From positions 186,001 through 250,000 of the forward strand of contig NZ_JAMHGA010000038.1 in NCBI RefSeq assembly GCF_023660105.1: a DNA stretch of 64,000 nucleotides, given 5' to 3'. The notes below the pieces were generated by a model that worked only from the letters and a program-made list of their open reading frames with translations, did no database searches and was not told where the DNA came from. Shown in pieces: positions 1-64,000 of the stretch. Every line of letters starts with the position of its first letter. Within the stretch, counting starts at the first letter, position 1. Position numbers and translations under genes: made by a program. This stretch comes from Desulfovibrio aminophilus (GTDB taxonomy: Bacteria; Desulfobacterota; Desulfovibrionia; Desulfovibrionales; Desulfovibrionaceae).

Positions 1-1824
<1,824 letters not shown>

Positions 1825-1862
1825 GCGCGCCCCGCACCCCCCAACCGAGAGGAGAAACGCAG

Positions 1863-2207
1863 ATGATCATGATTCGAGCCATCGTCCGGCCGGAAAAGAC
1901 CGACGCGGTGCTGGCGGCCCTTCTGGACGCCGGTTTCCCGGCCGTGACCAAGTTCGGCGTGGCCGGGCGCGGCAAGCAGCGGGGCATCAAGATCGGCGAG
2001 ATCACCTACGACGAGATTCCCAAGACCCTGCTCATGAGCGTGGTGCCCGCCCAGGACAAGGACTTCGTCATCGCCACCATCATGAAGGCCGCCCGCACCG
2101 GCGAGAAGGGGGCCTTCGGCGACGGCAAGATCTTCGTCTCCCCCGTGGAGGAGGTCCACACCATCAGCTCCGGCGTCAAGGAAGCCGCCGACGGAGGCCC
2201 GGCATGA
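1863..2207 (+). CDS. nifI1: PII-family nitrogenase regulator NifI1
   Basis: A 114-residue GlnB/PII-like protein with the long T-loop segment (FGVAGRGKQRGIKIGE) and the C-terminal GDGKIFVSPVE strand of the family. A gene pair nifI1-nifI2 between nifH and nifD is typical of methanogens, clostridia and Desulfovibrio. There the NifI complex binds NifDK and blocks it in response to ammonium, with release by 2-oxoglutarate. Function is family knowledge. It starts at ATG 1863 after GAGAGGAG and ends in an ATGA overlap with nifI2, so the two are translationally coupled in the expected roughly equal amounts. Confidence 0.93.
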   Translation: MIMIRAIVRPEKTDAVLAALLDAGFPAVTKFGVAGRGKQRGIKIGEITYDEIPKTLLMSVVPAQDKDFVIATIMKAARTGEKGAFGDGKIFVSPVEEVHTISSGVKEAADGGPA

Positions 2208-2578
2208 AGGAGATCATGGCCGTCATCCGCATGAACATGATGAACCAGACCAAGCAGGCCCTCACCGCGGCGGGCGTCTCGGCCTTCTTCGCCCAGGACG
2301 CCCAGGGCCGGGGCAAGGGCCTGGTGAACCCCGCCCTGCTGGAGGGCGCGGGCCAGGGCGTGGAGGAGGCCGCGGCGCTGCTCGGCGAGAAGGGCCGCCT
2401 CTTTCCCAAGCGCGTGCTCACGGTGGTCGTGGACGACCCGGACGTGGACGCCGTGGTGGCCGCCATCACCCAGGTCAACCAGACCGGCAGGCCCGGCGAC
2501 GGCAAGATCTTCGTCATGCCGGTGGGCGACGCCGCCCGCGTGCGCACCGCCGAGACGGGCCTCAAGGCCATCGAGTAG
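2204..2578 (+). CDS. nifI2: PII-family nitrogenase regulator NifI2
   Basis: The 124-residue second NifI subunit. It shows the PII N-terminus (KEIMAVIRMNMMNQTKQAL), a T-loop enlarged compared with NifI1, and the conserved GDGKIFVMPVGDA strand near residues 100-112. It overlaps the nifI1 stop by four bases (ATGA). NifI1 and NifI2 form a hetero-oligomer that senses 2-oxoglutarate and ATP and reversibly inhibits dinitrogenase; this is known for methanogens and inferred here. nifD follows 27 bases later. Confidence 0.93.
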   Translation: MKEIMAVIRMNMMNQTKQALTAAGVSAFFAQDAQGRGKGLVNPALLEGAGQGVEEAAALLGEKGRLFPKRVLTVVVDDPDVDAVVAAITQVNQTGRPGDGKIFVMPVGDAARVRTAETGLKAIE

Positions 2579-2605
2579 CCGCAACGACAACCGCGAGGAA
2601 CAGAC

Positions 2606-4249
2606 ATGTCCGTCATCAAGAAGAAGAGCGGCGCGCTGCCGGACCCGGAAAAGGTCAAGAGCGAGATCCTGGCCAAGTACCCGCCCAAGGTGGCCAGGAA
2701 GCGCGCCAAGCAGATCGTGACCACAGCCCCGGATATGGAGACGCCGCCCGAGATCATGGCCAACGTGCGCACCATCCCGGGCATCATGACCATGCGCGGC
2801 TGCACCTACGCGGGCTGCAAGGGCGTCATCCTGGGCCCCACCCGCGACATCGTGAACATCACCCACGGCCCCATCGGCTGCGGGTTCTACTCCTGGCTCA
2901 CCCGGCGCAACCAGACCAGGCCCGCCACGCCGGAGAGCGAGAACTTCATGACCTACTGCTTCTCCACCGACATGCAGGATGAGAACATCATCTTCGGCGG
3001 CGAGAAGAAGCTCCGGGCGGCCATCCAGGAGGCCTACGACCTGTTCAGGCCCAAGGCCATCGCCGTGTTCTCCACCTGTCCGGTGGGCCTCATCGGCGAC
3101 GACGTGCACGCCATATCGCGCGAGATGAAGGAGAAGCTCGGCATCAACGTCTTCGCCTTCTCCTGCGAGGGCTACAAGGGCGTGTCCCAGTCCGCCGGGC
3201 ACCACATCGCCAACAACCAGATCTTCACCCACGTGGTGGGCAAGGACGACACGGCCCCCGAGGGCCGGTTCCGCATCACCATGCTGGGCGAATACAACAT
3301 CGGCGGCGACGCCTTCGAGATCGAACGGCTGCTGGAGAAATGCGGCATCACCCTGGTGGCCACCTTCAGCGGCAACTCCACCTACGACCAGTTCGCCCGG
3401 GCCCACACCGCCGACCTCTGCACGGTCATGTGCCACCGCTCCATCAACTACGTGGCCGACATGCTGGAGACCAAGTACGGCATCCCCTGGATCAAGGTGA
3501 ACTTCATCGGGGCCAAGGCCACGGCCAAGTCGCTGCGGCGCATCGCGGCCTACTTCGAGGACAAGGAGCTCATCGACCGGGTGGAGCGGGTCATCGCCGA
3601 GGAGATGCCCGCCGTGGAGGCCGCGCGCGAGGCGGTCCTGCCCCGCACCACGGGCAAGACCGCCATGCTCTTCGTGGGCGGCTCGCGGGCCCACCACTAC
3701 CAGGAACTGTTCAAGGAGATGGGCATGAAGACCCTTTCCGCTGGCTACGAATTCGGCCACCGCGACGACTACGAGGGCCGCCGCGTGATCCCGGACATCA
3801 AGGTGGACGCCGACTCCCGCAACATCGAGGAGATCGAGGTCAGCGCCGACGAGAAGCGCTTCCGGGCCCGCAAGACCGGGGAGCAGCTGCGGCGGCTCGA
3901 GTCCGAGGGCGTGTCCTTCAAGGAGTACGAGGGCCTCATGGCCGACATGAAGGACAACCCGGCCGCCGTCATCGACGACCTGAACCAGTACGAGGCCGAG
4001 AAGCTCGTCGAGGCCTACCGGCCCGACATCTTCTGCGCCGGGATCAAGGAGAAGTTCTCGATCCAGAAGCTGGGCATCCCCATGAAGCAGCTGCACAGCT
4101 ACGACTCCGGCGGCCCCTACGCCGGATTCACGGGCGCGGTGAACTTCTACAAGGAGATCGACCGGCTGGTGAACTCCAAGGTCTTCGCCTACGCCAAGGC
4201 CCCCTGGCAGAAGAACCCGGAACTCTCGGCCACCTACGTCTGGGAATAA
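2606..4249 (+). CDS. nifD: Nitrogenase molybdenum-iron protein alpha chain NifD
   Basis: The 547-residue alpha subunit of dinitrogenase. P-cluster cysteines are at 66 (RGCTYAGC), 92 (GPIGCGFY) and 158 (FSTCPVGLIGDD). FeMo-cofactor ligands are Cys276 (VMCHRSINY) and His497 (LHSYDSGGPY). Gln195 and His199 in SQSAGHHIAN, important around the cofactor, are present, which supports a Mo enzyme over V or Fe-only types. It is longer than the Azotobacter protein because of about 50 charged residues near 410-465, the insertion known from Clostridium NifD. It starts at ATG 2606 after CGAGGAA and is co-transcribed with nifK 20 bases later. Confidence 0.98.
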   Translation: MSVIKKKSGALPDPEKVKSEILAKYPPKVARKRAKQIVTTAPDMETPPEIMANVRTIPGIMTMRGCTYAGCKGVILGPTRDIVNITHGPIGCGFYSWLTRRNQTRPATPESENFMTYCFSTDMQDENIIFGGEKKLRAAIQEAYDLFRPKAIAVFSTCPVGLIGDDVHAISREMKEKLGINVFAFSCEGYKGVSQSAGHHIANNQIFTHVVGKDDTAPEGRFRITMLGEYNIGGDAFEIERLLEKCGITLVATFSGNSTYDQFARAHTADLCTVMCHRSINYVADMLETKYGIPWIKVNFIGAKATAKSLRRIAAYFEDKELIDRVERVIAEEMPAVEAAREAVLPRTTGKTAMLFVGGSRAHHYQELFKEMGMKTLSAGYEFGHRDDYEGRRVIPDIKVDADSRNIEEIEVSADEKRFRARKTGEQLRRLESEGVSFKEYEGLMADMKDNPAAVIDDLNQYEAEKLVEAYRPDIFCAGIKEKFSIQKLGIPMKQLHSYDSGGPYAGFTGAVNFYKEIDRLVNSKVFAYAKAPWQKNPELSATYVWE

Positions 4250-4269
4250 CCACAGGAAGGGAATCAGCC

Positions 4270-5652
4270 ATGTTGTTGCGCCACACCAAGCCGGACGTCA
4301 TGGAGCGCACGGCGCTCACGATCAACCCGGCCAAGACCTGCCAGCCCATCGGGGCCATGTACGCGGCCTTCGGCATCCGGGGCTGCATGCCCCACAGCCA
4401 CGGGTCCCAGGGCTGCTGCGCCTACCACCGCAGCGCCCTGACGCGGCACTACAAGGAGCCCGTCTCCGCGACCACCAGCTCCTTCACCGAGGGGTCGTCG
4501 GTGTTCGGCGGCCAGGCCAACCTGCTCTCGGCCATCGAGAACATCTTCACCATCTACAACCCCGACGTGATCGCCGTGCACACCACCTGCCTCTCGGAGA
4601 CCATCGGCGACGACATCCCGCAGATCGCCGACAAGGCCGCCAAGGAAGGCAAGGTGCCGTCCGGCAAGCACATCATCCATTGCAACACGCCCTCCTACGT
4701 GGGCTCCCACGTCACCGGCTTCGCCGGCATGGTCAAGGCCATGGTGCACTACTTCGCCCAGAGCACCGGGAAGCGGAACGGCTCGGTGAACATCATCCCC
4801 GGCTGGGTCGAGCCCTCGGACATGGAGGAGATCAAGCGCCTGGCCGGGCTGATGGGCATCAAGTCCACCCTCTTTCCGGACACCTCGGGAGTGCTCAACG
4901 GCCCGCTCACCGGCGAGTACCGGATGTTCCCGGACGCCGGGACCCCGGTGTCGGCCCTCCAGGCCGCCGGAGACGCCGTGGGCACCCTGGCCCTGGGCGA
5001 GTGGGCCTCGGCCGAGGCCGCCCGCCTGCTGGACTCCAAGTGCAAGGTGCCCTGCAAGGTGCTCGACCTGCCCATCGGGCTGGCCGCCACGGACCGCTTC
5101 ATCGACACCCTGCGGACCGTGGCCGGAACCACCGTGCCCGACAGCGTGGAATTCGAGCGCGGCCAGCTGGTGGACGTGATCTCCGACTACCACCAGTGGC
5201 TCTACGGCAAGAAGGTGGCCCTGGTGGGCGACCCCGACCAGCTCATCGCCCTGACCGAGTTCCTGGTCTCCCTGGACATGCAGCCGATCCACATCGTCAG
5301 CGGCACGCCGGGCAAGCGCTTCGAGGCGCGGATCAAGGAGATCACGGAATCCCTGGGCCGTCCGGTGAACGTGCGCTGCGGGGCCAACGCGGACATGTTC
5401 CTGCTCCACCAGTGGATGCTCAACGAGCCCGTGGATCTCATCATCGGCAACACCTACTGCAAGTATATGGCCCGCGACCTGGACGTGCCGCTGGTCCGCC
5501 ACGGCTTCCCGATCCTGGACCGACCGGGCCACCAGTACTTCCCCACCGTCGGCTACAAGGGCGCGATGCGCCTGCTGGAGAAGATCCTCTCCGCCCTGCT
5601 GGACCGCAAGGACCGCGACGACCCCGAGGAAACCTTCGAACTGGTGATCTAG
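4270..5652 (+). CDS. nifK: Nitrogenase molybdenum-iron protein beta chain NifK
   Basis: The 460-residue beta subunit, of the short type lacking the roughly 50-residue N-terminal arm of Azotobacter NifK. P-cluster ligands are Cys24 (KTCQPIGA), Cys49 (GSQGC) and Cys107 (TTCLSETIGDD). The TPSYVGSH stretch carrying the beta-subunit serine near the P-cluster is intact. It forms the alpha2-beta2 dinitrogenase with NifD. AGGAAGG precedes the ATG at 4270. Confidence 0.98.
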   Translation: MLLRHTKPDVMERTALTINPAKTCQPIGAMYAAFGIRGCMPHSHGSQGCCAYHRSALTRHYKEPVSATTSSFTEGSSVFGGQANLLSAIENIFTIYNPDVIAVHTTCLSETIGDDIPQIADKAAKEGKVPSGKHIIHCNTPSYVGSHVTGFAGMVKAMVHYFAQSTGKRNGSVNIIPGWVEPSDMEEIKRLAGLMGIKSTLFPDTSGVLNGPLTGEYRMFPDAGTPVSALQAAGDAVGTLALGEWASAEAARLLDSKCKVPCKVLDLPIGLAATDRFIDTLRTVAGTTVPDSVEFERGQLVDVISDYHQWLYGKKVALVGDPDQLIALTEFLVSLDMQPIHIVSGTPGKRFEARIKEITESLGRPVNVRCGANADMFLLHQWMLNEPVDLIIGNTYCKYMARDLDVPLVRHGFPILDRPGHQYFPTVGYKGAMRLLEKILSALLDRKDRDDPEETFELVI

Positions 5653-5672
5653 CCCAAAGGAGCGATGGACAC

Positions 5673-5978
5673 ATGGAAAAGCCCACCCACCACATCATCG
5701 TCTGCGCCAGCTTCCGCGTGGCCGGGGAGCCCAAGGGCGCGTGCCACAAGAAGGGCTCCGTGGCGCTCCTGCCCTACCTGGAGGAGCAGGTGCTCGACCG
5801 GGGCCTGGACGCCCTGGTCAGCGCCTGCGGCTGCATGAAGCAATGCGAGGACGGCCCCATGCTGGTCGTCTACCCCGAGAACCACTGGTACGGCCACGTG
5901 GAGGGGGAGGACGCCGTGGACGCCATCCTGGACGCCCTGGAAAAGGGCGAGGTCTGCCCCGACTACGCCCTGGCCTAG
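5673..5978 (+). CDS. Thioredoxin-like [2Fe-2S] ferredoxin of the nif operon
   Basis: A 101-residue protein with Cys11 and Cys24 (CX12C) and Cys54 and Cys58 (CX3C), the ligand layout of thioredoxin-fold [2Fe-2S] ferredoxins. Cys52 is an additional cysteine in CGCMKQC. Related ferredoxins follow nifK in several anaerobic diazotrophs. A role as electron donor or redox sensor for nitrogenase is inferred from position only. AAAGGAG lies just ahead of the start, 20 bases after the nifK stop. Confidence 0.85.
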   Translation: MEKPTHHIIVCASFRVAGEPKGACHKKGSVALLPYLEEQVLDRGLDALVSACGCMKQCEDGPMLVVYPENHWYGHVEGEDAVDAILDALEKGEVCPDYALA

Positions 5979-5999
5979 CGTAAGCGGAGGAACCATCCC

Positions 6000-6476
6000 A
6001 TGCGCTGCTCCGCGACCATCCGGCGGGCCCGTCCCGGCGACGTCGAGGCCCTTGTCGGGCTTCTGGGCCTGCTCTTCGACCTGGAGAGCGACTTCCGGCC
6101 GGAGCCGTCGCGGCAGCGCCATGGGCTGGACCTCATGCTCCGCGATCCGCTCCACCGCCGCGTGTCCGTGGCCGAACTCGGCGGCGAGGTGGTCGGCATG
6201 GCCACGGCCCAGCTGCTCGTCTCCACCGCCCAGGGCGGCCCGGCCGCCCTGGTGGAGGACGTGGTGGTGGGGCCCGGCCACCGGCGCCTGGGCCTCGGCC
6301 GGGCGCTCATGAAGGACATCGAGGTCTGGGCCGCCGGAGCCGGGGCCACGCGGCTCCAGCTCCTGACCGACCGCGACAACGCCCCGGCCTTCGGCTTCTA
6401 CGCCTCCTGCGGCTGGCGAAGCACCGCGCTCGTCTGCCTGCGCCGGAACCTCAAGCTTGAAGCGAGACTGCCATGA
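6000..6476 (+). CDS. GNAT-family N-acetyltransferase inside the nif operon
   Basis: A 158-residue single-domain GNAT protein. The acetyl-CoA pyrophosphate loop is recognisable as GPGHRRLGLGRALM near residues 90-103, preceded by the strand ALVEDVVV, and the C-terminal NAPAFGFYASCGW motif is typical. Start ATG 6000 follows AAGCGGAGG. Its stop overlaps the nifE start (ATGA at 6473-6476), so it is translationally coupled to nifE and clearly part of the operon. The substrate is unknown. It could modify a nitrogenase protein, an amino acid or a polyamine, and nothing in the sequence decides this. Confidence 0.85.
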   Translation: MRCSATIRRARPGDVEALVGLLGLLFDLESDFRPEPSRQRHGLDLMLRDPLHRRVSVAELGGEVVGMATAQLLVSTAQGGPAALVEDVVVGPGHRRLGLGRALMKDIEVWAAGAGATRLQLLTDRDNAPAFGFYASCGWRSTALVCLRRNLKLEARLP

Positions 6477-7846
6477 CCCTCGACATACTGGATGACAGAC
6501 GCGACCAGATCCGCCGCATCGGCGAGGGCGAATTCAGCATCGCCTGCAACCGCGAAAGCCTGGCCGGGGCCGTGAGCCAGCGGGCCTGCGTCTTCTGCGG
6601 CTCGCGCGTGGTGCTCTATCCCATCGCCGACGCCCTGCACCTGGTGCACGGCCCCATCGGCTGCGCGGCCTACACCTGGGACATCCGGGGCGCGCTCTCC
6701 TCCGGCCCGGAGCTGCACCGCCTGTCCTTCTCCACGGACCTCAAGGAGCGGGACATCATCTTCGGCGGGGAGAAGAAGCTCGAGGCCGCCCTGCGCGAAC
6801 TCATCGCCCGCCACGACCCCGCCGGGGCCTTCGTCTATTCCACCTGCATCGTGGGCCTCATCGGCGACGACCTGCGCGCCGTGTGCAGGCGCGTGGCCGC
6901 CGACACCGGCATCCCGGTGATCCCGGTGCAGTCCGAGGGCTTCAAGGGCAACAAGCGGGCGGGCTACGAGGCCGCCTGCGCGGCCCTGGACGAGCTGGTG
7001 GGCACGGGCGGCACGGAAGGCGTCCCGCCGGTGTCCGTGAACATCCTGGGCGACTTCAACCTCGCCGGCGAAATCTGGGTGGTGCGCGACTACTTCCAGC
7101 GCCTGGGCGTCCAGGTGGTGGCCAACGTCACCGGCGACGGCCGCATCGCCGACATCCGCCGGGCCCACGGCGCGGGCCTGAACGTGGTCCAGTGCTCCGG
7201 GGCCACCATGGAGCTGGCCCAGCGGATGAAGAAGCGCTTCGGCATCCCCTTCATCAAGGTCTCCTATTTCGGCGTGGAGGACATGGCCGACGCGCTTTAC
7301 GCCGTGGCCAAGCATTTCGAGCCCATCGCCCCCGGCATCACCGAACGCGCGGCCGCGCTGGTGCGCGAGGAGGTCTCCGGACTCATGCCCCGGCTGGCCG
7401 AGTTCCGCCGCGACCTGGAGGGCAAGCGCGCGGCCATCTTCGTGGGCGGGGCCTTCAAGGCCTTCTCCCTGATCAAGGCCTTCCGCCACCTGGGCATGCG
7501 GGTGGTCATGGCCGGATCCCAGACCGGCACCGAGGAGGACTACGCCGAGCTGGCCGCCATCTGCGACCCCGGCACCATCATCGTGGACGACGCCAATCCC
7601 CTGGAGCTGTCCCAGATCATCAAGGAGAAGGACGTGGACATCCTGGTGGGCGGCGTCAAGGAACGGCCCATCGCCTACAAGCTCGGGGTGGGCTTCTGCG
7701 ACCACAATCACGAACGCAAGGAATGCCTGGAAGGCTTCGTGGGCATGGAGAACTTCGCCCGCGAGGTCCACGCAACGGTCATGAGTCCGGTGTGGCGCTT
7801 CACGCCCCGCCGCGAGCTCCGGGAGGACACGTCATGCAGGCCGTAG
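6473..7846 (+). CDS. nifE: FeMo-cofactor scaffold protein NifE
   Basis: A 457-residue NifD paralogue that with NifN forms the scaffold on which NifB-co matures to FeMo-cofactor. P-cluster-like cysteines are present: Cys39 (QRACVFCG), Cys64 (GPIGCAAY) and Cys125 (YSTCIVGLIGDD). The distinctive NifE features are VQCSGATMELA in the cofactor region and no NifD-type His ligand near the C-terminus. It starts in an ATGA overlap with the GNAT gene and overlaps nifN by 13 bases. Confidence 0.97.
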   Translation: MTLDILDDRRDQIRRIGEGEFSIACNRESLAGAVSQRACVFCGSRVVLYPIADALHLVHGPIGCAAYTWDIRGALSSGPELHRLSFSTDLKERDIIFGGEKKLEAALRELIARHDPAGAFVYSTCIVGLIGDDLRAVCRRVAADTGIPVIPVQSEGFKGNKRAGYEAACAALDELVGTGGTEGVPPVSVNILGDFNLAGEIWVVRDYFQRLGVQVVANVTGDGRIADIRRAHGAGLNVVQCSGATMELAQRMKKRFGIPFIKVSYFGVEDMADALYAVAKHFEPIAPGITERAAALVREEVSGLMPRLAEFRRDLEGKRAAIFVGGAFKAFSLIKAFRHLGMRVVMAGSQTGTEEDYAELAAICDPGTIIVDDANPLELSQIIKEKDVDILVGGVKERPIAYKLGVGFCDHNHERKECLEGFVGMENFAREVHATVMSPVWRFTPRRELREDTSCRP

Positions 7847-9204
7847 CCGAACGTCCCGAATCCTTCGTCTCCACCACCAACGCCTGCAAGCTCTGCGCGC
7901 CGCTGGGCGCGAGCCTGGCCTTCCGGGGCATCGCCGGGGCCGTGCCCTTCCTGCACGGCTCCCAGGGCTGCGCCACCTACATGCGGCGCTACATCATCAG
8001 CCACTTCCGCGAGCCCATGGACATCGCCTCCTCGTCCCTGGGCGAGAAGCAGGCCATCCACGGCGGCGGGCCGAACCTCAAGAAGGGCCTGCTGAACGTC
8101 ATGCGCAAATACGCCCCGAGCCTCATCGGCGTGGCCACCACCTGCCTCACCGAGACCATCGGCGACGACGTGCCCATGATCCTCACCGAGTTCCGGCGCG
8201 AATTCGGCGACCTGCCCCTGCCCGAGATCGTCCGCGTCTCCACGCCCAGCTACTCCGGGACGCACATGGAGGGCTTCCACGCCGCCGTGCGGGCCACGGT
8301 GGAGCAGGTCTGCCTGGAGAAGGCCGCGCCCCGACGCACGGTCAACATCATGCCCGGCCTGGTCTCGGCCGCGGACCTGCGCAACCTGCGCGAGGCCTGC
8401 TCGGCCTTCGGGCTCCCGGCCTGCATCCTGCCGGACTACTCCGAGACCCTCGACGGCCCCTCGCTGCCCGACTACCAGACCATCCCCCAGGGCGGCGCGC
8501 GGCTGGAGGACATCCGGGCCATGGGCGGCGCGCTGGCCTCGCTGGAGCTGGGCCGCACCCTGGGCCCCCTGTCCACCGCCGGGGTTTCGCTCCTGTCGCG
8601 CTTCGCCACCCCGCTCGTGTCCCTGGGGCTGCCCCTGGGCCTGCGGGAGAGCGACGCCTTCTTCGCGGCCCTGGCCGAAATATCCGGCGCGCCGGTCCCG
8701 GCCCGCTACGAGGCCGAACGCGGGCGGCTCATCGACGCCTACGTGGACGGCCACAAGTACGTCTCGGGCAAGCGCGCCGTGATCTATGGCGAGGAGGACC
8801 TGGTGGTGGGCCTGACCGCCTTCCTGGCCGAAATCGGCATCCAGCCGGTGCTGGTGGCCTCGGGCGGCCGGGGCCGGGGACTGGAGCAGGCGGTGCGGGA
8901 GGTCTGCGAAGACCTGTGTCGCGAAACGCCCCTGGTGCGCGAGGGCGCGGACTTCTTCGACATCGCCGGGGAGGCCGAAGGCCTCGCGCCCGACCTCATG
9001 GTGGGCAACTCCAAGGGATTCCGCTCGGCCCGGAGCTGGGGCATCCCCCTGGTGCGCGTGGGCTTCCCGATCCACGACCGCTTCGGCGGCCCGCGCATCC
9101 CCCACCTGCTGTACCAGGGCGCGCAGCACCTGTTCGACACCGTGGTCAACGCCCTCATGGAACAGAAGCAGCTGTCCACCGACATCGGCTACGGATACAT
9201 CTAA
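7834..9204 (+). CDS. nifN: FeMo-cofactor scaffold protein NifN
   Basis: A 456-residue NifK paralogue, partner of NifE. Cysteines Cys18/Cys21 (NACKLCAPLGAS), Cys46 (GSQGCATYM) and the TTCLTETIGDD motif mirror NifK. The start ATG 7834 is preceded by GGGAGGA and lies within the nifE end, implying coupled translation. There is no fused NifX or NifB domain, unlike some clostridial NifN-B proteins. nifB follows 11 bases after the stop. Confidence 0.97.
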   Translation: MQAVAERPESFVSTTNACKLCAPLGASLAFRGIAGAVPFLHGSQGCATYMRRYIISHFREPMDIASSSLGEKQAIHGGGPNLKKGLLNVMRKYAPSLIGVATTCLTETIGDDVPMILTEFRREFGDLPLPEIVRVSTPSYSGTHMEGFHAAVRATVEQVCLEKAAPRRTVNIMPGLVSAADLRNLREACSAFGLPACILPDYSETLDGPSLPDYQTIPQGGARLEDIRAMGGALASLELGRTLGPLSTAGVSLLSRFATPLVSLGLPLGLRESDAFFAALAEISGAPVPARYEAERGRLIDAYVDGHKYVSGKRAVIYGEEDLVVGLTAFLAEIGIQPVLVASGGRGRGLEQAVREVCEDLCRETPLVREGADFFDIAGEAEGLAPDLMVGNSKGFRSARSWGIPLVRVGFPIHDRFGGPRIPHLLYQGAQHLFDTVVNALMEQKQLSTDIGYGYI

Positions 9205-9215
9205 AGGAGCCCGCC

Positions 9216-10475
9216 ATGTCCAGAGACCTGAGCCTTCACCCCTGCTTCAACCGCTCGTCCTCCGGCTCCTGCGGCCGCGTCCACCTCCCCGTGGCGCCGC
9301 GCTGCAACATCCAATGCGGGTACTGCAACCGCAAGTACGACTGCGTCAACGAGTCCCGGCCCGGCGTGACCAGCGCCGTGCTCGGCCCAGAGGCCGCCGT
9401 GCGCTACATGGAGGCCGTGCTCGAGCGGGAGCCGCGCATCACCGTGGCGGGCATCGCCGGACCCGGCGATCCCATGGCCACTCCCGACGAGACCCTGACC
9501 ACCCTGCGCCTGCTCAAGGAGCGCTTTCCCCAACTCCTGTTCTGCCTCTCGTCCAACGGCCTGGCCCTGCCCGCCCACGCCGAGGCCCTGGCCGAGGTGG
9601 GCGTGACCCACTGCACGGTGACCATCAACGCCGTGGACCCGGCCGTGGCCGCGCCCATCTACACCTGGGCCCGCGACGGCAAGGTCATCTACCGGGGCCG
9701 GCACGCGGCGGAAGTGCTCATCGAGCGCCAGCTCGAATCCATCCGCCGCCTGAAGGCCCTGGGGCTGGTGGTCAAGGCCAACACCATCGTGATCCCCGGG
9801 ATCAACGACCGGCACGTGGCGGAAGTGGCCCGCGCCGTGGCCGCCCTGGGCGCGGACCTGCACAACCTCATCCCCCTGCACCCCACGGCCGGGACGCCCC
9901 TGGAGGGCCTGACCGAGCCTTCGCGCGCCGTGATGCACGAACTGCGCGAGGCCTGTGGGGCCATCCTGCCCCAGATGACCCACTGCCGCCGCTGCCGGGC
10001 CGACGCCGTGGGCCTGCTCGGCAACGACCTCTCCGGCGAAATGTCCGGCTGCCTCCAGAGCCTGGCCCGCGCATCCCTGTCCGGCGTGCCGCGGCGGCCC
10101 AACGTGGCCGTGGCCAGCATGGAGGGCCTGCTGGTGAACATGCACCTGGGCGAATGCCACAAGCTGCAGATCTGGGGCGAGCGCGACGGGGCCTACGTCA
10201 TGCTGGAGGAACGCTACACGCCCGAACCGGGCAGCCCGGAACGCTGGGCCCAGCTCGCCGCGATGCTCACGGACTGCCGCGCCCTGCTCGTCTCGGCCCT
10301 GGGCCAGAACCCGCGTAAGGCCCTGGAGGCCTCGGGCCTGGCGGTCCACGAGGTCAGCGGCTACATCCCCACGGCCCTGGACGGGGTCTACGGCCGCGCG
10401 GACCTGAACGGCATGGCCGCCAAGCGCAAAAAGGGAGCGGTCTGTTGCGGCGGGGGCGACGGCGGCGGCTGCTGA
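9216..10475 (+). CDS. nifB: NifB, radical SAM FeMo-cofactor maturase with NifX-like domain
   Basis: A 419-residue fusion. The N-terminal radical SAM domain has the CX3CX2C motif at Cys30, Cys34 and Cys37 (CNIQCGYC) and further FeS-binding cysteines (HPCFN, CRRCRADA). It inserts carbide and sulfide to make NifB-co. Residues from about 300 onward (NVAVASMEGLLVNMHLGE) form a NifX/NafY-type cofactor-carrier domain, common in anaerobes. The C-terminus is a Cys/Gly-rich tail (CCGGGDGGGC) that may hold a metal. AAAGGAG precedes the ATG at 9216. It is the last gene of the operon. Confidence 0.97.
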   Translation: MSRDLSLHPCFNRSSSGSCGRVHLPVAPRCNIQCGYCNRKYDCVNESRPGVTSAVLGPEAAVRYMEAVLEREPRITVAGIAGPGDPMATPDETLTTLRLLKERFPQLLFCLSSNGLALPAHAEALAEVGVTHCTVTINAVDPAVAAPIYTWARDGKVIYRGRHAAEVLIERQLESIRRLKALGLVVKANTIVIPGINDRHVAEVARAVAALGADLHNLIPLHPTAGTPLEGLTEPSRAVMHELREACGAILPQMTHCRRCRADAVGLLGNDLSGEMSGCLQSLARASLSGVPRRPNVAVASMEGLLVNMHLGECHKLQIWGERDGAYVMLEERYTPEPGSPERWAQLAAMLTDCRALLVSALGQNPRKALEASGLAVHEVSGYIPTALDGVYGRADLNGMAAKRKKGAVCCGGGDGGGC

Positions 10476-10497
10476 ACGACGGCGAAAGGGAAACAAA

Positions 10498-10533
10498 GCC
10501 CGCGCGGCGAGGTCATCCCTCCGCCGCGCGGGC
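10498..10533. terminator. Hairpin between convergent nifB and nifA
   Basis: A perfect 12-bp stem (GCCCGCGCGGCG with its complement, 12-base loop) lies 23 bases after nifB and 45 before the nifA stop. No T-run follows on either strand, so it is a weak intrinsic terminator or an mRNA 3' end stabiliser. Confidence 0.55.
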
Positions 10534-10577
10534 CTCACGACGAAAACGGCGGAACGGAACTTCTCGTCCGGCCTTCC

Positions 10578-12182
10578 TCACTCCCCGCGCTTCGCGCCCT
10601 GGAACTGCGCGCGCTCCACGGCCACCATGCGGCTCAGGCCGTGGCGCATGACGCGATAGCCCATCTGGCGGGGCGTGATGCCCAGGATGCGCGCGGCCCG
10701 GGCGATGACCCATTCGCCCTCGCGCAGGGCCGCCAGGACCTCCTGCTTCTCCATCTCCCGCAGCGAAGGGCGGCGCCCGACCTTGGCCGTGGACGGGGCG
10801 GCGGACGCTCCGCCTTCGGCATCCCTTCCGACCGCCATCTGGGTGCGGAGCAGCTCCAGGCCCACGGTCTCGCCCACGGCCATGATGGCCAGGCGCTCGA
10901 CCATGTTCTCCAGCTCCCGCACGTTGCCCGGCCAGTCATAGGTCTTGAGCGCGGCGAGGGCCTCGGAGGTGAAGTGCAGCTTGCGGCCGTATTCCCGGGC
11001 CACCTTCCGCAGGAAGTGGTTGATGAGCAGTTCCAGGTCCTCCTTGCGCTCGCGCAGGGACGGCACCCGGATGGGAAAGACGTTCAGCCGGTAGTAGAGG
11101 TCCTCGCGGAAGCGGCCCTGCTCCACCAGCTCCTCCAGCCGCCGGTTGGTGGCGGTGAGGATGCGCACGTCCACGCTGCGGGTCTGGTTGGAGCCCAGGC
11201 GCTCGAACTCGCGCTCCTGGATCACGCGCAACAGCTTGGCCTGGATGCCCAGGGGCAGTTCGCCCACCTCGTCCAGGAAGATGCTGCCCCGGTTGGCCTC
11301 CTCGAACCGGCCCGCCCGGATGCCCACCGCGCCGGAAAAGGCCCCCTTCTCGTGGCCGAAGAGCTCGGCCTCCAGCAGATTCTCCGGGATGGCCGCGCAG
11401 TTGACCTTGACGAAGGGCTGGTTCTTGCGGCCCGACAGGTCGTGGATGATCCGGGCGATGAGCGTCTTGCCGGTGCCCGACTCGCCCAGGAGGAGCACCG
11501 TGGCCCGGGTGGGCGCGACGCGCTCCATGAGCCGCTCCACGTCCTGCATCACCGGGGACTGGCCGATGATGTACGGCCCGCTGGACTCGCGCGAGAGCCG
11601 GTACTTGAGGCTCACGTTCTCGCGTTCCAGGTGCTCCAGGCGCTGCTCGAACTCGTCGCGCAGGCTGACCAGGTGCGCCACCAGGGTGGCCACCACGGCC
11701 AGGAACTCCACGTCCTCGTCCAGGTCGACCGCGTCGCCGAACAGGCGGTCCACGTTGAGCACGCCCAGGGGCTCGCCGTGGAGCATCACCGGCACCCCCA
11801 GAAAGGCGATCTTGTCGCGCTCGATGCCGCGCGAGCCCGTGCGGTCCAGGAACAGGGGCTCCTTGCGGATGTCCGGCACGATATACGGCTTGGCGGTCTG
11901 GAAGATGCGGCCGGTGACGCCCTCGTCCAGGCGATAGACGCCCCGGGCCCGCTCCTCCGGCGAGAGGCCGTGGGAGGCCGCGATGACGAGCTGCCCCGTG
12001 GTCCGGTCCACGAGCGTCACCGTGGCCCGCTCCATGGACAGGTTCTCGGAGAGAATGGTCAGCACCTCTCCCAGGGCCATGTCCAGTTCGAGGGCCTTGC
12101 CCACGACATGGTTGATGGCCATGAGGGTCTGCAGTTTGAGCTGGGTGAGGTGTGTGGTCACGCTCCGGAAAAGCAAAAACAA
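10578..12182 (-). CDS. nifA: NifA, sigma-54-dependent nif activator
   Basis: A 534-residue enhancer-binding protein. The N-terminal GAF domain spans about residues 20-180. The AAA+ domain runs from about 208 with Walker A GESGTGKT, the sigma-54 contact loop GAFSGA (Ser for the usual Thr), and Walker [12 protein letters not shown] Fis-type helix-turn-helix is at the C-terminus ([20 protein letters not shown]). The conserved cysteine pair of the oxygen-sensitive rhizobial NifA linker is not seen. The first in-frame start is TTG at 12182 without a clear ribosome site; GTG 12161 has GGAG only one base away, and ATG 12122 is another option, so the N-terminus is uncertain. It activates the nif operon from the opposite end. 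Confidence 0.92.
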
Positions 12183-12238
12183 TGCCGAAAAAAATCATTT
12201 TAATTCAGTGTGATGCAACATAGCGGGCAAGCCAAAAG

Positions 12239-12254
12239 ATGACAATTATGTCAT
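12239..12254. promoter_or_regulatory. ATGACA-N4-TGTCAT palindrome upstream of nifA
   Basis: A perfect 6-bp inverted repeat with 4-base spacer lies in the AT-rich 200-base region between nifA and tRNA-Leu, about 60 bases upstream of the nifA open frame. It is a plausible operator for nifA control. The binding protein is unknown, and no sigma-54 element was found here. Confidence 0.35.
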
Positions 12255-12344
12255 TATCTCGGCATTTTTTACTTTTTTGATCAAATCGCACGCCCGGGCT
12301 CGTGGCCGATTCCATCCATTCCTCTACAGCCGACAGCGAATCCG

Positions 12345-12373
12345 TTGCGCAACGCCTCCCGACCCGCTATGGT
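12345..12373 (+). promoter_or_regulatory. Sigma-70 type promoter of tRNA-Leu
   Basis: TTGCGC-N17-TATGGT ends 11 bases before the tRNA 5' end, which fits a start a few bases ahead of the mature tRNA. Confidence 0.45.
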
Positions 12374-12384
12374 CGCCACGGCGT

Positions 12385-12473
12385 GCCCGGGTGGCGAAAC
12401 TGGTAGACGCAAGGGACTTAAAATCCCTAGCTCCGCGAGGGGTGTGCGGGTTCGACTCCCGCCCTGGGCACCA
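12385..12473 (+). tRNA. tRNA-Leu (anticodon UAA)
   Basis: The acceptor stem GCCCGGG pairs with CCTGGGC (one G-U). The D-arm is TGGCGAAACTGGTAGACGC, the anticodon loop CTTAAAA gives UAA, a long class II variable arm follows, and the T-arm GGGTTCGACTCCC is intact. CCA is encoded at 12471-12473. The class II arm and anticodon both indicate leucine. Confidence 0.97.
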
Positions 12474-12475
12474 TG

Positions 12476-13513
12476 TCAGCAGCGCAGGACCAGGGCGTAA
12501 TCGAAGGAGCCCGGTCCGTGCGAAGCCCAGGGGGACTGGAACGGATCGATTCCGCAGAGGATGGACCGCGCGCCGAGACTCCGCTCAATGCACCCCTGGA
12601 GCATGTGGGACAGCTCCTCGCGAATCGCCGGATCATATCCCCTGAACAGGGAAACATGGCGCAGGCTCAGCCACCCGCCGCGGGGCCGCAAGACCTCGAC
12701 GCATGGCCGGATGTAGTTCGCCACTTCATAGACCGACCGCTTCAAGTCCGCGGATTTGATCTCGCGCCCCGCTTTTCGCCCCACCTGGATGTCCGTGCCG
12801 TGCGCGGCGAACACGTCGCACCCGTCCTTGAACCAGCGAAACGAGCAGGCCTCCCTGAAATCGCCGTGATGCAAGGCGTAGTTCAGGGCGTTCGAGCCGA
12901 AGAACCAGGCCCGGATGACGTTCTTCGCCCCGTGTCCATAGGAATCCGCCTGGGACATGTCGCCGATATCCGTGCTGATGGCGCTGTGCCCCAGGGCGTT
13001 CGCCATGAAGGAGAAGAGACGGAAGGAGGCGCAGAACTCGACGATGTTCTTGCCCCGGCAATCGAACAGGTCCAGGTCGTTCAGATAGACCGCCATGCGG
13101 TGATGGGAAGCCCGCCAGTCCGGGCTCCTGCAGATCGACGGCACGTCGGCTTCGGCGATGACCAGAAATTCCGCGAGAAAGTCCTTCAGGTAGGCGACGA
13201 ACGTTTCGGCCGCGCCGACAAATGCATGCTTCCCGAAGAGGGACGCGAGATCGTTCCAGGCGTCTTCAATCGTGTGCCGCAGCGTGCCGGCGTGGGGAAC
13301 CTTCCCCGCCGGGGCGCGCCGGTTCGCCGCAAGAAACGACTCCACGCAGGCCTCGACATACGTCGTTCCATGCGCCCGCAACTCGGCCAAATAATCAATG
13401 AAATCGGCTATCGACATGGTCTTCTGGACGTCGACGACCAAGGGTCGGCTCAGAAAGAAATCAGGATATGTCGCGGAATATCTTCGCCGTCCATGAATCG
13501 CGGTCTTGCGCAT
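12476..13513 (-). CDS. Uncharacterised protein, methyltransferase-like
   Basis: A 345-residue protein of unknown function. The middle resembles a class I SAM methyltransferase: strand NIVEFCASFRLFSFMANALG takes the place of motif I, then HSAISTDIGD as the acidic end of strand 2, and LRPRGGWLSL near residue 275 like the late strand. The glycine-rich motif I is missing, so SAM binding is doubtful. ATG 13513 is chosen because GGGAG lies 7 bases upstream; a GTG just before it is too close. It runs toward the tRNA and stops two bases after its CCA end. The AT-rich upstream region and isolated position suggest acquisition by transfer. Confidence 0.6.
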   Translation of the reverse strand: MRKTAIHGRRRYSATYPDFFLSRPLVVDVQKTMSIADFIDYLAELRAHGTTYVEACVESFLAANRRAPAGKVPHAGTLRHTIEDAWNDLASLFGKHAFVGAAETFVAYLKDFLAEFLVIAEADVPSICRSPDWRASHHRMAVYLNDLDLFDCRGKNIVEFCASFRLFSFMANALGHSAISTDIGDMSQADSYGHGAKNVIRAWFFGSNALNYALHHGDFREACSFRWFKDGCDVFAAHGTDIQVGRKAGREIKSADLKRSVYEVANYIRPCVEVLRPRGGWLSLRHVSLFRGYDPAIREELSHMLQGCIERSLGARSILCGIDPFQSPWASHGPGSFDYALVLRC

Positions 13514-13889
13514 CACTGGTCTCCCGTGGAAGATCAGCCGCCAGGCTGCAAAAAGAAAACGAATAACGTAAATTGTTTTTCATCGCCCCATCCAAAGCCC
13601 TGTTCGCCTGCAAAACGAACGGTGATGCGGCTCAGATTCAATTCTACGATATAAAATAAATATGATAATATTTGATGCGTCATAATTTTTCAACAAAAAT
13701 CGATTCAACGTAATGAGCACAACAGATGGAAATCGCCACCGGTGATGGGCGCTGCCGTGTCCCGCATCGCCCGGCCGCCTCTCCACGCCTTCGACCCTCC
13801 ACTACGGCCGCTGTCTGAAAAGCTCCGCGCACGGACTTGACGGAACGCGCCGTCTGGTCTACCCAATTATTGTGCCGCGCGGGACACGA
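13514..13889. other. Intergenic region with AT-rich segment between orphan gene and greA
   Basis: About 375 bases without a supported gene. 13555-13720 is strongly AT-rich compared with its surroundings and should contain the promoter of the minus-strand orphan gene. A weak greA promoter candidate is TTGACG (13837-13842) with N17 and TACCCA. No repeat of the tRNA-Leu 3' end, integrase or insertion element is seen. Confidence 0.5.
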
Positions 13890-13909
13890 CCGCCGCGGCG
13901 GTTTTTTTT
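13890..13909 (+). terminator. Short hairpin plus T8 in the greA leader (possible attenuator)
   Basis: The self-complementary CCGCCGCGGCGG is followed directly by eight T. It has intrinsic terminator form but only a 4-bp stem around a 4-base loop. It lies 30 bases before the greA ATG, inside the likely leader, so it could limit greA transcription. Confidence 0.45.
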
Positions 13910-13939
13910 AACCCCCCGAAAATCGGATCAGGTGTGGAC

Positions 13940-14428
13940 ATGGAAAGCATCCCCATTTCCGTGGAAGGCTTCGAATTGGTCAAAAAAGAGCTGGAGCGGC
14001 TCAAGAAGGAGCGCCCGGCGGTCATCCAGGCCATCAAGGAAGCGCGCGAGGAAGGCGACCTGCGGGAGAACGCGGGCTACGACGCCGCCCGCGAGCGCCA
14101 GGGCATGCTGGAGGCCAAGATCACATACATCGAGTCGCGCATGGCCCACTTCACGGTCATCGACCTGAAGACCCTGGGCGGGGCCAAGGTGAGCTACGGC
14201 GCCACGGTGGAAATCGAGGAGATCGAGACCGGCGACCGCCGCCGCTACACCCTGCTCGGCCCGGACGAGACCGCCTTCGTGCCGGGCAGCATCTCCGTGC
14301 TCTCTCCCATGGGCCGCGCCCTGCTGGGCAAGCAGGAAGGGGACGACGCCGTGGTGGACGCCCCGCGCGGCAAGGTCGAATACGAGGTTGTGAGCGTCAG
14401 CTTCGGGGAATTGACCATCGGCTCCTGA
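13940..14428 (+). CDS. greA: Transcription elongation factor GreA
   Basis: The 162-residue GreA rescues backtracked RNA polymerase by stimulating transcript cleavage. The N-terminal coiled coil (residues 1-75) carries the acidic tip EEGDLRENAGYDAARE, with the Asp and Glu that position Mg2+ in the secondary channel. The C-terminal FKBP-like domain includes YTLLGPDE and SPMGRALLGK. ATG 13940 is chosen over the in-frame GTG six bases earlier because AGG lies 7 bases upstream. It is monocistronic, with a terminator 27 bases after the stop. Confidence 0.97.
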   Translation: MESIPISVEGFELVKKELERLKKERPAVIQAIKEAREEGDLRENAGYDAARERQGMLEAKITYIESRMAHFTVIDLKTLGGAKVSYGATVEIEEIETGDRRRYTLLGPDETAFVPGSISVLSPMGRALLGKQEGDDAVVDAPRGKVEYEVVSVSFGELTIGS

Positions 14429-14454
14429 TCCCGGGCGAGGAATTCGAGAAACGA

Positions 14455-14484
14455 AAAAGGCCGACGGTTTCCCGTCGGCCTTTT
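14455..14484. terminator. Bidirectional intrinsic terminator, greA / KamA-like gene
   Basis: AAAAGGCCGACGG pairs with CCGTCGGCCTTTT around a short loop, with A-run and T-run flanks giving function on both strands for the two convergent genes. Confidence 0.9.
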
Positions 14485-14497
14485 CTTTAGCCCCCGC

Positions 14498-15631
14498 TCA
14501 TTCCGGGCCGTAACAGTGATATCCCCGCCCCGGCCAATGGGCCACCTCCCGCTCCACGTAGTCGTCGAACCAGAGGGCCTCGGGATTGCCCTTGAAGACC
14601 ATGAAGCCGCTCTCCCGCTTCGGGTCGGCCGAGCGGTGGTAGCGGAAGAAAATCTGGTCCTCGGTGCGGCCCACGACCTCGATCTTCCCGGACGAGTGGG
14701 ACATGACGAGCTTGGCCCGCTTGGCCAGCCCGGAGCAGTCCATGATCGCCCGCTGGAAGAGATCGTAGGCGCGTTCCACGGGCACGGCGAAGCGCCGATT
14801 TCCGGCCGTGGGGCGGCAGATGAAGACATAATAGGGCGCGGCCCCGGCAAAGGACAGCTTGCGGAAAAGTTCGGTGAGCACGGCCGCGTCGTCGTTGACC
14901 CCGCGCAGGATGGGCGTCTGGTTGGCGACCACGACGCCGGAGCGCCCCAGGAGGTCGATGGCCGAAACGGCCTGCTCGGTGAGCTCGCGCGGATGATTGA
15001 AATGGGTCATGACGTACATCTTGCGGCCCGGGCGGCTGTAACGGCTGAACATCTCCAGCAGGGAGGGGTCGTCGAGCACCCGGTAGGGATTGTAGGCCAG
15101 CATCTTGCTGCCGATGCGCAGGATCTTCACGTGGGGAATCTCGCGCAGACGCCGCACCAGGGATTCCAGGCGGGGCGTGGGCAGGAACAGGGGATCGCCG
15201 CCGGTGAGCAGGACGTTGGTCAGCTCGGGGTGCGCGCGCACGTATTCCACGGCCGCGTCCAGGTCGCGCCCCCGACCGGGATCGCGCTTCATGAAGCCGC
15301 GCTTGCGGAAGCAGAAGCGGCAGATGGCCCCGCAGACCTCGCTGGCCAGGATGAGCGCCGTCTCGCCGTACTTGTGCTGGAGCCCGGGCGCATGCGTGTA
15401 GCGGTATTCCTCGGAGGCGTCCAGGTCGCCCCAGTCCTCCAGCTCCTCGGTATGGGGAACCACGATGCGGCGGATGGGATCCTCGGGGTCGTCCCAGTCG
15501 ATGAGGGAAAGGTAGTATTCGTTGGCGCGGAAGGGATACTTGGCGGCGACGGCTTGCAGGGCCTCGCGATCCCCCGGCGCCAGCCAGTCGAGATGCTCGA
15601 TTTTGGTGATGAAGCGAGGATAGGCTTGCAT
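14498..15631 (-). CDS. KamA-family radical SAM protein (lysine 2,3-aminomutase-like)
   Basis: A 377-residue enzyme with radical SAM CX3CX2C at Cys100, Cys104 and Cys107 (CGAICRFC), the TGGDPLFL motif, and a late SHSSGKIEVV segment matching the GGGGK PLP-lysine loop of lysine 2,3-aminomutase. It thus looks like an active PLP/SAM aminomutase. Length lies between EpmB (about 340) and LAM (about 416). The substrate could be lysine, glutamate or the EF-P pathway lysine; no epmA or efp is adjacent. ATG 15631 has AAGGAG 6 bases upstream; an upstream in-frame TTG overlaps that site. Confidence 0.85.
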   Translation of the reverse strand: MQAYPRFITKIEHLDWLAPGDREALQAVAAKYPFRANEYYLSLIDWDDPEDPIRRIVVPHTEELEDWGDLDASEEYRYTHAPGLQHKYGETALILASEVCGAICRFCFRKRGFMKRDPGRGRDLDAAVEYVRAHPELTNVLLTGGDPLFLPTPRLESLVRRLREIPHVKILRIGSKMLAYNPYRVLDDPSLLEMFSRYSRPGRKMYVMTHFNHPRELTEQAVSAIDLLGRSGVVVANQTPILRGVNDDAAVLTELFRKLSFAGAAPYYVFICRPTAGNRRFAVPVERAYDLFQRAIMDCSGLAKRAKLVMSHSSGKIEVVGRTEDQIFFRYHRSADPKRESGFMVFKGNPEALWFDDYVEREVAHWPGRGYHCYGPE

Positions 15632-15731
15632 GCGCAACTCCTTGAGAAATGGTTGATGGTTGGTCGGATGAACGGCGGCTGAAAGGCGATGGGCCGTGAC
15701 GGGCCCGCTCAGCGACTTTGCGTTATTGAAC

Positions 15732-15761
15732 AGTATGCACGGAAAAACGCCGCCGGGTCAA
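15732..15761 (-). promoter_or_regulatory. Sigma-70 promoter for the KamA-like gene
   Basis: On the minus strand TTGACC-N18-CATACT gives a start near 15725, about 95 bases upstream of the ATG. The hexamers match consensus at 5/6 and 4/6. Confidence 0.45.
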
Positions 15762-15815
15762 GTTCGGCGGGGCGGCCTGGCGGGAAGGCGGCGAACAGCC
15801 TGGAAATTCAGGCGA

Positions 15816-16169
15816 TCAGGCCTTGGGAGCCTTGCCGCCGCAGGATTCCTTGGCGTATTTGGCCTCGTTGCGGGCCATCTTGGCCCAGGCCGCGCGGGTC
15901 AGGTCCACGTCCAGCTCGTCGGCCAGCCGCAACAGGTAGATGAACACGTCGGCCATCTCGGCCTCCACGGCCGCCCGCTTCTCACCGGCCAGGGAGCGGC
16001 TCTCCTCCTGGTCCAGCCACTGAAACTGCTCCACCAGCTCGCCGCACTCGACGGACAGGGCCATGACCAGATTCTTGGGCGTCTGGAAGCGCTGCCAACC
16101 GCGCTCGGACACGAAGGCCCGCAGGCGGTCCCGGATCATCTCAATAGTTGCTGACTCAACTTCATGCAT
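15816..16169 (-). CDS. MazG-like nucleotide pyrophosphohydrolase
   Basis: A 117-residue all-alpha NTP-PPase of the MazG/dCTPase (RS21-C6) type. The metal-binding helices show ALSVECGELVEQFQW (EXXE) and EMADVFIYLLRLADEL (EXXD), and the N-terminal WQRFQTPKNL is characteristic. It probably hydrolyses non-canonical or excess (d)NTPs to NMPs as house-cleaning. ATG 16169 starts in the short gap after mltA, with only a weak GGGGGCG upstream. It is likely the last gene of the hybrid kinase-permease-mltA operon. Confidence 0.88.
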   Translation of the reverse strand: MHEVESATIEMIRDRLRAFVSERGWQRFQTPKNLVMALSVECGELVEQFQWLDQEESRSLAGEKRAAVEAEMADVFIYLLRLADELDVDLTRAAWAKMARNEAKYAKESCGGKAPKA

Positions 16170-16201
16170 GGTGTTCGCCCCCGCGGCATGAGAGGGAAAA
16201 A

Positions 16202-17446
16202 TCACTTGCCCAGGCCGATGGCCCGCTTGCTCACCAGCACCAGGACCTGGGCCGGGGCCTTGAGCCGCCCGGCCACGTATTCGCCCCGCTCGTCCGAGCC
16301 GCAGAAGAGGTCCACCCGGGTCTGCTTGATGGCCCCGCCGGTGTCCTGGGCCAGCATGAGGCCCCGGAAGGGCTCCTCGCCGCCGGAGCGGACGGGCAGG
16401 CGGGTGTCCAGGGCGAAGACCGCGCCCAGCGGCACCACGCCCCGGTCCACGGCCGTGGAGACGAAGGGCGTGAGGACCTGGCCCGCCGAGCCGTAGGGCC
16501 CGTCGTCGGCCAGGCGGAAGAAGACGTAGCTCGGATTCGTGTCCAGCAGTTCGCGCCGAAGGTCCGGCCGCTCGGCCAGAAGGCTTCGGATGGCGGGCAT
16601 GCTGGCCGCCTCGCGGGGCATCAGGCCCCGCTGGTCCAGAATCTTGGCCAGGGACACGTACTCGCGGCCGTTCTTGCCGGCATAAAGTACATGCTTGACG
16701 CGGCCGTCCGGGAGCACGAGGCGGCCGGAGCCCTGGATTTGGAGGAAAAACACGTCCACGGGATCGCGGGTCCAGGCGATCTCCAGGCCCCGTCCCTCGA
16801 GCGCGCCCTTTCCATCGATGGCCGAGCGGTCGAAATAGGGCTCCACGCGGCCGTTCACCACCCGGTAGGTCAGCTGCTGGCCCTGCCACTTGGGATGGAA
16901 TCGGCCCAGATCGACCACCTGAAGGTCGCCGGGCGGGCCATACAGCGGCACGGGGTAGCCGGGAGCGGGCGTCAGGGAGGCCTTCAGCCAAGGTTCGTAG
17001 TAGCCGCTGAGCAGCGTCTCCGGCGCGAGCCGGAACCAGGCGAAGTCCCGGACCAGGAGCCCGGGATCGCGGTCCAGCTCGGGCAGCAGACGCAGCAGGT
17101 CCTCCAGGGTGGCCCGCAGATCGGCCCAGGTCAGCCGCAGGCCGGGACGGTCCACGGCCGCCGCCTCGGCGGGCCGGGAGGAGACGTAGGCCAGGCTGCG
17201 GCGCAGCCCTGGCGCCAGTTCGCGCCAGGAGGCCAGCCCCTGGGCCTTGGGCGTCATGCCGATGGACAGGGAGGCGGCCTCGCTGTTGGACAGCGGCTGG
17301 TAGCCGGGGGCCTCCAGCAGGGGAGCGGGAAGCGCGGGCGGGGCCGTGGGAACGCGGGGCGCGCGGGGCGCGCAGCCGAAAAGCAGGGCCAGCAGCGCCA
17401 GGATCAGCGCCGCGCCTGTGCGCAAGGCGGAAAGGTGATGTCGCAA
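16202..17446 (-). CDS. mltA: Membrane-bound lytic murein transglycosylase A
   Basis: A 414-residue lipoprotein. The signal peptide ends in LLFGC with Cys25 as lipidation site. The MltA barrel follows (ETLLSGYYEPWL, FFLQIQGSGRL), and the 3D domain contains LMLAQDTGGAIK with the catalytic Asp. It cleaves the glycan strands of peptidoglycan to 1,6-anhydro products in the periplasm. The start is the TTG at 17446, one base after the upstream stop, with GGAG 7 bases before it; no ATG is suitable. Confidence 0.93.
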   Translation of the reverse strand: MRHHLSALRTGAALILALLALLFGCAPRAPRVPTAPPALPAPLLEAPGYQPLSNSEAASLSIGMTPKAQGLASWRELAPGLRRSLAYVSSRPAEAAAVDRPGLRLTWADLRATLEDLLRLLPELDRDPGLLVRDFAWFRLAPETLLSGYYEPWLKASLTPAPGYPVPLYGPPGDLQVVDLGRFHPKWQGQQLTYRVVNGRVEPYFDRSAIDGKGALEGRGLEIAWTRDPVDVFFLQIQGSGRLVLPDGRVKHVLYAGKNGREYVSLAKILDQRGLMPREAASMPAIRSLLAERPDLRRELLDTNPSYVFFRLADDGPYGSAGQVLTPFVSTAVDRGVVPLGAVFALDTRLPVRSGGEEPFRGLMLAQDTGGAIKQTRVDLFCGSDERGEYVAGRLKAPAQVLVLVSKRAIGLGK

Positions 17447-17447
17447 A

Positions 17448-18563
17448 TCAGGACTCCGGGTCGGACGAGGACGGCGGACACGTGCTGCGGTCGGAGAGCA
17501 TGTCGCGGTACTCCTCGCCGTAGATGCGCAGCATGACCATGACGAAGGTGAGGGTCAGCGGACCATAGAGGATGCCCGCGAAGCCGAAGGCCGAGATGCC
17601 GCCGAGCACGGCCAGGAAGACGAAGAAGGTCGAAACCTGGGACGCCTCGCGCAGGAGCAGCGGGCGGAGCACCGTGTCCACGCTGGTGACCAGGACGCCG
17701 CACCAGAGCGCCAGGAAGATGGCCCAGCCGGTCTGGCCCTGGATGAGCAGCCAGCCCACGGCCGGAGCCCAGACGAGGCCGGTGCCGACCACCGGCACCA
17801 GGGCCGCCAGAGCCATGACCCCGCCCCAGAACAGGGCCGGAAGGCCCACGATGGCCAGGCCGATGCCGCCGAGAAGCCCCTGGAGCGCGGCGATGAGGAG
17901 CGTGCCCACCAGCACGGAGCGGGCCACGCGCTGGATGTTCTCGATGATCAGGTCTTCCTGCTCGGTGCGCAGGGGGCAGAGGTAGCGCAGCTTTTCCACC
18001 ATCTCCCGGCCGTCGCGCAGGAAGTAGAAGACGATGAACACGAGGAGCAGGAGGTGGAAGATGAGCCGGGCCGTGTTGGTGAACAGCTGGCGTCCGGCCT
18101 CCACGGCGATCTGGCCGAGGTTGCGGGAGAACTCCAGAAGCCGGGCCTGGATGTCCGCGGCGTCGAGCTGCACGAAGGGCAGCTGCTCGCGCAGCCAGGT
18201 GAGGTGCTGGTCGAGCTGGTGGGCGTCCAGGAGCTTGGCGAAATCCGTGTCGCGGGCCCAGAGGTTCAGGGCCTGGAAGGTGTCGCGGGCCTGGATCACC
18301 AGTCCGAAGGTCAGAAAGAACAGGGGCAGGCCGATGCAGACCACGATGATGATCACCGTGATCAGGGCCGCGAGCGTGCGCCGCCCTCCGGTCCGCCGCT
18401 GGATGCGGTTGAACAGGGGGGAGAAGATGAGCGAGACGACCCCTGAAAAGACGATGGTGTTCAGGAACGGCCCGGCGATGACGTAGGTCAGGTAGAGGGC
18501 GAACAGGAGCATGGTCAGGAGAAAGTAGATGTAGATCTTGTCCGTGCGGGTGGGACCGCTCAT
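17448..18563 (-). CDS. AI-2E family transporter (PerM-like permease)
   Basis: A 371-residue integral membrane protein. Two or three N-terminal helices (IYFLLTMLLFALYLTYVI), a soluble segment around residues 95-150, and five more hydrophobic helices fit the PF01594 family. It contains the family's LVPVVGTGLVWAP and LYGPLTLTFVMVML stretches. Members are exporters of varied or unknown substrates, and autoinducer-2 is only one case. The ATG overlaps the stop of the upstream hybrid kinase (ATGA), so they are coupled. Confidence 0.9.
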   Translation of the reverse strand: MSGPTRTDKIYIYFLLTMLLFALYLTYVIAGPFLNTIVFSGVVSLIFSPLFNRIQRRTGGRRTLAALITVIIIVVCIGLPLFFLTFGLVIQARDTFQALNLWARDTDFAKLLDAHQLDQHLTWLREQLPFVQLDAADIQARLLEFSRNLGQIAVEAGRQLFTNTARLIFHLLLLVFIVFYFLRDGREMVEKLRYLCPLRTEQEDLIIENIQRVARSVLVGTLLIAALQGLLGGIGLAIVGLPALFWGGVMALAALVPVVGTGLVWAPAVGWLLIQGQTGWAIFLALWCGVLVTSVDTVLRPLLLREASQVSTFFVFLAVLGGISAFGFAGILYGPLTLTFVMVMLRIYGEEYRDMLSDRSTCPPSSSDPES

Positions 18564-20188
18564 GCCGATTCTCCGGGATGTTGCGCCGGGCGTTCCCCGG
18601 CAAGGGTGCGCAGGAGCACGTCCTCCAGGCGGTCGATCTCCACGGGCTTGGCCACGTAGGCGTCCATGCCCGCGTCCAGGCACCACTGCTCGTCCCCGGC
18701 CAGGGCGTGCGCCGTGAGCGCCACGATGGGCAGCGCCGAGTCCACGCCGGGCAGGCCCTCGCGGATGCGCTTCGTGGCCGCGATGCCGTCCAGCACGGGC
18801 ATCTGCACGTCCATGAGCACGAGGTCGCAGGGCGTTCCGGGCAGGAGGTCCAGGAGCTCCCGGCCGTTCTCCACGGCCGTGACCTTGCAGCCCCGGCGCT
18901 CCAGCCCGCGGATCACGAAGCGGCGGTTGACCAGGTTGTCCTCGGCCATGACCACGTGCCGCCCCTGGAGCGAGCCCTTGGCGGGCCTGATCGGGGCCGA
19001 GGCGGGCTCGGGCCGTTGGACCTCGTCCCGGCGCAGGATGAAGGGCGCGGTGAAATGGAAGGTGCTGCCCCGGCCCTCCTCGCTCTCGGCCCACATGGAG
19101 CCGCCCATGAGGTCCACCAGCTTGCGGCAGGTGGCCAGGCCCAGGCCCAGGCCGCCGTGGCGGCGGGTCATGTAGTCCTCCACCTGGGTGAAGCTCTCGA
19201 AGATGTCTCCCAGCCGGTCGGCCGGGATGCCGGGGCCGGTGTCGGAGACCGTGACATGCAGGTGGACCCGCTCCCGACCCGAGTCGGGGCAGCGGTCCGA
19301 GACCGCGGGGTCGCAGAGCGAGGCCCGCACGAGCACGCGGCCCTCGGAGGTGTAGCGCACGGCGTTGTGCAGAAGGTGGCCGAGGATCTGGCGCAGGCGG
19401 CCGTGGTCGCCGCCCAGGGCCAGAGGCACGTCCGAGCCGATCTCCACCGCCAGCTCCAGGCCCTTGCGCCCGGCCAGCAGCCGGTGCGGCGCGGCCACGG
19501 AGTCGAGCACGTCCTCCAGTTCGAAATCGCCCTCGCGCAGCTCGAGGATGCGGGCCTCGATCTTGGAGTAGTCGAGAATCTGGTTGATGACCGAGAGCAA
19601 GGACAGAGCCGAGTCCTTGATGAGCTCCAGGTTCTCCTGGTGCTCCTCCGGCAGCCCGGAGAGGAGCATGAGGTCGGTCATGCCCAGGATGCCGTTGAGC
19701 GGGGTGCGCAACTCATGGCTGATGGTGGCCAGGAAGGAGGTCTTGGCCTCGTTGGCGGCCTCGGCGGCGCGCATGGCGCGCAGCAGCTCCCGCTCCATGC
19801 GCGACTTGTACAGGGCCAGCTCGATGGCGGTCTGAAGGTCCCGATCCTCGTAGGGTTTCACCAGGAAGGCGTACGGCCCGGACTGTTTGGCCCGGGCCAC
19901 GGTGTCCTCGTCCCAGAAGGCCGTGAGGAAGATGATCGGGGTGTGGAACTGGCGGGTGATGCGCTCGGCGGCCTCCACGCCGTCCATCCGGCCCTTGAGC
20001 CGCACGTCCATGAGCACGAGGTCGGGCTGCTTCTCCTCGCACAGCCGGAGCGCGCTCTCGCCGCTGTCGGCCAATCCCGCCGTGGAATAGCCCAGGCGGG
20101 CCAGGGAGGCCGCCAGGGCCATGCCGATGACGCGCTCGTCGTCAACGACGAGAATGCTCGGAGGGCGTCCGCCGCCATTCTGGGCCAT
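18560..20188 (-). CDS. Hybrid sensor histidine kinase, REC-HisKA-HATPase-REC
   Basis: A 542-residue cytoplasmic protein. The N-terminal receiver has the phospho-acceptor Asp61 (LVLMDVRL) and Lys111. A HisKA dimerisation helix follows with His158 (FLATISHELRTPLNG), then HATPase_c with DTGPGIP and GGLGLGLA boxes, and a C-terminal receiver (DLVLMDVQMPVLDG). There are no membrane segments, so it takes input from the N-terminal receiver. ATG 20188 is preferred to a TTG 72 bases upstream that overlaps GGAGG, although its own ribosome site is weak. The output partner is not apparent. Confidence 0.92.
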   Translation of the reverse strand: MAQNGGGRPPSILVVDDERVIGMALAASLARLGYSTAGLADSGESALRLCEEKQPDLVLMDVRLKGRMDGVEAAERITRQFHTPIIFLTAFWDEDTVARAKQSGPYAFLVKPYEDRDLQTAIELALYKSRMERELLRAMRAAEAANEAKTSFLATISHELRTPLNGILGMTDLMLLSGLPEEHQENLELIKDSALSLLSVINQILDYSKIEARILELREGDFELEDVLDSVAAPHRLLAGRKGLELAVEIGSDVPLALGGDHGRLRQILGHLLHNAVRYTSEGRVLVRASLCDPAVSDRCPDSGRERVHLHVTVSDTGPGIPADRLGDIFESFTQVEDYMTRRHGGLGLGLATCRKLVDLMGGSMWAESEEGRGSTFHFTAPFILRRDEVQRPEPASAPIRPAKGSLQGRHVVMAEDNLVNRRFVIRGLERRGCKVTAVENGRELLDLLPGTPCDLVLMDVQMPVLDGIAATKRIREGLPGVDSALPIVALTAHALAGDEQWCLDAGMDAYVAKPVEIDRLEDVLLRTLAGERPAQHPGESA

Positions 20189-20234
20189 GCCGTTGCGTTC
20201 CACCCGGGTGATTTCCTTCGTCGGGATCAAGTGC

Positions 20235-20246
20235 TGGAATATTCCA
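20235..20246. promoter_or_regulatory. Perfect palindrome TGGAATATTCCA
   Basis: A 12-base palindrome lies 47 bases upstream of the hybrid kinase ATG in the 240-base divergent region shared with the amino acid transporter operon. It is a possible operator; the factor is unknown. Confidence 0.3.
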
Positions 20247-20428
20247 TCATTACGCCCCAACCTCCGCGCAGGTCAAGACGCGGAGGGCTCCCCGGGGCGC
20301 GAAAGCTTCCCATGGAAAGCCGCGGATGGTTGACGCTGGCGGCGTCTTGGTTGTAGTGGAAGGACTTCACCGCCACATGACTGGGAGCCGTATCACAAGT
20401 TTTCCAACCGAGATATGGAGGAAGCGCC

Positions 20429-21244
20429 ATGCTGAAGAAACTTTGCCTGCCCTTGCTCTTCGCCCTGCTCGCCCTGTCCCTCGCCGCCTGCGAGCAGAAG
20501 CCCGAGCAGAAGTCCGCCGAGCAGAAGCCCGCCGCGGCCGCGACCGAACAGGCCGCTCCCAAGAAGCTCATCGTCTTCGCCTCCGACTGCACCTGGCCCC
20601 CCATGGAGATGGTCGACGAGGCCACCAAGGACTGCAAGGGCTTCGGCCCCGACCTGGTGAAGGCCATCGCCAAGGCCGGCGGGTTCGACGTGAAGATCGA
20701 GAACACCGCCTGGGACGGCATCTTCGCCGGTCTGGCCGCGGGCAAGTACCAGGCCATTTCCTCCTCGGTCTCCATGACCGACGAGCGCAAGAAGACCATG
20801 GATTTCTCCGACCCCTACTTCGAGGTCCAGCAGGGCGTCGTGATGCCCAAGACGGCCACCGCGGCCACCCTGGCCGACCTGAAGGACAAGACCATCGGCG
20901 CGCAGATCAACACCACCGGCCACTTCACGGCCAAGAAGGTTGAGGGCGCCAAGGAAGTGAAGGGCTACGACGAAGTCGGCCTGGCCATGAAGGATCTGGT
21001 CAACGGCCGCCTGGACGCCGTCATCTGCGACGACGCCGTGGCCACCGACTACGCCCTGAACAACCCCGACTACTCCAAGACCCTGGCCGTGGCCTTCCTG
21101 GTCAAGCCCGACGCCCCCGAGTACCTGGGCTTCGCCGTGCAGAAGGGCGACAAGGCGACCCTGGACCTGATCAACAAGGGTCTGGCCGCCGTCAAGGCCA
21201 GCGGCGAGTATGACAAGATCTACGCCAAGTGGTTCAAGAAGTAG
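20429..21244 (+). CDS. Polar amino acid ABC transporter, substrate-binding lipoprotein
   Basis: A 271-residue periplasmic binding protein of the family 3 (GlnH/HisJ) fold. The lipoprotein signal ends in ALSLAAC with Cys21, followed by a Lys/Glu/Gln/Ala-rich linker of about 25 residues. Family motifs GFGPDLVKAIAK, AWDGIFAGLAAGKY and MDFSDPYFE are present, the last being the typical ligand-site strand. The two-cysteine pattern (DCTWPP, KDCKGF) may form a disulfide. ATGGAGG lies just upstream. It is the first gene of an operon with permease and ATPase; the ligand is probably a polar or branched amino acid, not determinable here. Confidence 0.93.
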   Translation: MLKKLCLPLLFALLALSLAACEQKPEQKSAEQKPAAAATEQAAPKKLIVFASDCTWPPMEMVDEATKDCKGFGPDLVKAIAKAGGFDVKIENTAWDGIFAGLAAGKYQAISSSVSMTDERKKTMDFSDPYFEVQQGVVMPKTATAATLADLKDKTIGAQINTTGHFTAKKVEGAKEVKGYDEVGLAMKDLVNGRLDAVICDDAVATDYALNNPDYSKTLAVAFLVKPDAPEYLGFAVQKGDKATLDLINKGLAAVKASGEYDKIYAKWFKK

Positions 21245-21265
21245 GTCCCAACGGCAATGAATCCC

Positions 21266-21295
21266 GGGGGCCCGGGCAATCCGGGCCCCCTTTTT
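21266..21295 (+). terminator. Intra-operon terminator after the binding-protein gene
   Basis: GGGGGCCCGG-GCAAT-CCGGGCCCCC followed by TTTTT is a strong hairpin between the binding protein and permease genes. Partial termination here would give the excess of binding protein usual for such transporters. Confidence 0.88.
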
Positions 21296-21319
21296 CATGA
21301 CCTCCAACCAGCACTTGCC

Positions 21320-22100
21320 ATGAGCACAAAGCCCCTCTCCATAGACGTCAGCGACGGCGCGGCCATTCCCCGCAAGAAAGACCGGGGGCTCTTCTCGGCC
21401 TGGTGGCTGTCCTTCTTCGGCGCGCTGGCCATCACGGCCTTTCTCTGCATCACCCGGCCGGACCCCTATCTGCGCATCCTGGCCTTCGTCCCGGACGGCA
21501 TCCTGGTGACTTTCCAGGTGACCACCCTGTCCATTCTCCTGGCCCTGGTGCTCGGACTCATCACCGGACTGGGGCGCATCTCGCGCAACCGGGCCCTGAA
21601 CCTCATCGCCTCCACCTATGTGGAGGTGATCCGCGGCATCCCCCTGCTGGTGCAGCTTTTCTACATCTACTACGCCCTGGCCGCCATTCCCTACGTAAGC
21701 AAGCTGCCCCCCCTGGCCTCGGCCGTCATCGCCATGGGCTTCTGCTACGGCGCGTACATGGGCGAGGTCTTCCGCGCGGGCATCGAGTCCATCGACAAGG
21801 GCCAGACCGAGGCGGCCCGCTCGCTGGGATTCAACCGCCGCCAGACCATGCTCCTGGTCATCCTGCCCCAGGCCTGGCGCACCATCCTGCCGCCGGTGGG
21901 CAACGAATTCATCGCCCTGCTCAAGGACAGCTCCCTGGTCTCCATCCTGGCCGTGGCCGATCTGCTGCGCCGGGGGCGGGAGTTCGCCGGAGAGACCTTC
22001 TTCTACTTCGAGGCCTACACCATCGTGGCCCTGGTCTACCTGATCATCACGCTGGTTCTGTCCAAGGGCGTCAGCCACATGGAATCAAGGCTCAATTACT

Positions 22101-22114
<14 letters not shown>
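21320..22114 (+). CDS. Polar amino acid ABC transporter, permease
   Basis: A 264-residue inner-membrane permease of the HisM/GlnP family. Hydrophobic helices begin near residues 32, 60 and 95. The EAA loop contacting the ATPase is [23 protein letters not shown] (about residues 155-177), and [14 protein letters not shown] is the typical motif. ATG 21320 is chosen as the first Met after the terminator hairpin; its ribosome site is poor. The 3' end overlaps the ATPase gene by 14 bases. Confidence 0.93.
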
Positions 22115-22841
<727 letters not shown>

Positions 22842-22848
22842 AAACGAA

Positions 22849-22877
22849 AAGCGGCGGGGCATCGCGCCCCGCCGCTT
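22849..22877. terminator. Terminator between the transporter operon and fdhE
   Basis: AAGCGGCGGGGC-ATCGC-GCCCCGCCGCTT is a 12-bp stem. It has an A-rich left flank (T-run for the minus strand) and CCCTTC on the right. It serves both convergent transcription units. Confidence 0.8.
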
Positions 22878-22902
22878 CCCTTCAATCCTCTTCCAGGCCC
22901 GT

Positions 22903-23808
22903 TCAGAGCACCGCATTCCAGGCATGCCCCGCCAGGGGCGCATAGCCCTGCTCGCGGGCCAGCACCTCCAGTGGCAGCATGGCCAGGGCGGCCATGTCCG
23001 GCTCCGGGACGTCCACCAGCTCCCCCGTGTCCAGGCACAGGCAATAGGTCTTGCAGCTCCGGCAGACGTCCACCCGCTCGAAGGGCCGGTCGGCCACGTG
23101 CAGGTGGAAGAGCTGCTCCGGCTCCTCGGTGCCGCAGGCCGGACAGAAGACCCGCTTGCAGCGCCACTGGGTGGAGCAGGTGCCGCAGCGCATCCAACGC
23201 TGGCCGCCGTGGGCCTGGATGAAATCCGACTCATCGCGCACGCGCACGAGCTGGGAGTAGTTCGGCGCGCCGCCGCAGACCGGGCATGAGCCGCGCAGCC
23301 AGGACAGCCCCTTGATCCGCTCGGCAAGGTCCCTGGCCTGACGCTCCACGAACGGTTTGGCGATCTGGGCGGCGGCGAAGCCCAACACATCCTCCGAAAC
23401 GCCCGCCGGGGGCCGGACCTTGGCCTCGAATGCCAGGGCGAACAACGCGTCCGCCGGCATTGAGCCGTCGGCCAGACTCCGGCGCAATGCCGTCAATTCT
23501 CCCGCCAGGGCGGGAAAAGCTTGCTCCATGACCGGCAGGAGCTTCGAGGCGGCCTCGCCCAGCGCGGGGCCGGGATTCTGGAATCCCGAATCAGCCAGAA
23601 GCCAGACACCCTGACCAAACCGCGCGAGGTCCGGTTCCGGCGTCGCGCCGCGCCATCCCGGAGCCTGTTCCCGTATCTCGGCCTGGGCGGCCAGCACCGG
23701 ACCGAAGGCCGAAAACAGGGTCTCCAGGGCCGGGGCCTGGCCCGCGAACCGCCGCGCATCGTTCAGGATGCGCCGTCCTTCCTCGGTCATCCGCTCAGCG
23801 CCGTGCAT
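22903..23808 (-). CDS. fdhE: Formate dehydrogenase accessory protein FdhE
   Basis: A 301-residue cytoplasmic maturation factor. Four CXXC-type knuckles lie in the C-terminal half (CPVCGG, CGTC, CPACGTEE, CRSCKTYC), the rubredoxin-like iron/zinc sites of FdhE. FdhE proteins bind the formate dehydrogenase catalytic subunit before Tat export. AGGAGA lies 6 bases before ATG 23808. It is third in the operon fdhA1-fdhB1-fdhE and likely serves both formate dehydrogenases of the window, since the second unit lacks its own. Confidence 0.93.
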   Translation of the reverse strand: MHGAERMTEEGRRILNDARRFAGQAPALETLFSAFGPVLAAQAEIREQAPGWRGATPEPDLARFGQGVWLLADSGFQNPGPALGEAASKLLPVMEQAFPALAGELTALRRSLADGSMPADALFALAFEAKVRPPAGVSEDVLGFAAAQIAKPFVERQARDLAERIKGLSWLRGSCPVCGGAPNYSQLVRVRDESDFIQAHGGQRWMRCGTCSTQWRCKRVFCPACGTEEPEQLFHLHVADRPFERVDVCRSCKTYCLCLDTGELVDVPEPDMAALAMLPLEVLAREQGYAPLAGHAWNAVL

Positions 23809-23901
23809 CTGCTGTCTCCTCTTGTGATCGAAGTGGGCGAGGCCGCCCGCGCCAAGGCGGGGCGGCCTCGCGACAACCGGGAACCGGAGGTGTCCCCGGG
23901 T

Positions 23902-24627
23902 TCAACCTTGAATGTTTCCCACCATGCGCTTGAGCGGCGCGAACACACCCGCCAGGAGCTGCCCCCTGGTCAGGAGCCGCGGGGCCTGGGCCACGGCGAA
24001 CTTATGGTACATCGCCGGGTCCTCGGCCACCAGGTAAATCACCGCCACATCCTTCGGGTTCAACAGCTGGGCCTTGGGCGACTCCTTCTTGATCACCGCC
24101 AGCCGAGCCTCGGCCTTCTTCAGGATCTCATCCCGCTCACCGAAGCTCATGGCCCCCATGGCGCAGGTCTTCACGCACATGGGCAGCAGATTGGCCTTCA
24201 CCCGGTCGATGCACATGTCGCACTTGACGATCTGCTTGGTTTGCGGATTCTGCCGCGGGATGTCGTAGGGACAGGCCCCGCGGATGACGTCGAAGTCCTC
24301 CTGGGCGGTCTTCTCCGTGTAGATCACGGCCCCGGTGGCCGCATCCTGGAGAATGGCGCCCTCCACGCCGGAGGCCTGCTTGCAGGGGGCCTCCAGGCAA
24401 TGGCGGCACTGGTCCGGGAAGAAGTTCCAGAAGACCTTGCCGCTCTTGTCCATGTGCTCACTGAAGCGCACGAGTTTCAAGTTGTAGGGAGTCAGGTCCG
24501 GGGGATTCTGGTGTGTGCCCGTCTGCTTGGTGGGCACGGCCGGCATCCCCTTCCACTCCTTGCAGGCCACCTGGCAACCCCGGCAGGCCGTGCAGCGCGT
24601 GGTGTCGACGAGAAACGCCTTGGGCAT
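23902..24627 (-). CDS. fdhB: Formate dehydrogenase iron-sulfur subunit (unit 1)
   Basis: A 241-residue electron-transfer subunit with four ferredoxin-type [4Fe-4S] cysteine clusters: CTACRGCQVAC at residues 12-22, CRHCLEAPC near 74, CDMCIDR near 136, and CVKTC near 151. It carries electrons from the FdhA site to periplasmic cytochromes c. There is no signal peptide, so it is exported bound to the Tat substrate FdhA. No C-terminal membrane anchor is present, which indicates a soluble FdhAB of the Desulfovibrio type. It is highly similar to the copy at 27977-28702. Confidence 0.95.
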   Translation of the reverse strand: MPKAFLVDTTRCTACRGCQVACKEWKGMPAVPTKQTGTHQNPPDLTPYNLKLVRFSEHMDKSGKVFWNFFPDQCRHCLEAPCKQASGVEGAILQDAATGAVIYTEKTAQEDFDVIRGACPYDIPRQNPQTKQIVKCDMCIDRVKANLLPMCVKTCAMGAMSFGERDEILKKAEARLAVIKKESPKAQLLNPKDVAVIYLVAEDPAMYHKFAVAQAPRLLTRGQLLAGVFAPLKRMVGNIQG

Positions 24628-24684
24628 GAGAGTGCTCCTTGCATCTTCGGGCGGGCGCGGTACGCCGCGCCCGCCCGGTTACGC

Positions 24685-27600
24685 CTACAGTTCGGTCACC
24701 TTGTCGGCCTTGCGGATGTTCACCAGGCTGGCCTTGTATTCCGGGATGGTGGTGTTGGGGTCGCCCACCGCCGCCGTCAGCCGGTTCACCGCATCACCGC
24801 ATTTGGGTGTGGTCCAACCGAAACAGAAGGGCATGCCTATCTCATGCACGGTTTTGCCCTGAACGCGCAAGGGGCGCATGCGGACCGTGACCATGGCCAC
24901 GGCCTGCACCTGACCCCGGGCGCTCTCGACAATGACCACGTCGCCGTTCTTGATGCCCTTCTCCTTGGCCAGCTGCGGGCTCATCTCCACGTACTGCTGG
25001 GGCTCGGCCTCCAGCAGGGGCGGAGTGTTGCGGGTCTCGCCGCCGCCGCACCAGTGCTCGGTCATGGAGTAGGTGGTGAGCACGATGGGGAAGCGCGGAT
25101 CGGCCGGAGCCGCCAGCACGTCCTTGTCGCTGCTCACCGACTTGTAGCAGGGGCTGTTGAGCTGCTTGGAGAAGCCGTGGGCCTTCACCGGCGTCTCGGC
25201 GGGCTCGTAGTGTTCGGGGAGCGGTCCGTCCTCGCGGCCGGGACCGTAGAGCTGGGCATGCCCCTCGGTGTGCATGATGAAGGGGTACTTGCCCTTGCCC
25301 GAGGACATCGGCGGCCAGCCGCCGTCGGGCACGTCGCCCACCCACTTGCCGTCCTCCCAGGCGATGACCGCCTTGGCGGGGTTGTAGGGCTTGCCGTCCT
25401 TGTCCACCGAGGCCCGGTTGTACAGGATGCGCCGGTTGACCGGCCAGGCCCAGGAGAACTTGGGGTAGAGGTTGATGGCCGCCTGCATGGGCGTCTGGGA
25501 GAGATCCCGACGCTTGGCGAGGTTGCCCTCGGCCTCGGTGTAGCCGCCGCAGTAGAGCCAGTTCAGGCTGCTGGTGGAGCCGTCGGCCTGGAGATTGGGG
25601 AAGCCCGGCACGAGCTGGCCCTTCTTGTACTCCTTGTCGCCGATCTTCACGTCCTTGGTGAAGAAGCCGTTGATCCTCTTGGCCACGGTCTCGGGATCGT
25701 AGGTCGCGGGCCAGTCCATCTTGAGCACGGGCTCGGTGAAGGTTCCGCCCTCGGCCTGGTAGAGCTTGCGCACCGCGTTCATGATCTCCACCACCATGCC
25801 GCCCATGGGCTTGCACTGGCCGATGGGTTCCGCGGCCTTGTAGTGCCACATGTGCCAGCGGCCGGAGTTGGAGACGGTGCCGTCCTTTTCGCCGCGCTGC
25901 GCCGAAGGCAGGAGGAAGACCTCCGTCTTCACCTTCGCGGGATCGGTCCCCGGCTGATGCCAGAAGTCGCTCGTCTCGGTGTGGTGCAGTTCGCCCACCA
26001 CCAGCCAATCGAGGTTCTCCATGGCCCTGCGCACCTTGTGGGTGTTCGGGGCGCTCTGGGCCGGGTTGGTGCCGAAGATGAAGCCGCCCTTGATGGCGCC
26101 CTTGTACATGCGGTCGAAGAGGAAGATGTACGAGTAGTCCTCTCCGGGCTCGGTCTTGGGCAGCCAGTCATAGCCGAAGCCGTTCTGCTCCGTGCCGTTG
26201 TCGCCGAACCAGGCCTTGAGCAGGCTGACCACGTACTTGGGCCGGTTCTGCCACCAGTTGGCGCTCAGCGGGTCCTTGGACACCGGGGTGTTGGCCTTCT
26301 GGTACTCCTCCAGCGTGGGCCATCCGGCGTGCGGCATGGGCAGATAGCCGGGCAGGATGTGGTAGAGGATGCAGTGGTCCGTGGAGCCCTGCACGTTGGG
26401 TTCGCCGCGCAGGGCGTTGATGCCGCCGCCCGCCACGCCGATGTTGCCGAGCAGGAGCTGGATGATCGCCGACAGGCGGATGTTCTGCACGCCCACGGTG
26501 TGCTGGGTCCAGCCCAGGGCGTACATGACGGTCCCGGCCTTGTCCGGCTTGCCGGTGGCCGCGAAGGCCTTGTAGACCTTGAGCAGATCGTCCTTGGAGA
26601 CGCCCGTGATGTCGGAAACCTTGTTCAGGTCATAGCGGGAGTAGTGCGCCTTGAGCAACTGGAACACGCAACGAGGATGCTTGAACGACGGGTCCCGCTT
26701 GGGTACGCCGTTCTCGTCCTTCTCGAAGGCCCACTGGCTCTTGTCGTACTTCCGCTTGGCCGGGTCGTAGCCCGCGAACAGGCCATCCTTGAACGAGTAT
26801 TTCTCGCCGACGATGAAGGCCGAGTTGGTGTATTCGGCCACGTACTCCTTGAAATACAAGTTGTTGTCCAGGATGTATTTGACCATGCCGCCCATGAAGG
26901 CGATGTCCGTTCCCGAGCGCAACGGCACATGGAACGTGCTCCGGGCCGAAGTCCTGGAGAACTTGGGATCCACATGGATGACCGGCGCGCCCTTGTCCTT
27001 GGCGCGCAGCACCCACTTGAAGGAAATGGGGTGATGCTCCGCAGCGTTGGAGCCCATGATCAGCACCGCGTCGGCATTGCCGATGTCGGTGTAGTGATTC
27101 GTCATCGCACCGCGTCCGAACGACTCTCCCAGAGCCGCTACAGTGGCGCTGTGTCAGATACGGGCCTGATGGTCCATGTGGACCACGCCCAGGCCGCGAA
27201 GCATCTGGTGCGAGAGTGCGCACTCCTCGTTGTCCATCTGGGAGGTTCCCAGCTGGAACATGGATTCAAGGCGGTTCACCCGGCGTCCCTGGGAGTCCGT
27301 GGCGATGAAGTCGCGGTCACGGGTCGTCTTGACATGGCGGGCGATGCGGTCCAGCGTCCAGGCCCAGTCCTTCTCCTCCCATTTGTCTCCGCCGGGAGCG
27401 CGGTACAGGGGCTTTGTCAGCCGGTGGTCGTTGACGTGCATGGACAGCAGGGCCGCGCCCTTGGCGCACAGGCCGCCCTCGCTCACCGGGTAGTCCGGGT
27501 CGCCTTCCACGCTGATGATCTTGCCGTCCTTGACGCTGAAGATGGTGTTGCAGCAACAGGAGCAGAACGGACAGATGGAGATGACCTCCTTCGCCCCCTC

Positions 27601-27720
27601 GATCTTCAGCCCGGCCGCGTAGGCGCGGACCGGCCCGAGATCGAGCCCGAAGCGGCCCAGGGTCAGGCCCGCCAGGCCCGCCCCCGCGGCCTTCATGAAC
27701 GTTCGCCGTGTAATGGCCAT
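24685..27720 (-). CDS. fdhA: Formate dehydrogenase catalytic subunit, selenocysteine type (unit 1)
   Basis: A 1011-residue molybdo/tungsto-pterin enzyme oxidising formate to CO2. The Tat signal TRRTFMKAAGAG is at the N-terminus. A [4Fe-4S] cluster is held by Cys50, Cys53, Cys57 and Cys85 (CX2CX3CX27C). An in-frame TGA at 27156-27154 codes residue 189, in the context QARI-U-HSATVAALGESFGRGAMTNHY, exactly where formate dehydrogenases have Sec or Cys. The frame continues uninterrupted to 24685 on both sides, so this is recoding, not a broken gene. ATG 27720 is chosen since AAGGAG lies 7 bases upstream; the GTG before it is too close. It heads fdhA1-fdhB1-fdhE. Confidence 0.94.
27130..27156 (-). 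promoter_or_regulatory. Sec UGA codon with candidate bacterial SECIS hairpin
   Basis: Directly 3' of the UGA the mRNA can fold CAGCGCC against GGCUCUG (27151-27145 with 27136-27130; one internal mismatch) around the 8-base loop ACUGUAGC. The loop contains GU 13-14 bases after the UGA, the type of loop SelB recognises. The cysteine paralogue does not conserve this stem. Confidence 0.6.
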
Positions 27721-27842
27721 GCGCACTCTCCTTGAACGTGTCTGCCCGGCCCGGGAGCCGCAAGGGACCGGAGTGATCGAAAAACGCGGCTCCTTTTCCG
27801 CCCCGATCCTGGCATGTCACGCGGCGGCGGGTCAACGCGAAT

Positions 27843-27900
27843 GGTCAAAAAATACAGTAAGTTATTAATATTATCTTAAACATATAGTCGTTTTGGCACC
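27843..27900 (-). promoter_or_regulatory. Conserved 58-base upstream element of fdhA1
   Basis: Aligns without gaps to 31884-31941 upstream of fdhA2. On the minus strand the shared blocks are GGTGCCA, ATATGTTT-A, TAATATT and TTTTTTG-CC at equal spacing. It lies about 120 bases before the fdhA1 ATG. The surrounding sequence is not conserved, which points to a promoter/operator shared by the two formate dehydrogenase units. Confidence 0.6.
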
Positions 27901-27913
27901 AGCCGCGGCATCC

Positions 27914-27952
27914 CGAAAAACAGCGGGGCCGCTCCCAAGGAAGCGGCCCCGC
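27914..27952 (-). terminator. Terminator of the fdhA2-fdhB2 unit
   Basis: On the minus strand GCGGGGCCGCT and AGCGGCCCCGC form an 11-bp stem followed by TGTTTTT. It begins 25 bases after the fdhB2 stop and separates the two formate dehydrogenase operons. Confidence 0.88.
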
Positions 27953-27976
27953 CCGATCACGTCGAGCGCGGCGCGC

Positions 27977-28702
27977 TCAACCGCGCAAGGCCCGGGCCAC
28001 GCGCCGCAACGGCGACGCCAGCCCGGCCAGCATCTGCTGGCGGGTCAGGAGCCCTGGCGCTTCGGCCACGGCGAATTCATGGTACTTCTTGGGCTCGTCC
28101 GCCACCAGGTAGATGACCGAGACGTCGTCCGGGTTGCAGAGTTGGGCCTTGGGGAACTTCTTCTTGACCGCGGCCAGGCGGTCTCCGGCCATCTTGAGCA
28201 TGGTCGCGCGCTCGCCGAAGTTCATGGCCCCCATGGCGCAGGACTTCACGCACATGGGCAGCAGGTTGGCCTGGACGCGGTCGATGCACATGTCGCACTT
28301 GACGATGCGCCTGGTGGCCGGATCCAGCCTCGGGATGTCGTAGGGACAGGCCCCGTGGATCACCTCGAAGTCTTCCTGGGCCGTCTTCTCCGTGAAGATC
28401 ACCGCTCCGGTGGCGGGATTCTGAATGATGGCCCCCTCCACGCCGGAGGCCTGCTTGCAGGGAGCCTCCAGGCAATGGCGGCACTGGTCCGGGAAGAAGT
28501 ACCAGGAAACCACTCCGTTCTTGTCCATATGCTCGCTGAAGCGCACGAGCTTGAAGTTGTTCGGATTGAGGTCCGGCGGATTCTGATGCGTGCCCGTCTG
28601 CTTCGTGGGCACGGCGGGCAGCCCCTTCCACTCCTTGCAGGCCACCTGGCAACCTCGGCAGGCCGTGCATTTCGTCGTATCGATGAAGAACGCCTTGGGC
28701 AT
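27977..28702 (-). CDS. fdhB: Formate dehydrogenase iron-sulfur subunit (unit 2)
   Basis: A 241-residue paralogue of the unit 1 FdhB with the same length and the same four [4Fe-4S] motifs (CTACRGCQVAC, CRHCLEAPC, CDMCIDR, CVKSC). Differences are concentrated in the C-terminal 60 residues. The ATG at 28702 follows AAAGGAG and lies 18 bases after the fdhA2 stop. It receives electrons from FdhA2. The near identity suggests a tandem duplication of an fdhAB block followed by divergence of the catalytic subunit. Confidence 0.95.
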   Translation of the reverse strand: MPKAFFIDTTKCTACRGCQVACKEWKGLPAVPTKQTGTHQNPPDLNPNNFKLVRFSEHMDKNGVVSWYFFPDQCRHCLEAPCKQASGVEGAIIQNPATGAVIFTEKTAQEDFEVIHGACPYDIPRLDPATRRIVKCDMCIDRVQANLLPMCVKSCAMGAMNFGERATMLKMAGDRLAAVKKKFPKAQLCNPDDVSVIYLVADEPKKYHEFAVAEAPGLLTRQQMLAGLASPLRRVARALRG

Positions 28703-28720
28703 GGTCGTCGCTCCTTTGAG

Positions 28721-31700
28721 CTACAGCTCGGTCGCCTTGTCGGCCTTGCGCAGATTCACAAGGCAGGCCTTGTATTCCGGGATCGTGGTGTTGGGGTCGC
28801 CGATGGAGACCGTAACCCTGTTGGTGGAGTCGCCGCACTTCGGCTTGCTCCAGCCGAAGCAGTACGGCATGCCCACTTGGTGCACGGTCCGGCCCGCGAC
28901 CGTGAACGGCTTCATGCGCACCGTGACCATGGCCACGGCCTCGGTCCGGCCGCGCAGGCTCTCCACGATGACCACGTCGCCGTTCTTGACGCCTTTCTCC
29001 TTGGCCAGCTGCGGGCTCATCTCCACGTACTGCTGGGGCTCGGCCTCCAGCAGCGGCGGGGCGTTGCGCGTTTCCGAACCGGAACACCAATGCTCGGTGA
29101 GGCTGTACGTGGTGAGCACGATGGGGAAACGCGGGTCGCCGTTCTTGGCCAGCACGTCCACATCGCTCTGGATGACCTTCATGCAGGGGTTGTGCATCTG
29201 CTTGGAGAACGGGTTCACGGCGAGCGGCGTCTCGGCGGGCTCGTAATGCTCCGGGAAGGGGCCGTCCTCCCGGCCCGGGCCGAACAGCTGGGAATGCCCC
29301 TCGGTGGTCATGATGAAGGGATACTTGCCGCCCTCCATCGCCATGGGCGGATAGCCGCCGTCCGGCACGTCGCCCACCCACTTGCCGTCCTGCCAGACGA
29401 TGACGGCCTTGTCCGGGTTGAAGGGCTTGCCGTTCGTGTCCACCGAGGCGCGGTTGTAGAGCACACGGCGGTTCATGGGCCAGGCCCAGGCGAAGCCCGG
29501 ATACAGACCGATCTTGGCCTGCATGGGCGTCTGGGCCAGATCCCGACGCTTGGAGAGGTTGCCCTCGGCCTCGGTATAACCGCCGCAGTAGAGCCAGTTC
29601 AGGCTGCTGGTGGAGCCGTCGGCCTGGAGATTGGGAAAGCCCGGCACGAGCTGGCCCTTCTTGTACTCCTTGTCGCCGATCTTCACGTCCTTGGTGAAGA
29701 AGCCGTTGATCCTCTTGGCCACGGCCTCGGCATCGAACTTCTCGGGGCAGTCGGCCTTCAGGATGGGTTCGGGGAAGGCGCCGCCTTCCTTCTTGTACAG
29801 GGCGCGAACCCGGTTCATGATCTCCACGAAGATGGCGCCCATGTCGCGGCTCTGGCCCAGGGGCTCCACGGCCTTGTAGTGCCACATGTGCCAGCGGCCG
29901 GAGTTGGAGATGGTGCCCTCCTTCTCGGCGCGATAGGCCGAGGGCAGGAGGAAGACCTCGGTCTTGACGGTCTTGGGGTCCACCCCGGGCCGCCGCCAGT
30001 TGTCCGTGGTCTCGTTGTGGAAGACCTCGCCCAGGACAACCCAGTCCAGGTTGTCCCAGGCCTTGCGGACCTTGTTGGTGTTCGGGACGCTCTGGCAGGG
30101 ATTGTGGGCGAAGCACAGGCCGCCCTTGATCCCGCCCTTGTACATGCGGTCGAAGATGTAGAGGTGGGAGTAGTCCACGCCCGGGTCCATCTTGGGCACA
30201 TAGGAATAGCAGAACTCATTCTCCGGCGTGGCGTTGTCGCCATACCAGGACTTGAGCAGGCTGACCACGTACTTGGGCCGGTTGCCCCACCAGTTCACGC
30301 TCATGGGATCCTTGCTCACGGGCGTGTAGGCCTTGAGATACTCGGCCAGGGTCGGATAGACGGCCGTGGGCGTGGAATGGTAGCCGGGCAGGTAGCCGTA
30401 GAGCAGGGCGTGGTCCGTGGTGCCCTGCACGTTGGGCTCGCCCCGCAGGGCGTTGATGCCGCCGCCCGCCACGCCGATGTTGCCGAGCAGCTGCTGCACC
30501 AGGCCCGAGAGCCTGATGTTCTGGACGCCCACGCTGTGCTGGGTCCAGCCCAGGGCGTAGATCACGGTTCCGGCCTTGTCCGGCCCGCCGGTGGCCGTGT
30601 AGGCCTCGTAGACCCGCAGAAGGTCCTTCTTGCTTACGCCCGTCACCGAGGACACGCGGTCCAGGTCATAGCGGCCGTAGTGGGCCTTCATGAGGTTCAT
30701 GACGCATCGCGGGTGCTTGAAGGCGGGATCGCGCTTGACCTTGCCCTCGGCGTCCTTCTCAAAGGCCCAGGCCTTCTTGTCGTACTTCTTCTTGTCGGGA
30801 TCAAAGCCCGAGAACATGCCGTCCTTGAAGGAATAGCGTTCGCCCACGATGAAGGATGCGTTGGTGTATTCCTCGACGTACTGCTTGAAATACTTCTTCT
30901 TCTCCAGGATGTACTTGATCATGCCGCCCAGGAAGGCGATGTCCGTGCCCGCGCGGATCGGCACATGGAAGTCGCTGCGGGCCGAGGTGCGCGAGAACTT
31001 CGGGTCCACGTGCATGACCACCGCGCCCCTGGCCTGGGCCTTGAGCACCCACTTGAAGGTCATGGGATGGTGCTCGGCGCAGTTGCTGCCCATGATCAGG
31101 ACCGCGTCGGCGTTCTGGATGTCGTTGTAGTGGTTGGTCATGGCGCCGCGACCGAAGCACTCGGCCAGGGCGGGCACCGAGGGACTGTGGCAGATGCGGG
31201 CCTGGTGGTCGAAATGCACGATGCCGAAGGCGCGCACCATCTGGTGCAGCACGGCGGCCTCCTCGTTGGTGACCTGCGAGGAACCGAGGTGGAACACGCT
31301 CTCCACCCGGTTGACCACCTGCCCGGCGTCGTTTTTCAGCTTGAAGTCCTTGTCGCGCTGGTCCTTGATGCGCTTGGCGATGCGCTCCATCATCCAATCC
31401 CAGTCCTTCTCCTCCCACTTGTCGCCGCCGGGAGCGCGGTACAGCGGCTTGGTCAACCGCTCGGGGCTCACGTGCAGCGACTTGAGGGACGCGCCCTTGG
31501 CGCACAGTCCGCCCCCGCTCACCGGGAAATCGGGGTCGCCCTCGATGTTGACGATCTTGCCGTCCTTGACGTGCACCAGCGTGTTGCAGCCGCAGGAACA
31601 GAACGGGCAGATGGAGATGACCTCCTTGGCGCCCTCGATCTTCAGCCCGGCCGCATAGGCCTGGACCGGCGCGAGATTGAAGCCCAACCTGCCCAGGGCC

Positions 31701-31756
31701 AGCCCGGCCAGCCCGGCCCCGGTCGCCTTCATGAACGTTCGCCGTGTGATTCCCAT
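28721..31756 (-). CDS. fdhA: Formate dehydrogenase catalytic subunit, cysteine type (unit 2)
   Basis: A 1011-residue paralogue of the Sec enzyme, equal in length. The Tat signal TRRTFMKATGAG and Cys50/53/57/85 cluster are conserved. Residue 189 is Cys (TGC at 31192-31190) in QARICHSPSVPALAECFG, aligned exactly with Sec189 of unit 1. Cys-type enzymes are selenium-independent and often slower; that is family knowledge. ATG 31756 is used, since AAGGAGG lies 8 bases upstream; the ATG two codons earlier is only 2 bases from it. It is followed by fdhB2, with no second fdhE. Confidence 0.95.
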   Translation of the reverse strand: MGITRRTFMKATGAGLAGLALGRLGFNLAPVQAYAAGLKIEGAKEVISICPFCSCGCNTLVHVKDGKIVNIEGDPDFPVSGGGLCAKGASLKSLHVSPERLTKPLYRAPGGDKWEEKDWDWMMERIAKRIKDQRDKDFKLKNDAGQVVNRVESVFHLGSSQVTNEEAAVLHQMVRAFGIVHFDHQARICHSPSVPALAECFGRGAMTNHYNDIQNADAVLIMGSNCAEHHPMTFKWVLKAQARGAVVMHVDPKFSRTSARSDFHVPIRAGTDIAFLGGMIKYILEKKKYFKQYVEEYTNASFIVGERYSFKDGMFSGFDPDKKKYDKKAWAFEKDAEGKVKRDPAFKHPRCVMNLMKAHYGRYDLDRVSSVTGVSKKDLLRVYEAYTATGGPDKAGTVIYALGWTQHSVGVQNIRLSGLVQQLLGNIGVAGGGINALRGEPNVQGTTDHALLYGYLPGYHSTPTAVYPTLAEYLKAYTPVSKDPMSVNWWGNRPKYVVSLLKSWYGDNATPENEFCYSYVPKMDPGVDYSHLYIFDRMYKGGIKGGLCFAHNPCQSVPNTNKVRKAWDNLDWVVLGEVFHNETTDNWRRPGVDPKTVKTEVFLLPSAYRAEKEGTISNSGRWHMWHYKAVEPLGQSRDMGAIFVEIMNRVRALYKKEGGAFPEPILKADCPEKFDAEAVAKRINGFFTKDVKIGDKEYKKGQLVPGFPNLQADGSTSSLNWLYCGGYTEAEGNLSKRRDLAQTPMQAKIGLYPGFAWAWPMNRRVLYNRASVDTNGKPFNPDKAVIVWQDGKWVGDVPDGGYPPMAMEGGKYPFIMTTEGHSQLFGPGREDGPFPEHYEPAETPLAVNPFSKQMHNPCMKVIQSDVDVLAKNGDPRFPIVLTTYSLTEHWCSGSETRNAPPLLEAEPQQYVEMSPQLAKEKGVKNGDVVIVESLRGRTEAVAMVTVRMKPFTVAGRTVHQVGMPYCFGWSKPKCGDSTNRVTVSIGDPNTTIPEYKACLVNLRKADKATEL

Positions 31757-31833
31757 ACGCATTGCCTCCTTGCACCCTGCCTGCCCGGTCCAAGAACCGC
31801 AGAACAACCGGATGGCGGAATACGAACGCGGCT

Positions 31834-31866
31834 CTATGTATTTGTCATTACTTTCACAATACATAG
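31834..31866. promoter_or_regulatory. CTATGTATT-N15-AATACATAG inverted repeat upstream of fdhA2
   Basis: A perfect 9-bp inverted repeat with 15-base spacer, 78-110 bases upstream of the fdhA2 ATG and between that gene and the 58-base conserved element. Nothing like it is present at fdhA1, so it may set the differential control of the cysteine isoform. It could also fold as an mRNA hairpin. Confidence 0.5.
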
Positions 31867-31883
31867 ACATCGTCAATAAATGG

Positions 31884-31941
31884 GGACAAAAAAGGCAATG
31901 ATTTTAAAATATTACTTCAAACATATTAGAACTCTGGCACC
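31884..31941 (-). promoter_or_regulatory. Conserved 58-base upstream element of fdhA2
   Basis: Counterpart of 27843-27900, same length and block spacing, about 127 bases before the fdhA2 ATG. It contains AATAT-N9-ATATT. GGTGCCA at its outer end is not part of a sigma-54 promoter because no TTGC follows at the right distance. Confidence 0.6.
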
Positions 31942-31977
31942 GGATGGGGCCGCGGGAAAGGATGCAGGGGGAAGGGG

Positions 31978-32454
31978 TCAGTCTCGGGGAGCGCCGTTTC
32001 CGTCTTCCTGAAAAGACCGCGGCTGAAACGGAAAAACCTCGGCCGCGGCGGCCAGGGCGGCGGATTCCACGCGCTCGAACCAGCGCCGGAACTGCTCGGC
32101 CATGGCCCGGCCTTGCGAGGTGAGCACGATGCCCTGGCGGCGGCTGCCCCGGGACTCCACGAGCTTGAATCCCAGAATGCGCTCGCTCTGCTGGATCTTG
32201 CCCCAGGCGGCCCGGTAGGACATGCCCAGGCTCTCGGCGGCCTTCTTCAGGGAACCGAGCCGCTCGACCTCGAAAAGGAGTTGGGCCCGCCCCGCTCCGA
32301 AGCACATGTCGCCGTTCCGCTCGAGCCAAAGGTGCAGCCGTACCGTGGGCCGGGAGCCGGAACGCTCCGCCTCGGTCCGGACGGCCCGCTCGTTCCGCCT
32401 GGCCTTCTCGTTTCCGCCGAGGCCTTCCGGGCTCCGGCACACGACCTTTTCCAT
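31978..32454 (-). CDS. ModE-like winged-helix regulator without molybdate domain
   Basis: A 158-residue protein whose centre (LHLWLERNGDMCFGAGRAQLLFEV, then GSLKKAAESLGMSYRAAWGKIQ) matches the LysR-like N-terminal DNA-binding domain of ModE. A charged, Arg/Glu-rich N-terminus of about 40 residues precedes it. No TOBE/Mop molybdate-binding repeats follow, so the effector is unclear; related single-domain proteins exist in Desulfovibrio. ATG 32454 has GGAGG 7 bases upstream. It lies directly upstream of, and in the same direction as, fdhA2, so control of the molybdopterin-dependent formate dehydrogenases is likely but inferred. Confidence 0.85.
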   Translation of the reverse strand: MEKVVCRSPEGLGGNEKARRNERAVRTEAERSGSRPTVRLHLWLERNGDMCFGAGRAQLLFEVERLGSLKKAAESLGMSYRAAWGKIQQSERILGFKLVESRGSRRQGIVLTSQGRAMAEQFRRWFERVESAALAAAAEVFPFQPRSFQEDGNGAPRD

Positions 32455-32602
32455 ATCCGCTCCTCCAGCCGCGCGATCCGCGCGGCCGACACGATGCGGA
32501 TATGTTATGCCAAAACGAGCATGACGGCAGAAAAAGCGGATATACGCCTGATCTGGCACCGGCGCGCCACGGGCCACGAAGGGGAGAAGGGAAGAAAAAC
32601 GG

Positions 32603-32797
32603 CTACTTCTTCCGCTCGCGGTGATTCTTGAAGGAGATGCCCGCCAGACAGCCCACCAGCGCGCCGAGGAACAGGCCCCGCTCCAGGGACATGAGGCCGA
32701 CCCAGCCCGCCAGCAGGCCCAGGGAGCCTCCCAGGAGGATGCCCTTGGCCAAGGCCTCGAGCCAGAGTTCCATATTCTTGTCGCGCTCGTCGGACAT
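32603..32797 (-). CDS. Small glycine-rich membrane protein, unknown function
   Basis: A 64-residue protein with two short hydrophobic stretches rich in Gly (AKGILLGGSLGLLAGWVGL and GLFLGALVGCLAGI) between charged ends. It is probably a hairpin of two membrane helices of glycine-zipper type. GAGGAGACC precedes the ATG. It lies between the PilZ gene and the ModE-like gene on the same strand. No family was recognised. Confidence 0.6.
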   Translation of the reverse strand: MSDERDKNMELWLEALAKGILLGGSLGLLAGWVGLMSLERGLFLGALVGCLAGISFKNHRERKK

Positions 32798-32817
32798 GTG
32801 GTCTCCTCATCGACTGG

Positions 32818-33510
32818 TCAGGCTCTCGCCCCAAAGGGATCGGGCATCCCGTCCTCGAAGGTCACGCCGATCCCGGGCAGCCGCCGCGCGGCTCCCCAGG
32901 GCCGGAGCCAGCGCACCGCGCAGCGCGCCGGTCCGTCCAGGCCGGGCAGGTCGCCCTCGCGGAAGACCAGCCACACCTCCTGATCCACCTCAAAGCCGCC
33001 GAAGGCGATCACGAAGCAGCCCGTGGCCGAGACATTGGAGGTGACGCCCCGTTCCCCCTGCTCCGGGGACTGGTCCGGGGAACGCAGGATGAGGACGTTG
33101 CAGTTCAATTCCTGGCGCTCGCTCATGCGTAGCGGACGAGGTCGGAACACGGCGCATTCCTTGAGCAGGAAGCCGTCCATGTCCCGCGCGCGGCGCACCG
33201 TGGCGCCCAGGGACACGCCCCGGATGCCGCCCTGCTCCTGGTTGTGCAGCAGCCGCAGCACCGGAAAATGTTCCAGCACGGCCTGCAGGTGCTCCCGTTC
33301 CCGGGCCGGGCAACGGATCCAGGTGGGCAGGTCCAGCAGGATGCCGTGGTAACTCCGGCCCTCCTGCTCCGCCGACTGGTCGGCGGGTCCGCCCAGGACA
33401 TCGAAGGTCACGCCGATGCGCGCCAGCTCCCGCTCGTAGGCGTCGCGGGCCTCGCCGCGCTCGGCGACGAGCAGCACGCGTATCTGGGCGGGGTCGGGCT
33501 GGCGCTTCAT
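32818..33510 (-). CDS. PilZ-domain protein with receiver-like N-terminus
   Basis: A 230-residue protein. The C-terminal half looks like PilZ: arginines in RPRPLRMSERQ, then NVSATG matching the (D/N)XSXXG c-di-GMP motif, then a beta-barrel ending LPGIGVTFED. The N-terminal 100 residues (IRVLLVAERGEARDAY, YHGILLDLPTW) resemble a degenerate response-regulator fold or YcgR-like domain. It may be a c-di-GMP effector. ATG 33510 is used because AGGAA is 5 bases upstream; 99 further upstream bases are open but lack a site. Confidence 0.7.
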   Translation of the reverse strand: MKRQPDPAQIRVLLVAERGEARDAYERELARIGVTFDVLGGPADQSAEQEGRSYHGILLDLPTWIRCPAREREHLQAVLEHFPVLRLLHNQEQGGIRGVSLGATVRRARDMDGFLLKECAVFRPRPLRMSERQELNCNVLILRSPDQSPEQGERGVTSNVSATGCFVIAFGGFEVDQEVWLVFREGDLPGLDGPARCAVRWLRPWGAARRLPGIGVTFEDGMPDPFGARA

Positions 33511-33602
33511 GCGCTTCCTTCTCGCATAGATTATCCCGGGAAACAAGCGGACCGGCGGAAAGCCCGGAGCCACGGGCCGATCGCTTTTTTTTCGCGGAAG
33601 AC

Positions 33603-33630
33603 TTGACAATGAAATTCATTATCATTAAAT
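33603..33630 (+). promoter_or_regulatory. Fur box overlapping the feo promoter
   Basis: GACAATGAAATTCATTATC (33605-33623) matches 16 of 19 positions of the Fur consensus. It overlaps a perfect -35 TTGACA (33603-33608) and reaches toward a -10 TTAAAT (33625-33630, 16-base spacing). Iron-bound Fur would occlude the promoter. Confidence 0.85.
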
Positions 33631-33669
33631 CCTGACTCGCCGGGCACGCCCGGAAAGGATGGACGCCTT

Positions 33670-33831
33670 ATGCTGGAAAACATCGTCGTCATCGTCGTCG
33701 TGGCCGCGGCCCTGATTTACGTTGTCAGCCGCTTTGTCCGCAAGACCAAGCCGGGCTCGGGCTGCGGCTGCTGCTCCAGCCGGGGCTCCTGCCCCTCCGC
33801 CGACCGCCGCGGCCCTGGAAACGACTGCTGA
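33670..33831 (+). CDS. FeoB-associated Cys-rich membrane protein
   Basis: A 53-residue protein: a single N-terminal membrane helix (MLENIVVIVVVAAALIYVV), basic residues, then a Cys-rich tail with CGCC and a further Cys, ending NDC. This is the layout of the FeoB-associated small proteins (PF12669) that accompany Fe(II) transporters in anaerobes. It is the first gene after the Fur box and lies 13 bases before feoA. Its role in iron handling is not established. Confidence 0.8.
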   Translation: MLENIVVIVVVAAALIYVVSRFVRKTKPGSGCGCCSSRGSCPSADRRGPGNDC

Positions 33832-33844
33832 ACCGAGGAGAAAC

Positions 33845-34105
33845 ATGAGCACGCACTTCTGCTTGAGACAGGCCCAGGTGAACCAGCGGCTGCGCATCCG
33901 CACCATCACGGCCAAGGGTGAACTGGGACGGCGCATCCGCGACATGGGGCTCATCCCCAACACCGAAATCCGGGTCATCGGCAAGGCTCCCCTGCACGAC
34001 CCGGTGGCCCTGCGCCTGCTGGATTTCACCCTGACCCTGCGCAACAGCGAGGCCGACCACATCACCGTCGAGCCCCTGTGCGAGGAGGAGACCGTTCATG
34101 AATAA
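33845..34105 (+). CDS. feoA: Ferrous iron transport protein FeoA
   Basis: An 86-residue SH3-like protein (LRIRTITAKGELGRRIRDMG, then IPNTEIRVIGKAPLHDPV) that assists FeoB in the cytoplasm. GAGGAG precedes ATG 33845; longer open sequence upstream belongs to another frame of the Cys-rich gene. It overlaps feoB by 8 bases. Confidence 0.93.
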   Translation: MSTHFCLRQAQVNQRLRIRTITAKGELGRRIRDMGLIPNTEIRVIGKAPLHDPVALRLLDFTLTLRNSEADHITVEPLCEEETVHE

Positions 34106-36356
34106 CGAGGCCCGCGTGCTCCAGATGCCCGCCCAGGACGAGGGACACCCCGCCCGCGCCGGGAAGACCGACATGGTCATCGCCCTGGCCGGCAACCCCA
34201 ATTGCGGCAAGACCACCATGTTCAACGCCCTCACCGGCGCGCGGCAGCACGTGGGCAACTGGCCCGGCGTGACCGTGGAGAAGAAGACCGGCGTGACCCG
34301 CCTGGACGACGCGGCCATGACCGTGGTCGACCTGCCCGGAACCTACTCCCTCACGGCCTACAGCGAAGAGGAGCTGGTGGCCCGCGATTTCCTGGTGAAC
34401 GAGCGTCCCGAGGTGGTGGTGGACGTGCTCAACGCCGGGGCCCTGGAGCGCAACCTCTATCTCGCCGTGCAGTTCCTGGAGCTGGGCGTGCCCGTGGTCC
34501 TGGCCCTGAACATGATGGACGAGGTGCGCAAGGAGGGCAAGGAGATCGACGTGGCCCTCCTGGAGAAACTCACCGGCTGCCCGGCCGTGGAGACCGTGGC
34601 CCGCGCGGGCCAGGGCACGCGCGCGCTGATGGAGGCGGCCCGGAAACTTTCCACGGCCCACAAGGGGCAGGCCTGGCAGCCCCTGCGCATCACCTACGGC
34701 TCGGACCTGGACCCGGTGCTCGGCGAGATGGAATGCCTCGTGGAGCGCAAGGGCCTGCTCACGGACAAGCTCCCGGCCCGCTGGGTGGCGCTCAAGTACC
34801 TGGAGGGCGACACCCGGCTCATGGAGATGGGCCGCGCCGCCGATCCGGCGCTCTCCGAGCGGCTGGAGGGCATGGCGGCCAAGGTGGCCGACCACCTCCA
34901 GAAGACCCTCGACGCCACGCCCGACGCCATCATCGCGGACTACCGCTACGGCTGGATCGCGGCCATCGTGCGCCAGGCCGTGCGGCGGCCCGGGGTGGAC
35001 GCCCAGCGCCTGTCCATCTCGGACCAGATGGACCGCGTGCTGACCCACCGCCTGGCCGGGCCGGTGATCATGATCGGCATCGTCTACCTCATCTACACCA
35101 TCACCTTCACCCTGGGCGAGGTGCCCATGGGCTGGGTGGAGAGCTTCTTCGGCTGGCTGGGCGACACGGCCACCGCCGTCCTGCCCGAGGGCCTGCTGCG
35201 CTCGATGATCGTCTCCGGCGTCATCGACGGCGTGGGCGGGGTCATGGGCTTCGTGCCGCTCATTCTGATCATGTTCCTGCTCATCTCGGCCCTGGAGGAC
35301 TCCGGCTACATCGCGCGCATGGCCTACATGCTCGACCGCGTCTTCCGCATCTTCGGCCTGCACGGCACCTCGGTGCTGCCCTTCATCGTCTCCGGCGGCA
35401 TCGCCGGCGGCTGCGCCGTGCCCGGCGTCATGGCCACGCGCACCCTGCGCAGCCCCAAGGAGAAGCTGGCCACCCTGCTCGTCTCCCCGTTCATGACCTG
35501 CGGCGCGAAGATCCCGGTCTTCCTCATGCTGGCCGCGGCCTTCTTCCCCGGGGCCGAGGCCGACGTCATGTTCGCCATCACCCTGGCGGCCTGGGCCTCG
35601 GCCCTGCTCGTGGCCCGGCTCCTGCGCTCGACCATCATCAAGGGCGAGGCCACGCCCTTCGTCATGGAACTGCCGCCCTACCGCATCCCCACGCTGCGCG
35701 GCGTGCTCATCCACACCTTCGAGCGCACCTATGAATACATCCGCAAGGCGGGCACGGTGATCCTGGCCATCTCCATCCTGCTCTGGGCAGGCATGACCTT
35801 CCCCTCGCTGCCCGAGGAGACCGCGACGGCCTTCCAGGAGCGCCAGGCCGCCCTGGAACAGAAAGTGGAGGAGGCCAAGGCCGCGGGCGCGGGCGAGGAA
35901 CAGATCGCGGCCCTGGAGGCGCAGGTTTCGACCGCAGCCGCCGACGAGGCCGAGGCCGCCCTGGAGAACACCCTGGCCGGACGTCTGGGCCACGCCCTGG
36001 AGCCCTTCTCCCGGCTGGCGGGCTTCAACTGGCGCGTGAACATCTCCCTGGTGGGCGGCTTCGCGGCCAAGGAGGTCATCGTCTCCACCCTGGGCACGGC
36101 CTACTCCCTGGGCGAGGTGGACGCCGAGGAACCGGCCTCGCTCTCCGAGCGCCTGGCCGGCGACCCGGACTTCTCCAAGGCCTCGGCCATCGCCTTGATG
36201 GCCTTCACCCTGCTCTACGCCCCCTGCTTCGTGACCGTGGTGGCCATGGCCCGGGAGTCGAGCTGGAAGTGGGCCGGATTCAGCATGATCTTCAACACCC
36301 TGCTGGCCTTCGTCGTGGCCGTGGGACTCTATCAGGCCTCCCGGCTCGTGCTCTGA
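34098..36356 (+). CDS. feoB: Ferrous iron transporter FeoB
   Basis: A 752-residue Fe(II) transporter. The N-terminal G domain has G1 GNPNCGKT, DLPGTYSL (G3) and NMMD (G4), followed by a helical GDI-like domain. The membrane part contains two Gate domains with conserved FIVSGGIAGGCAVPG and the C-terminal FAAKEVIVSTLGTAYSLGE. A Glu/Ala-rich coiled segment (about residues 575-620) sits in a loop. It takes up Fe2+ at the inner membrane for the many Fe-S and heme enzymes. It is coupled to feoA and under the Fur box at 33605. Confidence 0.97.
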   Translation: MNNEARVLQMPAQDEGHPARAGKTDMVIALAGNPNCGKTTMFNALTGARQHVGNWPGVTVEKKTGVTRLDDAAMTVVDLPGTYSLTAYSEEELVARDFLVNERPEVVVDVLNAGALERNLYLAVQFLELGVPVVLALNMMDEVRKEGKEIDVALLEKLTGCPAVETVARAGQGTRALMEAARKLSTAHKGQAWQPLRITYGSDLDPVLGEMECLVERKGLLTDKLPARWVALKYLEGDTRLMEMGRAADPALSERLEGMAAKVADHLQKTLDATPDAIIADYRYGWIAAIVRQAVRRPGVDAQRLSISDQMDRVLTHRLAGPVIMIGIVYLIYTITFTLGEVPMGWVESFFGWLGDTATAVLPEGLLRSMIVSGVIDGVGGVMGFVPLILIMFLLISALEDSGYIARMAYMLDRVFRIFGLHGTSVLPFIVSGGIAGGCAVPGVMATRTLRSPKEKLATLLVSPFMTCGAKIPVFLMLAAAFFPGAEADVMFAITLAAWASALLVARLLRSTIIKGEATPFVMELPPYRIPTLRGVLIHTFERTYEYIRKAGTVILAISILLWAGMTFPSLPEETATAFQERQAALEQKVEEAKAAGAGEEQIAALEAQVSTAAADEAEAALENTLAGRLGHALEPFSRLAGFNWRVNISLVGGFAAKEVIVSTLGTAYSLGEVDAEEPASLSERLAGDPDFSKASAIALMAFTLLYAPCFVTVVAMARESSWKWAGFSMIFNTLLAFVVAVGLYQASRLVL

Positions 36357-36357
36357 T

Positions 36358-36423
36358 CCGCCCCCGCCCCTTCGGCCGGGACCGGCGACGCCGCCCCCGC
36401 CCCTTCGGCCGGGACCGGCGACG
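36358..36423 (+). repeat. Two tandem 33-base repeats that duplicate a terminator arm
   Basis: Copies at 36358-36390 and 36391-36423 are identical and start two bases after the feoB stop. Each contains GGCCGGGACCGG, the left arm of the feoB terminator. Only the second copy is next to the right arm. Confidence 0.9.
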
Positions 36424-36442
36424 CCGGTCCCGGCCTTTTTTT
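36407..36442 (+). terminator. feoB terminator
   Basis: GGCCGGGACCGG-CGACG-CCGGTCCCGGCC forms a 12-bp perfect stem followed by seven T. The left arm in the upstream repeat copy could pair instead. Confidence 0.93.
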
Positions 36443-36513
36443 CCGCCCCCGCCCAGCTTCCCTTTCCCCGCGAAAATCCCTATGGTGCCCGCTACCTGGA
36501 GGTTCCACCGACC

Positions 36514-37485
36514 ATGAGCCGCGCCGCAGCCTTCGCGACGGCCCTGCGCGACGTCCTGCGCAACGGCGTCCGCCTGAGCCTCGACCTGTTCAAGATCATG
36601 ATCCCGATCATCGTGACCGTGAAGATCCTCAAGGAGCTGGGGCTCATCACCTACCTGGCCTGGCCCCTGAAGCCGGTCATGGCCCTGGTGGGCCTGCCCG
36701 CCGAGATGGGCCTGGTCTGGGCCACGGCCATGTTCAACAACATCTATTCCGGGATCATCGTGCTCGCCTCCCTGGCGGCCGACGTTCCCCTGACCCAGGC
36801 CCAGGTCACGATCCTGGCCTGCATCATGCTCGTGGCCCACAACCTGCCCATCGAGCTGACCATCGCGCGCAAGTCCGGCCCCCGCCTGCCCTTCCAGTTC
36901 CTCTCCCGGGTCCTGGGGGCCCTGGTCTTCGGCATGCTCCTGCGCCTCGCCTACACGGCCACGGGCGCGCTCCAGGAACCGGCGACGATCCTCTTCCAGG
37001 CCGCCGCCGGGCCGGAGCCCCTCTGGCGCTGGGCCCTGGGAGAGGTCCGCAACCTGCTCTCCATCTTCTGCGTCATCACCACCCTCATCGGCATCATGCG
37101 CCTGCTCCAGGCCCTCCGGCTGCTGGACCTCTGCAACGCCCTGCTGCGGCCCGTGCTGCGGATCATGGGCATCGGCCCGCGGGCCGCGACCATCACCATC
37201 ATCGGACTGGTCATGGGCCTGGCCTACGGCGGCGGGCTCATCATCCACGAATCCCGCGAGGGACAGGTGGACGGCCGGGACGTCTTCGCCTCCCTGACCC
37301 TCATGGGGCTGTGCCACAGCATCATCGAGGACACCCTGCTCATGCTGCTCATCGGCGCGCACCTGTCGGGCATCCTCTGGGGCCGCCTGCTCTTCTCCCT
37401 GGTGGCCACGGCCCTGGTGGTGCGCGTGGCCGCGAGGCTCCCCGCCGCCGCGCGAAACCGCTACCTGTGGGCCGAGGCCCGCTGA
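36514..37485 (+). CDS. Nucleoside-recognition (Gate) domain membrane protein, FeoB-like
   Basis: A 323-residue membrane protein with about eight hydrophobic helices. Two Gate-type repeats are visible: the first around VWATAMFNNIYSGIIVLAS, the second around GLAYGGGLIIHESREG and SLTLMGLCHSIIEDTLLM. It shares the fold of the FeoB and SpmA/B membrane domains but has no G domain. It follows feoB in the same direction after a terminator. Transport of a metal, nucleoside or other solute cannot be decided. GGAGG lies 9 bases before the ATG. Confidence 0.8.
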   Translation: MSRAAAFATALRDVLRNGVRLSLDLFKIMIPIIVTVKILKELGLITYLAWPLKPVMALVGLPAEMGLVWATAMFNNIYSGIIVLASLAADVPLTQAQVTILACIMLVAHNLPIELTIARKSGPRLPFQFLSRVLGALVFGMLLRLAYTATGALQEPATILFQAAAGPEPLWRWALGEVRNLLSIFCVITTLIGIMRLLQALRLLDLCNALLRPVLRIMGIGPRAATITIIGLVMGLAYGGGLIIHESREGQVDGRDVFASLTLMGLCHSIIEDTLLMLLIGAHLSGILWGRLLFSLVATALVVRVAARLPAAARNRYLWAEAR

Positions 37486-37498
37486 CACGGAGGACGAG

Positions 37499-37888
37499 AT
37501 GAACGCGATCACGGTCATCCACACGGACAAGGCCCCGGCCGCTCTGGGGCCCTACTCCCAGGCCCTGGCCTGGAACGGGCTGCTCGTCCTGAGCGGCCAG
37601 ACCGGCCTGGACCCGGCCTCGGGCGAACTCGTCCCGGACTTCGCCGGGCAGGTCCGGCGGGTGCTGGACAACCTGGGCGCGGTGCTGGCCCAGGCCGGAG
37701 CGGGCTTCAACGACGTGCTGGCCGCGGACGTCTTCCTCACGGACATGGGGCGCTTCGCGGAGTTCAACGCCATCTACGCCGAGTACTTCCGGGAGCACAA
37801 ACCGGCCCGCACCACCGTGGCCGTGGCCGCGCTGCCCAAGGGCGGGCAGGTGGAGATCAGGTTCCTGGCCCGGCAGCCCGGGGCCTGA
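37499..37888 (+). CDS. ridA: RidA/YjgF family enamine/imine deaminase
   Basis: A 129-residue protein with RidA hallmarks: GPYSQAL, LSGQTGLDPASGEL, and the C-terminal PARTTVAVAALPKGGQVEI with the carboxylate-binding Arg. It hydrolyses reactive 2-aminoacrylate-type intermediates from PLP enzymes; it forms a cytoplasmic trimer. ATG 37499 lies 13 bases after the Gate protein stop, so the two are probably co-transcribed. Confidence 0.93.
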   Translation: MNAITVIHTDKAPAALGPYSQALAWNGLLVLSGQTGLDPASGELVPDFAGQVRRVLDNLGAVLAQAGAGFNDVLAADVFLTDMGRFAEFNAIYAEYFREHKPARTTVAVAALPKGGQVEIRFLARQPGA

Positions 37889-37938
37889 TCCGGGTCCGCG
37901 CTTGACAACCACGGGGCGCGAGGCGTAAGCGCTTGCTC

Positions 37939-38016
37939 ATGCAGACCCGGACCGACAGCCGCTTCTTTTTCTTCTTTTTCTTTAGCAGCGCCTGTGGTCT
38001 GGGGGTGCGCAAGTAA
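37939..38016 (+). CDS. Phe-rich leader peptide of the aroA' attenuator
   Basis: A 25-codon frame starting ATG CAG ACC CGG, with seven consecutive Phe codons (TTC/TTT, 37963-37983), then Ser-Ser-Ala-Cys and a TAA stop. It lies 113 bases upstream of ADH synthase, the first enzyme of aromatic biosynthesis in these bacteria, and a terminator-like hairpin follows the stop. This is the logic of the pheA leader of enterics. An in-frame TTG two codons earlier has GAGG at 9 bases; the ATG has no good site. A TTGACA at 37902 may be the -35. No homologue is known to me; the assignment rests on sequence pattern and context. Confidence 0.7.
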   Translation: MQTRTDSRFFFFFFFSSACGLGVRK

Positions 38017-38032
38017 GGTCGGCAACGAACAC

Positions 38033-38082
38033 GAAACGCTCCCGAAGGCCGCAGGCATACCGCCCGCGGCCTTCGTCGTTTC
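38033..38082 (+). promoter_or_regulatory. Terminator-like attenuator hairpin before aroA'
   Basis: CGAAGGCCGC (38043-38052) pairs with GCGGCCTTCG (38066-38075), extended by GAAACG/CGTTTC across a small internal loop, 16 bp in total. The T-tract is poor (TCGTCGTTTCC). It begins 16 bases after the leader stop, leaving room for an alternative structure formed when the ribosome stalls at the Phe codons. Confidence 0.6.
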
Positions 38083-38129
38083 CGGCCGCGGCGAACCGGC
38101 GGAGTCGGGACAACCCCAAGGAGGCCAGC

Positions 38130-38924
38130 ATGCAACTGGGCAAATCCATCCGCATCGAGCGCATCGTCAACCGCAACAACGGTCGGACCATCATCGTCCC
38201 CCTGGACCACGGCGTCACCGTGGGCCCGCTCTACGGGCTGGTGGACCTGCGGGCCACCGTGGACCAGATCGCCGACGGCGGGGCCAACGCCGTGCTCATG
38301 CACAAGGGCCTGCCGCGCTGCTCCCATCGCGGGCGCGGACGCGACGTGGGCCTGATCATCCACCTCTCGGCCAGCACCACCCTCTCGCCCCATCCCAACG
38401 CCAAGGCCCTGGTGGGCACGGTGGAGGACGCCCTGAAGCTGGGCGCGGACGGGGTTTCGGTGCACATCAACATGGGCGACGAGGCCGAGGGCCGCATGCT
38501 GGCCGACCTGGGCCAGATGGCGGCCAAGGCCAACGAATGGGGCATGCCGCTCCTGGCCATGATGTACGCGCGCGGACCGGCCGTCACGGACCCCTATGAC
38601 AAGGACGTGGTGGCCCACTGCGCCCGGGTGGCCCTGGAACTGGGCGCGGACATCATCAAGGTGCCCTACACCGGCGACCCGGAGAGCTTCGAGCGCGTGG
38701 TGGAGGCCTGCTGCGTGCCGGTGGTCATCGCCGGAGGCCCCAAGCTCGACGACACCCGCAGCCTGGTCCAGATGGTCCACGACTCGGTGCGCGCCGGCGG
38801 CGCGGGGCTTTCCGTGGGCCGGAACATCTTCCAGCACGAGCATCCCGCCCGTCTGCTGACCGCCCTGGGCAAGGTGGTGCACGAGGACTGGGGCGTGGAC
38901 CAGGCCATGGAACTGCTGGCCTGA
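38130..38924 (+). CDS. 2-amino-3,7-dideoxy-D-threo-hept-6-ulosonate synthase (ADH synthase)
   Basis: A 264-residue class I aldolase of the DhnA/FbaB type. Motifs are RTIIVPLDHGVTVGP, HINMGDEAEG, ADIIKVPYTGD with the Schiff-base Lys, and IAGGPK and GRNIFQHE in the phosphate site. In methanogens and Desulfovibrio this enzyme (AroA') makes the precursor for 3-dehydroquinate in place of DAHP synthase. A fructose-bisphosphate aldolase role is an alternative, but the Phe leader upstream and aroC in the same window favour the aromatic pathway. The partner DHQ synthase II gene is not adjacent. AAGGAGG precedes the ATG. Confidence 0.85.
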   Translation: MQLGKSIRIERIVNRNNGRTIIVPLDHGVTVGPLYGLVDLRATVDQIADGGANAVLMHKGLPRCSHRGRGRDVGLIIHLSASTTLSPHPNAKALVGTVEDALKLGADGVSVHINMGDEAEGRMLADLGQMAAKANEWGMPLLAMMYARGPAVTDPYDKDVVAHCARVALELGADIIKVPYTGDPESFERVVEACCVPVVIAGGPKLDDTRSLVQMVHDSVRAGGAGLSVGRNIFQHEHPARLLTALGKVVHEDWGVDQAMELLA

Positions 38925-38936
38925 CACAAGCGCGCC

Positions 38937-38978
38937 GCGGGCGGCGGCTGGAAATGGTTTCCAGGAATCACCGCCCGC
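38937..38978 (+). terminator. Compound hairpin after the ADH synthase gene
   Basis: The outer stem GCGGGCGG/CCGCCCGC encloses a perfect inner hairpin CTGGAAA-TGG-TTTCCAG. It starts 13 bases after the stop but has no T-run, so terminator function is uncertain. Confidence 0.5.
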
Positions 38979-39113
38979 GCGCCCTTGGCCCGGGCCGGTT
39001 TGATTTTTTTTGTCCGGCGGATTGTCTTTCCAGCGGGAAATATGTATCCATCCCCGAGGATTGCCGTTCAATAAGGGCGGATGGCGCGGACCACGCCCGC
39101 AGGGAGGAAGCCG

Positions 39114-39497
39114 ATGCCTTACGATAAAAACATGCGCATTCTCGTGGTGGACGACTTCTCCACCATGCGCAAGATCATCAAGAACATCCTGCGCCAGCTG
39201 GAACTGACCAACGTGGTGGAGGCCGACGACGGCACCACCGCCTGGGAGGTTCTCAATCGGGACAACATCGATTTCATCGTCTCGGACTGGAACATGCCCA
39301 AGATGAGCGGCATCGAGCTTCTGCGCAAGGTCCGGGCCAGCGAGGAATACGCGGCCACGCCGTTCCTCATGGTCACGGCCGAGGCCCAGCAGGAAAACAT
39401 CATCGAGGCCGTGCAGGCCAAGGTCTCCAACTACATCGTCAAACCCTTCACCCCCGAGACCCTGGCCCAGAAGATCGACAAGATCTTCGGCAAGTAG
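39114..39497 (+). CDS. cheY: CheY-like chemotaxis response regulator
   Basis: A 127-residue single receiver domain. The acidic pair Asp13-Asp14, phosphorylation site Asp58 (SDWNMPKMSG), Thr88 and Lys110 (VKPF) are all present, and the DWNMP form is typical of true CheY acting on flagellar FliM. GGGAGGAAG precedes the ATG. It stands alone, with its own terminator. Confidence 0.92.
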   Translation: MPYDKNMRILVVDDFSTMRKIIKNILRQLELTNVVEADDGTTAWEVLNRDNIDFIVSDWNMPKMSGIELLRKVRASEEYAATPFLMVTAEAQQENIIEAVQAKVSNYIVKPFTPETLAQKIDKIFGK

Positions 39498-39503
39498 ACG
39501 AAA

Positions 39504-39529
39504 AAGGCGGGGCCGCGAGGCCCCGCCTT
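39504..39529. terminator. Terminator between cheY and the HPt gene
   Basis: AAGGCGGGGCC-GCGA-GGCCCCGCCTT, 11-bp stem, A-run on the left and CCTTTTCC on the right. It acts for both convergent genes. Confidence 0.88.
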
Positions 39530-39556
39530 CCTTTTCCGCTCCGTCCGGCCGCGCCC

Positions 39557-39859
39557 TCAGGCGTACTCCACCCGGACGTTCTCCAAATATCCCCGCAGCC
39601 GCAACGCCAGCGCCCGGACCGATTCGGTCTCGCCGCGCCCGGCCGCCGTCTCCAACTCCCGGCCCAGGTCGCGCAGCCCAAGGAAGCCGTATGCCGCGCC
39701 CGCGCCCTTGGCGCTGTGGCCGATGCGCCGGGCGGTCTCCATGTCCCCGAGTTCCAGGGCCCGCTCCAGTTCCTCCTGGTCCCGCCGGGAACACTCCAGG
39801 AACCGGTCCACCAGCTCGGCCAGGTCCGCGTCGATGCGCTCCACCACGTCACCGTTCAT
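39557..39859 (-). CDS. HPt domain phosphotransfer protein
   Basis: A 100-residue four-helix HPt module. His48 in ARRIGHSAKGAGAAYGF is the phospho-acceptor and the following Lys is conserved. It relays phosphate between a hybrid kinase and a response regulator; possible partners in the window are the hybrid kinase at 18560-20188 and the single receivers. GGAGCGG precedes the ATG. Confidence 0.88.
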   Translation of the reverse strand: MNGDVVERIDADLAELVDRFLECSRRDQEELERALELGDMETARRIGHSAKGAGAAYGFLGLRDLGRELETAAGRGETESVRALALRLRGYLENVRVEYA

Positions 39860-39932
39860 GGCCGCTCCTCCATTTTTTCACCCTAGCCCCTTCCGGCGTG
39901 GAAATGAAGCCTGGATCGCCCCCTGGGCGACG

Positions 39933-39964
39933 GCAAAAAACCGGCCGGGAAAACCCGGCCGGTT
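39933..39964 (-). terminator. Terminator of the 42.6-40.0 kb minus-strand unit
   Basis: On the minus strand AACCGGCCGGG-TTTT-CCCGGCCGGTT runs straight into further T residues (TTTTGC), 22 bases after the stop of the small protein gene. Confidence 0.88.
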
Positions 39965-39986
39965 CGATTCCATGGTCCCGGAATGA

Positions 39987-40337
39987 TCAGCCTTGGCGGG
40001 AAATGAAGCGGCTGGAGAGCGGCGATGCCACTCGCGAGCCCTCCTTGTAGGCGGAAAAGCGCTGGTTCTCGCGCCGGACCCGCTGCAGATCGGCCTTGAG
40101 GGCCGCGTGCAGGCGACGGGCCTCCTGGGTGATCTGCCCCTGCAGGGCTTTCAGCTGGGTCAGCTTGTCGAGCACGGTGTCCAGGTCCACGCTCTTGCCG
40201 TTCTCGATGTCGGCGGTGAGCCGTCCCCGGTCCTGCGCCAACTGTTCGGCCTCGAACACGTCCCCGGAGATGAGAAACCCCAGTTCCTTATGGCCCATCT
40301 CGATGGCCTGGTCGAGCAGCGTCACCATGTCGGACAT
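39987..40337 (-). CDS. Small helical protein, FlgN/FliT-like export chaperone candidate
   Basis: A 116-residue, almost entirely helical protein, rich in Leu, Gln, Glu and Arg, ending SSRFISRQG. Size, amphipathic helices (LLDQAIEMGHKELGFLI, then DLDTVLDKLTQLKALQGQI) and neighbouring cheY make a flagellar secretion chaperone plausible. There is no diagnostic motif, so this is a guess. AAGGAG lies 7 bases before the ATG, and only 4 bases separate it from the upstream gene. Confidence 0.55.
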   Translation of the reverse strand: MSDMVTLLDQAIEMGHKELGFLISGDVFEAEQLAQDRGRLTADIENGKSVDLDTVLDKLTQLKALQGQITQEARRLHAALKADLQRVRRENQRFSAYKEGSRVASPLSSRFISRQG

Positions 40338-40341
40338 GATC

Positions 40342-40947
40342 CTACTCCTTGCGCGCCGAGCGGATGTCCTCGCGCAGATCGGCGATGACCTTCTTCCAGC
40401 GGTCCACGGCCGGAAGAAATTCGTACTCCAGCAGGTCGGAGAGCAGGATCCAGTCCTCGTTCTCCAAGACCTCGGACATCTCGCCGAAAAGGTCGTTGAG
40501 CTCGTCGGCGGCGGCGCGGAAGCTCTCGTGGTCCTTGAGCGAGAACTCGTCGCGCAGACTGCCGATCATGCCCAGGAAGTCCCGGGTCACGTCCAGCAGG
40601 TCCTGATAGAGGTCCAGGGCCTCGGCGTCGTCCGCCTGGCGGAACAGCTCGGCCACGCGGGAGCCGCCGTCGCTCATCAGGTTGACCACCTTGTAGAGCT
40701 CGCGGGTGATGTCCACGGCCATGTCCTTGACCGGAACGGACTTGATCTCCACGCTCTCGATGTTGCCGGTCTCGATGTCCTCGGCCTGGTGCGGGTAGAT
40801 CTCCGTGAACGGCTCGTCGTTCACGAGCACGTCGGTGACCACGCGGCCGGAGAACGCGCCGTCCTCCATGACCTTGTTGAAGATCTGCTCCAGGTTCTCG
40901 AAATTCTTCACGGCCAGGTCGCTGCGCCGTCCGTCGATGACGATCAT
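40342..40947 (-). CDS. Hypothetical helical protein
   Basis: A 201-residue acidic protein. A short N-terminal beta segment (MIVIDGRRSDLA) is followed by a region likely to be helical bundle (residues 30-200) with many Asp/Glu. It lies in one operon with the FlgN/FliT-like gene (4-base gap) downstream and the glycosyltransferase upstream. AGGAGG lies 8 bases before the ATG. Family not recognised; a motility-related role is only suggested by neighbours. Confidence 0.7.
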   Translation of the reverse strand: MIVIDGRRSDLAVKNFENLEQIFNKVMEDGAFSGRVVTDVLVNDEPFTEIYPHQAEDIETGNIESVEIKSVPVKDMAVDITRELYKVVNLMSDGGSRVAELFRQADDAEALDLYQDLLDVTRDFLGMIGSLRDEFSLKDHESFRAAADELNDLFGEMSEVLENEDWILLSDLLEYEFLPAVDRWKKVIADLREDIRSARKE

Positions 40948-41022
40948 GAAAAGGAACCTCCTGCTGCGGCTGAAATTTCCGGGTTAGGGTCCACGCCGAA
41001 CCCCATTCAAGAAACATGCCGA

Positions 41023-42582
41023 TCAGCGAAAGAGGATCAGGAAGGCGTCGCAGAGCCGCCGGTGGCGGTCGATGAGGGCGCGCAGGCCGTCCAGGTCGCG
41101 GGCGGCCTGCTGGGACTGGAAGAGCCAGAGTCCTCCGAGCACGCTCAGGCGAGGGGCTTCGGCGAAAACAGCCTGCAATCGTTCGCAATTGGCCAGGAAC
41201 TTGGTCTTCAGGGCGGGCCTGGGATCGAGCGGCAGGAGCGCGGCCTGTTGCCCCAGCAGGTGCAGAAGGCCCGAGGCGCTTTCCAGGGCCGCGCGGGTGG
41301 CCCGGGCGCCGTCCGGGTCGTCCCAGGACAACGGCTGCTCCCCGGCGGCCGGGTCCTCGCCGTCAAGAAATCGACGATAGACGCGCCGCAGGGCCGCCAG
41401 CCAGCGGACCCGGTCGGTGTTCCCGTGGCCGGTCAGGGATTCCAGGTCCAGGAAACCGTCCGCGCCCATGACCGTGCGCCAGACGCGGGCCCCGGCGGGC
41501 GCGCCGGGAGCGGTCCCGGGCTCCAGAAGCGAACAGGCGCAGGCCAACACCGCCTCCGGGCTCACGCTCCGGCGGCATTCCTCGCCGCGCGGGCAGTCCC
41601 GGCCGAAGCCGCAGGGATGGCAGGGCAGGTCCGGCTCCAGGCAGAGGCAGCCCGGCCGGTAGGGGCCCGTGTCCACGGGCTGGGCCGTGGCCAAGAACAC
41701 CGCGACCACGGGCACGCCCAGCCCGGCGGCCAGGTGCATGGTGCCGGTGTCGTTGGTCGCCAGCAGGTCGCAGAGCGACAGCGCGGCGGCCAGGGCGCGC
41801 AGGTCCGTGCGGCCGGTGAGGTCGCGGCAGGGCAGGTCCGGCGCGGCCTGGCGGAAACGCTCGGCCAGATGCCGCTCCTGGGCCGACCCCAGAAGCACGG
41901 GCAGGCGGCCGTGTTCGGACCACAACCGCCGGGCCAGCGCGGCGAAGGAGGCCACGGGCCAGCGCCGCCGGTCCTCGCTGGCCCCCAGTTGCAGGGCCGC
42001 GAAGCCACGCGCGCCGGGCGTGGGGCCGCCCTCCTCCAGGAGGGCCCGGGCCGCGTCGCGCTCCGCCTCCGAGGGCGGCAGGAGGTCCAGGGCCGCGCCC
42101 GGGCCGTCCAGTCCGGCCACGCGGCGAAGGAGATCGACCACGTTGAACGGGCTCTGTCCACGGCTGGCCGAGGCCTGCTGCAGGAAGGCCGCCCAGTCCG
42201 AGGAGTCGCCGTTGAAGCCGAAGGAATCCAGGCCGAAGCCGCGCACCTCGGCCGCGCCGAGGAGCCGGGTCAACAGGCGGGCCGAGAGCGAGGGCGTCAG
42301 GTTGACCACCACGTCCGGGGCGAAGTCGCGGCGCAGGTCCGCCAGAAAGCCGTCCAGCTCGCCCAGGGAGCCGCGCCAGTTCCCGCCCTCCAGGCGGGCC
42401 AGAAGCCGGGCCCCGCGCAGGGGCGCGAGGTGGTCGAGCTCGCGCAGGAGCCCGGCGGCCGGGGCGAAATTCTCCAGACAGATCAAGCCGGTGCGGCATC
42501 CACGGGCCTTGAGCCCGGAGAAGACCGGCTGGGTCTGGAGCAGGTCGCCGAAGCGGGTCAGGCTGAGCACGAGCACGTTCAC
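41023..42582 (-). CDS. Glycosyltransferase family 9 (heptosyltransferase-like) with C-terminal extension
   Basis: A 519-residue GT-B enzyme. Family features are the N-terminal VLVLSLTRFGDLLQTQPV, the RRRWPVASFAALARRL stretch, and LLATNDTGTMHLAAGLGVPVVAVF with the acidic sugar-nucleotide site. GT9 proteins normally have about 350 residues; the extra 150 C-terminal residues (after a Cys-rich segment CLCLEPDLPCHPCGFGRDC) are helical and unknown. GTG 42582 is chosen, with AAGG 8 bases upstream; a TTG at 42618 is an alternative. Likely acceptors are LPS core or, given the neighbours, flagellin; both are inference. Confidence 0.85.
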   Translation of the reverse strand: MNVLVLSLTRFGDLLQTQPVFSGLKARGCRTGLICLENFAPAAGLLRELDHLAPLRGARLLARLEGGNWRGSLGELDGFLADLRRDFAPDVVVNLTPSLSARLLTRLLGAAEVRGFGLDSFGFNGDSSDWAAFLQQASASRGQSPFNVVDLLRRVAGLDGPGAALDLLPPSEAERDAARALLEEGGPTPGARGFAALQLGASEDRRRWPVASFAALARRLWSEHGRLPVLLGSAQERHLAERFRQAAPDLPCRDLTGRTDLRALAAALSLCDLLATNDTGTMHLAAGLGVPVVAVFLATAQPVDTGPYRPGCLCLEPDLPCHPCGFGRDCPRGEECRRSVSPEAVLACACSLLEPGTAPGAPAGARVWRTVMGADGFLDLESLTGHGNTDRVRWLAALRRVYRRFLDGEDPAAGEQPLSWDDPDGARATRAALESASGLLHLLGQQAALLPLDPRPALKTKFLANCERLQAVFAEAPRLSVLGGLWLFQSQQAARDLDGLRALIDRHRRLCDAFLILFR

Positions 42583-42638
42583 GCGGGAAACCTTGTCCTG
42601 TTCGCGCCGGTCTTGCAAGTACGGGTCCGCTCCGTCCC

Positions 42639-42667
42639 TTGACAGGCCGGAACCGAGTCCCTACTTA
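42639..42667 (+). promoter_or_regulatory. Sigma-70-like promoter for the 42701 gene
   Basis: A perfect TTGACA, 17-base spacer, then TACTTA as a weak -10, with a start near 42675 and the ribosome site AAGGAG shortly after. Confidence 0.5.
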
Positions 42668-42700
42668 CAGGGGGCCTCATTCCAACCCAAGGAGACGAGC

Positions 42701-43051
42701 ATGGCCTATGACATCCGGCTGGTGAAACTCATCACCGGCGACCTGGTCCTCGGCAAGTGGAGCCAGGACGGCGGCAAGATCGAAGACCCGGCGCAGCTTC
42801 AGACCATCCCCACCCAGCAGGGCGTGCAGATGGTCCTCCTGCCCTTCGGCTATCCCTTCGAGACCGACATGACCGGCTCGATCGACACCCGCCACGTGCT
42901 GTACGAATACAAGAAGTTCCCCGAGGAGCTCAAGACCAAGTACATGGAGGCGTCCAGCAACCTGACCCTCTCCACCCCCGGCGACCTGCGCAACCTGCAG
43001 GGCATGATGGGCGGAGCCGGCGGGGACATCTCCAACCTGCTGAAAAAGTAG
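42701..43051 (+). CDS. Conserved small protein, possibly Sm-like beta barrel
   Basis: A 116-residue protein. The first 60 residues alternate as beta strands (DIRLVKLITGDLVLGKW, VQMVLLPFGYPF), similar in style to an Sm/LSM-type barrel; the end is a Met/Gly-rich flexible tail (LQGMMGGAGGDISNLLKK). AAGGAG lies 8 bases before the ATG. It has its own promoter and terminator. No family could be assigned with confidence. Confidence 0.7.
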   Translation: MAYDIRLVKLITGDLVLGKWSQDGGKIEDPAQLQTIPTQQGVQMVLLPFGYPFETDMTGSIDTRHVLYEYKKFPEELKTKYMEASSNLTLSTPGDLRNLQGMMGGAGGDISNLLKK

Positions 43052-43085
43052 CTTCCCGTCCGGGACGCGAAACGGTACACGCAAG

Positions 43086-43114
43086 GGGTGGTTTCGCAGG
43101 AAACCACCCTTTTT
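43086..43114 (+). terminator. Terminator after the 42701 gene
   Basis: GGGTGGTTTC-GCAG-GAAACCACCC followed by TTTTT. Confidence 0.93.
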
Positions 43115-43141
43115 CGTTGCTCATCGGAGGATGCCCTGACC

Positions 43142-45730
43142 ATGCGGGAACTGCTTCCGCTTCTGCCCAAGCCCAGCCGCTACGCCGGACGCGAATGGGG
43201 CGTGGCCGCCAAGGACCCGGCGTTGATCCGCGCCCGCGTGGCCCTCGCCTTTCCCGACCTCTACGACGTGGGCATGTCCTACCTGGGACAGCGCATCCTC
43301 CTGCACTGCGTGAACCGGCGGCCGGAATTCCTGGCCGAGCGGGTCTACGCCCCCTGCGAGGACGCGGCCCGCGTCCTGCGCGAGCGCAACGCCCCCCTGT
43401 GCACCCTGGAGTCGGACACGCCCCTGGCCGAGATGGACGTGCTGGCCTTCAGCCTGACCCACGAGCTCTGCTACACGAACGTCCTGTACATGCTCGACCT
43501 GGCGGGCATCCCCGCGCGCGCCGCCGAGCGCGGCCCGGAACACCCCCTGGTCATGGCCGGAGGCGGGGCCTGTTTCAACGCCGAGCCCCTGGCCGACTTC
43601 CTGGACTGCATGCTCCTGGGCGACGGCGAGGAGGCCCTGCCGCGTGTCCTGGAGGAGGTGGCCCGGGCCCGCGACGAGGGCCTGGACCGGCGCGGCCTGC
43701 TCCTGCGGCTCACGACCGTCCCGGGCCTCTATGTGCCCTCGTTCTTCGCCCCCCAGGGGCCGGGCAGGCCGCTCCTGCCGCTGGTCCCGGGCCATGAGCG
43801 CGTGGAGAAGGCCCTGGTGGAAGACCTGGACCGCGCACCCTTCCCCACCCTCGCGCCCGTGGCTTTCGGCCAGGCCGTGCACGACCGCCTGACCCTGGAG
43901 ATTGCCCGGGGCTGCACCCGGGGCTGCCGCTTCTGCCAGGCAGGCGTGATCTACCGCCCAGTGCGCGAGCGCAGCCTGGAGCGCATCGAATCCCTGCTCA
44001 CCGAATCCCTGGCCGCCACGGGCTACGAGGAGGTCTCCTTCCTCTCCCTGTCCACGGGCGACTTCTCGGCCCTGGACACCCTCTTCGCCCGGACCTTCGA
44101 CCGCTGCGCCGCCGAGCAGGTGGCCATCTCCCTGCCCTCGCTGCGCGTGGGCTCGGTGTCCCCGGCCATCATGGAGCGCATCGCCAGCATCCGTCGCACC
44201 GGCGCGACCCTGGCCCCGGAGGCCGGGAGCCAGCGCCTGCGCGACGTGATCAACAAGGGCGTCACCGAGGAACAGCTCCTGGACCACGTGCGCCACCTCT
44301 TCGAACACGGCTGGCAGCACGTGAAGCTCTATTTCATGATCGGCCTGCCCACGGAGACGCCCGAGGACCTGGAGGCCATCGTGGACCTCTGCCGCAAGGT
44401 GCGCGACGCGGCGGGCTGGCACATCAAGCGCCTGCAGGTCACGGCTGCGGTCTCGCCCTTCGTGCCCAAGCCGCACACCCCCTTCCAGTGGGAGCGCCAG
44501 ATCGGACCAGACGAGATCCGCGCGCGCGTGAACCTGCTGCGCGACCTCATGCGCCGCCACAAGCGCCTCATGCTCAAGTTCCACGAGCCGAGGATGAGCT
44601 TCCTGGAGGGCATCTTCTCGCGCGGGGACCGCGCCCTGGGCCCGGTGCTCGAACAGGCCTACCAGGCCGGGGCCCTGTTCTCCAGCTGGAAGGACCATCT
44701 CGACCTGGAGCCCTACCTGGAGGCCATGCGGGCCAACGGCCTGAAGCCCGAGGACTATCTGGCCGAGCGCGACCCGGACGCGCCCCTGCCCTGGGACCAC
44801 CTGGACTGCGGCGTGTCCCGGGCCTTCCTGCTGCGCGAACGCAAGCGCGCCCTGGAGGCTCGCACCACCGAGGACTGCCGCTACGAGGGCTGCTCGGGCT
44901 GCGGGGTCTGCAACCTGGACGGCCGGGTCTCCCGCCTGAGCGCCCAGTCGCCGGGCAAGGACATCCGGCCCCGCGTGCTCCTGGCCCAGCGGGACCAGAC
45001 CGACGCGCCCCCGCCGCCCCCGGCCGGGGACAAGCCGGACCTGCACGCCCAGGCCGCGCGCTACCGCATCTGGTACGAGAAGACCGGACCGGCCGCGGCC
45101 CTGAGCCAGCTTGAGCTGCAGAGCGTGTTCGAGCGGGCCCTGCGCCGCGCCCGCCTGCCCCTGTCCTTCAGCGCCGGATTCCACCCCCTGCCCCGGCTGT
45201 CCTTCGGCATGGCCCTGCCCGTGGGCGTGGAGAGCCGCTGCGAGTGGCTCGTGCTGAGCCTGCGCGAGGACCTTTCGGCCGATGCCGTGGCCGGGGCCCT
45301 GGGACCGAACATGCCCGACGGCCTGGGCCTGACCAAGGTGGAGCCGCTGCCGCTGGGGAAAAAGAAGGCCATGCGGGCGGCCAACGAGACCTACCGCCTG
45401 GTCCTGCGCGGCGACCCGGCCGCGCGCGCGGAGCGCGCCGCCGCCTGGCGGAGCTTCCTGGACAAGACGGAGTTCCTGGTGGAGCGCAAGACCAAGCGGG
45501 GCATGAAGCCCTTCGACCTGCGGCCGCTGCTGGCCGAGGTCCGGGAGGACGGCGAGGACCTGATGCTGCGCTTCGACTGGGGCGCGGGCTACATCAGTCC
45601 GCTGACGCTGGCGCGCGCGGTCATGGGCCCCTGCCCGCTGACGGAGTTCGGGCTGACCAAGCTGGCCCAGGAATTCGACCTGGCGGCCGAGGACTCGGCG
45701 GCCCCCACCGAAACCGGCACCGAGCGGTAG
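43142..45730 (+). CDS. Radical SAM protein fused to a DUF2344 domain
   Basis: An 862-residue fusion. N-terminal cobalamin-binding-like region (FPDLYDVGMSYLGQRILLH); radical SAM core with CTRGCRFCQ (CX3CX2C) near residue 262; a Cys cluster CRYEGCSGCGVC near residue 585; and from about 640 the DUF2344 domain (YRIWYEKTGPAAALSQLELQ). This is the TIGR03960-TIGR03936 architecture seen in clostridia and Desulfovibrio; a role in RNA or protein modification is suspected but unproven. GGAGG is 12 bases before ATG 43142, a long spacing. The 3' end overlaps the convergent lipoprotein gene by 142 bases. Confidence 0.9.
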   Translation: MRELLPLLPKPSRYAGREWGVAAKDPALIRARVALAFPDLYDVGMSYLGQRILLHCVNRRPEFLAERVYAPCEDAARVLRERNAPLCTLESDTPLAEMDVLAFSLTHELCYTNVLYMLDLAGIPARAAERGPEHPLVMAGGGACFNAEPLADFLDCMLLGDGEEALPRVLEEVARARDEGLDRRGLLLRLTTVPGLYVPSFFAPQGPGRPLLPLVPGHERVEKALVEDLDRAPFPTLAPVAFGQAVHDRLTLEIARGCTRGCRFCQAGVIYRPVRERSLERIESLLTESLAATGYEEVSFLSLSTGDFSALDTLFARTFDRCAAEQVAISLPSLRVGSVSPAIMERIASIRRTGATLAPEAGSQRLRDVINKGVTEEQLLDHVRHLFEHGWQHVKLYFMIGLPTETPEDLEAIVDLCRKVRDAAGWHIKRLQVTAAVSPFVPKPHTPFQWERQIGPDEIRARVNLLRDLMRRHKRLMLKFHEPRMSFLEGIFSRGDRALGPVLEQAYQAGALFSSWKDHLDLEPYLEAMRANGLKPEDYLAERDPDAPLPWDHLDCGVSRAFLLRERKRALEARTTEDCRYEGCSGCGVCNLDGRVSRLSAQSPGKDIRPRVLLAQRDQTDAPPPPPAGDKPDLHAQAARYRIWYEKTGPAAALSQLELQSVFERALRRARLPLSFSAGFHPLPRLSFGMALPVGVESRCEWLVLSLREDLSADAVAGALGPNMPDGLGLTKVEPLPLGKKKAMRAANETYRLVLRGDPAARAERAAAWRSFLDKTEFLVERKTKRGMKPFDLRPLLAEVREDGEDLMLRFDWGAGYISPLTLARAVMGPCPLTEFGLTKLAQEFDLAAEDSAAPTETGTER

Positions 45731-46104
45731 AGCTCCGGCGCGCTGTTCTTCTCCCAGGGGCGGCGGATGCGGATCTCCACCGTGGTGGAGCCCTCCTTGA
45801 GCGCGGTGAAGACGAAATACGCCGTGCCGAAGTCGCCGGGCTTGGGATCGCTCGGCGGCTCGGTCCAGAACTTGTCCAGCCGGAGCACGGCCGGGTCGAA
45901 GCTCGCGCCGCTGAACTGGTAGCCGCCAGCCCCGGGATCGCGCACCGTCAGGAGCAGGGTTTCGCCGGGCTTGAGCGCGGCCGCCGCGCTCCCTTCCCGG
46001 TCCAGATCCAGGCGCAGCGTGGCCCCGCCGGAGCCGGAGAACAGGCCGCAGCCGGAGAGCAGCATCAGCAGCGGCAGGATGATGACGAGACGGGCCGGAC
46101 GCAC
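45589..46104 (-). CDS. Chagasin-like (I42) protease inhibitor lipoprotein
   Basis: A 171-residue lipoprotein with lipobox LLSGC (Cys19). The body matches the three inhibitor loops of chagasin: DPGAGGYQF (for NPTTGYXW), GDFGTAYFVFTA (for GXGGXXXXXF) and RRPWEKN (for RPW). Such proteins inhibit papain-type cysteine proteases. The last 35-40 residues are Ser/Ala-rich, lie within the convergent radical SAM gene and look like a run-on extension after loss of an earlier stop. The family call is from motifs only. Confidence 0.72.
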   Translation of the reverse strand: MRPARLVIILPLLMLLSGCGLFSGSGGATLRLDLDREGSAAAALKPGETLLLTVRDPGAGGYQFSGASFDPAVLRLDKFWTEPPSDPKPGDFGTAYFVFTALKEGSTTVEIRIRRPWEKNSAPELYRSVPVSVGAAESSAARSNSWASLVSPNSVSGQGPMTARASVSGLM

Positions 46105-46163
46105 GGAAACCTCCTCGCGGCCTTCCCGGCGCGGCCGTCGGCGCGCCGCACCGGGGCCGGAAC

Positions 46164-46559
46164 TCAGGGAATGATCTTGTTGGCCCGCAACTCGCCCAGG
46201 ACCGTCTCCCGCTCGAACGGCTTGACGATGTAGCAGGAGGCGAAGCCCTTGAAGAAGGCCTTGCTCAGGTTGCGGGTGTCGGAAAGGGCCGTGATCATGA
46301 CCAGCTTGAACTCGCCGCCGTCGTCGCGCCCGCGCTCCAGTTCCCGCAGCCGCGCGGCCACGGCGTGCCCGTCCATGCCGGGCATGAGGATGTCCAGGAA
46401 CACGACGTCGTAGGGCGCGCCGCCGGGGGCCAGGGAGCGCTCGAAGAGTTCGATGGCCCGGGGGCCGTCCAAGGCCGAGTCCGTCGCGGCGAACGGCTCC
46501 AGGATGTCCTTGAGATAGAGGTGGATGCTCTCGTCGTCGTCCACGAGCAGATACTTCAC
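46164..46559 (-). CDS. Single-domain response regulator
   Basis: A 131-residue receiver: acidic DDDE at residues 7-10, Asp56 (VVFLDILMPGMDG), the conserved Thr in MITAL and Lys in IVKPF. There is no output domain. It may accept phosphate from an orphan kinase or HPt protein. No partner gene is adjacent. Confidence 0.88.
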   Translation of the reverse strand: MKYLLVDDDESIHLYLKDILEPFAATDSALDGPRAIELFERSLAPGGAPYDVVFLDILMPGMDGHAVAARLRELERGRDDGGEFKLVMITALSDTRNLSKAFFKGFASCYIVKPFERETVLGELRANKIIP

Positions 46560-46667
46560 GGAACGCCCTCCCTTCGGGTTGTCGCCTTCAAGGTAGAGCC
46601 CCTTTTGCCAATGCTGTCAACAGCGGCCGAAATCCCGGCCGGGCGGGCCCGGCGCGGCGTTCCGCCG

Positions 46668-47180
46668 TCAGCGCGCGAGGCCTTTGCGGGCCAGGGCCTC
46701 GGCCACCTTGGCCTCCCAAAAGGCCGCGGCGGCCTCCACCTCGGCCTGGGACACGGCCGGAACTCGGGCCGCCAGGCCCTCCACCTCGCCTTCGTCCAGG
46801 CCCGAGGCCTTGGACACGAGGAAGGACTCCACCTCGCCGTCCTCGGGCAGGCGGCCGCAGCCGCCCACGATGCCGATGAGCGCGCCGTCCACGATCACCG
46901 GCACGGTGATGACCGCCAGCCCGGCGTCGCAGACATCGATCACGGTCCCGCCCTCGCGGGCGGCCTGGGCGGTCAGGGCGGCGTTGGCCACGGAGCAGAC
47001 CGCGCCGGCGCCTCCGGGCGTGGCGCGCAGCGCCGGGCAGAGCGGATTGCTCCACAGCCGCCCGCCGGTGACGCCCGCCCCGGCCTCGTCATAGACCCGG
47101 GGGTTCATGCCGAACCGCTCGTGGAACTCCCGCTCCAGCGCGGCCCAGTCCTCCCGGGGCATCAGGTCGGTCATCTTCAT
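46668..47180 (-). CDS. PocR sensory domain protein
   Basis: A 170-residue protein consisting of a PocR-type PAS-like domain (PF10114): LEREFHERFGMNPRVYDEAG, SNPLCPAL, then GGTVIDVCDAGLAVITVPV and GALIGIVGGCGRLPEDGEV. PocR domains bind small ligands such as hydrocarbon derivatives or diols and often detect anaerobic substrates. There is no effector domain, so it probably acts with another protein. It lies 22 bases downstream of the aminotransferase gene on the same strand. Confidence 0.8.
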   Translation of the reverse strand: MKMTDLMPREDWAALEREFHERFGMNPRVYDEAGAGVTGGRLWSNPLCPALRATPGGAGAVCSVANAALTAQAAREGGTVIDVCDAGLAVITVPVIVDGALIGIVGGCGRLPEDGEVESFLVSKASGLDEGEVEGLAARVPAVSQAEVEAAAAFWEAKVAEALARKGLAR

Positions 47181-47202
47181 TTCCGGCCGCTCCCGTCCCG
47201 GA

Positions 47203-48411
47203 TCAGGCCCCGGCCGCGGCCACGCGGCAGGGCGGGGTCAGGTAGTCCTTCAGGCTCTCGCCCAGGCGGCGGACGCCTTCCTCGATGCGCTCGGGGTCGG
47301 AGTTGGAATAGTTCAGGCGCAACGTGTTCTCGCCGGTCCCGTCCACGTAGAACGGACGGCCGGGCACGAAGGCCACCTTGCGCGCGATGGCCCGCTCGAA
47401 GAGATCCATGGAGGCGCAACCCTCGGGCATGGCGGCCCAGAGGAACATGCCGCCCTCGGGCCGGGTGAAGCGCACCTCCTCCGGAAAATGCCGTTCGATG
47501 GCCTCGACCATGACCCGACGCTGGTTGCCGTAGCACTCGCGGATGCGGGCGATGTGCGCGTCGATGTCGTGCTCGCGCAGGTAGCGCACGAGAATGCGCT
47601 GCACCAGGGTGCTCGTGTGCAGGTCCGCGGCCTGCTTGGCGATGACGAGCTTCTCGCGGTAGCGCTTGGGAGCCACCACCCAGCCGATGCGGAAGCCGGG
47701 GGCCGCGATCTTGGAGAAGGTGCCCAACAGCAGGGCGCGATCGCGCATGAGCGCGGACACGGGCTGCTGGTCCTGGCCCAGGAAGCGCAGTTCGCCGTAG
47801 GGATCGTCCTCGACCAGGGTCACGCCGTTCCGGGACAGGAGATCGGCCGCGGCGCGGCGCTTCTCGGCGCTGTAGGTCACGCCGGAGGGATTCTGGAAAT
47901 TGGGCACGGCGTAGAAAAAACGCGGCTTCTCGCCTTCCAGGGCCCGGGCCAGCGCCTCCAGGTCCGGGCCGTCGTCGGCCAGCTCCACGGTGCGGTAGAC
48001 CGGGCCGAAGAAGGAGAAGGCCTGGATGGCCCCGAGGTAGCCGGGGCGCTCCAGTACGATGGGCGAACCCCGGTCGATGAGCACCTTGCCCACCAGGTCG
48101 AGGCACTGCTGCGAGCCCGTGGTGATGAGGATGTCGTCGGCGGCCACGTCCAGGCCCTTTTTGGCCTTGTAGCGCTCGGCGATGCAGGCCCGCAGCTCGG
48201 GATCGCCCTCGGTGGTGGAGTACTGCAGGGCCGTGCGTCCCTGGTCGCGCAGCACGGCGGCCGCGACCTCGGCCATCTCCTCAACGGGGAACAGGGCCGG
48301 GTTGGGCAGACCACCGGCGAAGGAGATGATCTCGGGATTGGCGGTGACCTTGAGAATCTCGCGGATGAAGGACGGCTGCACCCCGTCCAGGCGGGTGGCG
48401 AACTGTGGCAT
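47203..48411 (-). CDS. PLP-dependent aminotransferase, class I/II
   Basis: A 402-residue fold type I enzyme similar to 2-aminoadipate / aromatic aminotransferases of the MocR-associated group. Features: ISFAGGLPNPALFP near the N-terminus, the NFQNPSG cofactor motif, GTFSKIAAPGFRIGW with the PLP Lys, and the C-terminal LRLNYSN carboxylate Arg. The substrate is probably a branched, aromatic or aminoadipate amino acid. AGGAAACC precedes the ATG. Confidence 0.9.
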   Translation of the reverse strand: MPQFATRLDGVQPSFIREILKVTANPEIISFAGGLPNPALFPVEEMAEVAAAVLRDQGRTALQYSTTEGDPELRACIAERYKAKKGLDVAADDILITTGSQQCLDLVGKVLIDRGSPIVLERPGYLGAIQAFSFFGPVYRTVELADDGPDLEALARALEGEKPRFFYAVPNFQNPSGVTYSAEKRRAAADLLSRNGVTLVEDDPYGELRFLGQDQQPVSALMRDRALLLGTFSKIAAPGFRIGWVVAPKRYREKLVIAKQAADLHTSTLVQRILVRYLREHDIDAHIARIRECYGNQRRVMVEAIERHFPEEVRFTRPEGGMFLWAAMPEGCASMDLFERAIARKVAFVPGRPFYVDGTGENTLRLNYSNSDPERIEEGVRRLGESLKDYLTPPCRVAAAGA

Positions 48412-48474
48412 GGTTTCCTCCGGGTAAGAGGAGAGAGCTAGCGCGAATGCCCGCCCCTGGCAAGGGCGAAGTCC

Positions 48475-49908
48475 TCACCCGCGGCGCGGTTCCGGGGCGG
48501 CTCCGAGCCGGGACGGAGTGACCAGGGGCAGGGTCACGACGAAGGTCGAGCCCCGTCCGGGCGCGCTCTCCACCTCCACCCTCCCCCCGTGGGCCGTGAG
48601 CACGGCGCGCACCAGGGCCAGGCCCAGGCCCAGGCCGCGCACGGAGCGGCTCTTGTCGCAGCGGTACAGGCGGTCGAAGATGCGCGGCTGGTCCTCCGGG
48701 GTGATGCCCGGGCCGTCGTCGCGCACGCGGATCACGGCGTGGCCGGGCGCGCGCTCCAGGGAGATGTCCACGTGCCCCCCGGCGGGCGTGTACTTCACGG
48801 CGTTGTCCAGGAGGTTGGCCAGGGCCTGGCGCATGCGGCCCGCGTCGGCCGTGACGGCCACCGGCGCGCCCGGCCGGGAGGACAGGACCACGCCCTTCTC
48901 CTCCGCGATGTAGCCGTAGGTCTCGGCCATCTCGGCCACCAGGGCGGAGAGGTCCACCCCGCGCAGCGTGAGCTGCATGACGCCGGTCTCGGCCTCGGAG
49001 ATGTCCATGAGCGTGTCCAGCATCGTGGCGATGCGCTCGCACTCCTCGGCACAGTCCGCCAGGGCCGCGCGCGCCCCCTGCCCGCCTTCCGGCTCGACCA
49101 GGGCGGCCTCGATGCCCATGCGCATGCGGGTGATGGGCGTGCGCAGATCGTGGGCCGCGTTGTCCAGGGTCTCGCGCATGCCCGTGACCAGGGTGCGGAT
49201 GCGGTCGAGCATGGCGTTGAACAGCCGCACCAGGCCGTCCAGTTCGTCGCCGCCGCCGCGCATGGGCACGCGGGCGTCCAGGCGGCCCTTGTCGATGGCC
49301 GAGAGGGTGCGGATGAGGTCGCTGATGGGGCGCAGGGTGCGGCGGGCCAGCAGGGTGCCGCCGATGACCCCAAGCAGTCCGGTGAAGAGGATGACGGTCA
49401 CGAACAGGGTCTGAAAGGTGCCGAGCAGTTCCTCGGTGTCGGAGCGGTCGCGTCCCACCAGGAGCACGCCCCCGCCCGCGACGCGGCGCGCGCCGACCAC
49501 GAGCTCGCTCTCCAGCTCCTCGGAGCGCCAGGAGAACCAGTGCACGTTTTCGTCCAGGTCCCCCGGGGCGATTCCGGGCGGCACGCCCTCCCACCAGAGC
49601 GGCGCTGCCTCGGCCAGGACGGCGCCCTTGGCGTCGCGCAGGCGCAGGAAGAAATCCGTGGTGACCTCGTATTCGGCCTCCTGGCGGATCACGTCGCGGA
49701 GCACGTCCAGGCCCTGGTTCTGGGCGATGGCCGCGTAGTCCGCGATCTTGCCGCTGACGATGCGGCGCTCCTGCTCCCGGACCGTTCCCGAAAGGAAGAA
49801 GAAGGTCAGGCCGAAGAGAAGCACCGAACTGAAGAAGAAGACCGCGGCGTACCAGATGGTCAGGCGCAGGCTCGTGGGACGCCAGCGCGCCTCACGGCTT
49901 GAGGACAT
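48475..49908 (-). CDS. Membrane sensor histidine kinase (OmpR-type system)
   Basis: A 477-residue kinase. Two membrane helices (about 14-36 and 170-192) flank a periplasmic sensor; HAMP; HisKA with DNAAHDLRTPITRM; HATPase_c with DDGPGI and GLGLGLALV. Its N-terminus overlaps the response regulator gene by 17 bases, giving coupled expression. The H-box is HDLRTP, as in the CusS/PcoS-like kinases, so metal or envelope stress is possible; the signal is not evident. Confidence 0.92.
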   Translation of the reverse strand: MSSSREARWRPTSLRLTIWYAAVFFFSSVLLFGLTFFFLSGTVREQERRIVSGKIADYAAIAQNQGLDVLRDVIRQEAEYEVTTDFFLRLRDAKGAVLAEAAPLWWEGVPPGIAPGDLDENVHWFSWRSEELESELVVGARRVAGGGVLLVGRDRSDTEELLGTFQTLFVTVILFTGLLGVIGGTLLARRTLRPISDLIRTLSAIDKGRLDARVPMRGGGDELDGLVRLFNAMLDRIRTLVTGMRETLDNAAHDLRTPITRMRMGIEAALVEPEGGQGARAALADCAEECERIATMLDTLMDISEAETGVMQLTLRGVDLSALVAEMAETYGYIAEEKGVVLSSRPGAPVAVTADAGRMRQALANLLDNAVKYTPAGGHVDISLERAPGHAVIRVRDDGPGITPEDQPRIFDRLYRCDKSRSVRGLGLGLALVRAVLTAHGGRVEVESAPGRGSTFVVTLPLVTPSRLGAAPEPRRG

Positions 49909-50566
49909 ACCCGACGCCCCGCAGGGTGTGCAGCATCTTGTGATCGAAGTCCTTGTCCAGCTTGGCCCGCAGGCGGCAGATGAGCACGTCCACCACGTTG
50001 GTCTGGGGGTCGAAGTCATAGTCCCAGACGCTCTCCAGGATCATGCTTTTGGAGAGCACGGCCCCGCTGTGGCGCATGAGATACTCCAGCAGGGCGAATT
50101 CCCGGGGCTGGAGCACGATGGGCCGCCCGGAGCGGGTCACCTCGCGGCTCAGGCGGTTCATGCGCAACTCGCCCACGGTCAGCTCCACCGCCTCGGCGGT
50201 GGCGCGCAGGGAACGGCGGACCAACGCCTGGACCCGGGCCAGGAGCTCGGCGAAGGCGAACGGCTTGGGCAGGTAGTCGTCGCCGCCCGCGCGCAGCCCG
50301 CGCACCCGGTCGTCCACGGAGCGCTTGGCGGAGAGGATGATCACCGGGGTCTCCCGGCCCGCGGCGCGCATCTCCTCGATGAGCCGCAGGCCGTCCATGC
50401 CCGGCAGCATGAGGTCGATCACGGCCACGCCGTGGTCCTTGGCCCTGGCCAGACGGAGCCCCTCCGGCCCGGTGCTCGCGTGTTCCACCTCGAATCCGTT
50501 CTCGCGCATGCCCGCGATGATGAATTCCGCGATCTTGGCGTCGTCCTCGACGAGCAACAACTGCAT
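49892..50566 (-). CDS. OmpR/PhoB-family response regulator
   Basis: A 224-residue regulator. The receiver domain has Asp51 (VAVIDLMLPGMDG) and Lys100 region (YLPKPF). The winged helix ends in VDVLICRLRAKLDKDFDHKMLHTLRGVGYVL. GGGAGG precedes the ATG. It is upstream of and coupled to its kinase, and diverges from the PsiF-like gene, a natural candidate target. Confidence 0.94.
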   Translation of the reverse strand: MQLLLVEDDAKIAEFIIAGMRENGFEVEHASTGPEGLRLARAKDHGVAVIDLMLPGMDGLRLIEEMRAAGRETPVIILSAKRSVDDRVRGLRAGGDDYLPKPFAFAELLARVQALVRRSLRATAEAVELTVGELRMNRLSREVTRSGRPIVLQPREFALLEYLMRHSGAVLSKSMILESVWDYDFDPQTNVVDVLICRLRAKLDKDFDHKMLHTLRGVGYVLKP

Positions 50567-50740
50567 GGCACACCTCCCTGGGCGGACGCCCGGATGGAGC
50601 CTAGCATGCCGGGAAACGGCGTCAATCCGGCCAGGCGGAGCTTTCCCAGCTGTAATCCCCAGGCAAGGCCCTTGCAATATGGCCGGGTTATAGACTGCGC
50701 ACAAACACGCGCGCACTCGTCGCGCAAAGGAGCCGAGAAG
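50567..50740. promoter_or_regulatory. Divergent region, response regulator / PsiF-like gene
   Basis: A good -10 TATAGA (50689-50694) faces the PsiF-like gene but lacks a consensus -35, the pattern of an activator-dependent promoter. This fits control by the OmpR-type regulator encoded on the other side. No clear repeat pair could be fixed by eye. Confidence 0.35.
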
Positions 50741-50926
50741 ATGAAGAAGACCATCGTGTTCGCCATGATCCTGAGCTTGCTGTGCGCCGCCCCCGCCTTC
50801 GCCGCCACGAAGAAGGCCGACCCCACGGCCGCCTGCGAGAAGCTGGCCGCCAAGAAACATGTTCCCGACGACAAGAAGGCCGACTTCGTGAACAAGTGCG
50901 TCAAGCGCCACCAGGCGAAGAAGTAG
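50741..50926 (+). CDS. Small exported PsiF-like protein
   Basis: A 61-residue protein with a clear Sec signal peptide (KKTIVFAMILSLLCAAPAFA, cleavage after AFA). The mature part is a short Lys-rich helix with two cysteines 21 residues apart (ACEKLAAKK, VNKC), resembling a single PsiF repeat. E. coli PsiF is phosphate-starvation inducible with unknown function. AAAGGAG lies upstream. Confidence 0.72.
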   Translation: MKKTIVFAMILSLLCAAPAFAATKKADPTAACEKLAAKKHVPDDKKADFVNKCVKRHQAKK

Positions 50927-51042
50927 CATTCCAAGGGCTCCGACGCCCTCTTTCCGTCATGCGCCGCCCCGGCGGCCATGGCCTCCTCCCCCGCCGGGAA
51001 CCGGATGCGACGGACGGTTCCCGGCCCTTCCCGGAAAAGAAA

Positions 51043-51067
51043 GGGGGGCCGGACAACCCGGCCCCCC
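51043..51067 (-). terminator. Terminator of the 51097 gene
   Basis: On the minus strand GGGGGGCCGG-GTTGT-CCGGCCCCCC followed by TTTCTTTTCC, 30 bases after the stop. It may also stop transcription of the PsiF-like gene. Confidence 0.85.
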
Positions 51068-51096
51068 GCACGAGGAGAGTGGATGGAGTCGAGGAA

Positions 51097-51450
51097 TCAA
51101 TTGGAAAGTTGGTTCTTCAGCCAGGTCTTCACTTCCTCGTTGGGCGGGAACACGCCCTTGAGGTGGCCCACCTCGTCCAGAAAGCGGTCCCGCAGCCCCT
51201 CGGGCAGGTCCATGCTGAGCAGCTCGCGCGCCTCCTCGGAGTTGCGCCGGACCAGAATCACTCGCGGAACCTCATCCCAGGTGTAGACCACGAAATAGTT
51301 GCTGTAGTCGTCCTTGGAACGCACGGGCTGTCGCACTCCGCTGTCGCCGGTCCAGCAGTTGTTGCCCCACTCCAGGTAGAGCGTCACGGCGTCCCACGGG
51401 GTCATGTTCCAGTCGATGTCGAGGTCGCGGTATGCGTTGAGGGTGTTCAT
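51097..51450 (-). CDS. Conserved hypothetical protein
   Basis: A 117-residue soluble protein rich in Trp, Asp and Glu, beginning MNTLNAYRDLDIDWNMTP. A mixed alpha/beta layout is suggested by strands NYFVVYTWDEVPRVILVRR followed by helices to the C-terminus. There is no signal peptide and no motif known to me. GGGAGAACGAG lies just before the ATG. Its promoter overlaps the divergent promoter of the GGDEF gene. Confidence 0.75.
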   Translation of the reverse strand: MNTLNAYRDLDIDWNMTPWDAVTLYLEWGNNCWTGDSGVRQPVRSKDDYSNYFVVYTWDEVPRVILVRRNSEEARELLSMDLPEGLRDRFLDEVGHLKGVFPPNEEVKTWLKNQLSN

Positions 51451-51490
51451 CTCGTTCTCCCTTGCCGCCTCTCCAGGCTGCGCTGTCTTG

Positions 51491-51527
51491 TTGACAATAT
51501 TAATAACTATTCCTAATTAGTTGTCAA
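51491..51527. promoter_or_regulatory. Overlapping face-to-face promoters within an inverted repeat
   Basis: TTGACAA at 51491 and its mirror TTGTCAA at 51521 give a perfect 7-bp inverted repeat; inside lies AACTA-N8-TAGTT. Each outer arm is a consensus -35 TTGACA with an AT-rich -10 candidate (TAATTA forward, ATTAAT reverse) at 17 bases, so the two promoters overlap completely. Confidence 0.55.
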
Positions 51528-51563
51528 GCTCAAAACGAGTTTTTCTTTCCTTGCCCGGAGTCC

Positions 51564-53081
51564 ATGAAAATCATTGCCTTTCCAGGGCGCTGCTGGAAAA
51601 AGAGAGGAACCCGCCCGACGGGAATTCAGCCACTGGAGTTTGCATTGGGAAACAAACGGCGGCTCATCACCCTGATCTGCCTGCTCATGGGCCTCGGCTA
51701 CGCCGGGATCAGCCTGATCAACTACCACGCCTCGCGGACCGCCATCCGCGAGGCCATCGTCGGCGCGGAACTGCCGCTGACCTCGGACAACATCTATTCG
51801 GAGATCCAGAAGGACCTCGTCCGGCCGATCTTCGTCTCCTCCATGATGGCCCACGACACCTTCGTGCGCGACTGGGTCCTGGCCGGTGAAAAGGACGTGG
51901 AGCGCATGACCCGCTACCTGGCCGAGGTCCGCGCCCGCTACGGCACCATCACCAGCTTCTTCGTCTCCGACCAGAGCCTCGTCTACTACCACTCCGACGG
52001 CGTGCTCAAGCACGTGCGCCGGGGCGAGTGGCGCGACGAGTGGTACTTCCGCGTGCGCAACCTGCGCGAGCCCTACGAGATCAACGTCGACGTGGACCTG
52101 GCCAACAAGGACGCCCTGACCATCTTCGTCAACCACCGGGTGACGGACTACGAGGGGCACTTCATCGGCGCCACGGGCGTGGGCCTGACCGTGGACTCCG
52201 TGCGCCGCCTCATCGACACCTACCAGCGGCGCTACAACCGGGGCATCCTCTTCGTGGCCCCGGACGGCAGGGTCATGATCTCCACCAAGGGCGGCCCGTC
52301 CGCCGGAGCCGACATCCACACGGTCGAAGGACTCTCGGACATCGCCGACGCCGTGCTCGGGGAGAAAACCGGCAAATACCAGTATTCGCGCGCGGGACGC
52401 GACTACCTGGTCAACGCCCGCTTCATCCCCGAGCTGAACTGGTACCTGCTGGTGGAGAAGTGGGAGGACGAGGCCCTGGCGGACATCCGCCGCGTCCTGG
52501 TCATCAACCTGGGCCTGTGCGCCCTGGTGACGGCCCTGGTGATCCTGGCCGTGAGCCTGACCATCAACCGCTACCAGAGCAGGCTTGAGGAGATGGCCAC
52601 CGTGGACAAGCTCACGGGGCTGGCCAACCGGCAGGCCTTCGACCTCCTCCTGGAGCAGGCCTTCAAGGAAGCCCGGCGCGACGGCACGCCCCTCTCCCTG
52701 CTGCTGGTGGACATCGACGACTTCAAGGATGTCAACGACCGCCACGGCCACCTGGCCGGGGACGGGGTCATCCGCCGCGTGGCCGAAATCGCCCGCCAGG
52801 GCGTGCGCGAATCCGACCTGCTCTGCCGCTGGGGCGGGGAGGAATACCTGGCGGCGATGCGCGGCTGCGGCCGGGAGCAGGCCCTGACCCTGGCCGAGAG
52901 CATCCGCGCCCGGGTCCAGGAGGCGGCCGACGCGGACGCGGGGCCACTCCACGGCGTGACCGTGAGCATCGGCGTGGCCGCCCTGCACACGGGCGACACG
53001 CCGGACAGCCTGCTGAGCAGGGCCGACGCCGCGCTCTACGCGGCCAAGGACGAAGGGCGCAACAAGGTCCGCGCGGCCTAG
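51564..53081 (+). CDS. Diguanylate cyclase with periplasmic sensor (CACHE-like) domain
   Basis: A 505-residue membrane protein. A first helix (RLITLICLLMGLGYAGISLI, about 33-52), a periplasmic dCACHE-like sensor of about 250 residues, a second helix (LVINLGLCALVTALVILAVSL), then GGDEF. The active-site motif is WGGEEY, an accepted GG(D/E)EF variant, and DKLTGLANRQAF is intact, so it should make c-di-GMP. No RXXD inhibitory site is evident ahead of it. ATG 51564 has GGAG at 4 bases; a TTG at 51645 with GGAG at 6 bases would remove 27 unstructured residues and is a real alternative. Confidence 0.9.
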   Translation: MKIIAFPGRCWKKRGTRPTGIQPLEFALGNKRRLITLICLLMGLGYAGISLINYHASRTAIREAIVGAELPLTSDNIYSEIQKDLVRPIFVSSMMAHDTFVRDWVLAGEKDVERMTRYLAEVRARYGTITSFFVSDQSLVYYHSDGVLKHVRRGEWRDEWYFRVRNLREPYEINVDVDLANKDALTIFVNHRVTDYEGHFIGATGVGLTVDSVRRLIDTYQRRYNRGILFVAPDGRVMISTKGGPSAGADIHTVEGLSDIADAVLGEKTGKYQYSRAGRDYLVNARFIPELNWYLLVEKWEDEALADIRRVLVINLGLCALVTALVILAVSLTINRYQSRLEEMATVDKLTGLANRQAFDLLLEQAFKEARRDGTPLSLLLVDIDDFKDVNDRHGHLAGDGVIRRVAEIARQGVRESDLLCRWGGEEYLAAMRGCGREQALTLAESIRARVQEAADADAGPLHGVTVSIGVAALHTGDTPDSLLSRADAALYAAKDEGRNKVRAA

Positions 53082-53096
53082 AGGCCGGGCAGGGCC

Positions 53097-53264
53097 CTAT
53101 TCCTTGTCAGGGGACCAGTCGGGGTCGTGATACTTGGCGGGATTGTAGAGGCGCCAGTCGGAATTGTCCTCGTACTTCTCGTCGGCCCCGGGGAAGGGGA
53201 CGTAGACACGGTGCTCGGAAGAGCTGGACTCCTGTTCGGCGGCGCATTCAAGACGGTCGTTCAT
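53097..53264 (-). CDS. Small acidic hypothetical protein
   Basis: A 55-residue acidic protein rich in Asp, Glu, Ser and Tyr/Trp (SDWRLYNPAKYHDPDWSPDKE at its end). ATG 53264 is preceded by GAGG at 6 bases, supporting a real gene; the open frame extends 12 codons further without a site. Probably disordered; function unknown. Confidence 0.6.
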   Translation of the reverse strand: MNDRLECAAEQESSSSEHRVYVPFPGADEKYEDNSDWRLYNPAKYHDPDWSPDKE

Positions 53265-53302
53265 CGTAAACCTCGGAGAAGACTGAACCAAGGCAGTCAT
53301 GT

Positions 53303-53330
53303 AAAAGGGCGGCCCACCTGCGGGCCGCCC
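53303..53330 (-). terminator. Terminator of the frdCAB-fumAB operon
   Basis: On the minus strand GGGCGGCCC-N6-GGGCCGCCC followed by TTTTAC, 14 bases after the fumarase beta stop. Confidence 0.85.
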
Positions 53331-53344
53331 TCTTCATGTCGCTC

Positions 53345-53899
53345 TTACTCCGCGCTGTCAAGCCTCGGTTTGGCGTAGAGCTCGCCGCCGAAGGCGTCGT
53401 TGACCACAAGCAGCGGGAAGTCCTTCACTTTCATGGCCCGCACCGCTTCCGGCCCGAGATCCTCGAAGGCGATGACCCGGCAGGCCTCGATGCGCTGGGA
53501 CAACAGCGCCCCCGCCCCGCCCGTGGCCCCGAGATACACGGCCTTGTGCTCGCGCAGGGCCTGCTTGACCTCTTCGCCGCGCTTGCCCTTGCCGATGGTG
53601 GCCTTGAGGCCCAGGGCGTGCAGCCGGGGAGCATAGGAATCCATGCGGTAGCTCGTGGTGGGCCCGGCCGAACCGATGGGGCGGCCCGGAGGCGCGGGAG
53701 TGGGCCCCACGTAGTAGATGACCGCGCCCTCGATGGGGAACGGCGGCTTCCCGCCCCGGTCCAGGGCCTCCATGATCTTCTTGTGGGCCGCGTCGCGCGC
53801 GGAATAGATCACCCCGGACAGGAGCACCATGTCCCCGGCCCGCAGCTTGAGGATGTCCTCGTCGTTGAGCGGGGTCTGCAGCGTGTGGGTCGTGCTCAC
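53345..53899 (-). CDS. Fe-S fumarate hydratase, beta (C-terminal) subunit
   Basis: A 184-residue partner of the alpha subunit; together they equal a class I fumarase split in two. It carries the swivelling domain with GDMVLLSGVIYSARDAAHK, GPTPAPPGRPIGSAGPTTSYRM and GATGGAGALLS. It hydrates fumarate to malate. A tartrate dehydratase role is possible for this family, but the position after frdCAB supports fumarase. It overlaps the alpha gene by four bases (ATGA). Confidence 0.93.
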   Translation of the reverse strand: MSTTHTLQTPLNDEDILKLRAGDMVLLSGVIYSARDAAHKKIMEALDRGGKPPFPIEGAVIYYVGPTPAPPGRPIGSAGPTTSYRMDSYAPRLHALGLKATIGKGKRGEEVKQALREHKAVYLGATGGAGALLSQRIEACRVIAFEDLGPEAVRAMKVKDFPLLVVNDAFGGELYAKPRLDSAE

Positions 53900-54732
53900 A
53901 GCTCCACCTCCTCATGACGGGCCGAGTGACACTGCACGTTCACGGCCAAGGGCAGGCTGGCGATGTGGCAGGGGGCCACGGCGATCTTCACGGCCAGCGC
54001 GGTGGTCTCGCCGCCCAGGCCCATGGGGCCGATGCCGAGCTTGTTCACCTCGGCCAGCAGTTCCTTCTCCATCTCCGCGATCCTGGGGTCCGGGTGCACG
54101 TCGTCGAGCTTGCGCAGCAGCGCCTTCTTGGCCAGCTTGGGGGCCAGCTCGAAGTTGCCGCCGATGCCGATGCCCAGGATGGTGGGCGGGCAGGGATTGG
54201 GCCCGGCCTCGGCCACGCGCCGGACCACGAACTTCTTGATCCCCTCCCAGCCCTGGGCCGGGGCCAGGAACGTCATCCGGCTCATGTTCTCCGAGCCGCC
54301 GCCCTTGGCCATGAAGGCGATCCTGAGATGATCGCCGGGCGCCAGGTCCAGGTTGATGACGGCGGGCGAATTGTCGCCGGTGTTCCTGCGCGTCAGGGGA
54401 TCGCACGAGGACTTGCGCAGGAAGCCCTCCTGGTAGCCCTTGCGCATGCCCGCCTCGATGGCCTCGCGCAGGCCGCCGCCGACCACCTTCACGTCCTCGC
54501 CCATGTCCACGAAGAACACGGCCAGGCCGGTGTCCTGGCACAGGGGCAGCCCGGTTTCCAAGGCCAGGTCCGCGTTCTCCAGCAGCTGCCGGAAAATCTC
54601 CTTGGCCGCCCCGGTCTCCCGGCCGTGGCCCTCCTCGAGCTTCCGTCGCACGTCCTCGGGCAGCCGCGTGTTGGCCGACACGCACATCCGCGCCACGGCC
54701 GCCGCGATGTCCGACGCCTTGACTTCCCGCAT
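53896..54732 (-). CDS. Fe-S fumarate hydratase, alpha (N-terminal) subunit
   Basis: A 278-residue catalytic subunit. The [4Fe-4S] ligands are in GLPLCQDTGLAVFF, NPCPPTILGIGIGGNFE and VNVQCHSARH. KGGGSENMSRMTFL is the signature glycine-rich loop. It is oxygen sensitive, as is usual in anaerobes. It lies 28 bases after frdB and is likely part of the same operon, turning fumarate into malate. Confidence 0.95.
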   Translation of the reverse strand: MREVKASDIAAAVARMCVSANTRLPEDVRRKLEEGHGRETGAAKEIFRQLLENADLALETGLPLCQDTGLAVFFVDMGEDVKVVGGGLREAIEAGMRKGYQEGFLRKSSCDPLTRRNTGDNSPAVINLDLAPGDHLRIAFMAKGGGSENMSRMTFLAPAQGWEGIKKFVVRRVAEAGPNPCPPTILGIGIGGNFELAPKLAKKALLRKLDDVHPDPRIAEMEKELLAEVNKLGIGPMGLGGETTALAVKIAVAPCHIASLPLAVNVQCHSARHEEVEL

Positions 54733-54760
54733 GGGGTCTCCTTTTTCCTGCGGCGTCCCG

Positions 54761-55498
54761 CTACTTCCTGAAGATGCTCTTCAGGGCGGTGATGCCCATT
54801 TTCCGGCGCAGGAAGCCGAGCTGGTTCTGCAGGGGCAGGTGCTTGGGACAGACGTCCTCGCAGGCCAGCAGGCCCATGCAGCCGAAGATGCCGTGATCGT
54901 TGCCGATGATGTCGTAGTATTCCTGGTCCGTGCGCTCGTCGCGGGGGTCGATGACGAAGCGGGCGATGCGGTTCAGGGCCACCGCGCCGAGGAAATCCTG
55001 GCGCATGCGGGCCGTGCCGCAGGCCGCCACGCAGCAGCCGCACTCCACGCAGCGGTCCAGCTCGTAGATGCCTTCCGCCGTGCCGTTGTCCATACGCTCT
55101 TCCAGGGCCGAGGGATCAAAGGTCTTCTTGGTGTGAATCCAGGATTCCACGGTGTTGTACATCTCGCGGAACCAGGAGCCGGTGTCCACCGAGAGGTCGC
55201 CCACCAGGCGGAACACGGGCAGCGGCAGGAGCGTCACGTCCGAGGGCAGGTCCTTGGTCTTGGTGTGGCAGGCCAGGCCGGGGCGGCCGTTGATGACCAT
55301 GCCGCAGGAGCCGCAGATGCCCGCCCGGCAGCAGAAGTCGAACTGCAGGGAGGAGTCCTGCTCCTCGCGGATGCGGTTGAGCGCGATGAACAGGGTCATG
55401 GAGTCCGTCTCCTCCAGGACGAAGGTGTCGGTGTGCGGCACGGACTCCGGGTCCTGGGGGTTGTAGCGGAAGATGTTGAACTGGAGCAGTCGGCCCAT
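54761..55498 (-). CDS. frdB: Fumarate reductase/succinate dehydrogenase iron-sulfur subunit
   Basis: A 245-residue subunit with three clusters. [2Fe-2S] ligands are in CRAGICGSCGM; [4Fe-4S] and [3Fe-4S] ligands are in CVECGCCVAAC and CMGLLACEDVCPKHLP. It conducts electrons between FrdA flavin and the quinone/heme site. The start ATG 55498 follows the frdA stop by 3 bases. Confidence 0.96.
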   Translation of the reverse strand: MGRLLQFNIFRYNPQDPESVPHTDTFVLEETDSMTLFIALNRIREEQDSSLQFDFCCRAGICGSCGMVINGRPGLACHTKTKDLPSDVTLLPLPVFRLVGDLSVDTGSWFREMYNTVESWIHTKKTFDPSALEERMDNGTAEGIYELDRCVECGCCVAACGTARMRQDFLGAVALNRIARFVIDPRDERTDQEYYDIIGNDHGIFGCMGLLACEDVCPKHLPLQNQLGFLRRKMGITALKSIFRK

Positions 55499-55501
55499 GG
55501 G

Positions 55502-57337
55502 TTACTCCTTCTTGCTCTCGGCGCTGATGACGTCGGTTTTGCCGTAGCCCCGGTCTCCGGGCGGAATCTCGAAGACCTGGGTGGCGGGCTCGTAGGCCAG
55601 CGTCGGCAGCGTGTCCTCCGGGCTCTTCCAGGTGGCCAGGGTGCGCACGAGCCAGTCGCGGTCGTTGCGCGCCGGGAAGTCCTCGCGGTTGTGGCTGCCG
55701 CGCGACTCGGTGCGCTGGAGCGCGCCATGCGCCACCATGAGGGCCATCTTGACCTGGCCCTCGATCTTCAGCGCGGCGGCCAGCTCGGGGCTGGCCCCCA
55801 GGCCCGAGGACTTGAGGCCCACCTCGCGGGCGCGGCCGAGCACGTCCTGCAGCGTGGCCACGCAGGCCTCCAGGTCCGGGGCGTTGCGGAAGATGTTCGC
55901 GCCCTTGTTCAGGGCCTCCTGCATGGCCGCGCGGACCTTGTAGACGCTCTGGGAGCCGTTCTTGCCGGAGATGAGCGCCTGGATGCGCTCCTCCTGGGCC
56001 CTGGCCTCGCCGTCGATGACCGTGGACTTGAAGATGACCTCCGCGCCCAGGGCGTACTCGGCCATCTTGCGGCCCACGATGCCCCCGGCCACCACGGTCT
56101 CGGCCAGGGAGTTGCCGCCCAGGCGGTTGAAGCCGTGCATGTCCCAGCAGGCGGCCTCGCCCGCGCTGAACAGGCCCTTGAGGCCGTAGGCCGCGCCGTC
56201 CTTGTTCGTGCGCACGCCGCCCATGCTGTAGTGATGGGTGGGGCGCACGGGAATGAGCTGGTGGATGGGATTGATGCCCAGGAACGAGGTGCAGATCTCG
56301 TAGACCTCGCGGAGCTTGCCGGTGATGTGCTTTTCGCCCAGGTGGCGGATGTCCAGCCAGAGGTGCTCGCCGTAGGGCGAGGGCACGCCCTTGCCCTGGC
56401 GGATGTGGTGGGTCATCCAGCGGGAGACCACGTCGCGCGAGGCCAGCTCGGCCTTCTCCGGCTCGTAGATGTGCATGAAGCGCTCCTGGTTCACGTCCAG
56501 GAGCGTGCCGCCGTCGCCCCGGCAACCCTCCGTGACCAGGATGTCCGTGGGCACGATGCCGGTGGGATGGAACTGCACGGCCTCCATGTTGCCCATGGGC
56601 ACCGCCCCGGTGTTCACGGCCAGGATGTGGCCGCCGCCGTCGCAGATGACCGCGTTGGTGGTGTTCGGATAGATGCGGCCGAAGCCGCCGGTGGCGATCA
56701 TGGTGGCCTTGGCCAGGTAGACGCGCAGCTCGCCGGTCTTCAGGCAGCGGGCCACCGCGCCGAAGCAGGTCTCGCCGTCGTGGATGAGCGAGACGGCCTC
56801 GGTCTTGTCGTGGACCTCCACGCCGAGCTGGGCGCAGCGGTTGTCCATGGTGAAGAGCACGGAGTGGCCGGTGCCGTCGGAGACGTAGCAGGTGCGCCAC
56901 TTGGCCGTGCCGCCGAAGGCCCGGGCCGTGATCAGGCCCTTGTTCTCCTCCTTCTCCACCTTCTCGTACTTCTGGCCGCCCTTGAAATAGCTCGACTTGC
57001 CGGGGACCACCCGGTTCCAGGGCACGCCCCAGAAGGCCAGGCGGCGCATCTCCACGGGCGCGGTGTCCACGAAGAGCCGGGCCACCTCCTGGTCGCAGCC
57101 CCAGTCCGAGCCCTTGACCGTGTCCGCGAAGTGCACGTCCGGGCCGTCGCCCTCGCCCATGGCGCAGTTGCCCAAGGCCGCCTGCATGCCGCCCTGGGCC
57201 GCCGAGGAGTGCGACCGGCGGGCCGGAACGACGGACAGGCAGATGGTGGACAACCCCGCGTCGGCGCATTCCAGCGCGGCGCGTTCACCGGCCAGGCCGG
57301 CGCCGATGACGAGCACATCCGTGTAGACTGTCTGCAT
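55502..57337 (-). CDS. frdA: Fumarate reductase/succinate dehydrogenase flavoprotein subunit
   Basis: A 611-residue subunit. The N-terminal FAD site is VLVIGAGLAGERAALE; His43 in RSHSSAAQGG is the covalent flavin attachment. The active-site region includes HPTGIVPTDILVTEGCRGDGG, and HHYSMGGVRTNKDG holds substrate-binding His and Arg. The RSHSSAAQGG form and the single cytochrome b subunit are of the Wolinella/epsilon type. It could run in either direction; in sulfate reducers growing on formate or lactate both directions are known. Confidence 0.96.
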   Translation of the reverse strand: MQTVYTDVLVIGAGLAGERAALECADAGLSTICLSVVPARRSHSSAAQGGMQAALGNCAMGEGDGPDVHFADTVKGSDWGCDQEVARLFVDTAPVEMRRLAFWGVPWNRVVPGKSSYFKGGQKYEKVEKEENKGLITARAFGGTAKWRTCYVSDGTGHSVLFTMDNRCAQLGVEVHDKTEAVSLIHDGETCFGAVARCLKTGELRVYLAKATMIATGGFGRIYPNTTNAVICDGGGHILAVNTGAVPMGNMEAVQFHPTGIVPTDILVTEGCRGDGGTLLDVNQERFMHIYEPEKAELASRDVVSRWMTHHIRQGKGVPSPYGEHLWLDIRHLGEKHITGKLREVYEICTSFLGINPIHQLIPVRPTHHYSMGGVRTNKDGAAYGLKGLFSAGEAACWDMHGFNRLGGNSLAETVVAGGIVGRKMAEYALGAEVIFKSTVIDGEARAQEERIQALISGKNGSQSVYKVRAAMQEALNKGANIFRNAPDLEACVATLQDVLGRAREVGLKSSGLGASPELAAALKIEGQVKMALMVAHGALQRTESRGSHNREDFPARNDRDWLVRTLATWKSPEDTLPTLAYEPATQVFEIPPGDRGYGKTDVISAESKKE

Positions 57338-57346
57338 GGTGTCCTC

Positions 57347-58000
57347 CTAGATCGCCAGGAACGAGAACCGCAACAACGTCAGCAGGCTGAGGCCCACGCA
57401 GACGAGCACCAGGATGGTCACGAAGCGCTTGAACCGGGCGCGCCCCGCCTGGCCCACGAACCCCCATTTCACCCCGATGCGGTACAGGCCGACGCCGAGA
57501 TGCACATGCACCAGGGGGCCGAACAGCAGGTAGAACAGCAGCCAGCCGCTGCGCTTCTGCAGAACCTCCGCGCTCTTGGCGGCGGTGATGGGCAGGTCGG
57601 TGAGCACCACCCACATGTGGATCGTGCCCATGAGCAGGAGGAGCATGGCCGTGACCACCTGCACGAGCCAGAGCCAGGTGTCCTGGTGGTGCAGCATGGT
57701 GGCGTGGGACCAGAAGGTCTTCTGGCGGTCGAAACGGAAGGGCACCTTGCGCGCGGCCAGGAGGAAATGCCCCAGGAAGAGCAGGAAGATGAGCGGGCCG
57801 CCCACCTGCGCCAGTCCCGTGGCCTCGAAGAAGTCCGCGATGGCGTTCATCACGCCGGGACCGATGATGACGCTCGCGACCAGGAGCATGTGCGCCCATA
57901 TGAACAGGATGAGCGCCGCCCCGGAGAGCATCTGGAGCCAGTCCAGAAGACCATCCCACTTGGTCGGCCTGCCGGCGAACACGGTGGTGTCGATGCCCAT
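57347..58000 (-). CDS. frdC: Fumarate reductase cytochrome b subunit (diheme, FrdC type)
   Basis: A 217-residue membrane anchor with five helices (starting near residues 24, 66, 108, 145 and 192). Heme-ligand histidines are probably those in FIWAHMLL, LLFLGHFLL, MGTIHMWV and GPLVHVHLG, in line with a diheme menaquinone-type subunit as in Wolinella. It is slightly shorter than that protein (256 residues). It is the first gene of the frdCAB-fumAB operon; GGGAACC precedes the ATG. Confidence 0.93.
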   Translation of the reverse strand: MGIDTTVFAGRPTKWDGLLDWLQMLSGAALILFIWAHMLLVASVIIGPGVMNAIADFFEATGLAQVGGPLIFLLFLGHFLLAARKVPFRFDRQKTFWSHATMLHHQDTWLWLVQVVTAMLLLLMGTIHMWVVLTDLPITAAKSAEVLQKRSGWLLFYLLFGPLVHVHLGVGLYRIGVKWGFVGQAGRARFKRFVTILVLVCVGLSLLTLLRFSFLAI

Positions 58001-58113
58001 GGTTCCCTCCTCGGAACAGATGCGGAAAGAGCCTCCCCAGGCTGGAAAGACGTACTCGCTTCTTCGCTCACGAGCATTGTTTTGTCAATCAACCCCGGCG
58101 GATTTCATGGAAA

Positions 58114-58145
58114 AAAAGACGCCCGGGCCGCGTCGCGGCCCGGGC
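58114..58145 (-). terminator. Terminator of the TauE/SafE gene
   Basis: On the minus strand GCCCGGGCCGC-N3-GCGGCCCGGGC followed by GTC and seven T. It separates this gene from the frd operon. Confidence 0.9.
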
Positions 58146-58190
58146 CAAGGAGGAACTCCCGCATGGGGCCTCGCGGAAGCGGAATGGCGG

Positions 58191-58988
58191 TCAGAACATG
58201 GTCCAGACCATGCGCGCGCCCATGACATAGAGCAGCACGGCGAAGACCCGCTTGAGCTGGGCCACGGGCAGCTTGTGGGCGATCCGCGCGCCCAGCGGCG
58301 CGGTCAGGATGCTCGTGGCCGCGATGCCCACCAGGGCCGGAATATAGAGGAAGCCCAGGCTCATGGGCGGCAGCCCGGAGACGTGAAGGCCGTTGAACAG
58401 ATAGCCCGCCGCCCCGGCCACGGCGATGGGAAAGCCGATGGCCGCCGAGGTGCCCACGGCGTTGTGCATGGTCATGTTGCACCAGACCATGAACGGCACC
58501 GAGAGCGTGCCCCCGCCGATGCCCACGAGGCTGGAGACCACGCCGATGACGCCGCCCACGCCGGACATCCCGGCCGTGCCGGGCAGTTGGCGGCCCGCCT
58601 TGGGCTTGAAGTTGAGGAGCATCTGGGTGGCCACGTAGAACAGGAACACGGCGAAAAATCCCTTGAGGAAGCGAGTGGAGAGTTGGGCCGCCAGCCAGGA
58701 GCCCGCCAGGGTCCCGACGAGGATGCCCAGGGTGATGCGCCGGACCACGCTCCAGTTCACGGCCCCGTGCTTGTGGTGGGCCCGGAAGCTGGAGATGGAG
58801 GTGAACATGATGGTCCCCAGGGAGGTGCCCAGGGCCATATGCTGGAGATACTGCGAAGGCAGTCCCTGCAGCTCGAAGGCGATGCTCAGCATGGGCACGA
58901 TGACGATGCCCCCGCCCACCCCCAGCAGGCCGGCGAGAACCCCGGCGACCAGGCCCAGGGCGGCGTAGATGATCCAGGCGAGCAACAT
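58191..58988 (-). CDS. TauE/SafE family sulfite/anion exporter
   Basis: A 265-residue membrane protein of the UPF0721 type with about eight helices in two repeats. The repeats show GVLAGLLGVGGGIVIVPML and GVVSSLVGIGGGTLSVPFM. Members export sulfite, sulfoacetate or related anions; in a sulfur-metabolising anaerobe this is fitting but unproven. It lies 19 bases downstream of the GntR regulator on the same strand, so the two form an operon. Confidence 0.9.
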   Translation of the reverse strand: MLLAWIIYAALGLVAGVLAGLLGVGGGIVIVPMLSIAFELQGLPSQYLQHMALGTSLGTIMFTSISSFRAHHKHGAVNWSVVRRITLGILVGTLAGSWLAAQLSTRFLKGFFAVFLFYVATQMLLNFKPKAGRQLPGTAGMSGVGGVIGVVSSLVGIGGGTLSVPFMVWCNMTMHNAVGTSAAIGFPIAVAGAAGYLFNGLHVSGLPPMSLGFLYIPALVGIAATSILTAPLGARIAHKLPVAQLKRVFAVLLYVMGARMVWTMF

Positions 58989-59007
58989 GATGTTTCTCCG
59001 CGCTCGG

Positions 59008-59763
59008 TTAAGATTGTTCGGCGTCCGCTTGATCCAACGCGCCGAGGAGGTTCTCCTCCACCGCGTCGAGGTGCGCGCGCATGGCCTTCCGCGCCGCCTC
59101 CGGGCTCCGGGCCTCCAGGGCCCCCAGGATGCGCCGATGGGCGGCCAGGGACGCCGCGCGCCGCGCCGGGCCGCGCAGGGATTCCGCGCGGCATTCGGCC
59201 AACACGTCCTGCACGGCGGTGAAGACGCTCAGGAACACGCCGTTGCGGGCGGCGCGAGCCAGGAGCCGGTGGAACTCCGCGTCCAGGTCGGCGTCGTCGC
59301 GCCCCTGCTCCAGGCTTTCCGCCTGCTCGGCCAGCACGGCGGCCAGACGCCGCAGCTCCGGCTCCGTGGCGTTGCCGGCGGCCAGGGCCGCCACCTCGGG
59401 CTCCAAGGTCCGACGGAAGGCCAGGATGTCGGCCAGGCGCTTGCGCCGCGACCGCACGGCCCCGGCCAGGGACGGTTCGAACGGCGCGGACTCGGCGTCC
59501 GAGAGATAGGTGCCGTCGCCCCGGCGGCTGACCACCAGCCCCTGCTCCTCCAGGGCGCGGATGGCTTCGCGCACGGAATTGCGCGACACGCCGAATATCC
59601 GGGCCAACTCGCGCTCGGGCGGCAGGCGGTCGCCCGGGCCCAGGCGGCCGGAGGCGAGCAGCTCGCGGAACTGTCCGAGAATCTGCTCCGACAGTTTGCG
59701 CCGCACCGCCGGGCGGAATGCCGCCCCGGGGCCGGAATCGTTCTGTCCGTCGTTTTCAATCAT
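59008..59763 (-). CDS. FadR-subfamily GntR transcription regulator
   Basis: A 251-residue protein. The N-terminal winged helix shows LGPGDRLPPERELARIFGVSRNSVREAIRAL. The C-terminal FCD domain has helices with a metal-site pattern (DLDAEFHRLLA and AAHRRILGALEA: Asp and His ligands). Such proteins usually respond to organic acids such as lactate, pyruvate or glycolate. The gene is preceded directly by a perfect FadR-type palindrome, so it probably represses itself and tauE/safE. Confidence 0.92.
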   Translation of the reverse strand: MIENDGQNDSGPGAAFRPAVRRKLSEQILGQFRELLASGRLGPGDRLPPERELARIFGVSRNSVREAIRALEEQGLVVSRRGDGTYLSDAESAPFEPSLAGAVRSRRKRLADILAFRRTLEPEVAALAAGNATEPELRRLAAVLAEQAESLEQGRDDADLDAEFHRLLARAARNGVFLSVFTAVQDVLAECRAESLRGPARRAASLAAHRRILGALEARSPEAARKAMRAHLDAVEENLLGALDQADAEQS

Positions 59764-59803
59764 ATTGGTTGGACCAATAGTCCAATCAAAATATGCCTGT
59801 CAA
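59764..59803 (-). promoter_or_regulatory. Promoter and FadR-type operator of the GntR gene
   Basis: ATTGGT-TGG-ACCAAT (59764-59778) is a perfect match to the FadR-family pattern TTGGT-N3-ACCAA and touches the start codon. It shares bases with TTGGAC-N5-GTCCAA. On the minus strand TTGACA (59803-59798) with N17 and CTATTG would start transcription about 5 bases before the ATG, so the mRNA would be nearly leaderless; no ribosome site is present. Confidence 0.75.
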
Positions 59804-59929
59804 CCCCCTCGCGGGGCATTCAAGCCTTGCCTTCCCCGGGCACGGCATTATCCTATCGGTTCGCCGCGCGAGGGCGGCGACAACCGGAGCGCCCACGGCG
59901 CTCCTTCAGGAGCACACAGGAGTGATCTC

Positions 59930-62593
59930 ATGCGCCGCATTCTTCTCTGCCTCGGAGTCCTGCTCATGACCCTCGGCTGCGTCCACGCCAAAAACACCGT
60001 TTCCCAACCCGCGGGCGCCCCGCCCCCGGCCCTGTTCAGCGGCGACGGGCCCCACGTGGTCCGCCTGAAGAACGGCCTCACCGTGCTCATCAAGCGCGAC
60101 GACCGCTTTCCCCTGGCCAACGTGCGGCTCTACGTCCGCACCGGCTCGGCCTACGAGACCCCGAACCAGGCGGGCATCAGCCACCTGCTCGAACACATGG
60201 TCTTCAAGGGCACCGAGAAGCTCGGCCCGGGCGAGGCCGCCAAGCGCATCGAATCCGTGGGCGGGGACATGAACGCCGCCACGAGCTTCGACTACACGGT
60301 CTACTACACCGAGGTCCCGGACAAGGACTGGAGCCTGGGCCTGGACACGATCACGGACATGGCCCTGCACGCCCGCATCGATCCCAAGGAACTGGCCTCG
60401 GAAAAGCAGGTGGTGCTCTCCGAGCTGGCCCGGGGCGAGGACACGCCGGGCTCCCGCCTGTTCGAATCCTTCCAGGGCATGCTCTTCAAGGGCACGAGCT
60501 ACGAGTGGCCGATCATCGGCTTCCGCGACACGGTCTCCAAGATCACGGACGCGGACATCCACCGCTACGTGGCCGAGCACTACCAGCCCCAGTCCATGTT
60601 CCTCTGCGTGGTCGGCAAGGTCGATCCCCAGGCCGTGCTGGCCCGGGCCGAGGCCGTGTTCGGCGGCATGACCAACACCACGGCCGAGGTCGAGGCCCAG
60701 CCCTTCGCGCCGCGCGACATTCATGGGCCCCAAGTGACCCTGGTGCCCGGCAAGTGGAACAAGGTCTACCTGGGCGTGGCCTTCCCCCTGCCGGACCAGA
60801 ACTCGGCCCAGGTCCCCGGCCTGGAGCTGCTGGCCCAGCTCCTGGGCGGCGACGAAACCTCGCGGCTCTACCGCGAATTCAAGTACGAACGCCGCCTGGT
60901 GGACGAGATCGACTGCCAGGCCATGACCCTGGCTCGTGGCGGCTTCCTCTACATCTCCGCCACCCTGGACAGCGACAAGGTGGAGCCCTTCTGGAAGGCC
61001 CTGGCCGCCTCCCTGGCGGGCCTGGACCCGGGCTCCTTCACCGACGAGGAGCTGGCCCGGGCCAAGCTGAACCTGGAGAACTCCCTGCTCCTGACCAAGG
61101 AGACCCTCTCCGGCCTGGCCTCCAAGCTCGGCTACTTCCAGTTCCAGGGCGGCGGGCTGCGCGGCGAGGAGATCTATCTGCGCGCCCTGGCCGACACAGG
61201 CCGGGACCAGCTCAAGGAACTGGCCCGCGACTACCTGCGGCCCGACCGCATGACCGCCGCGCTCCTCGTGCCCGAGGGCTCCACGCTCACCGCAGAGTCC
61301 CTGGAGCAGGCCGCGCGCAAGACCTGGCCCGCCCCGGCCAAGGCCTCCGCCCAGGCCGACGCGGCCGCCGCCAAACAGGAAATCGTGGACCTGCCCGGCG
61401 GCTCCAAGCTCGTGCTCCTGCCCGACCCCACCCTGCCCTACGCCTCGCTCTCCCTGGCCTGGCCCGGCGGGGACTCGCTGGCGGACGCCGAGCACCAGGG
61501 CCTGCCCGCCCTGGCCGCCCGCGTGCTTACGCGCGGGACCAAGAAACGCAACGCCACGCGCATCGAGGACTTCCTCTCGGACCGGGCCGCCGAACTCTCG
61601 GCCTCGGCCGGGCGCGGCGTCTTCTCGGTGAGCGCCAAGTACCCGAGCCGCTTCTCCGAGGACATCCTCGGACTCCTGCGCGAAATCCTCACCAGCCCCA
61701 CCTGGCCCGCCAAGGAACTGGCCCTGGCCAAGCAGGACCAGGCCGCGCGCATCCATCGCGGCGAGGACCAGCCCATCGGCCTGCTCTTCCGCAACGTGCA
61801 CCCCTTCCTCTTCGCCTCGGGGCCCTACTCCTACTTCCAGCTGGGCAAGCCCGAACAGTTCGACGCCTTCACGGTGCAGGACCTGCGGCGCTTCTGGGCC
61901 GGGCAGTCGCGCGAGCCCTTCGTCCTGGCCCTCTGCGGCCAGTTCGACGCGGAGCGGGTGCGTGAGTTCGCGGCCACTCTGGCCAAGTCCCTGGAGGGAC
62001 AGGCCCCGGCCGTGGACACGACGGCCCCGCGCTGGGGCGAGGCCCGGGAAAAGGCCCTGCACCTGCCCGGCCGCAATCAGGCCCATCTCCTCGCGGTGTT
62101 CCCGGCCCCGGGCCGCGACGACCTGGAGACCGGCGCGGGCCTCTCTGTGCTGCGCGCCGCCCTGGCCGGACAGAGCGGCCTGCTCTTCCGCGACCTGCGC
62201 GACAAGCAGGGCCTGGGCTACACCGTGACGGCCTTCCTCTGGCAGGCCCCCAAGGCCGGGTTCATGGCCTTCTACATCGGCACCGAGCCGGAGAAGCTGG
62301 ACCAGGCCCGCCAGGGCTTCCACACGGTGGTCGAGGCGCTGCGCGCCGCGCCCCTGCCCGCCGAGGAGGTGGAGCGGGCCCGCAACATCCTCACCGGCGA
62401 GTACTACCAGGAGCACCAGAGCCTGTCCTCGCGCAGCGGCGAGGCCGCCGGACTCATGGTCCAGGGCTATGACCTGGACCGCGAGCGCAAGCTCATCCAG
62501 GCGGCCCAGTCCGTGACGCCGGAACAGCTGCGCGACCTGGCGCGGCGCTGGTTGGACTGGAGCAAGGCCTACGAGATGCGGGTGGAGCCGTAA
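59930..62593 (+). CDS. M16-family zinc metallopeptidase lipoprotein
   Basis: An 887-residue protein with two M16 halves. Lipobox MTLGC (Cys17) anchors it to a membrane. The N-terminal half has the inverted zinc motif HLLEH (residues 85-89) and downstream Glu in SEKQVVLSELARGED. The C-terminal half (from about 480) lacks HXXEH, as in pitrilysin-like pairs. It likely degrades peptides in the periplasm. CAGGAG lies 7 bases before ATG 59930; an open frame further upstream crosses the promoter region and is not used. Confidence 0.93.
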   Translation: MRRILLCLGVLLMTLGCVHAKNTVSQPAGAPPPALFSGDGPHVVRLKNGLTVLIKRDDRFPLANVRLYVRTGSAYETPNQAGISHLLEHMVFKGTEKLGPGEAAKRIESVGGDMNAATSFDYTVYYTEVPDKDWSLGLDTITDMALHARIDPKELASEKQVVLSELARGEDTPGSRLFESFQGMLFKGTSYEWPIIGFRDTVSKITDADIHRYVAEHYQPQSMFLCVVGKVDPQAVLARAEAVFGGMTNTTAEVEAQPFAPRDIHGPQVTLVPGKWNKVYLGVAFPLPDQNSAQVPGLELLAQLLGGDETSRLYREFKYERRLVDEIDCQAMTLARGGFLYISATLDSDKVEPFWKALAASLAGLDPGSFTDEELARAKLNLENSLLLTKETLSGLASKLGYFQFQGGGLRGEEIYLRALADTGRDQLKELARDYLRPDRMTAALLVPEGSTLTAESLEQAARKTWPAPAKASAQADAAAAKQEIVDLPGGSKLVLLPDPTLPYASLSLAWPGGDSLADAEHQGLPALAARVLTRGTKKRNATRIEDFLSDRAAELSASAGRGVFSVSAKYPSRFSEDILGLLREILTSPTWPAKELALAKQDQAARIHRGEDQPIGLLFRNVHPFLFASGPYSYFQLGKPEQFDAFTVQDLRRFWAGQSREPFVLALCGQFDAERVREFAATLAKSLEGQAPAVDTTAPRWGEAREKALHLPGRNQAHLLAVFPAPGRDDLETGAGLSVLRAALAGQSGLLFRDLRDKQGLGYTVTAFLWQAPKAGFMAFYIGTEPEKLDQARQGFHTVVEALRAAPLPAEEVERARNILTGEYYQEHQSLSSRSGEAAGLMVQGYDLDRERKLIQAAQSVTPEQLRDLARRWLDWSKAYEMRVEP

Positions 62594-62671
62594 GAAACTC
62601 CCGGGGCTTGCGGGGGAAGGCCCGCTGGGCTACAACTCCGCAAGCCCCGAACCCGAACCGAGGACAGGCGA

Positions 62672-63007
62672 ATGGCACTTCTTTTCGGCGCACCGGCCCG
62701 CAAGCTCCCCAAGACCGACGACGGCCAGGAGGTCCGGCTTGCCCAGGCCCGCGAGGCCTATCTGGCGGGCAGGATCAAGATCGTGACCACGGACCAGGTG
62801 CCGAACCAGGAAGTGGCCGGGACCTTCGGCCTCATCGTCTGCCGGGGTTTCGTCTTCGAGAACGCCTTCCACGGCCTCATCGCCCAGGCCCTGGACGTGA
62901 ACGCGGACGCCATCGTGGCCTATCGCGAGTCCGTGGCCTTCCACCCCGAGGGCGACCGCTACTACTCCTGCTACGGCACGGCCGTGCGGCTCAAGATCAA
63001 GAAGTAG
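62672..63007 (+). CDS. YbjQ-like (DUF74) small protein
   Basis: A 111-residue protein. VTTDQVPNQEVAGTFGLIVCRGF, ALDVNADAIVAYRES and the terminal YGTAVRLK follow the strand-helix order of YbjQ/heavy-metal-binding DUF74 proteins, which form pentameric rings of unknown function. The N-terminal 30 residues are extra. The match is by topology and a few residues only. Its own terminator follows. Confidence 0.6.
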   Translation: MALLFGAPARKLPKTDDGQEVRLAQAREAYLAGRIKIVTTDQVPNQEVAGTFGLIVCRGFVFENAFHGLIAQALDVNADAIVAYRESVAFHPEGDRYYSCYGTAVRLKIKK

Positions 63008-63019
63008 CCCAAGAACCCA

Positions 63020-63067
63020 AAAACAAGGGGCCCCGGAAGAAAGACTTCCGGGGCCCCTTGTTTTTTT
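63020..63067. terminator. Very strong bidirectional terminator
   Basis: CAAGGGGCCCCGGAAG-AAAGA-CTTCCGGGGCCCCTTG, a 16-bp perfect stem extended by A4/T4, with A-rich and T7 flanks. It ends both the YbjQ-like gene and aroC. Confidence 0.97.
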
Positions 63068-63083
63068 CGCGCTGTCCTTCCCC

Positions 63084-64000
63084 CTAGCGTTCCCGGCCCA
63101 GCCGGCGGTCCAGCAGGAGCAGGTCGGCGCAGGCCAGGGCGGCCATGGCCTTGAGCACGGGCACGATGCGCGGGATGGCGCAGATGTCGTGGCGGCCGCC
63201 CACCCGAATGGTCGTGGCCTGGCCCTGGGCGGTGACGGTGCGTTGCTCCAGGGCGATGGACGGGATGGGCTTGACGAAGGCCCGGGCCACCACGGGCTGG
63301 CCCGAGGACAACCCTCCCAGGATGCCGCCCGCGTTGTTGGACAGAAAGCCCTCGGGCGTGATGGGATCGTTGTTCCGGCTGCCGGTCAGACGCGCGGCGG
63401 CCGCGCCCGAGCCGATCTCCACGGCCTTGACCGCGCCCACGCCCATGAGGGCGTACGCCAGCCGGGCGTCCAGCTTGTCGAACACCGGCTCGCCGATGCC
63501 CAGCGGCAGGCCCAGGACCTGAACCTCCACCACCCCGCCCAGGGTGTCGCCCTGGGCCTTGACCTCGCGGATGCGCTCCTCGAAGCGCGCCGGGGCCTCG
63601 GGGTCCGGGCTGAAGAACGGCCGGGCCTGGGCTCCCTCGGGGTCCAGCACGCGGGCCTCGATTCCTCCCAGCTCCACGGTGTAGGCCAGCACGCTCACGC
63701 CCTCGGCCCGGAGTATCTCCTGGGCGATGGCCCCTCCGGCCACCCGGGAGGCGGTCTCGCGGCCCGAGGAACGGCCGCCGCCCCGGTGGTCGCGCAGGCC
63801 GTACTTGGCTTGGTAGCAGAAATCGGCGTGTCCGGGCCGGAAGATGTCCTTGAGCGCGTCGTAGTCCTTGGAGCGCTGGTCCGAATTTTCGATGGCGAAG
63901 CCGATGGGCGTGCCCGTGGTCCGGCCCTCGAACACCCCGGAGAGCAGGCGCACCCGGTCGGCCTCCTTGCGCGCCGTGGAGGCGATGCCGCCTCCGGGCT
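63084..64000 (-). CDS. aroC: Chorismate synthase (5' end cut by window edge)
   Basis: About 305 C-terminal residues of chorismate synthase, which converts EPSP to chorismate using reduced FMN. Visible motifs are GGIASTARKEADRV at the edge, LSGVFEGRTTGTPI, GLRDHRGGGRSSGRETASRVAGG (signature) and GSRNNDPITPEGFLSNNAGG. The start lies beyond base 64000. Together with the ADH synthase at 38130 it covers the first and last steps of the shikimate route. Confidence 0.96.
   Translation of the reverse strand, partial: PGGGIASTARKEADRVRLLSGVFEGRTTGTPIGFAIENSDQRSKDYDALKDIFRPGHADFCYQAKYGLRDHRGGGRSSGRETASRVAGGAIAQEILRAEGVSVLAYTVELGGIEARVLDPEGAQARPFFSPDPEAPARFEERIREVKAQGDTLGGVVEVQVLGLPLGIGEPVFDKLDARLAYALMGVGAVKAVEIGSGAAAARLTGSRNNDPITPEGFLSNNAGGILGGLSSGQPVVARAFVKPIPSIALEQRTVTAQGQATTIRVGGRHDICAIPRIVPVLKAMAALACADLLLLDRRLGRER

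Follow-up and report, generated by a model that had tools for sequence, protein, structure and literature searches.

Adjacent selenocysteine and cysteine isoforms of a predicted periplasmic formate dehydrogenase in Desulfovibrio aminophilus

Selenium-switched pairs of cysteine (Cys) and selenocysteine (Sec) formate dehydrogenases (FDH) are established elsewhere (PMC6288185), and a side-by-side Sec/Cys backup pair is of a kind already known. In Acetobacterium woodii, the fdhF1 (Cys) and fdhF2 (Sec) products of the hydrogen-dependent CO2 reductase (HDCR) cluster are 80% identical and their selenium-dependent use is assumed (PMC6288185). In Treponema primitia, selenite controls the fdhFcys and fdhFsec transcripts, with changes of as much as 40-fold (Matson et al. 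2010, via PMC6288185), and Methanococcus maripaludis uses Cys isoforms upon selenium depletion (PMC11097638). No paper on a Sec/Cys tandem of the present type in Desulfovibrionaceae turned up in the literature searched, subscription papers being mostly outside its reach.

We analyzed a 64,000-nt stretch of the D. aminophilus genome (contig NZ_JAMHGA010000038.1, positions 186,001 to 250,000; hereafter the window). Re-reading its open reading frames bore out the two head-to-tail fdhAB blocks described in an earlier note, and placed both on the minus strand. Each unit has its own terminator; the Cys unit is upstream and transcribed first, the Sec unit downstream. In order of transcription, the genes and their terminal hairpin are:

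31978..32454, minus strand: regulator gene of the ModE N-terminal (winged helix-turn-helix, HTH) type, 158 aa, without a molybdate-binding domain
28721..31756, minus strand: fdhA, Cys isoform (Cys189), 1011 aa, twin-arginine signal, no internal stop
31190..31192, minus strand: TGC codon 189 of the Cys fdhA
27977..28702, minus strand: fdhB (4Fe-4S subunit, 241 aa) of the Cys unit
24685..27720, minus strand: fdhA, Sec isoform (UGA189), 1011 aa, twin-arginine signal, single in-frame TGA, chimeric
27154..27156, minus strand: UGA codon 189 (Sec) of the Sec fdhA
23902..24627, minus strand: fdhB of the Sec unit, 241 aa, beyond the span covered by the earlier note
22903..23808, minus strand: fdhE-like accessory gene (TIGR01562 41.7 bits, Pfam FdhE_central 21.3 bits, both under cut-off)
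22835..22880, minus strand: stretch with a strong terminator-like hairpin after fdhE (z -4.8)

The inter-unit terminator, between the Cys fdhB and the Sec fdhA, is listed below with the control elements. The same note gave both FdhA as 1011 residues long, with UGA or TGC at position 189, and the sequence agrees. Past the HTH gene lie feoB and a Gate-domain gene (34098-37485, plus strand); an Rfam scan of the window returned a tRNA-Leu only.

The two FdhA align without gaps, with 73.5% amino acid and 78% nucleotide identity. Both genes are intact. Both proteins carry the Sec/Cys-His active-site pair (U/C189-H190) and the conserved Arg, R438, which aligns with Arg441 of the Desulfovibrio vulgaris FdhA chain. 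Both belong to the metal-dependent formate dehydrogenase alpha subunit family TIGR01553 (1350 and 1338 bits, cut-off 814). The Cys FdhA matches the solved D. vulgaris FdhAB alpha chains (PDB 9qm0, 6sdr and others) over its full length, residue 189 of the window proteins aligning with D. vulgaris residue 192. The enzymes are most likely periplasmic, because both FdhA start with a twin-arginine motif. The predicted products of the locus are two forms of one enzyme, a soluble FdhAB formate dehydrogenase of the periplasm, with Sec or Cys as the Mo/W ligand.

The TGA of the downstream fdhA is not a chance stop, since the reading frame runs on for 822 conserved codons past it and a SECIS-like core follows:

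27122..27136, minus strand: core of a bacterial SECIS-like hairpin, GGCTCTGGGAGAGTC

Of 39 Sec relatives, 37 have this core in the form GGCTCTGG[CG]AGAGTC, and none of 22 Cys relatives does. Its distance downstream of the UGA's first base is 20 nt in all 37, and the two Sec relatives without it are both from Bacillota. In the window, it is found in the Sec fdhA and is absent from the Cys fdhA. The hairpin sequence supports Sec decoding at UGA189. Folding energy over the 45 nt from codon 189 did not distinguish Sec from Cys genes (p 0.57); the specific hairpin sequence did, and was used as the marker instead. The genome also holds selA, selB, selD and selC (79.5 bits, above cut-off), the four genes whose presence the earlier note had left to be confirmed, so that an objection from missing Sec machinery falls away. 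The downstream fdhA accordingly combines the features of a bacterial selenoprotein gene (in-frame UGA, downstream SECIS-like hairpin and a genome with selA to selD), and the window holds homologous Sec and Cys isoforms within one Sec-decoding genome. One TGA lies in frame within the selD match (contig C7), which makes the selenophosphate synthetase a probable selenoprotein too. A third FdhA gene of this genome, on a different contig, is likewise a TGA gene.

The following elements could govern expression of the two units:

31908..31925, minus strand: candidate operator of the Cys unit, TATGTTTGAAGTAATATT, the first of two exact genomic matches
31836..31864: palindrome of the Cys promoter, ATGTATT-N15-AATACAT, with a TTGACG hexamer upstream of it, single genome match
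27922..27953, minus strand: intrinsic terminator separating the Cys from the Sec unit (stem of 14 bp, GTTTTT; z -3.8)
27867..27884, minus strand: candidate operator of the Sec unit, TATGTTTAAGATAATATT, the second exact match

A degenerate pattern covering both operators has exactly two exact matches in the 3.54-Mb genome, both in the window, and each unit has one dedicated candidate site. Because the sites lie before both units and are unique in the genome, shared control of the units is suggested. One further match appears at two mismatches (contig C29); a reversed control pattern has two matches. A search around this third site of the operator pattern found neither fdh nor HTH homologues. 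Beyond this genome, many FdhAB units have a common upstream motif near an ATTG...TTGAC stretch. Four starts of a motif sampler gave best scores of 19.9, 11.6, 11.9 and 17.9 bits vs. 9.1-9.2 in shuffles, with 20 bits or more in 18/22 Cys and 21/38 Sec upstream regions; the sampler's site in the window Sec unit is about 10 nt off the palindrome. The Sec and Cys operators of the same genome resemble each other (12 pairs, p 0.011), but this signal is carried by the congeners G028 and G060, without which p rises to 0.12. The G060 units lie on different contigs (L102 for Cys, L103 for Sec) and have an almost identical operator, TAGTATGTTYGAAATAACG, with a frameshift in the Sec gene as assembled.

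With a spacer of 4 to 20 nt, the palindrome ATGTATT-N-AATACAT has one match in the whole genome, at the window Cys promoter, and its arms are the same in G028, where the loop differs. Among upstream regions, 8 of 22 from Cys units have it vs. none of 38 from Sec units, the rate in shuffles being 0.0008 per region. Six other Cys regions have the arms, four exact and two with one mismatch, at the place of the shared motif and 6 nt apart, vs. 15 nt in the window. We consider this palindrome the best candidate for isoform-specific control. A second motif, ATGCCA-N-TGGCAT, lying near -88 in some Sec units, was set aside: allowing two mismatches, it occurs in 11/38 Sec and 6/22 Cys regions vs. 9% of shuffles, and it is absent from the window units. 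A promoter and terminator consensus scan was at chance overall (2 vs. 1.2 and 6 vs. 6.8, respectively), the 14-bp stem alone standing out.

The HTH gene upstream of the Cys unit scores above the cut-off for Pfam HTH_1 and under that for TIGR00637 (48 bits, cut-off 98.5), and a domain profile search found no second domain in the protein. Since it consists of the DNA-binding domain only, without the C-terminal molybdate-binding domains, it does not qualify as a full ModE. Genes of this type lie within 4 kb of 27/36 Sec and 16/22 Cys units and accompany Sec-only and Cys-only units alike; it should be noted that the Sec units of the window and of G028 count as misses because their HTH gene is on the far side of the Cys unit. 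A tree was built from 46 HTH proteins (15 Cys-adjacent, 17 Sec-adjacent and 14 other, labelled manually from their neighbourhoods). Its Cys-adjacent proteins fall mainly into two groups: the first has nine Cys rows (100/98), and the second, containing the window's gene, has five Cys rows and one Sec row (98/94). The tree requires 4 label changes vs. a shuffled mean of 12.7, a pattern that may be mere co-inheritance with fdhA. Two more ModE-HTH-only paralogues, on contigs C12 (L130) and C32 (L131), could also act here; the latter lies near frames that, judged by eye, resemble an ECF-type transporter. No published name for ModE-DNA-binding-domain-only regulators at FDH units turned up in the literature searched.

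The earlier note had proposed selenium-dependent use of the two isoforms, a reading that these data partly support. The same operator variant at both units and an HTH gene beside either isoform speak against a simple selenium switch, while the Cys-only palindrome and the strong terminator between the units speak for isoform-specific control. In other words, the shared operator argues for a common layer of control, and the palindrome for a separate one. We therefore favor, with a probability of about one half, a model of dual units under shared ModE-type control, in which the Cys isoform would be a palindrome-controlled backup for selenium limitation and the two copies exchange tracts. Each unit would be transcribed separately, from a promoter of its own. 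The upstream ModE-type HTH protein would most likely bind the same operator before both, in response to a presumed signal, and so set overall FDH expression; the palindrome would be the likely isoform-specific control site, and the Cys unit would most likely keep FDH activity going when selenium or Sec decoding is limiting. This backup use is proposed from the known systems and from the observation, statistically modest (see below), that Cys is never the sole copy among the readable genomes of the sampled family. The copies would meanwhile keep swapping short tracts by gene conversion.

A different possibility, which on balance we doubt, is that the ModE-type regulator keeps both units expressed together at all times, and that what sets the isoenzymes apart is kinetics, oxygen tolerance or partner, not their use under selenium limitation. 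This would be consistent with one operator class, unique in the genome, before both units and with the same regulator type adjoining Sec-only units, and the 26% amino acid divergence leaves scope for specialisation. Speaking against it are the palindrome found only at the Cys promoter, the terminator between the units and a known pair elsewhere that is selenium-switched (PMC6288185).

It is unlikely that the units are a molybdenum and a tungsten form sorted by the ModE-like regulator, the Sec/Cys difference being incidental. FDH regulation in Desulfovibrio depends on metal, and the neighbouring HTH is similar to the DNA-binding domain of ModE; but the gene is without a molybdate-binding domain, and both units carry the same operator.

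How the Cys copies are distributed bears on the backup role assigned to the Cys unit in the favored model. The host family was sampled with 149 genomes, of which 113 gave a match to this kind of FdhA at E 1e-100. Of these 113, at least 24 have a Cys copy, with at least 26 copies in which Cys was read (16 + 2 + 8), these being lower bounds from the matches listed; all 24 genomes with a detected Cys copy carry a TGA copy too. Of 31 single-copy genomes, 27 are readable, the other four (G014, G018, G022 and G034) having partial genes in which the residue cannot be read, and all 27 have TGA and none Cys. Cys is thus found in at least 24/82 multi-copy vs. 0/27 single-copy genomes (Fisher p 0.0008). 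Once copy number is counted, its absence from the 27 single copies is only mildly unusual (2.8 expected, 0 observed, p 0.046), and the backup reading is therefore not statistically strong.

Tandem Sec/Cys pairs are found in G000, G028, G095, G147, G021 and a spirochaete MAG (L040). The G021 array (L124, L125), whose FdhA type is more distant (about 53% identity), comprises one Sec and two Cys fdhAB units within about 20 kb. Across the phylum, 198 genomes were sampled and 91 gave a match at E 1e-250, with TGA in nearly all rows; the five TGA-less rows checked are all Cys, one from the host family (G029:C3) and four from other families (G294, G246, G219 and G263). In G294 (L141) the Cys copy is the sole copy at E 1e-250 and Gln replaces the His after the Cys; this relative may not be a formate dehydrogenase. 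That Cys copies have appeared repeatedly, and in the sampled family always beside a Sec copy, suggests a solution reached more than once, not a chance event.

We built an FdhA tree of 61 sequences (39 Sec, 22 Cys) with the Sec column masked, by a quick search with branch support from SH-aLRT only; L112 is on a long branch. Left out were duplicate genes or unneeded copies (L027, L031, L035-L039, L041, L052-L080), partial (L042, L050), over-long (L046, L047) or frameshifted (L049, L103) frames, and matches below 40% identity or 600 aa. The tree has at least five Sec/Cys changes, and Cys arose at least five times among these relatives. A 2006 study counted 7 Sec to Cys events in FdhA (PMC1794560); according to a 2026 review, changes of this sort are rare and mainly affect FdhA and SelD (PMC13188914). 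The window Cys fdhA falls in a Cys clade of 15 rows (SH-aLRT 99), sister to a Sec clade of 10 rows. The window Sec fdhA lies outside this sister clade and groups with the Sec genes of G029, G133 and UBA6814. The earlier note had raised the question of whether the Cys gene derives from the Sec one: in-situ duplication of the adjacent gene is rejected (log-likelihood 444 lower, AU test p ~6e-63), but a Sec to Cys change is likely for the Cys clade as a whole. The window Cys unit is an old isoform, inherited separately from the neighbouring Sec body. In the spirochaete MAG (L040, 1635-8835), by comparison, the two FdhA of the Cys/Sec tandem form a sister pair, apparently a local duplication with a Sec to Cys change.

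The congener G028 has the same tandem layout, but its Sec gene falls in the 10-row sister clade. Identity to G028 is mostly 95-99% across the fdhB of the Cys unit, the intergenic DNA and the promoter of the Sec unit (95-100% when the first 40 Sec codons are included), vs. 71-93% for the fdhA bodies. The first 40 codons of the window Sec fdhA are identical to the G028 Sec copy; identity then falls to 66-89% per 40 codons, and most of the rest is closer to the G029 type. Given the shared first 40 codons and near-identical flanks, the Sec fdhA body looks to have been replaced in place. The two window copies also share a near-identical tract:

29580..29724, minus strand: conversion tract in the Cys fdhA
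25544..25688, minus strand: matching gene-conversion tract in the Sec fdhA, 145 nt, one mismatch to the Cys copy

Its 145 nt exceed the maximum of 81 in 5000 codon shuffles, pointing to gene conversion. Although the mosaic against G028 and the conversion tracts could suggest a transient state, with units joined and reshuffled by recombination and one being lost, this is very unlikely given purifying selection on both fdhA (dN/dS ~0.18-0.26, Nei-Gojobori, vs. relatives), the tandem layout kept in G028 and the unrelated tandems of G095, G147, G021 and the spirochaete.

Extending the favored model of shared ModE-type control with a Cys backup, we tentatively conjecture, with more doubt than confidence, that a Desulfovibrio-type family of ModE-DNA-binding-domain-only proteins controls FDH and that the Cys-lineage palindrome ATGTATT-N-AATACAT activates the Cys enzyme without selenium. 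If true, one small regulator family would couple FDH level with selenium status. The named operators and regulator make the selenium-switch idea directly testable. The role of selenium in FDH catalysis has been described as elusive (2023 review, PMC10779653); Sec and Cys CO2/formate enzymes in one cell, with the same small-subunit type and 74% identity, offer a natural comparison for it.

Of the known systems, the A. woodii pair resembles the window in having Cys and Sec catalytic subunits in one cluster (PMC6288185), but these are FDH-H-type subunits of the HDCR, whereas the window encodes periplasmic FdhAB, and the regulator context differs. T. primitia likewise has Sec and Cys paralogues in one genome; its copies, however, are separated by 14 genes and are of the HDCR type, and the window pair is known from sequence alone. 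In M. maripaludis, Sec and Cys isoforms also occur together, in an archaeon. HrsM is the regulator of these isoform sets, and differs from the HTH gene at the window. The FdhAB of D. vulgaris Hildenborough (PDB 9qm0, 6sdr and others) is the same enzyme type as that of the window; the solved enzyme is described as selenocysteine-containing, whereas the Cys copy of the window has Cys189.

Follow-up and report, generated by a model that had tools for sequence, protein, structure and literature searches.

A putative leader-peptide attenuator with a phenylalanine codon run upstream of a stand-alone ADH synthase gene

The aroA' locus and its upstream region

The stretch of DNA analysed (64,000 nucleotides, hereafter the window) carries a gene confirmed as aroA', encoding 2-amino-3,7-dideoxy-D-threo-hept-6-ulosonate (ADH) synthase: its product scores 389.1 bits against TIGR01949 (ADH_synth; cut-off 299.45) and aligns with MJ0400 (PDB 2qjg) over its length. 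The flanking genes belong to the RidA and CheY families, and the window aroA' therefore stands alone. An earlier note, made from the letters of the window, had described a strong ribosome site before the gene, preceded by a 25-codon frame with seven consecutive Phe codons at 37963-37983 and a stop at 38014, and by a hairpin at 38033-38082 with a weak T-tract; all of these are present. The features of the locus are as follows, in window coordinates.

37903-37908, + strand: -35 element TTGACA of the leader promoter, from comparison of 107 loci
37926-37931, + strand: probable -10 element GTAAGC with a 17-nt spacer, conserved in position in nearly all loci and weak in sequence
37925-37930, + strand: alternative to this -10, CGTAAG, with a 16-nt spacer
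37939-38016, + strand: leader ORF of 25 codons, MQTRTDSRFFFFFFFSSACGLGVRK; ATG at 37939, TAA at 38014-38016, without Shine-Dalgarno (SD) motif
37941-37966, + strand: segment 1, 5' arm of the protector hairpin 1:2 (fold of 37939-38012, -32.1 kcal/mol)
37963-37983, + strand: control codons, seven Phe (TTC TTT TTC TTC TTT TTC TTT), nucleotide-identical in three species of the genus
37990-38000, + strand: segment 2, core GCCTGTGG at 37990-37997, 6 nt after the last Phe codon; pairs with segment 3
38043-38075, + strand: terminator hairpin core, -26.6 kcal/mol; extended stem 38033-38082, -31.7 kcal/mol
38046-38056, + strand: segment 3, core CCGCAGGC at 38049-38056, common to antiterminator 2:3 and terminator 3:4
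38076-38083, + strand: weak U-tract after the terminator stem, TCGTTTCC, where relatives have T6-T8
38118-38124, + strand: ribosome binding site of aroA', AAGGAGG
38130-38924, + strand: aroA', ADH synthase, stand-alone paralog

The Phe run is a rarity in its genome. A six-Phe pattern occurs at a single site in the whole 3.54 Mb, the window leader, where two overlapping matches belong to one run, and it has no match in 100 dinucleotide-preserving shuffles of the window. The run is common, nucleotide for nucleotide, to the three genomes of the genus, each a separate species.

Conservation of the leader across the order

Homologs of AroA' were found in 54 of 59 genomes sampled from the genus, family and order, often in two to four copies, and a short ORF with an aromatic run lies upstream of nearly every best copy. 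From 121 AroA' loci, orthologous and paralogous, 107 were preselected for at least five aromatics; at the loci so chosen the best short upstream ORF includes a nine-codon stretch with 5-9 aromatic codons, and 99 of the 107 leaders have at least seven. Of 2104 control windows taken on comparable contigs, 12 reach five aromatics in nine and none reaches seven. Most AroA' loci at which no leader was found are tandem second copies or lie in paralog clades of their own. The automatic picker overlooked a few leaders, among them that of L025, which is clearly present (YFFWYFYGNRACG).

A run of end-product codons in a short ORF is thus seen both in the window, with seven Phe of 25 codons, and in 107 relatives with Phe, Tyr and Trp runs. 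The frame that the earlier note expected to be conserved at orthologous loci is so, all three species of the genus included. Its emphasis on phenylalanine holds for the window, where the leader is Phe-only, and has to be revised for the order, in which the usual leader carries Phe, Tyr and Trp codons together (94 of 107; typically FYFWYFYF-ACGLEG or ...FYFWYFYF-SRACGLEG...) and Phe-only leaders belong to particular paralogs.

The run is U-rich within an otherwise G+C-rich leader, a composition that would also suit a stretch without structure to which Rho or an RNA-binding protein binds, with the reading frame incidental. There is next to no probability in this, as it is codons that are kept and not U: Tyr (TAT/TAC) and Trp (TGG) substitute for Phe in frame, and TTT, TAT, TGG, TAC and TTC dominate the nine-codon dense stretch. 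Over this stretch the 107 loci hold 811 aromatic codons in frame, the other two frames holding 272 and 257, and in-frame stops are absent; the geometry of ATG and stop is fixed, and paralog-specific versions with only Phe or only Tyr exist.

A covariance model, R1, was built from 45 leaders. Within the order it matches 279 of 297 genomes; of 297 genomes sampled across the phylum it matches 64, and most of the matches beyond the order are weak. In the genome of the window it recovers exactly two aroA' leaders at E<1e-14, the next match having E=0.012. A weak third full-length match, at 62951-63074 of the window, was rejected as an ordinary terminator that follows another gene and has no aromatic leader ORF. 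Neither the Rfam Phe_leader nor any other Rfam family came near its gathering score in 37000-39200, and relaxing the E-value brought chance matches only.

Promoter and start of the leader

The poor -10 element kept a sigma-70 promoter scan from reporting anything at its threshold, and the promoter was recovered by comparing loci. An exact TTGACA stands 35-40 nt 5' of the leader ATG in 94 of the 107 loci, and in nearly all of them the -10 element, weak in sequence, ends 5-12 nt before that ATG. The promoter thereby placed just upstream of 37939 is in keeping with the earlier note, which needed a leader transcript from there. Its spacing predicts that at most loci transcription starts at the leader ATG or within a few nucleotides of it. 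SD-like motifs precede 16 of 107 leaders versus 105 of 107 aroA' genes; taken with the promoter spacing, this scarcity indicates that the leader is probably a leaderless ORF.

Alternative RNA helices

Three helices can be drawn in the window transcript, each stable and each excluding the others: 1:2 at -32.1 kcal/mol, 2:3 at -36.0 kcal/mol (transcript up to 38064) and 3:4 at -26.6 kcal/mol, or -31.7 kcal/mol with its extended stem of an outer 6 bp, 10 bp and 3 bp. Mutually exclusive structures had been proposed as a check of the earlier note, as had a hairpin kept by compensatory changes; terminator and antiterminator are both conserved and both compensated.

In the protector, segment 2 has as its partner segment 1, which lies ahead of the control codons; the pairing is better than in shuffles in 94 of 103 loci (mean z -2.0; z<-1.65 in 65 loci). 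The antiterminator makes use of the 5' arm of the terminator. Its 2:3 helix has 98.6% of cells paired in 45 loci, with one column covarying among U-A, C-G, A-U and U-G, and pairing falls to 29-47% when the partner is shifted by 1-3 columns. The segment 2 core sits inside the A-C-G codons of the leader. The variable base of segment 3 is opposite a mismatch in the terminator of most loci, yet it matches segment 2; at locus L013, GCCAGCGG occurs with CCGCTGGC while the 3' arm of the terminator is unaltered. The fit of this base to segment 2 and not to the terminator argues that the 2:3 helix is selected in its own right. In the window, A38053 of segment 3, the partner of T37993 in segment 2, is a mismatched base in the terminator. 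The spacings are nearly constant, with medians of 6 nt between the last aromatic codon and segment 2, 24 nt between segment 2 and the stop, and 35 nt between the stop and segment 3.

The terminator lies between the leader ORF and the structural gene, and its stem is 99.8% paired in the 45 loci, with 12 double changes in three columns. Its tract is the weak element in the window species, and a simple terminator scan of the window left the hairpin and T-tract at 38033-38083 unflagged; most relatives have a clean run of T6-T8 there. The window species and its closest relative both have the weak tract, so termination at the window locus may be leaky. The same weakness bears on two other explanations. 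The first is that the attenuator has decayed in this genus, inherited but no longer switching since the terminator lost its U-tract, in line with TCGTTTCC in the window species and its closest relative. This is quite improbable, as the third species of the genus (L003) has GTATTTTT, all three species keep the Phe run, segment 2 and segment 3, either unchanged or with compensation, and the extended stem is strong. According to the second, the uncertainty of intrinsic termination would be met by a leader acting mainly through translational coupling or reinitiation at aroA' and not through transcription termination. This is highly improbable given the 113 nt between leader stop and aroA' start, the strong ribosome site that aroA' has of its own (105 of 107 loci), and the T6-T8 tract directly after the conserved hairpin in most relatives.

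Proposed mechanism

The reading preferred here, with a probability of about 0.93, is that a ribosome-mediated transcription attenuator of the pheL/trpL type controls the stand-alone ADH synthase. Attenuation of this type is a classical mechanism. The proposal of the earlier note is strongly supported by the comparison of loci; sequence and comparison together establish the leader ORF, its control codons, the position of the promoter, the three exclusive helices, the covariation of 2:3 and 3:4 and the target enzyme, and from these features ribosome stalling, termination and a response to Phe, including altered readthrough with Phe supply, would be expected.

Transcription would start at the leader ATG or immediately beside it, and a ribosome would load on the leaderless leader ORF. 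When charged tRNA-Phe is scarce, the ribosome would stall in the seven-Phe run and mask segment 1, leaving segment 2 free to pair with segment 3 as the antiterminator, and RNA polymerase would then read into aroA'. When Phe is plentiful, the ribosome would reach the stop, 17 nt beyond segment 2, and mask the 3' part of segment 2 together with its extension, so that the 3:4 hairpin would form and terminate transcription. If the leader is untranslated, 1:2 would form and termination would follow too. The dimensions of the ribosome suit this scheme: its footprint leaves segment 2 free when it stalls in the first four or five Phe codons and covers the 3' part when it stands at the stop. Shortage of the end product should therefore switch the enzyme on.

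The earlier note had taken the target for the entry enzyme of the shikimate pathway. The gene does encode ADH synthase; it is, however, a second, stand-alone isozyme. The other AroA' of the same genome (L033 / L053, contig C44) heads the main aromatic operon, aroA'-aroB'-pheA-aroA-tyrA-trpE-trpG-trpD-trpC...trpB, behind its own leader MNFSKPQANSFFTYWYYWRTRACGLGRGAL with Phe, Tyr and Trp codons, predicted to be a sister attenuator. With the main operon under this sister control, the solo copy would add entry flux specifically at low Phe.

Paralogs and leader specificity

Leader specificity, as read from the codons, follows the AroA' paralogs in the tree; physiological control by Phe is a separate matter. 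In a first AroA' tree the Phe-only leaders formed one clade (support 98/91), and a single origin was proposed. This was weakened by wider sampling, in which named genomes were added to the first sample: the enlarged tree has at least two Phe-only clades as well as single rows. The Phe clade that includes the window gene numbers 10 (SH-aLRT 97), another Phe-only clade has four members, Humidesulfovibrio and Desulfocurvus among them (support 99), and a Tyr-rich clade also has four (support 96), of which three are Tyr-only loci of Solidesulfovibrio type. These Tyr-only leaders (YYYY, YYYYY) stand before the second AroA' paralog at L231, L239 and L242. A quick tree gives at least four changes to Phe-only and two to Tyr, and the amino acid specificity of the leader has thus switched repeatedly between paralogs.

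It appears rather probable that the order has shared out its duplicate ADH synthases among the three aromatic amino acids by altering the codons of leaderless leaders, with Phe, Tyr and Trp codons at the main operon, Phe-only leaders arising at least twice and Tyr-only leaders in Solidesulfovibrio. Such a division would parallel, at the level of RNA, the control of the AroG/AroF/AroH isozymes in E. coli, and the same Phe attenuator would act also on a previously unassigned phenylalanine symporter. The paralogs offer a natural series, directly testable, in which codon exchanges within a leader peptide some 30 residues long appear to have tied duplicated enzymes to a single amino acid.

Relation to known systems

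The enterobacterial pheL-pheA system (and trpL) resembles the arrangement described here in having Phe codons in a leader peptide, exclusive protector, antiterminator and terminator helices, and a terminator before the structural gene. The target of pheL-pheA is chorismate mutase/prephenate dehydratase, whereas here it is an entry enzyme; further differences are the lack of an Rfam match at threshold, a leader without SD and relatives that usually sense three amino acids.

Two systems are closer in their target. In Corynebacterium glutamicum, the AroR leader peptide (Phe-Tyr-Phe) belongs to an attenuator of aroF, which encodes a DAHP synthase, and expression rises when Phe is limiting (Neshat et al. 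2014, as summarised in PMC11802643; also PMC4046766). It and the arrangement here share a short leader peptide with aromatic codons before the shikimate entry enzyme; the aroF system differs in its enzyme (DAHP, not ADH, synthase), its three control codons, the absence of Trp and its phylum, and paralog-specific codon sets, as found here, are not linked to it. The uORFC-13-1 motif upstream of aroF in Acholeplasma is a proposed uORF whose Phe-coding U run lies immediately ahead of a terminator (PMC8632094). It is similar in placing a Phe-coding uORF and terminator upstream of a shikimate entry enzyme, and differs in having an RBS, in calling for at least one Phe codon only, in serving a DAHP synthase and in its phylum (PMC8632094). 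For the absence of a Shine-Dalgarno motif there is a likeness in the C. glutamicum ilvBNC leader peptide, which is made in the absence of a ribosome binding site (Morbach et al. 2000, as cited in PMC4046766); it concerns branched-chain amino acids, unlike the leader here, and an actinobacterium.

A search of the open literature found no prior description of leader-peptide attenuation on ADH synthase or in Desulfovibrionales, in agreement with the earlier note, which knew of none for AroA', and aromatic attenuators are absent from the survey of delta-proteobacterial regulation by Rodionov et al. 2004. As far as the open literature shows, the target enzyme, the sensing of three aromatics, the leaderless start and the paralog-specific codon sets are new. 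What emerges is a putative control, order-wide in these sulfate reducers, of the archaeal-type entry step of aromatic biosynthesis, undescribed in the open literature, and the codons of the usual leader suggest one RNA device watching all three aromatic amino acids at once.

Other genes behind similar leaders

The R1 model can also be used to propose functions, as for a sodium:solute symporter (PF00474) of genus g5. Upstream of this symporter gene, which may encode a phenylalanine importer, stand the same Phe-rich leader (e.g. MNTNQNRFSFFFFFSFRFFRSACGLGVCV) and terminator. Two examples are

L061:1809-3131, + strand: PF00474 symporter behind a Phe-rich leader, genus g5
L069:1587-3011, + strand: PF00474 symporter behind a Phe-rich leader, genus g5

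and the arrangement is also seen at L062, L065, L067, L073 and L161. At L141 a leader with aromatic codons, MNKIIPNHSSLYFFWCFYCNGSCGLGELL, stands upstream of a TrpE-like anthranilate synthase gene.

Elsewhere in the Desulfobacterota, aromatic leaders are placed before the entry enzyme that the organism employs, be it AroA' or DAHP synthase, the latter being of the AroFGH type at L091 and of the I-beta type at L093, L095, L100, L106 and L108. Tyr-rich leader ORFs (e.g. MKHNQFMQVYYYYYYYYTKGRNLPAY) with a terminator are found in this wider group at L096 and L105 before an ADP-forming acyl-CoA synthetase, an enzyme that possibly makes aromatic amino acids from aryl acids.
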